DNA of 35,432 nucleotides from a virus. The notes under the pieces are model-generated. The model was not told where the DNA came from. It did no database searches and saw only the letters and a list, made by a program, of their open reading frames with translations. Below, piece by piece: positions 1-35,432 of this stretch. Position 1 is the stretch's first letter; each line of letters starts with the position of its first letter. The position numbers and the translations under genes are program-made. The stretch lies in IMG/VR virus record IMGVR_UViG_3300030329_005396, positions 1 through 35,432 of that record. One strand, written 5' to 3'.

Positions 1-101
1 ACGACATATCCTTACAAATTGCTAGAGGATTTTATTCATTTTGATAATTATTTCTGATAATTGTTCGTAAGAATAGAAACTGTAAGGATTTGTGATTTGC
101 C

Positions 102-121
102 AAAAATAAAAGCCGCACGGC
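102..121 (-). terminator. weak terminator-like hairpin after terminase
   Basis: On the minus strand, just past the terminase stop, GCC-GTGC-GGC can form a very short stem and is followed by TTTTATTTTT. The U-rich tract is good, but the stem is only 3 bp (4 bp with an impossible loop), so it is a weak intrinsic terminator candidate. The remaining bases 1-101 hold no gene I can support. Confidence 0.3.
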
Positions 122-131
122 AAGAATTTAT

Positions 132-3100
132 TTATTTGCTGCCAAAGAAGTCGCCTAGATTTGGTTTTCTCGGTTTTTTACTTCTTGTTGTAGCTTGGCT
201 ATCGCTTGATCTACTTTCTGTTTCATTTCTTCTGTTGTCGATGGCATTATTAGAGTGTTCAATATCTCCCTGATTTTCTGCTTGGCTACTAGATTTTTGG
301 GAATCGGTTCCATTGGCGGAGCTGTTTTGAACATTAGAGATTTCCTTTGAGTTGTCAATAGTTTGACTGTATTTTGCTATCTCTTGCCCTGTAGCGGTCT
401 CGATACTTGGAAGGTTTATTTCCTCGTTGCGTTGGATTGTTAGCGGGAGACGACAGCCTAACATTGATGCGATGGCGTTGGTGTTTGACAAGGCATCAAA
501 TAACTCGTTATCCGGATTGCCGGGACATGCTTCCCATTCATCCAAGGTACGACCGGCAGCCTTTACGGTTGTTGAACGTTCTGACTTACATAGATGAGTA
601 GCTAGAATATCGAGTTCTGTTGCCTGAAAATCTCGGGTTGCATTTCTAGAATTTCGAGATTTTTGAGAATTTCGAGTTTTATCTTGTTTTGCTTTATTTG
701 ATTCTCCTGTTTTATTCACTGTATTGTTATTTTGTAAGTTATTGACAGAAAATAGAGAATCTCGAATGTTTTCAGGCTTATCTAAAATCTCGAAATCTCG
801 ACCTAGTTCTTGTTCTAGTTCGTCGGCTATTTCTGGACGAAATACAATCATACTTCCTCTATCTCCCTGGGGAGAAGTAAGCCTATTGTGTAGGAATGAT
901 TTATAGTAGTTTGTGTCAATTAAAAGCTGGTGCTTCCCGTAGTTGTTGCGGGTTAGGCGACAATGGTCGAATGCTAGTTGCTGGTCTGCATTGCTCAGTC
1001 CTTCGCACATGGGTTTTTTGCGTGCTGGAATTCCTACCCCGTGACATGGAATAATTTTGTTTTGCATCCATTCTGGAAGCGAGGCAATTAGTCTGTTAAT
1101 TGAGTCTGTTAGTTCTCCCCAGTGTGTATCAATTCCAATGTAGGGAAGTATTTTTCTTCCGTCTTCTGTTTCAAATATCCTTGGTTTGTCTTCGTGTGCT
1201 TTATACTGATTGCTGTTATAAGTGGCGTTTGCTTCTTTGGTATTTAGCATTATGTGGATAAGATTGTATAGACCATTGATTACTTTTTTTTCTAGCGGTG
1301 CTTTGTCGTTGTTTTTTCCCCGACTTGATACTTTTTGTTGATCTTGTATTGCTTGTCTTAATTGCGATATTGTAGGTAAATTGTTGGAGTCTTCTGTAAG
1401 GATTTCTTGGGAATCTCGAATCTGAAATTTCGAAATTTCGAGATTTGGATCAGTTTGAATAGTTGATACAAAATCTCGAAATTGTGTTATCGTGCTTACG
1501 CCATCAAGCTGCGAAATTAAGTTTGTAAAGCCTTCTTGAGTTACTACATCATTATTTGCGTATTTGTGCAGTTCATCAATTTCTCTATCTAATTGACTTT
1601 TTCCGAATGATTGATTTAATAGATCTTTGGGAATGTTTTTTGGGTTGATGATGTATTCTGAACTTGAGACGTAGTTTCTGTTTAATACTATTTCAGCGAT
1701 CCATTTTTTTATCCATGCTCTGACAATTCCTTGCTCGCTTGCTTGGCTTTGATCGCTGAAATATTTTCGACTAAGTAAAGCATTCTTTGAACAATCAGCT
1801 TTTGTCCAGAATAGCCTTGGTTTTTTGAATTCTGGATATATTCCGAAGTCTGTAACGAATAAGGTGAAATCTTGCTCCATACAGGTTACAGAGTACCATA
1901 ATGATTCAGCTTGTACATCAATGAATACGATTACATGTTTTGTTGCTTCTGGAATCTCGAATCTTTTAAGTCTTTCAAATCTATTTCTTACTTGATGAAC
2001 TGATGCAATTGAATTTTGTGATTCAGTCTTAGGAATTGTTCTTAGATTCTGATATTCTGTAAGAAATGATTCTAAGTTTCTGAATCTAAGATTCATTGCA
2101 TGCTGTTGGGCAGATAGTTCTACGTTTCCTTTGTATTTTTCGGCATCGCTTACGTAACGTTCTGGCCACGAGCATCTGAAATTGCTATCCATTATTGCTC
2201 GGTTTTCTGGATTACCGTAGAACTCTGTTGCAAGCCTTATATCTCCATATTCTTGTAGAGATTCATTACGAATATTTGCATAATCTGTCCATAGTTTTCC
2301 TGCGGGTGATTTTCTGTTGATGGTGTCGTCGGAAATGCCGTCCGGCCATGTTTCAACCATAACGCCTCGAACTCCGAACCATTCTGGTCTCTTGGTTCGA
2401 TCAATGTAAGTGTCTGCTACATCGTCTGGAGCTATAACTGTGCAACCCATTCCAGCGGCAATTACATGTCCGGGACCAGCAAGTCCCATAATTGCTTTCT
2501 CTACTTTTTTAGTTATTTTTTCTACTTGTAGAGGTGATTCTGCATTTTGATCTTTTTGAACGTCATCTATAAGGACGGAATCAGGTCGAGGTTGGTTTAG
2601 TAGAACTGGATTAGTTGATGCAGAGCCTCGAATGTTTCCTGAGTCAATGCCGTGACAATCTATAACGATTCCGGAAGTTTTGGTAGCGAATCCATGCGGC
2701 CAGTTGAATTCTTCTCGTTGTTCTTCTGTTGCTGTAGGACATTGCATAATGGCGTCTGGATCGTATTCTGAATACAGCTCTATTTGGGCTACATTCAGTA
2801 CTATTGATGGAAATAGTAAAGCTTCTGCTCCCCAAGATATTCCTGTGTTTACTCCATTACAGTAGGGCTCTGCTGATTTATTGCTGCCATCAATGTGACG
2901 TACAGCTAAGCATACTTCTGGAAAGTCGACGTAGAGAAGGTCGTTACGGTGGAATTGAGTTGAGAGAGATGCAAGGTTGTCTTTTGCTGCCGGTTTTGTG
3001 CTTCCAATGATTACTGGATAGACTCTATGAGCGTAGGCACATGCCCATATATTTCCGGCTCTAAGAATTGCTGTCTTACCGCCACCTCTAGGTTGAGCTA

Positions 3101-3968
3101 CTGCTTTGTTTCCGCCATGTAGAAGTATTGATTGAATAGCATCAACTAAAGCTAGCTGGTCGTTTGACCAAGCCATATTGAAAATGCTTTGCAAATAAGT
3201 TTCGCAAAATAGTTTTAAGTCAAACTTACATTTTAGTCTGCGATTCCAATCTACACTCTTTATTGCTTCCGTGAACTGTTCGCTGATATCATTGGCTGCT
3301 TTACGCATTGCCTTTGATGTAGCGGATTGTCCGTGATTGTGGAGATTTGATCGACCACCAGCTGTTCTTTCTTTTGCTTTGAATTCAGCAATTGTATCTT
3401 TAAGTTTCTTTGCTCGTTTTTCTGCTCTTTCCTGAGGGGAGAGTTCTGTACCGGCTTCTTGGACAAATGTTGGGAGTGGCAGTCTTGGCGGTTTCTGCTG
3501 TTTGGCTCTTTTTTTTAAGTCATCGATTAAGTTGTCAGCGGTTTCTTCGGGACTTAGGTGTGTTGCTTTAGGAGTGTTCTTCTTTGTTGTCGCCTTCCTT
3601 GTTTTTTGTGATCCACTTGAACGCTTTGTTGATTTTCTCTTGATCGTCTTCGATGAGGTCTGCTTTGTTGATTTCGATGTAGTTGATTTTTTCGTTTTGG
3701 TCGATTTCTGGGTTGCAGTAGAGTTCTGGGTATTTGTCTTTGACTTCTTTCCTTTTCTGGGGTTCGTTTCCGTCGTGAGTTGTGAAGAACTCGTTTGGGA
3801 TTGTTGAGATGATTCCGGGGATTCTTGGTTTGAGTTCTTCTTTTGTAATGCGGATTTCTTCTTGTATGATTGTTTCGCCTTGACGGTTTTCTTCTTTGTT
3901 GGTTTTTCCTTTAATGCTGCTAGTTTGTCTGCTACTAGCTTCTTTGTATTCTTGGTTTTCTTTTTCAT
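132..3968 (-). CDS. phage terminase large subunit with long basic N-terminal tail
   Basis: Predicted DNA-packaging motor. The 1278-aa product has a Lys/Ser/Thr-rich tail (about residues 1-145), then an ATPase region with a Walker A P-loop QPRGGGKT near residue 294 and a Walker B-like VLIDDVQ near 466. An RNase H-like nuclease region follows, with acidic motifs VFIDVQ near 682 and IGIDTHW near 946. This ATPase-then-nuclease order is the terminase large subunit layout. It is roughly twice the usual 450-650 aa: both the basic head and a low-complexity C-terminal third (from about residue 1060) are extra. The ATG at 3968 has a good ribosome site, AGGA 8 nt upstream. There is no other ATG until about residue 220. 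The first 401 nt overlap the upstream 273-aa gene out of frame. The gene holds a cluster of TCTCGA motifs. Confidence 0.87.
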   Translation of the reverse strand: MKKKTKNTKKLVADKLAALKEKPTKKKTVKAKQSYKKKSALQKKNSNQESPESSQQSQTSSSQLTTETNPRKGKKSKTNTQNSTATQKSTKTKKSTTSKSTKQTSSKTIKRKSTKRSSGSQKTRKATTKKNTPKATHLSPEETADNLIDDLKKRAKQQKPPRLPLPTFVQEAGTELSPQERAEKRAKKLKDTIAEFKAKERTAGGRSNLHNHGQSATSKAMRKAANDISEQFTEAIKSVDWNRRLKCKFDLKLFCETYLQSIFNMAWSNDQLALVDAIQSILLHGGNKAVAQPRGGGKTAILRAGNIWACAYAHRVYPVIIGSTKPAAKDNLASLSTQFHRNDLLYVDFPEVCLAVRHIDGSNKSAEPYCNGVNTGISWGAEALLFPSIVLNVAQIELYSEYDPDAIMQCPTATEEQREEFNWPHGFATKTSGIVIDCHGIDSGNIRGSASTNPVLLNQPRPDSVLIDDVQKDQNAESPLQVEKITKKVEKAIMGLAGPGHVIAAGMGCTVIAPDDVADTYIDRTKRPEWFGVRGVMVETWPDGISDDTINRKSPAGKLWTDYANIRNESLQEYGDIRLATEFYGNPENRAIMDSNFRCSWPERYVSDAEKYKGNVELSAQQHAMNLRFRNLESFLTEYQNLRTIPKTESQNSIASVHQVRNRFERLKRFEIPEATKHVIVFIDVQAESLWYSVTCMEQDFTLFVTDFGIYPEFKKPRLFWTKADCSKNALLSRKYFSDQSQASEQGIVRAWIKKWIAEIVLNRNYVSSSEYIINPKNIPKDLLNQSFGKSQLDREIDELHKYANNDVVTQEGFTNLISQLDGVSTITQFRDFVSTIQTDPNLEISKFQIRDSQEILTEDSNNLPTISQLRQAIQDQQKVSSRGKNNDKAPLEKKVINGLYNLIHIMLNTKEANATYNSNQYKAHEDKPRIFETEDGRKILPYIGIDTHWGELTDSINRLIASLPEWMQNKIIPCHGVGIPARKKPMCEGLSNADQQLAFDHCRLTRNNYGKHQLLIDTNYYKSFLHNRLTSPQGDRGSMIVFRPEIADELEQELGRDFEILDKPENIRDSLFSVNNLQNNNTVNKTGESNKAKQDKTRNSQKSRNSRNATRDFQATELDILATHLCKSERSTTVKAAGRTLDEWEACPGNPDNELFDALSNTNAIASMLGCRLPLTIQRNEEINLPSIETATGQEIAKYSQTIDNSKEISNVQNSSANGTDSQKSSSQAENQGDIEHSNNAIDNRRNETESRSSDSQATTRSKKPRKPNLGDFFGSK
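398..1960. repeat. cluster of TCTCGA-centred DNA motifs inside terL
   Basis: Exact TCTCGA, in either orientation, occurs at 398, 654, 760, 788, 796, 1414, 1438, 1474 and 1955. Near matches (TTTCGAG, TCTCGGG, TTTCGAAATTTCG) lie at 611, 630, 671 and 1428. The consensus is about AAATCTCGAAAT. The copies are read in different codon phases, giving Arg-Asn, Phe-Glu-Ile and Ile-Arg-Asp. Conservation is therefore at DNA rather than protein level. Confidence 0.6.
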
Positions 3969-4389
3969 CTTTATTTTCCTGGATTTTTCCGTGATTTTTT
4001 TGCTCTAGATATTTTTCGATAGATTCTAGATTTCCAGGAATTCCTAATCCAGTTTGTATTTCGTTGGTCTGTTCTGCTTTTTTGATTTGAGTTCTTAGTT
4101 TTATTTCTTCTAAATATGATGGTCTGTGGTTTTCGAATGGGCAACGGAATACTTTGCCTAAGTTTGATTCATAGATTTTTGTTTTTTCGTATGGATGTCC
4201 ATCGGATAATATTAGCCATTTGTGAGGTTGTATTAACTTTGTTTCGGTGATTCTAAAGAAATATCTACTGGGGTTGTTTGCAGGTAGAAGAATGTTTGAT
4301 AGTTCTTCAATTTTGTAAGTGGTTTTTAATATTTGATTCCATCTTAGAAGTTTTTCGATGGATTTAAATATTGCTTTTATATGTTTCAT
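3568..4389 (-). CDS. hypothetical protein overlapping the terminase start
   Basis: 273 aa, not recognised. The first 130 residues look like an ordinary globular domain with mixed hydrophobic and aromatic residues (for example RYFFRITETKLIQPHKWLIL). The C-terminal half is Glu/Lys/Asn-rich and probably extended. Its last 401 nt are also read by the terminase gene in the +1 frame. Because the terminase ATG has its own strong ribosome site inside this gene, both frames are probably translated. Its position just before terL would suit a small terminase subunit or packaging factor, but no motif supports that. Confidence 0.6.
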   Translation of the reverse strand: MKHIKAIFKSIEKLLRWNQILKTTYKIEELSNILLPANNPSRYFFRITETKLIQPHKWLILSDGHPYEKTKIYESNLGKVFRCPFENHRPSYLEEIKLRTQIKKAEQTNEIQTGLGIPGNLESIEKYLEQKNHGKIQENKDEKENQEYKEASSRQTSSIKGKTNKEENRQGETIIQEEIRITKEELKPRIPGIISTIPNEFFTTHDGNEPQKRKEVKDKYPELYCNPEIDQNEKINYIEINKADLIEDDQEKINKAFKWITKNKEGDNKEEHS

Positions 4390-4428
4390 TTCTGTCTGCC
4401 TTTTGATTATTGTTGTTTTAGTTTTGGA

Positions 4429-4734
4429 TTATAGTTTTAGTAATACTTTTTTTATTTCGGTGGCTGTTTGTCTTGAGATTGTGTCTTCTGTAGATTCGTT
4501 AATGTATGCGATTGTACATTCTGCTGTTTCTTTTGGTTCTCGGATTTCTAAAATGCTGTCAGTTCGTTTTGTTATTGTTGTTCCGAAGCAAGTTTTGAAT
4601 GCGATGAATTTTAGTGTCACGTTTGATTCATTATCTTCAATTGTTATTGTTTTTCCGCAGTTTTGACATATCAAGAATTTTGGATAAACCTTTGTGCCTT
4701 CAAAATTTGTGTTACCGCATCCACAGCATATCAT
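4429..4734 (-). CDS. small zinc-ribbon protein
   Basis: 101 aa. The N-terminus has two CxxC knuckles, CCGC near residue 3 and CQNC near residue 23, about 20 residues apart, as in rubredoxin-like zinc ribbons that bind nucleic acid or partner proteins. The rest has no recognised motif. The start is supported by the AAGGAACTTAAAATG leader, a ribosome-site form shared with several other genes here. It is the second of two adjacent zinc-ribbon genes between the HNH gene and the terminase. Function unknown. Confidence 0.65.
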   Translation of the reverse strand: MICCGCGNTNFEGTKVYPKFLICQNCGKTITIEDNESNVTLKFIAFKTCFGTTITKRTDSILEIREPKETAECTIAYINESTEDTISRQTATEIKKVLLKL

Positions 4735-4754
4735 TTTAAGTTCCTTGGTTTATT

Positions 4755-4781
4755 GAAAGAGAAAGATAGAGAGAGAGAGAT
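4755..4781. repeat. GA/CT simple-sequence tract
   Basis: An almost pure purine run (GA repeats ending in GAGAGAGAGAGA) fills the gap between two zinc-ribbon genes. On the transcribed minus strand it is a CT tract in the leader of the 101-aa gene, about 20 nt upstream of its ribosome site. It may vary in length between isolates. Confidence 0.7.
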
Positions 4782-4782
4782 T

Positions 4783-4971
4783 TCAATTTTTCTTTTTGTT
4801 GTTCTCTTCTACTTTTTTAGTGTTTACTTCGCTGCGGTCAACTTCAATTGTGCTTTGGATGTTTTGACATACTTGGCAACGTCTTTCTCTTGATCGTCTT
4901 TCTAATGGCGATTCCTCTTCTTTCTTGGTGCGGATTATGTGCGTGGGTGCTCCACATTTTTGGCATCGCAT
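4783..4971 (-). CDS. NrdR-type zinc-ribbon protein, small
   Basis: 62 aa. It has an N-terminal CQKC knuckle and a second knuckle RRRCQVCQ-type (ERRCQVCQ) about 30 residues later, with an arginine-rich stretch between them. This spacing matches the zinc-ribbon half of NrdR-like repressors, without the ATP-cone, and is common in phage proteins of unknown role. The C-terminus is a Lys/Asn/Glu tail. It abuts the HNH gene (stop of HNH at 4974, ATG at 4971), so the two are probably translationally coupled. DNA binding is plausible but not shown. Confidence 0.65.
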   Translation of the reverse strand: MRCQKCGAPTHIIRTKKEEESPLERRSRERRCQVCQNIQSTIEVDRSEVNTKKVEENNKKKN

Positions 4972-4973
4972 GT

Positions 4974-5441
4974 TTAGAAGTCTCCTTTGCTTCCGTATTG
5001 TTCTGCTAAACGCCTATCAAAAAATTCTAGGCAGTTATCCATTTGTGATTTAGACCAATTTTCTTGGTTGTTCTCAGATGCACTTATTAGCCTTAGATTT
5101 TGTATCTTGTCATTTGTGCAATCATGATCAATGTGATCTATTTCAAATCCTTCTGGAATTGGTTTTCTTGTTGTGTAAAGCCATAGTAATTTGTATCTAA
5201 ACATTACTCTTTGTCTATAACTTAATACACCTTGTTTATTTCTTTCTGCTGGAAGTGATATTACTGTTGTGTAGCGTTTATGATCTTTTATTATCCTGAA
5301 TGATAAAGTTCTTGTTATTGTTTTGCCGTTTCTCCAGTGTTTGTGATGTTTTACCCAAGTTCCGTTTGAAGTAAGTTCTATTACTTTGTCTTCAAACATT
5401 TGGATTATTTCTGCATCAGTTATTTTTGGAGTAATGGGCAT
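4974..5441 (-). CDS. HNH endonuclease (homing-type)
   Basis: 155 aa. The C-terminal half carries the HNH core: EIDHIDHDCTNDKIQNLR, with the catalytic HxxH-like pair, then Asn and an NLR(L)IS tail typical of phage HNH homing nucleases (NUMOD/HNH_3-like). The N-terminal half (strand-rich, KHHKHWRNGKT...) resembles the DNA-contact region seen before HNH_3 domains. Freestanding HNH genes in phages usually spread as selfish elements, though those near a terminase can assist packaging. Its neighbours are zinc-ribbon genes downstream and an unknown 204-aa gene upstream. Confidence 0.8.
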   Translation of the reverse strand: MPITPKITDAEIIQMFEDKVIELTSNGTWVKHHKHWRNGKTITRTLSFRIIKDHKRYTTVISLPAERNKQGVLSYRQRVMFRYKLLWLYTTRKPIPEGFEIDHIDHDCTNDKIQNLRLISASENNQENWSKSQMDNCLEFFDRRLAEQYGSKGDF

Positions 5442-5482
5442 GGTTTAGGAAGTATGAACTGGAAGGAATGAGTGAAAGAAAA

Positions 5483-6097
5483 TCACCTTGAGCTTCCTCT
5501 TTCTTCGTAGATTTCTAGTTCTTCTTCGTCTGTCATTGAACTTTGAGTAGGCTTTTGATTTTCTAATTCTGTATGTGGACTTGGAGTTCCTAGAAGTGTC
5601 TTTCTTGTTTCTTCTGGAATAAATTCGGTTTTGTCTTTGTAGTATGGGTGTAGGTCTTCTTCATTTGGACCGCCGTCATCTTTGACTGCGTCTGGGTGGT
5701 CTTCTAGTTGTGTGTCTTCATTGAAAACATCGAGGTGTGGGAAGTCTGTAAGAAGTTTTTGGTTTTGTGAGATTAGGTTTACAAGTAGTTCGAATACTTC
5801 AGAAGTTTTCTTTTCGCCTTCTACTTCTGGAAATGGTGTATTGTTGTAAGTAACTGAGTAGATTACTGCAATTAGGTAGAGGCGTGTTTTCTTGGCTGCA
5901 TCTTGTGAGATGTAGCGAACTGGGTTTGCACTTTTCTTTGTCTTTTCGGACGATGCTAATCTAGTGTAAGTATTGACTAAAACAATAAAGTTTAGATCGT
6001 CTGCTGTTAGCGGTGTTTCGGCAGGAAAGTATGTTCCGATGAAGTGTTGTAGGCTTAGTTGGTTTTGAGGCGTTTGCTGTTGATTTTGTTGAGACAT
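5483..6097 (-). CDS. hypothetical acidic protein, first gene after promoter P2
   Basis: 204 aa, not recognised. The N-terminus is Gln/Asn-rich (about 15 residues), the middle (residues 15-115) is probably helical with aromatic positions, and the C-terminal 80 residues are strongly acidic and low-complexity. The start is fixed by the leader AAAGGAACTAAAATG. It is the first gene after the 6150-6178 promoter, so it is probably made separately from the replication genes upstream. Confidence 0.65.
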   Translation of the reverse strand: MSQQNQQQTPQNQLSLQHFIGTYFPAETPLTADDLNFIVLVNTYTRLASSEKTKKSANPVRYISQDAAKKTRLYLIAVIYSVTYNNTPFPEVEGEKKTSEVFELLVNLISQNQKLLTDFPHLDVFNEDTQLEDHPDAVKDDGGPNEEDLHPYYKDKTEFIPEETRKTLLGTPSPHTELENQKPTQSSMTDEEELEIYEERGSSR

Positions 6098-6149
6098 TTT
6101 AGTTCCTTTGAGTTAAGTAGAATTTGTTTTGAAGTTTATTGGTAATCGG

Positions 6150-6178
6150 ATATTATCAAAAGTGATTCTTAATGTCAA
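6150..6178 (-). promoter_or_regulatory. sigma70-like promoter P2 (leftward)
   Basis: On the minus strand: TTGACA (6178-6173), a 17-nt spacer ending in TGA, then TAATAT (6155-6150). The -35 is a perfect consensus and the TGN before the -10 is an extended -10. It lies in the 200-nt gap between the primase-helicase stop and the 204-aa gene, pointing at the latter. It has the same layout as the promoter at 16392-16420. Confidence 0.65.
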
Positions 6179-6215
6179 TAATGGATGTTTTAGATTTTGT
6201 GTTGTTTTCTCCAAT

Positions 6216-6243
6216 CATTCCCACAATTTAAAAACGTGGGATG
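6216..6243 (-). other. hairpin between primase gene and P2
   Basis: The arms CATTCCCAC and GTGGGATG pair over 8 bp with one bulge around an 11-nt AT-rich loop. It lies about 55 nt past the primase-helicase stop and before P2, where a terminator would be expected. However, no U run follows on the minus strand, so it may be an RNA-stability or attenuation element. Nothing else is seen in 6098-6298. Confidence 0.4.
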
Positions 6244-6298
6244 CTCCGCTGCAAGTATTTTTAATTCTGAATTTTCCATTTTTTTTCTTTTCCAGTAA

Positions 6299-8455
6299 TT
6301 ACAGATTGAGAATTCGGGATTCATGTACTAGGTCGTAGAAGTCTGGAGTTAGTTGGAAGAATTGAGTTTTTCCAGATTTCTTTTGCTGGTATTGAACTGC
6401 GTTGATTTGTCGAAGATGTTGCATTGAACGTCTTACGGTTTCTTTTGGGAATCCTGTTTTGGCTGATAGTTTCATTAAATCTAGTCGAGTGTCAATATCG
6501 GTTCTGCTCATTGATTCTGATTGATGTGAGTAGATTAATTGAATTGCTTTGAATGGAAATGATGTCGTTCCAATTGTATCTCTAACGACTGCCATTGCTA
6601 CTTCGTAGATTTCTCTGTCAATTGGACGGTTGTTGATTAAAGATAATAATCTAAGTAGGTGACTAATTTGAACTGCAATCCGAGTTCCTAATTCTTCCCT
6701 GGGGGAAGTGAATACCATGTCTCGTTCTGGGTTGGCTGTTTCTGGCTTGGAGCGTAGCTTGCCGACAACAAGACTCATTGCTTCTAACCATGTGATTATT
6801 TTGTCGGGGATTTGGGGAAGTGGATCGATTGGCGTTTCTAATTTTGTACCGTCAGACATTTCGTAGGTCGTTTTGTATTTTTCTTTCTTTTGGATTTGTT
6901 CTTTTGACCGTTCTAGAATATTTTGTAGAAGACCGGCGGTTGCGGCTTGGCAGTGTCTTGCTTGTTCCTTGGCTTGGTCTTGAGTTGTGTTGGCGTTTTG
7001 GATTGCAAGGCGGATTAATGATCTGTGGGTTGATGCTGGCGGCGAGACGTCGATTGTGAGAAATCTTTCGCCTAGATCGGTGTTATTTACTTTTCGTATT
7101 TGATCGGTAACACCTGCAAGAATTCCGAAGTAGATATCTTCGTAGTTTTGTTCGACGTTGTTGAGATAAACGTTTCGGATTGATCCGCCGTAGATTTCTC
7201 GTAACTCTCCAAAAACTTTGTCTCGTGTTACTGCATCCATTTTGAGTAGAGGTGTTAGCTCTGGAATTGTCAGCATTCGGCCATCAATGTCTGGAATGAT
7301 TGAGTTTTGTGCTCCACGTAATCCAGATACTAAGCCAGTTAGCTTTGTGAGATAGTAGCTGTACTCGGAATTTAGAAAGCAATCAATTAATCTGGATTTG
7401 CCTGCACCTGATTGTGCAACGAAATAAATCCAAAGTGGATGGGCGGTTCGAAGTTGGGCGGCGAGTTGCGTTGCTAATCCTACTTGCATGGCTTTCTTGG
7501 TTTTTGTATTTAGCTGAACTCCTTGGTTTTGTAATTCTGAAAACCACTCGTCTACTGTAGTTATTCTCTTATTATATATAAGGGAATTCCTCTCAGAGAG
7601 TTCTGTACGTCTTCCCGATTTTGTGGGTTTTTTAAATTTTACAGTTTTTGTAAGCTTGCAGATTTGATCTAAAACATCTGTAGCTTGATCGTAGTTTTCT
7701 CCGTAAGTCTCTATCAGCCAATCCTTTACGTCATATCCTTGAGGCTTTCCTTTCCATTGCATAGCCTTTAAATTCTGAACACTTGAGCAGTTTTCTTGAA
7801 GTAAATCACGTGTCTTTTTCAGTGCATTTTTACCTGCAACATCATTGTCGTAGAGTAAAATTACTGTTTCTGCATTCCATTGTTTACACCATTCTTCTTT
7901 TTGGACTGATGCTCCTGGTATGGCAAATAAGTCTACTTTGCTCCAATCTTCTACATTCAAAGCTACAGATAGTGCGTAGTAGTCCCAATGACCTTCTACA
8001 ATGATTACTGTTTTGCAATCTGGATTCCTTGTTTCAGCACCGACTAGATAGTGTTCGGTGTCTGAAGGAACCATAATACGATTGCTACTTGGAATATATC
8101 TCCAAAGATTACATATTTTTCCATCACAGTTATATGCGGGAATTATGTATTCGTCTGGATTAAGTGGGTTTACCTTAGGAATATTTTGTGGATGTTCTCC
8201 GTTGTTATTATTGAAGAATGGAATCTTTTTAAGTGAAGATAACTCTACAGATTCTTCTGCCCAACTGTATAGACTTCTTACGAATGTATACCAGTTTCCA
8301 GTTACCCCGCATGACCAGCATTTGTATTGATCATTCTTAAGACTGAATTTATTTGATTTTCCGCATTCTGGGTTAGGGCATTCAAGTGCTTTGTGTTCTC
8401 CTTTTTTGTCTGGTCCTGTAAAGATTAATCCTAAATCTTCGTATTTACTTAGCAT
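6299..8455 (-). CDS. DNA primase fused to AAA+ (MCM-like) helicase
   Basis: Replication initiator/unwinding protein, 718 aa, read as three parts. Residues 20-55 form a CHC2-type zinc ribbon (Cys26, Cys31, Cys46, Cys49). Residues about 145-260 are a TOPRIM primase core with the invariant Glu in IIVEGHWD (Glu154) and LLYDNDVAGK (Asp203, Asp205). Residues about 335-600 are an ATPase with Walker A AQSGAGKS (347-354), a Walker B-like strand near 393-400 and a GER arginine-finger candidate near 464. A winged-helix-like domain ends the protein (about 650-718). The order ATPase, helical lid, winged helix resembles MCM-type AAA+ enzymes rather than the DnaB/RecA-fold helicase usually fused to phage primases. 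It overlaps the upstream 107-aa gene by 11 nt. Confidence 0.85.
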   Translation of the reverse strand: MLSKYEDLGLIFTGPDKKGEHKALECPNPECGKSNKFSLKNDQYKCWSCGVTGNWYTFVRSLYSWAEESVELSSLKKIPFFNNNNGEHPQNIPKVNPLNPDEYIIPAYNCDGKICNLWRYIPSSNRIMVPSDTEHYLVGAETRNPDCKTVIIVEGHWDYYALSVALNVEDWSKVDLFAIPGASVQKEEWCKQWNAETVILLYDNDVAGKNALKKTRDLLQENCSSVQNLKAMQWKGKPQGYDVKDWLIETYGENYDQATDVLDQICKLTKTVKFKKPTKSGRRTELSERNSLIYNKRITTVDEWFSELQNQGVQLNTKTKKAMQVGLATQLAAQLRTAHPLWIYFVAQSGAGKSRLIDCFLNSEYSYYLTKLTGLVSGLRGAQNSIIPDIDGRMLTIPELTPLLKMDAVTRDKVFGELREIYGGSIRNVYLNNVEQNYEDIYFGILAGVTDQIRKVNNTDLGERFLTIDVSPPASTHRSLIRLAIQNANTTQDQAKEQARHCQAATAGLLQNILERSKEQIQKKEKYKTTYEMSDGTKLETPIDPLPQIPDKIITWLEAMSLVVGKLRSKPETANPERDMVFTSPREELGTRIAVQISHLLRLLSLINNRPIDREIYEVAMAVVRDTIGTTSFPFKAIQLIYSHQSESMSRTDIDTRLDLMKLSAKTGFPKETVRRSMQHLRQINAVQYQQKKSGKTQFFQLTPDFYDLVHESRILNL

Positions 8456-8768
8456 CCTTAGCCATTCCTTTTTGTTCTTCTAATTCTCTGACTTTTTGTA
8501 GTTCAAGTCCTCTGATTATTGCATCTAAGCATTCTTTTAAGTCTTGTTCTACACTTCCCTTTCCGCGAAGACCAGAGCATAGTAATTTCTTAATTGCATG
8601 TTGTCTGGCAGGGCAGGTTACTTTGAATGCTTCGAGTACTGAATATACGTCTACAGTTATTACATGTGCTGGATTATGTAGATGTGCTATCTTTCTCTCG
8701 TATTTACTTCCGGAATGTTTACTGGATTCTGTATTTGATCCAGAAACAGTATAAGTAATTTGACTCAT
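8445..8768 (-). CDS. conserved phage protein of unknown function next to thyX
   Basis: 107 aa. The central segment VTCPARQHAIKKLLCSGLRGKG followed by DLKECLDAIIRGLEL is a pattern I recognise from many phage hypothetical proteins found in replication clusters; no function is known to me. The N-terminal 25 residues are Ser/Thr-rich and probably disordered, and the C-terminus is a charged helix. Its ATG overlaps the thyX stop (ATGA) and its end overlaps the primase start. The three genes are therefore coupled, and a replication-linked role is inferred from context only. Confidence 0.7.
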   Translation of the reverse strand: MSQITYTVSGSNTESSKHSGSKYERKIAHLHNPAHVITVDVYSVLEAFKVTCPARQHAIKKLLCSGLRGKGSVEQDLKECLDAIIRGLELQKVRELEEQKGMAKDAK

Positions 8769-9514
8769 GGGGCTGTCCTTCCATTTTCACAGAATGATTT
8801 GTAGGTAAGAGGCCAGTATTCTGCAAATATGTCTTCGCATTTTCTAGCTGCTACTTCAATTTCGTAAAGCGGATAACTTACATGATTAGCAGTTGGTTCA
8901 TGCGTTCTAAGAGCTAAGAAAGCCATTAATGATCGAGGATTACAAGTTACCCAACAGCTTGACATGATAGCTACAGGTAAGCAAGCACGGGCGATACCTG
9001 GATCAAATCCCATTTTTAAATTATCTTCATAACAACAGTATGCTATTTTGTATAATTCTATTAGATTAGAATTTAAATCTTCAAATTTATCAAAGTCTTC
9101 GTCTGATAATTTATCAATCGTTCTGAACTTTGGGTGTCCAGGTTTCCAATTATCTCCTAACTTGAATAATGGCCTATCAGAATTTGGGATATAGAATTCT
9201 GGTTCAAGCTTTTTGTAACGCCCTGATTCTTCATTGTAAGAAAATCCAATTCTGTGACGATGCCACTCCCGCCAAACGAAGATTGGAGCACGTACGAAGA
9301 ATGTAATTGATCCGTGTTCAAATGGAGTACCATGTTTGTGTTTCATTAAGTAGTTAATGAGTCCGTAGTTTTCTTCTGTAAAATTAGGTTCGTTGTACTG
9401 CATACAATCATCTCCAGCAGTACTTACCCTTGCGGCAGCTACAACCATATGATCTCCGCCCATTTGTCGCGTTGCTTCTACTTTGATTTCAGATGTCAGT
9501 GTTATTTCAGTCAT
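8765..9514 (-). CDS. thyX: FAD-dependent thymidylate synthase ThyX
   Basis: Makes dTMP from dUMP using FAD, NADPH and methylene-tetrahydrofolate. The 249-aa length is normal for ThyX. The diagnostic signature is present as RHRIGFSYNEESGRY (residues 86-100), the RHR...S...RY motif that binds flavin and dUMP, preceded by FEHGSITFFVRAPIFV. C-terminal conserved features include RSLMAFLALR, where ThyX has its second arginine-rich site. It lies between the polymerase and the primase and overlaps the downstream gene by 4 nt, consistent with supplying thymidylate for phage DNA synthesis. Confidence 0.95.
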   Translation of the reverse strand: MTEITLTSEIKVEATRQMGGDHMVVAAARVSTAGDDCMQYNEPNFTEENYGLINYLMKHKHGTPFEHGSITFFVRAPIFVWREWHRHRIGFSYNEESGRYKKLEPEFYIPNSDRPLFKLGDNWKPGHPKFRTIDKLSDEDFDKFEDLNSNLIELYKIAYCCYEDNLKMGFDPGIARACLPVAIMSSCWVTCNPRSLMAFLALRTHEPTANHVSYPLYEIEVAARKCEDIFAEYWPLTYKSFCENGRTAP

Positions 9515-9533
9515 TAGAAAATTCTTTCAATTA

Positions 9534-11597
9534 CTATGTTTCTAGTTTTGGAGGTGTCCAAGGAATGTTTATGCCTTCTGCCCAGTTGTTTTCGATCTTT
9601 GTAATCTCTACAGGTACCGGCATATTAGCTTTACAGGTTATTTCGTACATAATGTTGGATAATTGAATAGCTATTTCGTCTTCCCAATCATTTCGACGAA
9701 CTTCGAATACTAATTCATCATGAACTTGTAGAGCTAATCGAGTTGGAAATCTAACTGATTGACAGTACTTGTAGCATTCAATCATTGCTTGCTTTACAAG
9801 CCAACCCTCTTCACCTTGAACCTTGTAATTGACTGCTTTGAATGGTTCATTTGAAGGAACAATCATCGGGTATTTAGATGATGTTGTAACATATCCATTT
9901 TGTTTAGCTTCTTCAGCAGACGAAGTAAGGAAGTCAATTGCATTTGGAAACTTATCTTGTAGTAATTTCCAAAGTCCAGGTTTTCTAGCTGTTTGTTCAA
10001 TTTTTCCTGGAGAGGCACCAAATATAAATCCGAAGTTGGTGTTTTTGGCTATACGGCGTTGGCCGCTTGTTGGTTTTGTATCTGTGTCTAGCTTGAATAT
10101 TGCTTTAGCCATGAACTCGTGGAAATCTTCTCCACGTTTAAATGCGTCTATTAATTCTTTCTGATTAGACAGGTATGCAAATAGTTGTAATTGTAGTTGA
10201 ACATAATCTATTGCGTACCAAACATATCCGTCTCTTGGCCCAAAGCACCTACGGTTTTTTAGTGACCTTTTGAATTCTTCATCGATGTCTAAATCATCGA
10301 ATGCATCTTGACCTTTACTAACTTGTTGAATATCGCTACTAACTCTAGTTGTTTTTGTTCCTGTAGGATTTACATGGAAGTGTAGAGTACTATCCTTAAC
10401 AATTCTTCCATTTTTTCTGGAGAAGGAGTGATGTGACTCTCTTAAGAAGCGTTCGACTTGTTGTCGTGACTTTTCGGACTTTTTGACTTTAGTCATGGAG
10501 TCTAGGAATTCTACTTGGTCTGCCCTTTGTCTTTTTGCAATGTCTGTTTTGCTTGCGGCTTTAGGTGGATTCTTTGCAGCCTCTTTAAGCTTTATTCTTG
10601 TATCTCCATCTGTTGATGGGTTTCCAGAATCAGTGTATTTCGTTATTCGATTCTTCCACTTATCGTAAAATAATTCTTGCAGTTGTGGAGAGCTATTTAG
10701 ATTGATTTCTTCTTTATAAGTGTATGATTTAGCGATTCTGTTACATACTTTTTGGTCTTCGATAGCAAATGAGTTTAAGCTTTCTATTTGGCTTGAAGCT
10801 TCTTCATTCTTTACTTTTATTCCTATAGATTCCATTTCGTAGATAACAGGTAGTAGTCTTTTTTGACTTTCGTAAAGACTCCAGTAATCTATTTTTTCTT
10901 CTTTGGAGTTATAGTTGAACGCATTTCTATAGAGCATCCATAAGCCCATTGTACGGTATGTATCTTGGTCGCAATATTTCTCGACCGCTCCACTTGAAGA
11001 AAGCAAACCAATAGATTCTAGGTATTTTGGCAGCCACATATCGTAATGCCACCATGATCCCTCTTCTTCGGTTGTTTCTGCTTTAGCTTTAATTCCCGCT
11101 GGTTTTAGATGTGGGTGAGGTAATCCGGCTATATGGATTACTGTTTCTCCTTTTTGACGATTATAGCTCCTAGCTTTTCTTCTTGCAGTGTTTACTTCTA
11201 CTTGAAGCAAATATTGATCTTTATCTGATATGTAGAGATACTTTAAAGCTAGGTCTTTCAGTTTGTGACTTTCCTTGGAGTTAACCAAATGAGACATAAG
11301 CATTGTGTCTTCTATTTTACTCCAAGGTATACTCCAATTTCTTTTGTAGATGTCTTTATGTAACTCATTAAGCATATGAATATCGAATAAAGCATTATGA
11401 AAGATTATTCGTTTTGCTTTTTCAAATAATTCAAATTGCTGAGAACATTGGGATTCATTCCAGGATACATGTCGGTTTCCGTTTACATCTCCTTGAAATA
11501 CTTTCCATCCCTTCCTTGATAGATTAGATATGAGGAAGGGGCGGCATCCGTGCTTCCAGAATAGGCCGGTTGTTTCAGTGTCTGTTGCTAGTTCCAT
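9534..11597 (-). CDS. family A DNA polymerase with 3'-5' exonuclease domain
   Basis: Replicative phage DNA polymerase, about 687 aa. The N-terminal exonuclease domain shows Exo I DTETTG, Exo II FHNALFDIHML and Exo III YCDQD. The polymerase palm and fingers show motif A IDYVQLQLQ, motif B RRIAKNTNFGFIFG and motif C VHDELVFEV. There is no 5'-3' exonuclease domain, as in T7-type enzymes. I chose the ATG at 11597; an in-frame ATG 17 codons upstream lies inside the adjacent tRNA-like gene and is unlikely to be used. Two substitutions stand out: the usual motif A Glu of DYSQIELR (steric gate) is Gln, and the motif B Tyr (YG) is Phe. Confidence 0.92.
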   Translation of the reverse strand: MELATDTETTGLFWKHGCRPFLISNLSRKGWKVFQGDVNGNRHVSWNESQCSQQFELFEKAKRIIFHNALFDIHMLNELHKDIYKRNWSIPWSKIEDTMLMSHLVNSKESHKLKDLALKYLYISDKDQYLLQVEVNTARRKARSYNRQKGETVIHIAGLPHPHLKPAGIKAKAETTEEEGSWWHYDMWLPKYLESIGLLSSSGAVEKYCDQDTYRTMGLWMLYRNAFNYNSKEEKIDYWSLYESQKRLLPVIYEMESIGIKVKNEEASSQIESLNSFAIEDQKVCNRIAKSYTYKEEINLNSSPQLQELFYDKWKNRITKYTDSGNPSTDGDTRIKLKEAAKNPPKAASKTDIAKRQRADQVEFLDSMTKVKKSEKSRQQVERFLRESHHSFSRKNGRIVKDSTLHFHVNPTGTKTTRVSSDIQQVSKGQDAFDDLDIDEEFKRSLKNRRCFGPRDGYVWYAIDYVQLQLQLFAYLSNQKELIDAFKRGEDFHEFMAKAIFKLDTDTKPTSGQRRIAKNTNFGFIFGASPGKIEQTARKPGLWKLLQDKFPNAIDFLTSSAEEAKQNGYVTTSSKYPMIVPSNEPFKAVNYKVQGEEGWLVKQAMIECYKYCQSVRFPTRLALQVHDELVFEVRRNDWEDEIAIQLSNIMYEITCKANMPVPVEITKIENNWAEGINIPWTPPKLET

Positions 11598-11617
11598 TTT
11601 CAACAGTTCTGTTTGAT

Positions 11618-11748
11618 TGGAGTCGGCAGGATTCGAACCTGCACGCAATGCTTACGATTTTTGGTTTCAAATTTCCTTACCGTGCTGTTAAGCCTTAACA
11701 TTGCTTGAGTATAGTTGCTCTCAGCGTCTACCATTTCGCCACGACTCC
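11618..11748 (-). tRNA. aberrant tRNA-Leu-like gene 1 (131 nt)
   Basis: The outer parts are a textbook class II leucine tRNA: 7-bp acceptor GGAGTCG/CGACTCC, TG, D arm GGCGAAATGGTAGACGC, and T arm GCAGG-TTCGAAT-CCTGC with discriminator A. No CCA is encoded. The 80 nt between D and T arms do not give a standard 5+7+5 anticodon arm. I can pair TGAG/CTCA around a 10-nt loop, then GCAATG/CATTGC enclosing TTAA-GGC-TTAA and ACGGT/ATCGT. At 131 nt it is about 45 nt too long. It could be a tRNA with an unusual intron, a decayed tRNA, or a tRNA mimic. Confidence 0.6.
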
Positions 11749-11780
11749 TAAAGCGAGAGTGTTAATTCTCGCTAAGTTTC

Positions 11781-12569
11781 TTAAAATGGAGTATCATCGA
11801 AGACTAATTTACTCCATGAAACTTTATTCTTTTTCTTCCCGTCTGAGTTTTTAATTGTTACTGTTTCTGCATCTTCGTCTACAGAGACAATTTCAAATGG
11901 TCCAGCAGCTTTTGAACCGTCAATTGATTGTACTTGTTGTCCAACTTCTGGGATTCCAAGTTCATTGTTGTCATCGTCGAAGAAGTCATCATCATCGTTG
12001 CTGGCTTCATTAGTTTGGTTATTTTCTTTTTCTAGGTTTTCATCAACTTCATCGAAGAAGTTATCGTCTTCGTTTGTTTCTTCATTTTCGTCTTCTGAGT
12101 TTGAATCATCCATTTCTGATTCGTGGACTCCGTTGATGTAGTAATTTTGGTAGTTGGCGTTATTCTTATTTGTAACGATTGCTACGTCAGCTAGAGGTAG
12201 AGATTTACATAGATTGTCTAGGATTTGTTTTAAGTCTGAGAATGATTCAATACTGTCAACGTCTCCGCCTAACGTTTCAATATCGATAAGGAAGGCAGCT
12301 TTCTTTTCTTCTGCACTAAACTTCGGATGGTCTTTGAAGTCATAGAATTTAGAGAATCGTTTTTTGTCTAGTGCTTTATCTTCATGCTCAACTACAAATT
12401 GAAATCGTACGGAGTCTCCTTTTTCTTTGTCAGATTTTTCAGTCCATTCAAAGAATCTAGCTCTATAATTTCCATCTGGAAGTTTTGCAAAAGTCTTATT
12501 TTCTTTTGCCGTTTTCTTTGTTTTCGATATATCTTTTGTAGATTTGTCTAGTTTTGAAAATACACTCAT
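11781..12569 (-). CDS. DUF669-type ssDNA-binding-like protein with acidic tail
   Basis: 262 aa. Residues about 25-110 resemble the phage DUF669 family: LPDGNYRARFFEW, then a basic/aromatic strand pattern and a KFYDFKD-type segment. These proteins are usually encoded beside Sak4-like ATPases, as here, and are thought to bind single-stranded DNA in recombination. A very acidic Asp/Glu/Asn-rich segment follows (about 150-205), as in SSB-like proteins that displace nucleic acid. A second small strand-rich domain ends the protein (205-262, KOW/Tudor-like feel, not certain). It is flanked on both sides by tRNA-like genes. Confidence 0.72.
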   Translation of the reverse strand: MSVFSKLDKSTKDISKTKKTAKENKTFAKLPDGNYRARFFEWTEKSDKEKGDSVRFQFVVEHEDKALDKKRFSKFYDFKDHPKFSAEEKKAAFLIDIETLGGDVDSIESFSDLKQILDNLCKSLPLADVAIVTNKNNANYQNYYINGVHESEMDDSNSEDENEETNEDDNFFDEVDENLEKENNQTNEASNDDDDFFDDDNNELGIPEVGQQVQSIDGSKAAGPFEIVSVDEDAETVTIKNSDGKKKNKVSWSKLVFDDTPF

Positions 12570-12606
12570 TTTTTGTTCTTTCGTTTAGAAGAGTAAAATT
12601 GTTTAT

Positions 12607-12721
12607 TGAGCCCGACAGGATTCGAACCTGCACGAAAAAACGCTCGCCAGTTTTATTGCTTTCGCTCAACTACCGGTTTCTTCTAGGTAATCATAGCGTC
12701 TACCAATTCCGCCACGGACTC
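12607..12721 (-). tRNA. aberrant tRNA-Leu-like gene 2 (115 nt)
   Basis: The outer parts are again leucine-type: acceptor GAGTCCG/CGGGCTC (one G.U pair), D arm GGCGGAATTGGTAGACGC, T arm GCAGG-TTCGAAT-CCTGT, discriminator A, no encoded CCA. The 64 nt between the D and T arms contain ATTACC/GGTAGT around an 11-nt loop, a GC-GAAA-GC tetraloop hairpin, CCGGT/ACTGG as an alternative 5-bp stem, and a short variable-arm-like CGAG/TTCG hairpin. No canonical anticodon loop with U33 on a 5-bp stem was found. It is separated by 2 nt from the normal tRNA upstream, so it is probably cotranscribed with it. Confidence 0.58.
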
Positions 12722-12723
12722 AT

Positions 12724-12796
12724 TGAGCCTACTAGGATTCGAACCTAGAACCTACCGATTATGAGTCGGTTGCTCTAACCATTGAGCTATAGGCCC
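12724..12796 (-). tRNA. tRNA with CAT anticodon (Ile2-like or elongator Met)
   Basis: A complete 73-nt cloverleaf: acceptor GGGCCTA/TAGGCTC with one G.U, D arm GCTC-AATGGTTA-GAGC, anticodon arm ACCGA-CTCATAA-TCGGT, T arm CTAGG-TTCGAAT-CCTAG, discriminator A, CCA not encoded. The anticodon CAT fits elongator Met or the Ile2 tRNA that is converted to lysidine-AU by TilS. The body (GGTTAGAGCA, CGACTCATAATCG) looks more like Ile2 than initiator Met, since it lacks the GGG/CCC initiator pairs. Confidence 0.9.
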
Positions 12797-12861
12797 AGTG
12801 CTCTGTGTCTTTCCACTGAGCAGTACGTCAGTTGGTTTTCGACTCCAACAGCAACTACGGG

Positions 12862-12948
12862 TTAAAATTCAATTTCTTTAAATGCTAACCAAAGTAAGTA
12901 TAAAATACCAATGCCGATAATTACTAAGCATGCAGCTAGAATTAACAT
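12862..12948 (-). CDS. 28-aa single-span membrane peptide
   Basis: The reading frame MLILAACLVIIGIGILYLLW plus LAFKEIEF is 28 aa: about 20 hydrophobic residues followed by a short charged tail, predicted to be one transmembrane segment. AGGA lies 11 nt before the ATG, which starts 17 nt after the stop of the Sak4-like ATPase gene. Role unknown; small phage membrane peptides include holins, antiholins and superinfection-exclusion proteins. The small size leaves doubt. Confidence 0.45.
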   Translation of the reverse strand: MLILAACLVIIGIGILYLLWLAFKEIEF

Positions 12949-12965
12949 GATTCTTATTATCCTAA

Positions 12966-13739
12966 TTAAGTCATCATTTTTTTGTAGATGTTTTGAAATA
13001 CTTTCTTAGCTTCTTCTTTGTTGTCGGGGATTGTTTCAAACTTGTTTAAACCAAATCTATTTTTGGCTCTGCAATAGGGTTGAGTATCAGTTACTAAAAC
13101 TCTAGAGATATCCGTTGCTTTTGTTCGAAGTCCTTCTTTTTGTGTTTCTACATCACTTTCATAAAAGAATGCAGCTTCAACCCATGCATAGAGTTTATCA
13201 AGTACATTTTTATGTAAATTAATTGTGTATTGTTCGAAGTCAGTACCATTTGGGTTTTTATGTGTACGTGTTACTGAGTGTCCAAGAATTACGATGTGCA
13301 TCCTAGAACGTAAGTCTTCTAGAACATCTAGCATTTGTGGCCAGAGTTCATCAGATACTAAAGCTGGACCTTTTTGGAATGCTGTAAATCCAGTTTCTCC
13401 CCAATCGTCATTAAATTTCTCTTTACATACTTTTTGCCTAGCAAGTTCTTCAATAAATCCGATCGAGTCGATTACGACGGTTGCTCGATCATGTTTAGCG
13501 GTTTTTAACCAGTTTAGCTGCTCAATAAATTCATCATAACTTGAAACTGGCTGTAATGTTTTTGTTCCTGAGGGGATTAGTTTACGTTGTAATAGCCGGT
13601 AGACGCCGTGCTCTTTCTTTGCAGTAATAAAGCATGGTTTGCTTGTCCACGCTCCGGCTGATGTCTTGCCGATTCCTTCTACTCCGTAAAGTAGTAGTGA
13701 GAATTTTTTCTTTTCAAGCTTACTTAGTTGTTCAAACAT
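12966..13739 (-). CDS. Sak4-like RecA-fold ATPase (single-strand annealing/recombination)
   Basis: 257 aa. It has a Walker A loop GVEGIGKT (residues 19-26) close to the N-terminus and Walker B ATVVIDSI (Asp91), followed by GHS at about 160 as a sensor-like strand. This is the AAA_24/Sak4 phage family: short RecA-like ATPases that promote single-strand annealing with a partner ssDNA-binding protein. The partner is probably the DUF669-type protein downstream, and a Cas4-like nuclease lies upstream, so the three form a recombination cassette. The leader GGGAACTAAGATG supports the start. Confidence 0.85.
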   Translation of the reverse strand: MFEQLSKLEKKKFSLLLYGVEGIGKTSAGAWTSKPCFITAKKEHGVYRLLQRKLIPSGTKTLQPVSSYDEFIEQLNWLKTAKHDRATVVIDSIGFIEELARQKVCKEKFNDDWGETGFTAFQKGPALVSDELWPQMLDVLEDLRSRMHIVILGHSVTRTHKNPNGTDFEQYTINLHKNVLDKLYAWVEAAFFYESDVETQKEGLRTKATDISRVLVTDTQPYCRAKNRFGLNKFETIPDNKEEAKKVFQNIYKKMMT

Positions 13740-13753
13740 CTTAGTTCCCTTCT

Positions 13754-14029
13754 TTAAATATATTCACCCTGCGGAGTTGATTCTAAATCATCAAGTATTT
13801 TGTTTCCTAATTCTGTAGCGGTTTGTTTATCTGTCCAGAGTCCAACCTTATAGTCCAGCCAACTCTTGCCGTTATTCCAACTTTTAAAGCTTCTTTCTAT
13901 AACTGGTCTAAATTCAGTTATTTCGTTTCCGAATCCGAACCATGTTATTCTGATTCTCGATTCAATTCTACATCTGAAATGATATCCCATTGCTTTATCA
14001 TGTCCATGGGCTGCTGTAACTATACGCAT
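13754..14029 (-). CDS. small hypothetical protein in recombination cassette
   Basis: 91 aa, not recognised. It is rich in Arg, Trp and Phe (RCRIESRIRITWFGFG...), predicted to be mostly beta-strand with a C-terminal helix. Its ATG overlaps the end of the Cas4-like nuclease gene by one base, so it is coupled to it. The context suggests a recombination or nuclease accessory, but nothing in the sequence shows it. Confidence 0.6.
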   Translation of the reverse strand: MRIVTAAHGHDKAMGYHFRCRIESRIRITWFGFGNEITEFRPVIERSFKSWNNGKSWLDYKVGLWTDKQTATELGNKILDDLESTPQGEYI

Positions 14030-14940
14030 TATATTTTCTCTAATCCTTTTGTTGATCCTGTACAGATGAAATCATGATATGTTCCTTGTCGACCAGAAAA
14101 TAGAGGATCGTATATTCCGTATGGTTTCATCCAATTTGTAGAGTTTTCTGTTCCTAAATTTTCATACCAATGAACAAAATCTGTAAGAAGTGGATTGAAG
14201 ACATAGGTTTTGAAGTTATAAAAATCTTCTAAAAATACTTGTTTCCTGAATCTTGCAAAATACTTTTCTGGATTATCAATGCAATGCTGTAACTGTCGCT
14301 GCTTCAACTCTTCAATTGATTCTGCTTTTCTTTTCCTGGGAGAGGAAGGAATAGCACCTATTCTGTGTACTACATCGTGTATTATTGTTTTATGTGGGCT
14401 GTGCGGTGTGAGTAAGCTGTAGAACATCATCTGAATGTCTAGGTGTAGCCCGTCTAGTAGGTGTTCCTGCTCTTTGCCTCTTGCTTTTGTATCGATTATG
14501 TATTGATGTCCGTTTACGTTGTTGTGGAATCGGTCAATGTATCCTATTAATCGTACACTTTTCCCGTTAGGAAGCTTGTATAGAGTGTCTAGCTTTTCTT
14601 CTCGTTGACCTTTTCCGAATCTTGTGTCTTCTTCTTTCCAGAATTCTTTATAGATTTCTGACTGCTTTCGGATTGTTTCTACAAGCGGGTCGGCATTTTC
14701 AATCCCGTATATTGCTCTAATACTTTGTAGTTGACTAGGGTCATCATCAATGCATGATTGAAATATTCGACCGTATAGCTTTGGAATATCGGCTTGGAAG
14801 TTTGGCTTTTCTCTTATCCGATCAACGTAATGCATGTAGCATCTACGTTTGCATACAACCCATTTTTGGAGTAACGAAACTGAAATTCCTGATTCAATCG
14901 GATTCCATATTCCTCTGATTTGTTCCGTTGTTAGTTCCAT
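14029..14940 (-). CDS. Cas4/RecB-like PD-(D/E)XK nuclease
   Basis: 303 aa. It shows the RecB-family nuclease order: an N-terminal SLLQKWVVCKRRCYMHYVDR segment (Cys30, Cys34), the catalytic Asp in GYIDR (Asp136), IDTKAR as the (D/E)XK motif (Asp150, Lys152), and the QxxxY motif DIQMMFY (Gln170, Tyr174). The family digests or trims DNA ends for recombination, often as a 5' or 3' exonuclease beside an annealing ATPase, matching the Sak4-like gene downstream. A full Fe-S set as in Cas4 (four Cys) is not evident; only the N-terminal pair is clear. Confidence 0.8.
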   Translation of the reverse strand: MELTTEQIRGIWNPIESGISVSLLQKWVVCKRRCYMHYVDRIREKPNFQADIPKLYGRIFQSCIDDDPSQLQSIRAIYGIENADPLVETIRKQSEIYKEFWKEEDTRFGKGQREEKLDTLYKLPNGKSVRLIGYIDRFHNNVNGHQYIIDTKARGKEQEHLLDGLHLDIQMMFYSLLTPHSPHKTIIHDVVHRIGAIPSSPRKRKAESIEELKQRQLQHCIDNPEKYFARFRKQVFLEDFYNFKTYVFNPLLTDFVHWYENLGTENSTNWMKPYGIYDPLFSGRQGTYHDFICTGSTKGLEKI

Positions 14941-14942
14941 AT

Positions 14943-15122
14943 TTAAGTCAATACTATTTCTGTAGATTTCATTTCTTCAATTGTTAGAAATGCTTCGCCT
15001 TTTGCATTCTGTTCAAATATTAATTTTACCTCAGAATTCTCTTCGGTTCTTTCTAATTCGTTAATTATGCAACGTATACGGTCGTTGTTTAACTTAATAT
15101 GAAATCTTTGAACGTTATCCAT
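14943..15122 (-). CDS. 59-aa hypothetical protein
   Basis: Reading frame from MDNVQRFHIKLNNDRIRCII to a TAA at 14943. It is mostly charged and hydrophobic in alternation, probably a small alpha/beta fold. Its ATG lies inside the end of the upstream PD-(D/E)XK-like gene (8-nt overlap) and its stop is 3 nt before the Cas4-like ATG. The tight packing supports translation. No function recognised. Confidence 0.55.
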   Translation of the reverse strand: MDNVQRFHIKLNNDRIRCIINELERTEENSEVKLIFEQNAKGEAFLTIEEMKSTEIVLT

Positions 15123-15456
15123 TATTACATCTTTTCGGATTTGTATTTAGATAAATCTCTATGAATGCATCTAGGTCTTGTTGTCGGATGCAGATTATTG
15201 CTCCGTGCGTTTTGTTTTGACAGAGAGCAACTACAGGCAGCTTTTTTTCTTGTTTAGCTTTTTCCTTTGTGTCTTTCATTAATGAGAACACAGCATGTTT
15301 TTCACGGGTTTTTGTTTCAATATATAACTTTGGATGTAGAGTATCTGAAGATGTACCGTGATTGCTATTTGAACCTGAGAGTGGTGTTCTCTCAGTTCCA
15401 AATAATTTTGCAATAGTACTTTCTCTAACTTTCCATGCTTTGCTTTGTTTTTTCAT
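15115..15456 (-). CDS. small PD-(D/E)XK-like protein, putative Holliday-junction resolvase type
   Basis: 113 aa. The segment RTPLSGSNSNHGTSSDTLHP then KLYIETKTREKHAVFSL resembles phage restriction-like or resolvase-like nucleases, in which the strand YIE-x-K carries the catalytic Glu and Lys (Glu and Lys in IETKTR). It ends with PVVALCQNKTHGAIICIR, a strand-turn-strand typical of this fold. It would cut branched DNA or act with the Cas4-like enzyme in recombination. The assignment rests on a short motif and its neighbours, so it is moderate. Confidence 0.55.
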   Translation of the reverse strand: MKKQSKAWKVRESTIAKLFGTERTPLSGSNSNHGTSSDTLHPKLYIETKTREKHAVFSLMKDTKEKAKQEKKLPVVALCQNKTHGAIICIRQQDLDAFIEIYLNTNPKRCNNG

Positions 15457-15475
15457 AAAAATCTGTGAGGATATC

Positions 15476-16048
15476 TTAGGAATTGGAAGTTGGTATTAGT
15501 TCCTTAATTAAGTCTTCGATTGTTACTACAAACCGGGCGATCCATAAATCTATGTCACCGTTTTTTCTTAATATAGCTTCTGGATGTGTAATATTTAAGT
15601 CAAATTTTATCTTTGATAATTTTGCACTTTGGCCGATAGAAATTCTGAACTTTGACTTTTTGTGAGATATTGTTCTATCGATCAATTCAAGTCTTTTAGA
15701 ACATGCATCGACTTCTGTCTGACTTGGCGGTCTGATTTTATTTGATTCGTCTAATGGTATGCAGCCTACAGAGTTTGCAATGATAAATTGTAATGTTGTT
15801 TCTGAATTTCTTTCTATTGTCTTTTCAATTGCTTCATCTAGTAACTTTCCTGATTCAGCAATAAATGGCTTCCTGTAGATATCTTCTATTTTTCCGGGAG
15901 CTTCTCCAACTAGTAAAAATGTTACAGTTTGATCGGAGTTCTCTACAAAATTAATCTTTTGTCGGCAGTGGACTACATTGCGTCGAGTTTTATGAAGTGG
16001 GCATCTTTTACAGGAATCCCATTTTTTTAATTCCTGAAATATAAACAT
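15476..16048 (-). CDS. Fe-S uracil-DNA glycosylase (family 4-like)
   Basis: 190 aa. It removes uracil from DNA by base excision. Features: four cysteines placed as in the 4Fe-4S family 4/5 enzymes (Cys13 and Cys16 in CKRC, Cys96, Cys116); motif GEAPGKIEDIYRKPF (residues 48-62), where the usual form is GEAPG..ED..G.PF; SGKLLD; and a C-terminal HP motif (155-156). Its ATG directly follows the stop of the small HTH gene. It may correct deaminated cytosine or exclude uracil from phage DNA. It is slightly shorter than cellular members, with a shortened C-terminus. Confidence 0.85.
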   Translation of the reverse strand: MFIFQELKKWDSCKRCPLHKTRRNVVHCRQKINFVENSDQTVTFLLVGEAPGKIEDIYRKPFIAESGKLLDEAIEKTIERNSETTLQFIIANSVGCIPLDESNKIRPPSQTEVDACSKRLELIDRTISHKKSKFRISIGQSAKLSKIKFDLNITHPEAILRKNGDIDLWIARFVVTIEDLIKELIPTSNS

Positions 16049-16228
16049 TTACTCGTCATCCTGTTCGAAGTATGCATTTAGCTTTTGGAATGTCTGCATG
16101 CCCATTTTTTCTTTTTGAAGTATTCTATATAGAGTTGGTAAGGATACATCAGAAGCTACAGCTAATTCTGGAAGAATACCTTCTTCTTTTGCTTGTTCTA
16201 TAGCATAAATTATTTCTGCAACGGTCAT
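16049..16228 (-). CDS. 59-aa helix-turn-helix protein
   Basis: Starts MTVAEIIYAIEQ and ends with an acidic EQDDE. Residues 21-39 (ELAVASDVSLPTLYRILQK) fit a helix-turn-helix of the Cro/XRE kind: turn around Val28-Ser29 and a recognition helix with TLYRI. It is a single small DNA-binding domain. It lies near the start of the leftward early operon, downstream of the 16392-16420 promoter, where an autoregulator would be expected. Its stop codon touches the UDG start. Palindromes near the promoter are possible operators (inference). Confidence 0.68.
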   Translation of the reverse strand: MTVAEIIYAIEQAKEEGILPELAVASDVSLPTLYRILQKEKMGMQTFQKLNAYFEQDDE

Positions 16229-16380
16229 TGTTTTCTCATTTCATTTAAAAAATGGGCTGCGGTAACACTTGCTAAAGGTGCTGACTTCATACGTACTGAC
16301 TTTGCCGCAGGTCCGGTACCAAAGAAGTCTTTTGTAAAGCGTTGCAGTAACTGCGTGACTGTTTGAACGTCTTCAAACAA
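16225..16380 (-). CDS. probable 51-aa leader protein of the early operon
   Basis: An open frame with a TTG start at 16380 (internal ATG at 16288 would leave 21 aa) reads MFEDVQTVTQLLQRFTKDFF, then a Gly/Ala/Ser-rich middle, and ends LNEMRKQ. Its TGA overlaps the ATG of the HTH gene (ATGA), the coupling seen throughout this genome. No Shine-Dalgarno is visible. The predicted transcription start is only a few bases upstream, so translation would be nearly leaderless. Composition looks protein-like. The start is uncertain. Confidence 0.4.
   Translation of the reverse strand: MFEDVQTVTQLLQRFTKDFFGTGPAAKSVRMKSAPLASVTAAHFLNEMRKQ
16344..16378 (-). promoter_or_regulatory. palindromes at the 5' end of the early transcript
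   Basis: Two perfect inverted repeats lie just downstream of the leftward promoter: GTTTGAA-CGTC-TTCAAAC (16361-16378) and GCAGT-A-ACTGC (16344-16354). They could be operator sites for the HTH protein encoded next, or RNA hairpins in the leader. They are also inside the 51-aa ORF. Confidence 0.4.
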
Positions 16381-16391
16381 CCAATAAGCGA

Positions 16392-16420
16392 AGAATAACA
16401 GAGATGATTATCGATGTCAA
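16392..16420 (-). promoter_or_regulatory. sigma70-like promoter P1 of the early (leftward) operon
   Basis: On the minus strand: TTGACA (16420-16415), a 17-nt spacer ending in TGT, and TATTCT (16397-16392). It has a perfect -35 and an extended -10 (TGN). It would start the long operon running through UDG, recombination genes, polymerase and primase. It shares TTGACAT, spacer length and TGN with the promoter at 6150-6178. Confidence 0.65.
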
Positions 16421-16612
16421 TAATTAATTCTGATAATTTTAAATTATTTCCTGGAAGGGACTTATGGCTGATGTTGGTGTGCAGGTGCGTAGTTTTGTGA
16501 AGAAGTTTCTTGTACTTTCCGATTGTAGACTGTAGTCTTAGCTATCTAATTTGAATTTTGGTGGTTGTGTCGACTGACTTAACACTTGAACAGTATTGTA
16601 AGGAATGTAGAA
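16421..16612 (+). promoter_or_regulatory. upstream region of the rightward gene
   Basis: The divergent side of the control region. It must hold the promoter of the ParB-like gene, but no convincing -35/-10 pair was found. A 12-bp perfect palindrome AGACT-GT-AGTCT at 16528-16539 is the best operator candidate. A clear ribosome site AAGGA lies 8 nt before the ATG at 16613. No further gene is seen here. Confidence 0.35.
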
Positions 16613-17824
16613 ATGAGAACTGGGAAAAAGACTATTGATTTTGAAGAAGCTAAGAAAATCCTTGGCTGGAGTACAACAATGCCTGACGGCAGTCCTGTAA
16701 CTGCTGCAAACCAAAGCTTTAGCTATAAGACTAAAGTAGCCAAGATGAAGAAGGTCAAGGACGGAGACGGAAATGAATCGGAAGAACCTGTTTTAGATGA
16801 ACAAGGTAATCTGACCTTCAAGTCTGTTATCAATCGTGTGAGGTTTGAAAAGAATCAAAATAATCGTAAATTGTCTACAGCAGATATTAAACGATACACC
16901 GAGTCTAAGTTAGCTGGACGTTGGAAGCTGAACGGACAGCCTATCTGTATCGATTCAGAAGGTCAAATTTCTACTGGAGCACACCGATTGATTGCTATTT
17001 GCTGTGCTGAAATTCAACGTCTAGAAGCTGGCGGAACTCTTGGAGTTTGGAACGAGCCTGTAGAGTTTGAATATGTAGTTGTTACAGGTCTCGATCCTAC
17101 AGTTGCAGATACGATTGATACTGGACGTTCGAGAAATGCTAACGACATGGTTGGTCGTACAAATGCATTTGATGGATGCAAAATTGGCGGCAAGGATGGA
17201 ACTCCTGTCACAGAATCAGAAAAGAAGAAGTTGAATGCAATTCTTTCTGTTGCATTGCGATTAGTTTGGCTTTACTCGCATGGTCGACAAGTCTCTACGG
17301 CTGCAAAAATGCTTGACCATCATGTGAGCGGAATGCTTAATCAATATGGCCAAGGATTAGTTAATTCTTGCTTGTTTATCTACGAAGAGAACGGCGGCAT
17401 GGAAAAGAAGATTCAATCATACCTTACCTTGGGGTATGCTGCTGGAGTTCATTATATGATGGCTAACTCACAGGCTGATAATGCTGAAGAGAATGCTGAT
17501 GAATTCTGGACTTTGTTTGCAAATGAAGCACATGCAAGAGAATTCACTGAAGATGAGTTTAAGAATCCTGAGACTGGTAAGATTGATTCCAAGAAGCGGA
17601 ATGCTGCTTATGCTGTTGATCCTGTAGGTGGTCTTCGAGCTAAGTATCGTCAGCTTAATGCAGGTACTTCAAAGGGCCGGGACGCAATTGTAAGATTGGT
17701 GTTCTATTGCTGGCAACAGTTTATAGCTGAAGAAGTCTTGGAGAAGGGAGCTAAAGGCTTAGGCTCTAAAGATTTGGTATGTATTGGCGGATTACATCCA
17801 AGCGAACCAATTGATTTTGATTAA
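16613..17824 (+). CDS. ParB/Srx-like (GxHR) phage protein, lone rightward gene
   Basis: 403 aa. The region FEKNQNNRKLSTADIKRY... GRWKLNGQPICIDSEGQISTGAHRLIA matches the phage ParB/sulfiredoxin-like superfamily pattern, in which the loop G-x-H-R binds nucleotide. Later, DTIDTGRSRNANDM matches the second conserved block of the same phage family. Family members are annotated as ParB-like nucleases, but the role is unsettled. The first position of the usual D-G-Q-H-R is changed (TGAHR). I prefer the ATG at 16613 with AAGGA upstream over a TTG 9 codons earlier. It is the only plus-strand gene and lies at the junction of the two blocks, so it may be differently timed. Confidence 0.68.
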   Translation: MRTGKKTIDFEEAKKILGWSTTMPDGSPVTAANQSFSYKTKVAKMKKVKDGDGNESEEPVLDEQGNLTFKSVINRVRFEKNQNNRKLSTADIKRYTESKLAGRWKLNGQPICIDSEGQISTGAHRLIAICCAEIQRLEAGGTLGVWNEPVEFEYVVVTGLDPTVADTIDTGRSRNANDMVGRTNAFDGCKIGGKDGTPVTESEKKKLNAILSVALRLVWLYSHGRQVSTAAKMLDHHVSGMLNQYGQGLVNSCLFIYEENGGMEKKIQSYLTLGYAAGVHYMMANSQADNAEENADEFWTLFANEAHAREFTEDEFKNPETGKIDSKKRNAAYAVDPVGGLRAKYRQLNAGTSKGRDAIVRLVFYCWQQFIAEEVLEKGAKGLGSKDLVCIGGLHPSEPIDFD

Positions 17825-17883
17825 TTCAGGCTGAACGTTTTTAGGTATATAGGATGCCTGATTCTATTGTCCTAGAGGCGTCG

Positions 17884-17944
17884 TACCCTCTGCACTCATT
17901 CGGTGGTTTTTTGAATTACCATTTGAGATGTAGAGGGTATTTTT
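17884..17944 (+). terminator. terminator-like hairpin of the rightward gene
   Basis: TACCCTCTGCA (17884-17894) pairs with TGTAGAGGGTA (17929-17939), 10 of 11 positions, around a 34-nt loop and is followed by TTTTT. A small TAGGA/TCCTA stem precedes it. The structure runs into the 3' end of the convergent methyltransferase gene. The long loop weakens the call. Confidence 0.45.
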
Positions 17945-18600
17945 ATTTGCTTAAACTTTCCTACATGTACAGTTGAAAATAAATCGAATGCTTCATCAAC
18001 TGCGTAGGCCCCACCCATTGAGCTGTGAACGTAGTCATCTAGAATCATTATGCCGTCTTTACGTAGCAGCTTCCAACACAAAAGCATATCAATCAATGCT
18101 CCTTCTAATGTATGATCTCCGTCCACCAGTATAATTGTGTATTTTTTAGATGCAATTGTCATACTGGATAAGTTGTTTGCTGAGTCTCCGTTTAGAATAG
18201 TTATTACAGAATGTTCTTTGATATTTAGAGAATCTTTAGTTATCTCTAAATTTCTAGTAGCTCGATCTTTTATTGTGGCACAAGTTTTCTTTTTCCATCT
18301 GCTCCATGAATCAATACCTGTATAGCTAGAAGTTTCATTCTTACAGATTATTTCTCGAAGCATAAAACATGCTGATCTAGCTTCAAAAATTCCTACTTCT
18401 AGATAACTATGAATTTCATTTGGATTTATTACTCTAGTAGAAATCATTTCTTTTATGTTATCAATGGTTGGATGAGTCCAATCTTGCGTGAATTCAAGGT
18501 TACTTGGGAAGCAGTTTTCGTCAATTGATGCTTGGCATTGACAATGTGTATAATCGCAATCGTCATTGTGGAATCGGTTACAAATACTACAGATTAACAT
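17896..18600 (-). CDS. SAM-dependent methyltransferase (class I, Methyltransf_24-like)
   Basis: About 234 aa. An N-terminal Cys/His cluster (CSICNRFHNDDCDYTHCQC) probably binds zinc. Then come class I motifs: YLEVGIFEARSACFML (motif I, SAM loop, degenerate Gly pattern), YTGIDSWS (acidic motif II), ILVDGDHTLEGALIDMLLCWKLLRKDGIMILDDY (motifs IV-V of the sugar or small-molecule O-methyltransferase type). I chose the ATG at 18600 because GGAAC lies 8 nt upstream, the leader form used by other genes; an ATG 17 codons earlier lacks it. Next to a glycosyltransferase, it may decorate a sugar. Confidence 0.75.
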   Translation of the reverse strand: MLICSICNRFHNDDCDYTHCQCQASIDENCFPSNLEFTQDWTHPTIDNIKEMISTRVINPNEIHSYLEVGIFEARSACFMLREIICKNETSSYTGIDSWSRWKKKTCATIKDRATRNLEITKDSLNIKEHSVITILNGDSANNLSSMTIASKKYTIILVDGDHTLEGALIDMLLCWKLLRKDGIMILDDYVHSSMGGAYAVDEAFDLFSTVHVGKFKQIKIPSTSQMVIQKTTE

Positions 18601-18677
18601 TTTAGAAGTTCCGTGTTTTGTATGTATTTTTGTTGTAAAGCTTACAGACAAACTGTCTGTATGAGTAATTAATTACC

Positions 18678-20474
18678 TCAGCCTCTTAGCTTTGTATTAG
18701 CTTCTTTTAGCTTTTCAATTCTATCTATCCCAAGAGCTTTGAATGTGTATTTATGCTTGTGTTCTGCAAATGTTGAGAATGTCAAAAGACAATTCCAACC
18801 TTTTTTTGTAGCTCTATGACACCAATCATCGTCGGCAGCTAGCCCATCTCTAAATTTTTCTTCGTTTAGTAATCCAACATCTTCAATTGCTTCTCTCCTA
18901 AGGAGGGTGCAGAAGAAGGGGAGTTGTTGAACGTAGTGGATACGGGTGTTTGGTTCTTGAAATCTCTTTGTTACTGACCATCCTAGAGTATTATTGATGT
19001 CTTGTGGTTTAGGTTGTTTGCTTAAATGAGTTAGGTTCCAATGCTGTATAAGGCTGTTTGATCCTTGATCGCATGTAATTGGTCCTATAGCTCCATTCCT
19101 AGGATGCCAGTATAGTTGATCTCTTAATATTGAAATTGTCTTCGAAGAAAGATTGCAGTCATTATTTAATATCAAGACATCATTATTAGATTGATTTATT
19201 CCTTGATTGACCGCCCTTGAGAATCCATAGTTTTCTGGATTTTCTATGATGTTTATTTTAGATTGTAATTGACTAGGAATTGAATCTTCTATTTGTTCTA
19301 GTTCAAATTCATCTGATCCATTATCAATGTAATATATTTTTCCTAGTCTTTCTGTGTTTCCAATAAAAACGTTAGCTAAACATTGAATTGTTATGTTTGA
19401 ACAGTTTATCCCTGGAATGATTGCATCTACTGGATTTTCTGTGCGAGGGTTAATTATATTAAATCTCTGCTTTCCTCTATTTGTAAAAGTTACATGTTGT
19501 TTAGAGCATTCTTCTAAGGCTGATTTTTCTTCGCCTATAAAATTGTAAGCACGTCTAAATCCTTCATGCTTACCATGTCCAATTAGTGATGAATTGCTTG
19601 ATGTTGGACTTACAATGTTTGTTTGTATTGGTTCATAGTGTTGGCATAAACTTGGAGAATAGAACCATACTTCTTTTTTTAAGTCTTTAAGAACTGCTGT
19701 AATAAATCCGTCTATTGCCTTTTTTAACTCTCCTTTAGGCAACGGGTTTTTTCCGTATCCTTTCCAGGTATCACATAATGGATGTTCTAATATAGCTTGT
19801 GCTATTTTCCTGGGGAAGATGTACGTTTGAGCGGCTACAATGTAGTCTGTATGTATCTGGTAAGCGGCTGGTTTATTAGTAGTGGACTGGTTTTCTTCGA
19901 AACGATATTCTTTTTTGTTTGGACAATAAATAGAAACTACACCAGTGTTTTCAGATGGCCAGAGTTGGTTTTCTAGAAGCTGTTTTATTTCTTTAGCGTA
20001 TAATACATCATCTTGAAATACTGCTATGGCGTTTGCAGTTGGATGGAGTCCTAGTAGTTCTCTTAGAGTTGCTTTGAAGTTTTCAAATGCTCCAAGTCTT
20101 TCTTTTCGAAATATTGTTACTGCTGATTTTGATTCTGGAGTAGCTGTTTTGTTGAACTTTTTTGTAGGAGTGTAATTTATAGATTGTACTCCCTCATATT
20201 TTTTAGAATATCCAGGAATTGATTCTGGTTCGGTGTGAATTGTAGGGCTGAATCCGGCTGCTCGGCATGATTCTAAGCTGTCAAAAATTGTAGGTATTGG
20301 ACGTTTTGCACAGGTTATACCAGCAGCGATTTTTATGCTAGATTCTGAGTTATTTACATCTCCATATATTGTATTTGGCGATGCAAATGGAACTAGTGTG
20401 TATCTTTGTCTACTTGAAAACTTTGTTGAATGTTTTTGTTGTTTTCTTTGAGCTTTAACTGTTGCTCTACCCAT
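18678..20474 (-). CDS. two-domain glycosyltransferase
   Basis: 598 aa. Domain 1 (about residues 45-320) has an N-terminal nucleotide-sugar-like strand (ITCAKRP) and AIAVFQDDVLYAKEI, where QDD is a DxD-type metal site, as in GT-A enzymes. Domain 2 (about 345-590) is GT2-like: YYIDNGSDE, ENPENYGFSRAVNQGI, VLILNNDCNLSS with the DxD-like NND, and the acceptor-side acidic motif ADDDWCHRA. It probably transfers two sugars in sequence, or has one active and one accessory domain. It follows the Cys-rich virion proteins and precedes a methyltransferase, so virion or host-glycan decoration is inferred. The first 30 residues are basic and likely disordered. Confidence 0.78.
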   Translation of the reverse strand: MGRATVKAQRKQQKHSTKFSSRQRYTLVPFASPNTIYGDVNNSESSIKIAAGITCAKRPIPTIFDSLESCRAAGFSPTIHTEPESIPGYSKKYEGVQSINYTPTKKFNKTATPESKSAVTIFRKERLGAFENFKATLRELLGLHPTANAIAVFQDDVLYAKEIKQLLENQLWPSENTGVVSIYCPNKKEYRFEENQSTTNKPAAYQIHTDYIVAAQTYIFPRKIAQAILEHPLCDTWKGYGKNPLPKGELKKAIDGFITAVLKDLKKEVWFYSPSLCQHYEPIQTNIVSPTSSNSSLIGHGKHEGFRRAYNFIGEEKSALEECSKQHVTFTNRGKQRFNIINPRTENPVDAIIPGINCSNITIQCLANVFIGNTERLGKIYYIDNGSDEFELEQIEDSIPSQLQSKINIIENPENYGFSRAVNQGINQSNNDVLILNNDCNLSSKTISILRDQLYWHPRNGAIGPITCDQGSNSLIQHWNLTHLSKQPKPQDINNTLGWSVTKRFQEPNTRIHYVQQLPFFCTLLRREAIEDVGLLNEEKFRDGLAADDDWCHRATKKGWNCLLTFSTFAEHKHKYTFKALGIDRIEKLKEANTKLRG

Positions 20475-20483
20475 GGTTTTTCT

Positions 20484-21584
20484 TTATATGAATTCTGGAG
20501 TTACACTTATTGTAGCTGGCCAGTTAGTTCCTGGACTTTGAAATGTTCTATTAAATATTTTTTCTGCACCATCACATATATCTTGGTCTGATCCGATTGT
20601 GTAGCTTGCAACTGGGTTGAATGCTGATCCGCCTGAAGATTTACATCCAAATGAAAGTGTCCATGATGCAGAACCAATGATTGGATCATTAAATGTATTT
20701 GTACATCCAAGCGTTGCCTTAACTGTACTAAATTCCTGTTCCCAAATTATTCGTTGTTCAATTACTCCGTTTCTAGTACATTGCTTTATACTTAAGTCTA
20801 ATTCCCACATTCTGTTGAATTCGGAAGCAGTACATAGGTTTGGACTAAATATTCCTGTAACTGTAGATATTGAGAATTCCCATTGAGATGGAGTTGGATC
20901 ACACGTTGAACAGCATAGTACTACAAATGTAGAGTCTGACCCGCCAGTTGTACAGAGTATTTCTGTCATAAATGCACAATCATATGGCGTTTCATGAACT
21001 AAAATTAAATCATCAACTTTTGGTTCAAAATCATCTGAGTAGGCTACAAATTGTTCTCTTAAATCTGTAGTTGAGACTGTGCCACAGCTAACACTTTGAT
21101 CTAATGTGCAGGTTCCTAATTGAGCTTTTAATACGTGAACTTTGCAGTCTTGTTCAGTTGAATTGCATGTTGTATCTGATCCTGTAGGTATTTCAGTTAC
21201 TCTTGCTACATAGTTTTTCCCTGCAGTTCCTTCTGGAAGAAGCATTAGTAATCCGGTTGGCGAGTGTTGGATTACTGGCCTCATTTCTTCGTCTTGAGGT
21301 ATTCTTGGTCCAGGATTCCAGATTGTTACATCTGTTAGCTTTGAAAGAGGTTCATACCTAAGTGGATTAGGTGTAGAAGTATGATAATAAAGGTCTGCTT
21401 GAACGGGAGTTGCAGCTAATTCTGTTCCCTGTTCGGCATCCTCTCTTAGCTTAGCAAAATAGTGCTGTAATGGGTTTATCTTTATAGATGGATTAATTGT
21501 TGAGCTTGTTGTATTATTTGATAGACGATTAGATTGTTCTAATCGTGCAACATTTAATCCCTTATCTAAAGTGAAGTTAGCCAT
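20484..21584 (-). CDS. Cys-rich virion-like protein, copy B of tandem pair
   Basis: 366 aa with about 14 cysteines. It shares with the upstream neighbour the motif Y(F/Y)AKLRE, then ADLY, LTDVTI(W/Y)N.GP, P(T/S)GLL.L, a Cys block ending TCDP.PS, and the closing RTFQSP..NWP..I.VT. This shows a duplication with strong divergence. The position after the tape measure and 317-aa protein suggests a tail tip, fibre or surface protein. No enzymatic motif. The many Cys suggest disulfides or metal sites in an exposed protein. Confidence 0.6.
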   Translation of the reverse strand: MANFTLDKGLNVARLEQSNRLSNNTTSSTINPSIKINPLQHYFAKLREDAEQGTELAATPVQADLYYHTSTPNPLRYEPLSKLTDVTIWNPGPRIPQDEEMRPVIQHSPTGLLMLLPEGTAGKNYVARVTEIPTGSDTTCNSTEQDCKVHVLKAQLGTCTLDQSVSCGTVSTTDLREQFVAYSDDFEPKVDDLILVHETPYDCAFMTEILCTTGGSDSTFVVLCCSTCDPTPSQWEFSISTVTGIFSPNLCTASEFNRMWELDLSIKQCTRNGVIEQRIIWEQEFSTVKATLGCTNTFNDPIIGSASWTLSFGCKSSGGSAFNPVASYTIGSDQDICDGAEKIFNRTFQSPGTNWPATISVTPEFI

Positions 21585-21606
21585 CCTAGATTTTCCTGAG
21601 AGGTGT

Positions 21607-22830
21607 TTATGATGCTGTTACTAGGATGTCTTCCGGCCAGTTTTCGGCTAGCGTGGGGCTTTGGAATGTTCTGCTCCAGTTGTTAGCGTTTCCATCGCAG
21701 ACTGTTAGATTATCGTCTGGACGGTATTCTGATAGCTTTTTTCTTCCAGTTGTATCGCAACAATAAAAGCTTAGAATCCAATCTAATGTAGCACTTGTTC
21801 TATCTGAGTTTATTACAGTTTGGCCTTCTAGTTCGGCGTATATTCCTTGCTGTGTCCCGGTTCCTGGATTTGTACACTCTAGTCCGCCAGAACCCCCACT
21901 ACCTGTATGGATTATTTCTTGAATCCATACTAGTGTTTGGCTTAATTGTTCTGGATCATCACATGTAAGTGTTACAGCTTGCGGTAGAATCCATGTTCTA
22001 TTAAATGTTAGTCCGAATGTAGTTGTACATGTTCCTGGTTGTGGGTCTGTTGTTCCTGTTACTGTCAAAGTAAATTCGCTTGGATGAGGATCACAAGTAT
22101 TACAAAGTGTGTCTAGAGGTACTTCCCCCCCGCTACCGCCACCTGCTGAGTCATCTCCTACACAGAATATTTCAGTTAGAAAATAACATCCATCATGAGT
22201 TTGATGCACTAGAACTATATCATTTACAGTTACAGGCATATCGGAAGCATAACCGACATATACACCTTCACTTAGGAGAGTTCCTAAATCTAGCGTTCTA
22301 CATCCTACTTCTTTAGGCGAGAAGCATCCTGTGTATAAATCAACCTTACATATTGGAATACTACAGGAAGCTGCTCCACCACCACCCGGAATTATTATTG
22401 TATTATCTGTACAGCTTTCAGTTGTTACTTCTTTTACTTCTCCGATAAAGTTTGTTCCAGTAAATGCTTTTTGAACTAGAAACAATAATCCTGAAGGATA
22501 GTGTTCTACAACTAGGAACATTGAGAATAGATCATTTAGTTCTGGTCCAGAATTATAGATTGTTACATCAGTAAGAGCATTTATTAACTCGTAGTCTCCA
22601 TTTGTTGGATTTACTTCGTATAGGTCTGCTTTACCTAAGCCAGCTCTTGTTGAATCTCCTGCGGTTATTGCTTCTCTAAGCTTTGCGTAGTATGTTCTGG
22701 TAGGTCTAAATTGGTGTTCCGGGTATTTGTTTGTTCCATGTACAGATTGGTTAGCAGGAACCATCTTGGAAGATGTTTCTACCTTTCCAATCTGTACCGC
22801 TTTCTGAGTTGTAAATGAAGTTCTAGGCAT
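21607..22830 (-). CDS. Cys-rich virion-like protein, copy A of tandem pair
   Basis: 407 aa with about 15 cysteines, paralogous to the 366-aa gene downstream. It differs by Gly/Ser-rich linkers (GGGGAAS, GGGSGGE, GSGGSGG) that look like hinges between domains, possibly with length polymorphism. The same N-terminal YYAKLRE and C-terminal RTFQSP segments are present. The two genes are 22 nt apart, so cotranscribed. A tail or receptor-binding role is inferred from position only. Confidence 0.6.
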   Translation of the reverse strand: MPRTSFTTQKAVQIGKVETSSKMVPANQSVHGTNKYPEHQFRPTRTYYAKLREAITAGDSTRAGLGKADLYEVNPTNGDYELINALTDVTIYNSGPELNDLFSMFLVVEHYPSGLLFLVQKAFTGTNFIGEVKEVTTESCTDNTIIIPGGGGAASCSIPICKVDLYTGCFSPKEVGCRTLDLGTLLSEGVYVGYASDMPVTVNDIVLVHQTHDGCYFLTEIFCVGDDSAGGGSGGEVPLDTLCNTCDPHPSEFTLTVTGTTDPQPGTCTTTFGLTFNRTWILPQAVTLTCDDPEQLSQTLVWIQEIIHTGSGGSGGLECTNPGTGTQQGIYAELEGQTVINSDRTSATLDWILSFYCCDTTGRKKLSEYRPDDNLTVCDGNANNWSRTFQSPTLAENWPEDILVTAS

Positions 22831-22969
22831 AGAGAAGGAGCCTGCACCACTGATTCTAGAATGTGGCTTTTTAAAATCTGGTTCCGTTATGTCACGGCGA
22901 AAAGAATAACTTACATACGGTTTCCTACTGTATTATTCTTTTCCTCTTTATTGTTTTAATGAGTGTATA

Positions 22970-23140
22970 TCAGATTTTATAGACTGAAGAAGTTTGTTTT
23001 GAGCGGCGAACTGTAAGGCTTTTTGTTTCATCAGGCACAGTCCAGCCGACTGGCGGGGCGTCAGCCCGGAGAGTGATGATTCCGAATAGCAGGCAACTAC
23101 TAAGAATCAGCGTTTTCAGACAGCCAGCTTTCCAGGTCAT
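22970..23140 (-). CDS. 56-aa exported protein coupled to the Dam gene
   Basis: The frame starts MTWKAGCLKTLILSSCLLFG, a Sec signal peptide with a basic start and hydrophobic core, then ITLRADAPPVGWTVPDE, where RADA|PP is a signal peptidase I-like site. It ends in a basic tail. Its ATG overlaps the Dam methylase stop (ATGA). The coding sequence is visibly richer in G and C than neighbouring genes. Function unknown; the mature part is only about 30 aa. The 130 nt after it, up to 22831, hold no gene. Confidence 0.6.
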   Translation of the reverse strand: MTWKAGCLKTLILSSCLLFGIITLRADAPPVGWTVPDETKSLTVRRSKQTSSVYKI

Positions 23141-24009
23141 TTTTCGCTCTTTGCCACTGCTTGAGTTAGTATATCATAATTAAGTAGTAATAGTTCCTTT
23201 CTTTCTTTTTGTTCTCTCATATATTCACCAACAGACCTCATAGTATATGTCAGATCAAATTCTACCGCAGTCCAATTCTTAAATCTATCTTTAATTAATT
23301 GATTTGAATTATAACTAACCGCCATATTTTCTTTACATTTACAACAATCTAAAGCAAACTTATCATGGTCAAATCTTTTATGCATAGAACCAGACTTACC
23401 ATATAAATTATCCTTTATATCATAAGGAGGATCAAGATAATAGAAAATATTTTTATCTTCATTTGGTTGTTGTAGCATATCATCATATGAATAATTACTT
23501 ATACGCCAACCAGAAATAATCTCCTGATATCCTGGTAACTTTTCAATTCCCCTCACAGAGAAATTACTTATAGAAGCTTGTCTAGAGAAAGAAGAAGATT
23601 CAGTCAGACCACTAAAACTACATTTATTAACAACATAAAAAGCAACTGCACGATTGAAAGGAGGAATATCCTTATCATTGACCTGCTCCTTACATTTTAA
23701 AAATATATCTCTTGCTAAATTAGGATCATTATTTTGACGCTTAACATCCATTAAAGTGTCATGTAAATCACCACCAGACATCTGAACTTGTTGCCAGAAA
23801 TTTACTAATGGTTCATAAAGATCATTAACCCATATCTTTAAATGAGGAAACTTCTTCGACACATAAATGGCAACACTTCCTCCACCAAGAAAAGGTTCAC
23901 GAAATTCATCATACTCTCCTAGATCAGGAAAGTATGCTTCTATCTTCTGTGCTGCTCTGGATTTACCACCAGGATATCTTAAAGGTGTCTTATAAGATTT
24001 CATTACCAT
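23137..24009 (-). CDS. Dam-type (D12 class) adenine-N6 DNA methyltransferase
   Basis: 290 aa, the usual Dam length. It starts KTPLRYPGGKS (SAM-binding motif X of D12 enzymes), then FREPFLGGGSV (motif I, residues 36-46) and YYLDPPYDI (catalytic DPPY near residue 191). It would methylate adenine at an unknown site, probably to protect phage DNA from host enzymes. The coding strand is T-richer and less purine-rich than its neighbours, and it breaks the run of tail genes, both suggesting recent insertion with the 56-aa gene. It starts 2 nt before the end of the 317-aa gene region. Confidence 0.9.
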   Translation of the reverse strand: MVMKSYKTPLRYPGGKSRAAQKIEAYFPDLGEYDEFREPFLGGGSVAIYVSKKFPHLKIWVNDLYEPLVNFWQQVQMSGGDLHDTLMDVKRQNNDPNLARDIFLKCKEQVNDKDIPPFNRAVAFYVVNKCSFSGLTESSSFSRQASISNFSVRGIEKLPGYQEIISGWRISNYSYDDMLQQPNEDKNIFYYLDPPYDIKDNLYGKSGSMHKRFDHDKFALDCCKCKENMAVSYNSNQLIKDRFKNWTAVEFDLTYTMRSVGEYMREQKERKELLLLNYDILTQAVAKSEK

Positions 24010-24010
24010 T

Positions 24011-24964
24011 TTAAGACCAGACTGTTGGACCTAATTTTAAATCGTTTAGTTCTGTTTTTGGAAATCGATTAAAGTTTAACCACTCTGGATCATCTGCGGC
24101 TGGCAATGCTGTACCATCATCTTTTAGTAATCCAGTTGTTGGGTTTCTGTGTTCGTCTTGAAATGGAACGTATGTAGTATCTGCTGCGGATTCTTTGTAT
24201 CTGGTTCCTTGGTCTAAAACGTAGGATTGCCAACCTATTAAGTCTCCGTCTTTATCTGTTCTTAAGTTAATCTTTATTACATATCTTCGTAATCGATAAA
24301 CTGTTCCATTTATATTTACCGGCGAGTCCTCTATTTCCTGGAGGAGGCAGCATCGTTCCGGGAATCCCCAAAATGGTGTTTCGTTTACAGTGTTTTGGTA
24401 GTTTAGAATTTCTGTCTGTGCAGGTGTGTCTGATGTTTCTTTGTATCGTTCAATAGTTAGAACTGCTATTGGTCTTGGTGCGGTAAGAATTATCTGTTCT
24501 TTTGCTGAATTTCTTATTGGTTCTTCTGTTTCTTTATCATCTTCTACTACTTCTTCTATAGTTTCTGATGTCCATCTCCACGTAGGGGTTCTATCTTCGG
24601 GGTCTAATGCATCTTCTGCTGGATCAGTACTACTGTTACTCCCGATTATGGATTCATATGTTACTACAATTAACCATTTGTAATACTCTGTTGTAGCTCC
24701 ATTTATAGTTAAAGTTACTTTTTCTTTTCTTGTGAGTTTTATATCTTTACAAAATACCACTCCAATTTGTGCTCGTAATGCTGGTAAATCTCCAGTACCT
24801 AATGGCCCTAAATCTGCGTAGACTCCGTCTGCTGTTCTATCTAGATTATCGTCGATAGCAAAGAACGTTTGACGTATACCATCAATTTGAAAGTTGCGAG
24901 AATCTAAACGAGTGAATCCGTCTGATTCTACGGGTTTTGTATTTTCAAATAGTTGAGCAGTCAT
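24011..24964 (-). CDS. tail-associated protein of unknown function
   Basis: 317 aa. Beta-rich sequence with an acidic linker around residues 115-155 and a C-terminal segment ending in EWLNFNRFPKTELNDLKLGPTVWS. No known motif. It directly follows the tape measure gene (4-nt gap), the place of distal tail or baseplate proteins in siphovirus-like modules. Inference by position only. Confidence 0.6.
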   Translation of the reverse strand: MTAQLFENTKPVESDGFTRLDSRNFQIDGIRQTFFAIDDNLDRTADGVYADLGPLGTGDLPALRAQIGVVFCKDIKLTRKEKVTLTINGATTEYYKWLIVVTYESIIGSNSSTDPAEDALDPEDRTPTWRWTSETIEEVVEDDKETEEPIRNSAKEQIILTAPRPIAVLTIERYKETSDTPAQTEILNYQNTVNETPFWGFPERCCLLQEIEDSPVNINGTVYRLRRYVIKINLRTDKDGDLIGWQSYVLDQGTRYKESAADTTYVPFQDEHRNPTTGLLKDDGTALPAADDPEWLNFNRFPKTELNDLKLGPTVWS

Positions 24965-24967
24965 TGA

Positions 24968-27610
24968 CTAACCTATTAATATTTCTTCGGATGGTGTACT
25001 TACTGCATCTAGAATTCCTTCTAGTAGTGCCGTTTGTTCTGTTTCTTTTCCAACTATTTTTGCTAAATGGTTGTTTGTTTTTCTGGCTTCTGCTGTTGTC
25101 TGTTTAGCTTGTACTGATCCATGCTCTATACCAGAAACAATAGAGTTAGTTACTGATTTTGTTTCTACAAATGGGTCTTTTCTAGTCTCTGCTGATCCTG
25201 GATTTAACCCAAATTCTTTTAGACTTCTGCCAACTCCAGATTTAGACTGTCGTAGTTTTTCTATTTCTGGATTAGTGATTTGGAATATCTGTTGTATGTC
25301 TTCTCCAACAAATTGTTTATTTCCACCAGTAGTTATTACTTCTCCAGTTTCTTTATCTATCTGTCTATCTTTAGGTACTTGAAATTCTCTGATTGTTTGC
25401 TTCTCTGCTAGTTCTATTCTTTCTTGTTTTTCTCTTTCTGATCTTATTATGTTTTTAGACTCTTGAACTGTTCTTATTGCAGTAACTGCTTTTTGTCCAG
25501 TTATTCCTTTTTTATCTAGTTTTTTGATAAGTAATTCAAGTTCTGTTTTTGGAATATCTATCTTTATATCTAGAGTTTGCAGTAACTTCTTTGTTTCTTC
25601 GATCCTTTTGGGTTGTTCAATTTTAAAGTCGAAACTTTTGTTTAGAGACCTAATTTTGTTTCTAAGTTTTTCTAATCGATTACGAGCTTTTCTATCTCTA
25701 ATTTCTACTTCTACTTCTCTTTGTTCTCTACTTCTTGTAGCTTCTTCTTTAATTTTTGTTTGCCGTTCTTCAGCTTCTTTTTCCATTCTAAATACAGTAT
25801 TGAATTCACTTTCAAGTTCTATTCCCGAACTTGGAAGACTTGTCATCTTAAAAATGAATTCACTTATACTGTCTGATATTCTAGCAAATATTGATTTTAT
25901 TTTTTCTTGAATATCTATTAAAGTATTGAATACCGTATCTTTAAGTAAATTGAATTGATCAATAAATGGCTTTGTAGCTCGTCTTGCGGCTAGTTCTAAT
26001 CCAGCTTTTAGTACTTCTGCTAGTCCTTCAAAGTCTTGTGCAGCTATAGCTTTGAATGCTGATTCAATTGTATTTGAAATTGTAGCCATTCCAGATTTAG
26101 ATGCAGTTACAACTGAATTGATCATTGATTTAATTGATGATCCGAATTCATTTATCTTTGTAACATTAGCTATAGATTCTATTGCTTCTCCTGCGTTAGT
26201 TTTAAATTTATCTAGATTGTTAGTAGCATCTAGAAGTACTATTGAGAGTGCTGCTATAGCGGCTGGAACTGCAATAAGTTTGCTTGTCAGTAATCCTACT
26301 AATGTTGCTGGAATACCAAGGATACCAGAGAATAAAGATAGAGCGATTGCTGCGGACTTTAGAGATACTCCAAGAGTTATTAGACTTACTGATCCAGCAC
26401 CAAGGGCAGCAGTAATAGCTACAAATGATCTTACTAAAGATGGATTCTTTTCTAGTACGTCTCCAACAGAATCAACAAGTTTAGTTAGAGCTGTACTTAG
26501 AGATATTATTTGACTTTCTAATGCTCCACCAATCTTATCAATTGCTAATGCAGATATTGCTGATTTTAAGCGTCTAGTTGCTCCGCCAATACCAGAGTCC
26601 ATACGCTCTTGGGTTTTCTTAGCTAACCCTTCGGAGTTCTTTAATGCTGCTGTGAATTGTTCTAATCCAAATCCATTTTGGATTAACTTTGAAGCTGACG
26701 TTAATGCTCTTAGATCAAATAGGTCTTTAAAAAATGCTAATCGTTCACGATTATTCATTTTATTTAAAGTAGCATTTCCAATCGAATCAAGAATTTCAAA
26801 TGCTGATTTGGCTTCGTCTAAGGTATCAACTCCAGTTAACTCTAGAATTATATCCTTTTTCTCTGGGAGAGCGAGTAGGATGCGGCGTAGTGATGTTCCC
26901 GCAAGCGACCCTTCTAGGCCATTATCTGCTAACACAGCAATTGCAGATGCTGCTTCTTCTAGCGATAGGCCGAAGTCTTTCGCAACTGGTCCTACGAACT
27001 TCATTGATTCAGCGAAAGTATCTATGTCGTTTGCTGAGTTATTTACAGTGTGAGCTATTACATCAACTACTCTTTGTGTTTCTTTTGCTTCTAGATTGAA
27101 TTGGTTGAGTGTTGATTTTGTTGCTTTAGCTGCTTTTTGAATTGCAATTATGTCTGAGTCTTGGCGTAGTTTTGTAGCTCGACCTAAAGAAACTACGTGA
27201 GGTGTTTGCTCTTGAACATCTTGTAGTGTTGAGCCTCTACGCTTTAACTCTGCTTGGGCTACAGCTACTGCGGTTGCCGTAAAAGATGTAGCTTTTCCTA
27301 CTTCTAGAGCTTGTTTACGAAGTTCTTCTAATGACTTTATTGCTGCATCTGCATTTATGTCGATTTCTGCTGTTGCTAAAGCTTCAAGCTGTTTTACAAC
27401 ATCGTCAAACTCTATTAGCTCTTTTGTGGATAGAGCTATAGGTGTTGCTAGTGCGACAGATAGGACGCCTAAATTACGACCTGTATTAAATGCTTTACTA
27501 CTTAAAGCATCTAGCTTTCCAGCAATTTTATCTAATTGCTTGGAAGCCATATCGAATGTACGAAGCACAATAAATGCTTCGCCGGCTTTTACACGTCCTT
27601 GCGATGCCAT
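24968..27610 (-). CDS. tail tape measure protein
   Basis: 880 aa, the longest late gene, determining tail length. It has the TP901-type core: SLEEAASAIAVLADNGLEGSLAGTSLRRILLAL (about residues 215-250) is a hallmark segment, flanked by long alanine-rich helices. Hydrophobic segments lie at about 395-465 (ITAALGAGSVSLITLGVSL and following), typical of tape measures that insert in the host membrane. A charged coiled-coil region is at about 610-760. At about 1.5 angstrom per residue (known rule) the tail would be near 130 nm. The Gs and chaperones upstream fit. Confidence 0.9.
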   Translation of the reverse strand: MASQGRVKAGEAFIVLRTFDMASKQLDKIAGKLDALSSKAFNTGRNLGVLSVALATPIALSTKELIEFDDVVKQLEALATAEIDINADAAIKSLEELRKQALEVGKATSFTATAVAVAQAELKRRGSTLQDVQEQTPHVVSLGRATKLRQDSDIIAIQKAAKATKSTLNQFNLEAKETQRVVDVIAHTVNNSANDIDTFAESMKFVGPVAKDFGLSLEEAASAIAVLADNGLEGSLAGTSLRRILLALPEKKDIILELTGVDTLDEAKSAFEILDSIGNATLNKMNNRERLAFFKDLFDLRALTSASKLIQNGFGLEQFTAALKNSEGLAKKTQERMDSGIGGATRRLKSAISALAIDKIGGALESQIISLSTALTKLVDSVGDVLEKNPSLVRSFVAITAALGAGSVSLITLGVSLKSAAIALSLFSGILGIPATLVGLLTSKLIAVPAAIAALSIVLLDATNNLDKFKTNAGEAIESIANVTKINEFGSSIKSMINSVVTASKSGMATISNTIESAFKAIAAQDFEGLAEVLKAGLELAARRATKPFIDQFNLLKDTVFNTLIDIQEKIKSIFARISDSISEFIFKMTSLPSSGIELESEFNTVFRMEKEAEERQTKIKEEATRSREQREVEVEIRDRKARNRLEKLRNKIRSLNKSFDFKIEQPKRIEETKKLLQTLDIKIDIPKTELELLIKKLDKKGITGQKAVTAIRTVQESKNIIRSEREKQERIELAEKQTIREFQVPKDRQIDKETGEVITTGGNKQFVGEDIQQIFQITNPEIEKLRQSKSGVGRSLKEFGLNPGSAETRKDPFVETKSVTNSIVSGIEHGSVQAKQTTAEARKTNNHLAKIVGKETEQTALLEGILDAVSTPSEEILIG

Positions 27611-27612
27611 GA

Positions 27613-27702
27613 TTATTTGCTTTTAGGTGGTGGCGGTGGACTTGTTGGTTTACTAGTTTTAGGATTTACAATAGGGCACGGCGTTGGCTTCTTTGATCCC
27701 AT
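27613..27702 (-). CDS. 29-aa proline-rich mini-protein before the tape measure gene
   Basis: Frame MGSKKPTPCPIVNPKTSKPT continues SPPPPPKSK. ATG lies 1 nt after the upstream stop, with GGAAC 10 nt before it, the same leader form as other genes, and it ends 2 nt before the tape measure ATG. Pro- and Lys-rich, so disordered. The precise fit in the gap and the ribosome site support it; function unknown. Confidence 0.45.
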   Translation of the reverse strand: MGSKKPTPCPIVNPKTSKPTSPPPPPKSK

Positions 27703-27703
27703 T

Positions 27704-28255
27704 TTACAAAGTTCCTGCGAACATTTTTGGTATTTGAGGTTTTATCTTTTCAAATGCTGGACGCATAAATGGTCTTTTTCGGTATTTTATTCTTTTGCGA
27801 AGAAATCTAACTGTTTTAGTTGATACGACTTCTCCGGACAATACTTTACTTCTGTAAGCTTTTCTTTGCTTTCTTGTAGAGTCCTTAGACCTTGGAACTT
27901 TTTTTGATTCTCTTACTCTTGTTGTTACAGCTTTTCCGTGCTCATGTATTCCAGGAACTGCTCTGTTATCTTTTGATCCAAATCCTATAGGACCAACAAC
28001 AACGCTTCCTGTAGCTTTGTTTGGAACTGAGAATATTAGTTTTAATGGATCACCTTTTGATCGACTTCTAGGAGGTGTTCCGGCTGGAGACGGCTGACGT
28101 GTTTTTTTAGTCTTCCCGCTTGCTCTTCTAATTGATCTTCGGGCAATTGTTCGTATTTTAAGTCCAGCTTTTTTAAGTGGACTTTCTTGTATCTTGGAAA
28201 ATCTTTTCTTAAGTACACTTCTTTTGAATGTTGTTTTAACCTTTGCTTTCAACAT
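27704..28255 (-). CDS. HK97 gp10-like minor tail/virion protein
   Basis: 183 aa, highly basic. SVPNKATGSVVVGPIGFGS...GIHEHGK and the ending KRPFMRPAFEK match the HK97-gp10/virion morphogenesis family, where R-x-P-x-(M)-R-P-A-(F/W) closes the core. Members sit at the head-tail joint or tail terminator. The position just before the tape measure gene, rather than before the major tail protein, is unusual. The first 50 residues are Lys/Arg-rich. Confidence 0.68.
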   Translation of the reverse strand: MLKAKVKTTFKRSVLKKRFSKIQESPLKKAGLKIRTIARRSIRRASGKTKKTRQPSPAGTPPRSRSKGDPLKLIFSVPNKATGSVVVGPIGFGSKDNRAVPGIHEHGKAVTTRVRESKKVPRSKDSTRKQRKAYRSKVLSGEVVSTKTVRFLRKRIKYRKRPFMRPAFEKIKPQIPKMFAGTL

Positions 28256-28265
28256 TAGATGTTCC

Positions 28266-28448
28266 TTAGAGCGTATATGCTGCTTCTAATTGAACTTCAG
28301 TGACTAATGTTTCTTGGTCTCCGATTGCAATTAAGTAAGTTGTTGTTGAATGTCCGCAGTTTAAGCATTCTGAATTAAACTTGTTTAGACATTCAGAATC
28401 TTTAAGTGCTAAGACTTCTTTTCCACATTTTTCGCATTCGGTTTTCAT
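28266..28448 (-). CDS. 60-aa zinc-ribbon protein
   Basis: Two knuckles, CEKC (residue 5) and CLNC (residue 29), plus Cys20, as in treble-clef or zinc-ribbon mini-proteins. It starts with a canonical AGGAGA ribosome site 8 nt upstream, the best in the window. Position between tail chaperones and the gp10-like gene. Function unknown. Confidence 0.6.
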   Translation of the reverse strand: MKTECEKCGKEVLALKDSECLNKFNSECLNCGHSTTTYLIAIGDQETLVTEVQLEAAYTL

Positions 28449-28496
28449 TGTTTTATCTCCTGTGTTTCCTGTTAGACACAGAAGTTTAATATTTGT

Positions 28497-28670
28497 TCAT
28501 TCATCAAATCTATTTGCTTGCTTTTCTCGTACTAAAAATTGCCAAAATCCTTGAATATTTCCAGCAACTAAAGTTTTTTGTTCTTCTGATGCATCTTCAG
28601 ACCACGGCAAGGAATTAATATAATCCTGGACGTTTGAGTTTGTAGCTGCAATTACTTCCATTGGCTCCAT
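28497..28670 (-). CDS. 57-aa protein next to tail chaperones
   Basis: Frame MEPMEVIAATNSNVQDYINS to FDE, acidic, helical, with WSEDASEEQKTLVAGNIQGFWQF-type helix (Trp and Phe regularly spaced). ATG lies 2 nt after the stop of the frameshifted chaperone gene and has AGGA 7 nt upstream. This fits a small tail accessory or chaperone; not recognised. Confidence 0.6.
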   Translation of the reverse strand: MEPMEVIAATNSNVQDYINSLPWSEDASEEQKTLVAGNIQGFWQFLVREKQANRFDE

Positions 28671-28672
28671 TA

Positions 28673-29176
28673 CTATTTCCTATTCTGTTTCCATTGTTCC
28701 CTGGGAGGACGATGTACTACTTTTATGTCTTTTGCAGATACTGTTTGTACGTTGTTCCCTGCCATCGCTTTCAGTGTGCTGAATCCGGTTTGGAAGTCTA
28801 GCTTTTTCTTTTTTACTTTGCTTCTGTAAGGGTGCCTGTCTTTTGCTGGCTTTGGTTTGTATTTTGGTTTGAGGGGGAGTACTGCTTTTAGATTGTCTAT
28901 TACAGATTCTAATGTAGCTGTATGATCCCACTTTTCTATTAGTACTGTGTCTGCTCTTACATGCAATTCTCTGAGAGTTATCCGTTTAAGTTCTCTGGGT
29001 CCGATTCCTGCTCTTGCTGCGAGTTGCCAAATTCTGTTTTCAGATTCTCGATAAAGCTGTCTACTTCTTTCTTCATTTCCGCTGAGACTGTCGGAGTTAA
29101 CCCCTCTTGAACTTTTATCAGTTTCTTCATCGCTTCTATCATATTCTCCACAAAGGTCTGACTTTCGTGGAAAAAA
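28673..29176 (-). CDS. tail assembly chaperone T region (reached by -1 frameshift)
   Basis: Reads in the -1 frame relative to the 200-aa G gene and overlaps its last 199 nt. The likely product is a G-T fusion of 302 aa: G residues 1-137, then this frame from the slippery site (join of 29580-29170 and 29170-28673). The T part contains RIWQLAARAGIGPRELKRIT, the Trp/Ala helix and P-x-E-L-x-x-(L/I)-T motif common in T-type chaperones, then a basic Lys/Pro-rich tail that would bind tube or tape measure protein. The ATG at 29185 in this frame is probably not the real start. Confidence 0.7.
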   Translation of the reverse strand, partial: FFPRKSDLCGEYDRSDEETDKSSRGVNSDSLSGNEERSRQLYRESENRIWQLAARAGIGPRELKRITLRELHVRADTVLIEKWDHTATLESVIDNLKAVLPLKPKYKPKPAKDRHPYRSKVKKKKLDFQTGFSTLKAMAGNNVQTVSAKDIKVVHRPPREQWKQNRK

Positions 29177-29580
29177 TCCGAGCATCTTTCAAGAAGTGCG
29201 ATTCTTGCTCCTTGAGTTGTCTGCATATCAAATAGTTTTAGAAATGCATGTTCTGCTTTTGTAGGTATGGTCTTACTTGCTAATTCTTCTCCTCCAAGAG
29301 TATTACTTATTTTTCTAAGTAATACATTTTCTGATTCCCAAAGTAGTGCAGCAACTATGAATGCGGCGAATGGGCCATTCTTTGATATTTCTTCGATTAG
29401 TTTGTTTGGGTTATCAGATATAAATGACCAATGTCCTTCTGGGTTTTCTTCATTTTTTGAAATTGAAGTTAGATCGTATTTTGGAAATACATTCATAGCA
29501 AAGTTAAGGTCAATTTCTGGAACTTCCCAGATATTATCTTCTTTGTCTTTGAATGTATATTGTTGTTTTAGTTCTACCAT
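28978..29580 (-). CDS. tail assembly chaperone G protein
   Basis: 200 aa, acidic, helical. By position (between exported proteins and the tape measure gene) and its overlap with a -1 frame ORF it is the G-type chaperone that keeps the tape measure protein soluble during tail assembly. The segment VENMIEAMKKL and an acidic, Gln-rich C-terminus are seen; there is no enzyme motif. The start is fixed by the leader GGAACTTAAAAATG. A perfect slippery heptamer lies at codons 135-137. Confidence 0.75.
   Translation of the reverse strand: MVELKQQYTFKDKEDNIWEVPEIDLNFAMNVFPKYDLTSISKNEENPEGHWSFISDNPNKLIEEISKNGPFAAFIVAALLWESENVLLRKISNTLGGEELASKTIPTKAEHAFLKLFDMQTTQGARIALLERCSDFFHESQTFVENMIEAMKKLIKVQEGLTPTVSAEMKKEVDSFIENLKTEFGNSQQEQESDPENLNG
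29170..29176 (-). other. slippery heptamer T TTT TTC (-1 programmed frameshift)
   Basis: On the minus strand the G frame reads GAT TTT TTC CAC, so T TTT TTC fits X XXY YYZ exactly. A -1 slip joins the G protein to the T frame (…Asp-Phe-Phe-Pro-Arg-Lys…). No downstream pseudoknot was worked out. The same type of slip makes G-T proteins in most long-tailed phages. Confidence 0.72.
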
Positions 29581-29629
29581 TTTTAAGTTCCGTATAGTTT
29601 TAGTTAAGTTTTCTTTGGTTTATTTTACT

Positions 29630-30211
29630 TTAGTGTGTATGCGATCCGCTGTTTTTATGACAATGAGTTTTTCCATAATGAGAATGACATTTTGTCCATC
29701 CATATTGCGACGAGTATCCGCCAATATAGGAAAATGTTTTTAGTTGCTTCTCTCTTTCATTCATTTTTTCAAGAGTAGCTTTTATTTTTTGATTGGCTTC
29801 CTCTAGCTGCTTCATTACTTTAGAGATGTCTGTTGAATTAGTTTTTCCGTATTTAGATTTAGGAGTTCCAATCCTATATCCTTTTGGAGCATCAACTTTA
29901 AATCTTAGTCTTCGAAGTATTTCTTTTCTTGAACCTAAGACGTTTCTAATTTTTACTCTGTCTCCTGATCCGTGTCTGTGCCAATTTGTTGTAGTTGTTG
30001 TCCTCTCTCCAATAATGTCTACTCTTGTAGTTGAGTTATCGATTTGTGTCCATTTCTTTGTGTAAGGAGTATCTGCTAGTTTTCCGAATACTGGGTTTCC
30101 GGATTCGTCAACTCCGCCAAGGTATACCGGTTCATCAGCATAGCTATTTGAAGTGTATGTTGCAGATATGATTAGTAAAGTTAATGATACGATTAATTTC
30201 TGGAGTTTCAT
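29630..30211 (-). CDS. exported His-rich protein
   Basis: 193 aa. N-terminal Sec signal (KLIVSLTLLIISATYTSNSYA|DE, cleavage after Ala25). Mature part: strand-rich with RTTTTTNWHRHGSGDRV, then helical (120-155), then a C-terminal cluster with CHSHYGKTHCHKNSGSHTH, seven His and two Cys, a likely metal-binding tail. Unusual between major tail and chaperone genes. It would act in the periplasm or outside the cell; role unknown. Confidence 0.7.
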   Translation of the reverse strand: MKLQKLIVSLTLLIISATYTSNSYADEPVYLGGVDESGNPVFGKLADTPYTKKWTQIDNSTTRVDIIGERTTTTTNWHRHGSGDRVKIRNVLGSRKEILRRLRFKVDAPKGYRIGTPKSKYGKTNSTDISKVMKQLEEANQKIKATLEKMNEREKQLKTFSYIGGYSSQYGWTKCHSHYGKTHCHKNSGSHTH

Positions 30212-30271
30212 TTTTGTTTCTCTTACTAATTAAGTTTTTGCTTAATGTACGTTCTGAGATTTAAATTAAAG

Positions 30272-30355
30272 GGAAGGGATACTTGCCCCGGTGTTACAAG
30301 CACCCTTCCTAAATCGTTAGGGATGGCCGGAACTTTTAACCAAGCCTTAACGATT
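30272..30355 (-). other. two stacked hairpins between late genes
   Basis: Hairpin 1: GGAAGGG-TGCTTG (minus strand) pairs with CAAGTA-T-CCCTTCC over 13 bp with one bulge, loop about 11 nt (30272-30309). Hairpin 2: AATCGTTA/TAACGATT (8 bp) at 30312-30355, closing on the stop codon of the 103-aa gene. Weak T content follows hairpin 1 (TTTAATTTAAA). Could be a terminator, an mRNA processing or stability element. Confidence 0.5.
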
Positions 30356-30665
30356 ATTCGTAGTTTGTAAGAATTGGTTCGTGATAAGTAACATTTACTG
30401 CTCCATCAGAACCAGATGTTGCAATAATTTTAATTTTATCTGGAGAACAGTCGAAGGGCTTTGTTTCTTTCTTTTCTACTAGAATCCCAACAGACGATGT
30501 AGGATCGGTTCCATCAATTCTTACTCGAATGTCTTGTGTTTCTGGTTGTAGATGAGTCAGAATTATTGGTATATCTTCATTATCACTATTCTGCGGTCGA
30601 GTTAGTCCAGTTGCGGTACTGCTCGATAGAGCCGTAATGAATTCATGATGACATATACGATTCAT
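30354..30665 (-). CDS. hypothetical virion-like protein
   Basis: 103 aa, beta-rich: QDIRVRIDGTDPTSSVGILVEKKETKPFDCSPDKIKIIATSG. The R-I-D-G-T-D-P-T...G-x-L-(V/L) stretch resembles small phage structural or fibre-associated beta proteins that I have seen unnamed. It overlaps the upstream 204-aa gene by 4 nt (ATGA type). Function unknown. Confidence 0.6.
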   Translation of the reverse strand: MNRICHHEFITALSSSTATGLTRPQNSDNEDIPIILTHLQPETQDIRVRIDGTDPTSSVGILVEKKETKPFDCSPDKIKIIATSGSDGAVNVTYHEPILTNYE

Positions 30666-31276
30666 GTAATTATTCCTTTACTAATAAACCCTGAAGGTCT
30701 TTCTATTCTTTTTACTCTTTTGGGTTTTAATTCTGCTTGTTTTTTCTTGGGTTCTCCGCCTGATCCACCAGTATAAGTTAGTGATAGTTGCGGAACATTG
30801 CTGCCGTTGTCAAACAGCTTAACTAGTGCACTTGTTTCGTCGTCGCTGTCTTCGTCGAGGTAAACAGCGACTCGATCAATTGAATTCGGATACTTGTCGA
30901 TTAGAGCCTGAATTGCAGTGGATAGGTTTGGACTTTCGTTATAAGCATTGTGAGACAATGATGTCGTTGGCCAATTCGTGACATTTGTTAAATAGGATCG
31001 TCCAGTAATATCATTCGGTGTTGAAGTGATATCGACCGCTGATGCGGAGTCTTCAATCCTCAGTCTTGCTCCAAGCCTTGTTCCTGTGGCATGGAGTCTT
31101 AGCTTTGCTGATGTAACTGTTGCACCTTGCAGTTCTGATAGCTCATCAAAAATAAATAGTACGTTTTGAATCCCATCCCAGCGTATGAATACAGTACTTG
31201 AGGAGTTAACAACTGTAGTTCCATTTTGATATCCATCTCGTTCGCTTGCAGATATTTCTTTTGTTATTGTAGGCAT
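30662..31276 (-). CDS. DNRLRE/CBM-like beta-sandwich protein
   Basis: 204 aa. The segment VFIRWDGIQNVLFIFDELSELQGATVTSAKLRLHATG is close to the DNRLRE/CBM96-type domain, in which F-D-x-S-x-L-x-G-A-x-V-x-x-A-x-L-R-L is the hallmark. It ends with PQLSLTYTGG and a basic, flexible tail (KKKQAELKPKRVKRIERP). Such domains bind carbohydrate or act as adhesive spacers; here a tail decoration or fibre is likely. No signal peptide. Confidence 0.62.
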   Translation of the reverse strand: MPTITKEISASERDGYQNGTTVVNSSSTVFIRWDGIQNVLFIFDELSELQGATVTSAKLRLHATGTRLGARLRIEDSASAVDITSTPNDITGRSYLTNVTNWPTTSLSHNAYNESPNLSTAIQALIDKYPNSIDRVAVYLDEDSDDETSALVKLFDNGSNVPQLSLTYTGGSGGEPKKKQAELKPKRVKRIERPSGFISKGIIT

Positions 31277-31320
31277 TTTTACTTTAGACTTTTATAAAGA
31301 TACTTCTAAAGGAAAAGTAT

Positions 31321-31500
31321 TTACTTGTTATTTAGACTTCTTACTGAGTCACCAATAATAAGTGTAATTGCTAATGCAACAATTTCAGCAACTGTTGATT
31401 CACTTATTTCTGATCCAAATTCTTTTAGCAGTACAATCAATAATGTTACTATTGCTGTTTGAGTTCTTCCCTGACTTAAAATATTTACTAATGTATTCAT
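31321..31500 (-). CDS. 59-aa holin-like membrane protein
   Basis: Starting at the ATG at 31500 (an ATG 23 codons upstream overlaps the previous gene), it has two hydrophobic helices: TAIVTLLIVLLKEFG (about 15-29) and VAEIVALAITLIIGDSV (about 36-52), with a polar link and charged ends. Class II holins have two spans and about this length. It lies two genes after the metalloprotease, so together they may be the lysis set. No holin family signature is visible. Confidence 0.5.
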   Translation of the reverse strand: MNTLVNILSQGRTQTAIVTLLIVLLKEFGSEISESTVAEIVALAITLIIGDSVRSLNNK

Positions 31501-31535
31501 TTTGTTTGGTTTTCTTAAGGCTAAGTTAGTTTTTC

Positions 31536-31835
31536 TTATCTTTTGAACCTGAATATTCTTTTGAACCAATTGGATATATTACTGCTTCGTCTGCATGATT
31601 GAGAGTAGTATCTAATATTTACTTCTTGCTGTTCTCTTTTATCATTTTTGACTAAGTTATATTCTGGTTTTTTGGGTTTTGAATCTTCGCTAATTAATTT
31701 GAAGTCCTTTGTAATTAATACAAAAGGACTTTTAGATTTAATTAAATTATACTCCTCTGAAAATACTTGGCTTTCTCCAAATCCTGTTATTAGGATTATA
31801 AGGGTTATTATAACTTTTCTTAAATAGTATTTCAT
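31536..31835 (-). CDS. exported basic protein of unknown function
   Basis: 99 aa from ATG at 31835, which overlaps the metalloprotease stop (ATGA); an ATG 4 codons earlier is less likely. The N-terminus KYYLRKVIITLIILITGFGESQVFS is a signal peptide or membrane anchor. The mature part contains two similar stretches EYNLIKSKSPF and EYNLVKNDKRE and ends in a basic amphipathic segment NWFKRIFRFKR, like membrane-active peptides. A spanin-like or lysis accessory role is possible but unsupported by family. Confidence 0.6.
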   Translation of the reverse strand: MKYYLRKVIITLIILITGFGESQVFSEEYNLIKSKSPFVLITKDFKLISEDSKPKKPEYNLVKNDKREQQEVNIRYYSQSCRRSSNISNWFKRIFRFKR

Positions 31836-32674
31836 ACGAAGTCCCACATTCCATTACTTGATGATGGATCAATTATATCATATTGCTTTCCATCAATTGT
31901 AAGATTTCCTACTTTTCTTTCGTTTGGAGTGTCGCTTGGAGTGTCTTTGGATGGGCCATATCGATCAAGCATTTGCTTTATTTCCCATGCTTGAGGCTCT
32001 GTAAACCTACCTGTTACAGTAGGATGCATTATTGAATTTGTGCCTGATGTATGACCTAAACCACAAGCATGAAGTAATTCATGAACAATAACTTCTAGCA
32101 ACAATTCTTTTGACCAAGTCTTTGATCTATTATATTTCTGTTCTAATCTTGTTGTACATGATCCATTTGCTAAATAACTCCACGCAAGTGTTCCGTTAGA
32201 TAAGTTTCCTACGTCTGCAAATATATCGCTTTCTTCATGATCCTCTTCAAAAATTAAATTTAGTCCGCTGACCTTTGATATACTTGTTAATGCTTCTAAC
32301 CAAGCATTATCTATATCTTTATCTTCGAGAGGACGTAATCGATGTAACCTTTGACTGCACGTTATACTTCTCATACAGTTTCTAGGCCATGCAGACTGTG
32401 ATTCAGCTTGAACTATTCTATCTGGAACCCAACATTTTCTTGAATCTAGATGTTCCTTTGTAACTGGTCCTAATTCTCCATCAATTATTAATTCAGTTTT
32501 ATACTGTTCTTGATATTTTGCTACAGCTTCTCTGCAATCTTTTTTACTTTTTACAACAGAGCCAAATGATACAGTTGGCATTCCATCTGATTCGCATGGA
32601 CTAAAATATCCAAGTGCCCATAATTGTTCTATAGATATAGTATCTTCTATATCTTGTTTTTCATACGTAATCAT
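31832..32674 (-). CDS. matrixin-like zinc metalloprotease with pro-domain
   Basis: 280 aa. The catalytic site is VIVHELLHACGLGHT: HExxHxxGxxH (His198, Glu199, His202, His208), followed by the Met-turn SIMHP (Met216), the metzincin/matrixin (M10) hallmark. Residues 15-75 resemble a peptidoglycan-binding-like helical domain, as in matrix metalloprotease propeptides, followed by SRKCWVPD (Cys81), matching the cysteine-switch motif PRCGxPD in layout. It therefore looks like a small zymogen. No signal peptide, so it would leave by lysis or in virions. Next to exported and holin-like genes, a role in breaking a protein envelope layer or in entry is inferred. Confidence 0.8.
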   Translation of the reverse strand: MITYEKQDIEDTISIEQLWALGYFSPCESDGMPTVSFGSVVKSKKDCREAVAKYQEQYKTELIIDGELGPVTKEHLDSRKCWVPDRIVQAESQSAWPRNCMRSITCSQRLHRLRPLEDKDIDNAWLEALTSISKVSGLNLIFEEDHEESDIFADVGNLSNGTLAWSYLANGSCTTRLEQKYNRSKTWSKELLLEVIVHELLHACGLGHTSGTNSIMHPTVTGRFTEPQAWEIKQMLDRYGPSKDTPSDTPNERKVGNLTIDGKQYDIIDPSSSNGMWDFV

Positions 32675-33384
32675 TTTTCTACCACTTGAGCGGCTAAGCC
32701 TTTAGCTACTTCGGTAAAAATGATTGTAAAGTCATCCTTTGTTTTCACTTTTCCTGAGGCGATCAGGGATGATAGCTCTGATCCGAAAGGACTTAGTACT
32801 TTATCTGCCCATTCATCCCTTCTGCCTTCTGGAATTACTGCTTGATTGAATTGAGCGATTGTTGGAGCAATTCGGCTCATGTCTGGATTTTGGCCGAATA
32901 ATCCAGCAGATGTCATTCCAGCTACAGTTAGAAATGTTGCCGATATTCTAGCAGCTTCTGAATGGCTTTCGTCTCCTTCTAATGTTTTGTACCACTCTGC
33001 TACTTTTTTATCTATTCCGAATGAAGGGTTAGGTTCTGGAGGATTGGGCTGTGGATTAGGATTTGGAGTTGGACTAGGAGAAGTTCCTGTAACAGTAATA
33101 CTTACATCTTGTGTTTCTGCTTTTTCTCCACTTGAAACAAATAGAATGAATTTTACTTCCCCAGGTTTTTCGGGCCAGACTGCTGCAATCTTACCGTTTT
33201 CAAATACCCTGTAATTTTCATTTTTAATATTACATGCTTTCCAAAGTATTACTTGTCCAATACTTTCTGTAGCATCTAGTATTAATGGTTCTCCAATTTT
33301 TACTGTTTCTGGAGCATTAACTTTTGCAACAATTGTATCTTCTTGTTGAGTAATTGTTGCTAGTAGTAAGATTAGAGTATTCAT
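32671..33384 (-). CDS. PKD-like/proline-linker protein
   Basis: 237 aa. A short hydrophobic N-terminus (MNTLILLLATITQQ) could be a signal. Residues about 20-100 form an Ig/PKD-like beta domain (GEPLILDATESIGQVILWKA... GEVKFILFVSSGEKAETQ). A Pro/Asn-rich linker spans 103-121 (PSPTPNPNPQPNPPEPNP). A helical C-terminal domain follows (125-237). It overlaps the metalloprotease by 4 nt. The layout fits an exported or virion adhesion protein. Confidence 0.62.
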   Translation of the reverse strand: MNTLILLLATITQQEDTIVAKVNAPETVKIGEPLILDATESIGQVILWKACNIKNENYRVFENGKIAAVWPEKPGEVKFILFVSSGEKAETQDVSITVTGTSPSPTPNPNPQPNPPEPNPSFGIDKKVAEWYKTLEGDESHSEAARISATFLTVAGMTSAGLFGQNPDMSRIAPTIAQFNQAVIPEGRRDEWADKVLSPFGSELSSLIASGKVKTKDDFTIIFTEVAKGLAAQVVEK

Positions 33385-33468
33385 TTTTAGTTCCGTTTAT
33401 TTAGTTTGGTTGAGCTTATTAATTGTTTCTCTGTAAATTAGTGAATTTGTTGTAGGCTAAAGTATACT

Positions 33469-33897
33469 CTAAATTAATTTCCAAGTGTTGATTGAATTCG
33501 CTTCTGCTTCATTTATGAATTCTTCTAGTAATTCATAATTAGCTTCGTCTTGGATTAACGCAATTAGTCTATCTGCAACAATATCTGAGGCTTCAATAAC
33601 GTCAGATTTGGATATACCTAAGTGTTTTTTTACTCTTACTTCTCTGCGAAATAGCATCCTTAATTGTGTTTGTTGCCACCAACCTAATTCTTTTGCACAT
33701 TCTGTAACTTTTTGTTTTGATTTCTGCCCTAGCTTATCTAAAATTAGTTGCATTAAGATCGGCATCAATAAGTTTATCAATGCTCCAAATTCAAATGCAG
33801 CTAAGGCTTCCTGGCTTTTTTCTAATGGACGTTTTTTGACTTCATCAATCCATAGATTGTTTACCGTATTGGCAATTGCGTCTGATGCAGGAGTCAT
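33469..33897 (-). CDS. hypothetical protein with one hydrophobic segment
   Basis: 142 aa. Hydrophobic helix FGALINLLMPILMQLILDKL (about 37-57) may span a membrane or pack in a bundle; the rest is charged helix. ATG has AAGGAA 8-13 nt upstream. It sits before the PKD-like gene. Not recognised. Confidence 0.6.
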   Translation of the reverse strand: MTPASDAIANTVNNLWIDEVKKRPLEKSQEALAAFEFGALINLLMPILMQLILDKLGQKSKQKVTECAKELGWWQQTQLRMLFRREVRVKKHLGISKSDVIEASDIVADRLIALIQDEANYELLEEFINEAEANSINTWKLI

Positions 33898-33944
33898 TTT
33901 ACTATTCCTTAAAGAGCATGTAAGGAACTAAAGCATTTAAGCTA

Positions 33945-34057
33945 CAGATATATTTTAAGCATATCTGGCTATTGGCTGACCTATTTGGTCTAGCTGACAA
34001 TATCAATGGTAGTTCCGGTTCCATTGGTTATTGTTTTAAAACCTTCTTAGAGGTTTT
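33945..34057 (-). other. run of hairpins in the 165-nt gap
   Basis: Four small inverted repeats in succession: CAGATAT/ATATCTG (33945-33967), GACC-TATTT-GGTC (about 33979-33992), CAATGG/CCATTG (about 34004-34027) and AAAACCT/AGGTTTT (34038-34057). The last, right after a stop codon, may be a terminator but has only TTTT after it. No gene was found in 33898-34062. Confidence 0.45.
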
Positions 34058-34062
34058 CCTAT

Positions 34063-34236
34063 TTAAGTAGGTTCTGGGTCTTTTTTCTTAGCTGGTTTTT
34101 CTTTTTTAGGCTTTTCTTCTTTTACTGCTGCTGGCCAACTTAGTACTACAAATTGGTTGTCTCTTAGACCTTTTACGGATGCTATTTGTTCTTCTGTTCC
34201 GTTTTTACGGACTTCTGATACTTTTACTTTTTTCAT
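34063..34236 (-). CDS. 57-aa Lys/Pro-tailed protein after the major tail gene
   Basis: Frame MKKVKVSEVRKNGTEEQIAS to PEPT. The first 38 residues look folded (alternating strand VKGLRDNQFVVLSWP), the tail is KEEKPKKEKPAKKKDPEPT. It follows the tail protein gene and its hairpin. No Shine-Dalgarno is obvious. Function unknown. Confidence 0.5.
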   Translation of the reverse strand: MKKVKVSEVRKNGTEEQIASVKGLRDNQFVVLSWPAAVKEEKPKKEKPAKKKDPEPT

Positions 34237-34263
34237 TTTAAAATACCAGACTTTTTATTAAAG

Positions 34264-34297
34264 GGTTGGCAAGAAATATCCTTACTTCTTACCAACC
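34264..34297 (-). terminator. strong hairpin after the major tail gene
   Basis: On the minus strand GGTTGGTAAGAA pairs with TTCTTGCCAACC (11 of 12 positions, one A.C) around a 10-nt loop, then CTTTAATAAAAAG. The stem is strong, the U run short. It lies about 55 nt after the stop of the major tail gene, a common place for partial terminators that reduce downstream expression. Confidence 0.55.
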
Positions 34298-34351
34298 TTA
34301 GAACTTCCTTGCTCCGTATTAATTGAGCTAAAGTATAGTTTAACTTTGTTA

Positions 34352-34810
34352 TTAAGTAGTTTGTACCCAAGCTGGAGAAATTAGTGATCCTGACTCTAGG
34401 AAGTATGTTGGTTCTAAAGTCAGTTCGTGATTCTCAGCTTCGTTTGCTTCTTGCTCGTAGCTAAATGCTGTGATTAATGCAGGAATTTTGAAATAGTGGG
34501 TTCCTGCGGTAGCTATTGCACCGTCTGCTACAGCAAATATCGTTGCTGTTTTTCCCGTGAAGAATCCGAGGATTGCATCAAACAATGTTTCATCTGTATC
34601 GTGATGAAGATTTAGTGTTACTTCTGCTGAGAAGTGGCTAGCTAGTTTCAGCAACCAGTCAGTTGATCGACTAATAAAGTCTGCGGTTTCTAAGTTTTGT
34701 TCTCCAATAGAAACGTCTCCAACTTCAGTAACTTCTACCCATGTGGGAGATGCATCTGTACCAGAGTTGTAGTATAGAATGCCGTTACGACCTGTTTGCG
34801 GAGCTGGCAT
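34352..34810 (-). CDS. major tail (tube) protein
   Basis: 152 aa. Begins MPAPQTGRNGILYYNSGT, then PTWVEVTEVGDVSIGEQNLETADFISR, matching the start of siphovirus tail-tube proteins (G-x-L-Y/F, then D-V-S...E-x-D). FSAEVTLNLHHDTDE and a beta-rich end also fit. Short, beta-rich and followed by a strong hairpin, as expected for a highly expressed structural gene. It assembles around the tape measure protein. Confidence 0.7.
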   Translation of the reverse strand: MPAPQTGRNGILYYNSGTDASPTWVEVTEVGDVSIGEQNLETADFISRSTDWLLKLASHFSAEVTLNLHHDTDETLFDAILGFFTGKTATIFAVADGAIATAGTHYFKIPALITAFSYEQEANEAENHELTLEPTYFLESGSLISPAWVQTT

Positions 34811-34823
34811 GACTTAAATCCTT

Positions 34824-35381
34824 TTATGTCAAATAAGTTTGACGAACTTTGAATACTATTTTTGTATAATGAGTAAACATATTAGATTTTAATATGTCTA
34901 TTGTCTGGTAAGGCGGGATTACATTTCCTTCTTCACTTTTTACTGGTTCCATTCTATCCCACCAGTAATTCCAATTTATTCCATTTATGGATGTTGGATT
35001 TTCATTTCCTATTACTGATCTAGCTTGGAAGTATTCGCATATTCCAACTAGTTTTGAAATGTTATCTTGATTGTTTATGTAATCTTCGTCTACTGGAAAT
35101 GTAACTCTAAAGATTACAGGATATTCGCCTTCAATGTATTTTTTAGAACTACTAAGCCATGTTATATTTCCTGAGAGGGGAAAATACCTTAACTCTAACT
35201 TGTCTTCTAATCCTTTTCTCTCTTTAAGCGGATTGAAGGAGTAGTCTGCTGTTGATTTTGTTAGATGTGGGTGTGTGCCTAATCCGGAAGCTGCTGTTAT
35301 ACCTGGCCAGTTATTTCCTGTTCTTTCGCTCTCTAGCTGGGTTTTTAATTCGTTAAGTATTGTTCCAGATATAGAGTGCAT
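34824..35381 (-). CDS. putative tail completion/terminator protein
   Basis: 185 aa. Starts MHSISGTILNELKTQLES, a helix at the N-terminus as in tail-completion proteins, then a beta-rich domain (GEYPVIFRVTFPVDEDY) ending with FKVRQTYLT. Its place just before the major tail gene is that of tail terminator or neck proteins. Its ATG overlaps the upstream stop (TAATG). Inferred mainly from position. Confidence 0.55.
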   Translation of the reverse strand: MHSISGTILNELKTQLESERTGNNWPGITAASGLGTHPHLTKSTADYSFNPLKERKGLEDKLELRYFPLSGNITWLSSSKKYIEGEYPVIFRVTFPVDEDYINNQDNISKLVGICEYFQARSVIGNENPTSINGINWNYWWDRMEPVKSEEGNVIPPYQTIDILKSNMFTHYTKIVFKVRQTYLT

Positions 35382-35432
35382 TAATCAATTTCGATGGCGT
35401 AAACTTTTACACGTGTTCTACTTGCAGTAGTG
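35381..35432 (-). CDS. 3' end of an upstream late gene (partial)
   Basis: The last 17 codons and stop of a minus-strand gene that enters from the right edge: ASRTRVKVYAIEID then TAA. It overlaps the next gene start as TAATG. Probably a head-tail joining protein; too short to name. Confidence 0.5.
   Translation of the reverse strand, partial: TTASRTRVKVYAIEID

Follow-up and report, generated by a model that had tools for sequence, protein, structure and literature searches.

Why would a bacteriophage encode a protease that is built like the latent matrix metalloproteases (MMPs) of animals, and what would it cut? A 35-kb virus contig of IMG/VR raises this question; its whole length of 35,432 nucleotides was analysed and is called the window below. 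A first-pass annotation based on the letters alone had attributed one of its genes to a phage and read the product as a matrixin, the switch of which would copy the eukaryotic MMP zymogen. The first part stands, as the contig carries genes for a terminase (phrog_38, E=1.3e-21) and for a tape-measure protein (TMP, 24968-27610). No portal, capsid or other head gene was recognised on it, so the contig is probably incomplete, and the order of its genes points to the missing part as the location of the head genes.

A phage matrixin with the layout of a zymogen

The pro-matrixin open reading frame occupies positions 31832-32674 of the minus strand, begins with ATG and encodes 280 amino acids. Its assignment to the metzincins, made initially from the zinc motif and the Met-turn, is borne out by Pfam, since Peptidase_M10 (PF00413) matches the protein above its gathering score (E=1.2e-7; 32.1 bits for a cut-off of 24); the coordinates proposed at that stage were exact and the strand is minus. 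In the catalytic zinc motif HELLHACGLGH (residues 198-208, 32051-32083, minus strand), H198, E199, H202, G205 and H208 are invariant across 31 relatives, and in the Met-turn SIMHP (residues 214-218, 32021-32035, minus strand) M216 is found in 28 and P218 in 29 of these 31. The N-terminal part contains a helical PG_binding_1-like prodomain (residues 17-76, 32447-32626, minus strand), for which the PF01471 match of the window sequence lies below the cut-off (E=0.0094, 16.6 for a cut-off of 23). Helices are predicted at residues 12-20, 37-41, 44-57 and 70-77 of the first 80 by the structural model, in agreement with the early claim that Cys81 follows a helical domain, and its residue numbering was also correct. 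This cysteine belongs to the motif RKCWVPD (residues 79-85, 32420-32440, minus strand), recognised from the sequence, the family alignment and the profile; compared with the canonical PRCGxPD it is degenerate, retaining C, P and D, with K in place of R and W in place of G. The C-terminal tail is short and has a G-x-(I/F)-x-(I/F)-(D/N)-G-x-x-Y-like pattern. A Kyte-Doolittle window detected no hydrophobic N-terminus, and hence no signal peptide, in the window protein or in any of 80 relatives, and the pro-matrixin has no hemopexin domain. Judged from its sequence, the protein belongs to the matrixins and has a zymogen layout of the MMP type; we do not file it as an animal-type MMP because the histidines for the structural zinc are replaced and both the hydrophobic N-terminus and the hemopexin domain are missing.

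An invariant cysteine in a family of phage proteins

Single-sequence searches with the window protein retrieved no relative from IMG/VR or from isolate phages, after which relatives were reached via motif and alignment searches. One motif pattern, HE-x-x-HA-x-G-[LF]-G-H, recovered at least 119 matrixin loci from IMG/VR, so phage matrixins are common; most of these loci (L002-L120) lack the cysteine switch. The locus L081, on a contig shared with L121, encodes a protein 55% identical to that of the window, with the motif SRSCRVPD and the same neighbours. An alignment of eight sequences was extended to 94 relatives, 80 of which were retained (L121-L200). In all, relatives occur at about 79 loci of uncultured phages, most of them with 25-31% identity to the window protein and one with 55%, and the protein, for which a search of other phages had been recommended, is therefore no orphan.

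The switch is the most constant trait of their N-terminal regions. C-x-x-[P/A]-[D/E] occurs at the switch position in 79/79 relatives with a long enough reading frame, in 77 of them with ATG starts and in L133 (PRFCAYPD) and L169 (PRCGHPD) only with a GTG start; most have RCGLPD and L182 has exactly PRCGVPD. In the alignment of 31 phage relatives, 30 rows have a letter at the switch position and each of these letters is cysteine; C81 and W96 are conserved best among the first 100 residues, so that the switch layout of this family is more than chance. Neither is this conservation a product of the search, because the scan patterns were drawn from the LAWSELP and HELGH stretches and not from the cysteine. 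In all members the switch cysteine lies about 115-134 residues N-terminal to the zinc motif. At E<=0.01, PF00413 matches 31/31 family members and PF01471 matches 22/31 (best, 4e-12). A tree built on catalytic domains only groups the phage proteins that bear the switch into a single clade (support 89/99), to which neither the cellular matrixins nor the 40 other phage matrixins belong; the clade appears in 91% of bootstrap trees in a bootstrap that had not settled. Of 75 relatives, the matrixins of about 59 come from a single group of phages, in which many contigs are close to 200 kb long.

Resemblance to MMP zymogens

The best match of the window protein alone in the PDB is pro-stromelysin-1 (E=0.0052), with the switch motifs aligned. 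With the 31-row family profile, proMMP-1 comes first (E=2e-40), followed by proMMP-9 and pro-stromelysin, and the alignment spans both domains, starting at the first helix of the prodomain and reaching the end of the catalytic one, and RCG(L/V)PD is in register. The AlphaFold model of the window protein (pLDDT 83.5, pTM 0.74) retrieves proMMPs as its top 16 folds in the PDB; over both domains, however, it superposes on a proMMP with TMt 0.61 and an rmsd of 8.9 Å, its prodomain not being placed in the proMMP manner, and the segment beyond Cys81 is poorly defined, with a pLDDT of about 56 just past the switch. The model of a relative, L131 (50-row alignment; pLDDT 86.5, pTM 0.81), superposes on proMMP zymogens with TMt 0.79-0.85 (about 0.82) and an rmsd of mostly 3-4 Å, a zinc-free likeness that is not independent evidence since AlphaFold may have learnt proMMP geometry. 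The predicted structure thus supports a zymogen fold for the relative and leaves the docking of the window protein's own prodomain unsettled. As the models contain no zinc, ligation of the catalytic zinc by Cys81 is something that we infer. Latency itself appears well supported by homology, and the protein is very probably a latent MMP-type zymogen.

Relation to known matrixins

Animal proMMP-1, -3, -7, -9 and -10 (MEROPS M10A) have, like the phage protein, a PG_binding_1-type helical prodomain ending in R-C-G-x-P-D and, after it, a metzincin catalytic domain with a Met-turn, a likeness that the family profile captures over the full length. The window protein differs from them by its lack of signal peptide and hemopexin domain, by its RKCWVPD motif and its short patterned tail, and by being encoded among phage genes. 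Moreover, it has LAW where proMMP-1 has LAH, and DAHFD of the animal enzymes pairs with a histidine-free phage segment; W165 of the former stretch and Gln179 of the latter are each conserved in 90% or more of the family members. These S-loop histidines (LAH, DAHF) hold a structural zinc in MMPs.

Three bacterial plasmid proteins, from Paenibacillus sonchi, P. amylolyticus and Streptomyces globosus (L231, L232 and L233), combine a full MMP-type prodomain, a cysteine switch (PRCGLPD, DRCGQPD and PRCGVPD) and a catalytic domain, and are annotated as ‘matrixin family metalloprotease’. Unlike the phage proteins, they retain MMP-like LAH/GHA and VHFxD stretches of the structural-zinc type and fall outside the phage clade in the catalytic-domain tree, and the Paenibacillus ones have larger C-terminal parts. 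As these plasmids encode such proteins, the MMP-type zymogen layout is, on sequence grounds, not specific to eukaryotes and is rare in bacteria. The missing structural-zinc histidines, the lack of a signal peptide and the presence of the layout in rare bacterial plasmid genes together mark the window protein, as far as its sequence tells, as a variant form of the MMP zymogen instead of a eukaryotic copy. The early reading of an MMP zymogen layout consequently holds for the prodomain and the switch, by profile, fold and cysteine invariance, and needs correction in its eukaryotic attribution.

The cysteine switch was absent from the cellular genome matches that we examined. Among 294 Planctomycetota genomes, neither a phage-type pro-matrixin nor a homologue of protein Y, the gene of which precedes that of the matrixin, was found, and the four matches with E<=1e-20 were, by inspection, without a CxxPD switch. 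A Bacillota sample (299 genomes) gave 0 matches at E<=1e-18 and a Pseudomonadota sample (299) gave two, both restricted to the catalytic domain. Karilysin of Tannerella and other prokaryotic matrixins share the catalytic domain (the family profile matches 2xs4 with E=1.3e-25); karilysin is kept latent by an aspartate and not by a cysteine (PMC6949598), in contrast with the switch of the phage family. In a fold search of BFVD, MMPs of insect large DNA viruses (iridovirus, granulovirus, entomopoxvirus and ascovirus) have a similar fold and differ in coming from animal viruses, and the closest phage entry is the uncharacterised protein A0A6J5RTD2.

Our literature search found no paper on phage matrixins with a cysteine switch, a passing mention in the main survey of non-vertebrate MMPs being possible. 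The switch is expected in the MMPs of other animals, plants and fungi (PMC6949598). A study of MMP gene transfer among bacteria, archaea and eukaryotes does not firmly root the family, and its text mentions neither phages nor viruses as carriers (PMC12587646). The invariant-cysteine phage clade offers an ungathered branch for this question of rooting and transfer, and a pro-matrixin devoid of structural-zinc ligands should be useful for mechanism studies.

Neighbouring genes

Protein Y (32671-33384, minus strand) ends within the start of the matrixin gene in an ATGA overlap (junction sequence GAAAAATGATTACG). On the other side, the ATG of a 99-aa protein with a signal-like N-terminus and a basic C-terminus (31536-31835, minus strand) overlaps the matrixin stop in the same way, and L121 has the same ATGA overlap between its matrixin and its own downstream gene. 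These overlaps on both matrixin sides make it very likely that protein Y, the matrixin and the 99-aa protein are translated together. A further gene (31321-31500, minus strand) encodes a holin-like protein of 59 aa, which has two hydrophobic segments and no match in the databases. Protein Y consists of a weakly hydrophobic N-terminus, a beta-rich stretch that looks Ig-like by eye, a proline-rich linker and a helical C-terminus. Leave-one-out HMMs recover its family with E 1.2e-16 to 2.7e-57; homologues lie near the matrixin in L121, L122-L126, L128 and L163, and none was detected in the largest phage group of the family.

Protein X (33469-33897, minus strand) has a hydrophobic segment, FGALINLLMPILMQLIL, with a basic stretch after it, and is possibly membrane-active; PHROGs gave no match for it, and Pfam none that was significant. 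Its family, recovered by leave-one-out HMMs with E 0.007 to 2e-15, has HMM matches in 70 loci of the pro-matrixin family, on the same strand as the matrixin in 70/70 and upstream of it in 64, with a median gap of 20 bp there. For the pattern-scan matrixin loci (at least 119), the matches listed place protein X only in L022, L024, L052, L071 and L081, all of them family members. Counted by lineage, of which there are about 14, X is present in 7 and Y in 6. In L126 the matrixin gene is immediately followed by that of an r1t holin (PF16945, E=2.6e-16; phrog_443 holin, E=1.8e-14), and the matrixin of L163 has a class-3 lipase and a secreted thioredoxin nearby. Secreted thioredoxin-like proteins lie 950 bp (L163, by Pfam) and 2540 bp (L126, by eye) beyond the start of the pro-matrixin, and they have in common with an L121 protein (+830 bp) a C-terminal ‘HL..H...L..LH..H’ stretch; such a neighbour would be a conceivable redox partner for a cysteine switch.

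A latent protease in phage lysis?

The domain order, the motifs, the invariance of the cysteine, the lack of a hydrophobic N-terminus, the overlapping genes and the conserved neighbours, all read from sequence, lead us to propose that the phage makes a latent protease that is let out by a holin and cuts envelope proteins of the host, helping virion release. The zymogen would be made late in infection in the host cytoplasm, in keeping with its lack of a signal peptide; its PG_binding_1-like prodomain would pack on the catalytic domain, and Cys81 would ligate the zinc held by H198, H202 and H208, rendering the enzyme latent. The neighbouring membrane proteins (the holin-like 59-aa protein and protein X) would then breach or disturb the membrane and so allow the protease to escape, whereupon loss of the prodomain, through self-cleavage, a host protease or oxidation, would free the zinc, and the active protease might cut host envelope proteins and so help to release virions. 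Being devoid of signal peptide, latent by design and coupled to membrane-type genes, the protein fits the logic of an endolysin, with a protease in place of the wall hydrolase. We give the whole of this statement a probability of about 0.5.

The nearest tested precedent is the phage-derived metzincin Mtz of Listeria, which, together with the adjacent lipoprotein Tim as its partner, makes cells more sensitive to lysis by phages (PMC8235301). The two systems have in common a phage-linked metzincin with an adjacent partner; they differ in that Mtz is reported to have a signal peptide and an AIMLD Met-turn, that the text makes no mention of a cysteine, and that the partner is Tim, TIMP-like according to its authors (PMC8235301), and not protein Y.

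The first-pass annotation had also stressed that the window has no amidase or lysozyme, and had suggested an S-layer, a proteinaceous cell wall or a maturation substrate as the possible target. The absence holds for the window proteins scanned, among which no muralytic enzyme was recognised; as the window is a partial genome, the argument carries little weight there. It gains somewhat in weight from 22 related phage records, searched for five families, in which Phage_lysozyme, SLT, Amidase_2 and Amidase_3 had no match (0/22) and Peptidase_M23 had matches only below the cut-off, in eight records, all of large phages. These weak Peptidase_M23-like matches count against the proposal as a whole, as do the location of the window gene among tail-type genes, which would allow a role in the virion, the holin-like protein of the window without database match, the prevalence of one phage group (about 59/75 relatives) with protein X in 7 of about 14 lineages, and, for the window protein, the degenerate switch motif and a modelled prodomain that is placed otherwise than in proMMP.

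A farther-reaching version, in which an MMP-type zymogen released by membrane proteins replaces or precedes a muralytic endolysin and the cysteine switch acts as a timing device in the reducing cytoplasm, seems doubtful to us. If true, the MMP zymogen layout would possess an old reservoir among phages and bacteria instead of being a feature of animals and plants. In either version, the use of a latent protease in phage lysis is a testable idea.

Among the other explanations, the protein may be a zymogen of the tail or baseplate, activated by contact and opening a proteinaceous surface layer at entry. The window gene lies between the genes of the contig end and the tape measure, a virion protein is expected to have no signal peptide, and latency would protect the virion. 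However, the structural or packaging genes beside the relatives differ (L121 and L182 have a terminase there, as judged from the sequence), whereas it is the membrane-type proteins X and Y that recur as neighbours, plus the holin in L126, and we find this role in the virion unlikely. A secreted or surface accessory protease without lytic function, shedding a partner or degrading surface proteins of the host or of neighbouring cells, would agree with the conserved coupling to protein Y and would resemble Mtz, which cleaves and releases Tim (PMC8235301). Such a protease is nevertheless distinctly unlikely, as none of the 80 relatives has the signal peptide that Mtz has and no Y was detected in the largest group of phages. 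Maturation of capsid or tail would suit a gene located among late genes and a zymogen controlled during assembly, but the pro-matrixin has no PHROGs match and adjoins membrane-type proteins rather than recognised capsid genes, and the prohead proteases known to us belong to other families, all of which makes this role very unlikely. That the N-terminal domain would be a mere peptidoglycan-binding module, with Cys81 structural (for instance in a disulfide) and no latency, agrees with its PG_binding_1 fold and with the seven cysteines of the window protein and is most unlikely given that C81 is kept in all members, always in the same motif context and distance range before the zinc motif, with RCGxPD in register with proMMP.

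Other observations on the phage contigs

About 2 kb downstream of the matrixin start, L200 has a match to a planctomycete cytochrome C (PSCyt1, PF07635, E=1.7e-4), a hint from sequence that the host of this relative may belong to the Planctomycetota. For assigning a host to the window phage, this match, seen beside the matrixin in L200 only, is too little. A long reading frame of L081 (6845-9661) looks, by eye, like a terminase with an intein-like insertion. In the window, two overlapping reading frames on the minus strand (28673-29185 and 28978-29580) lie just upstream of the tape-measure gene, which we take to be the usual place of tail-assembly chaperones made by programmed frameshifting. 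Also on the minus strand, adjacent genes encode a methyltransferase and a glycosyltransferase (17896-18651 and 18678-20474), perhaps for surface or DNA modification.
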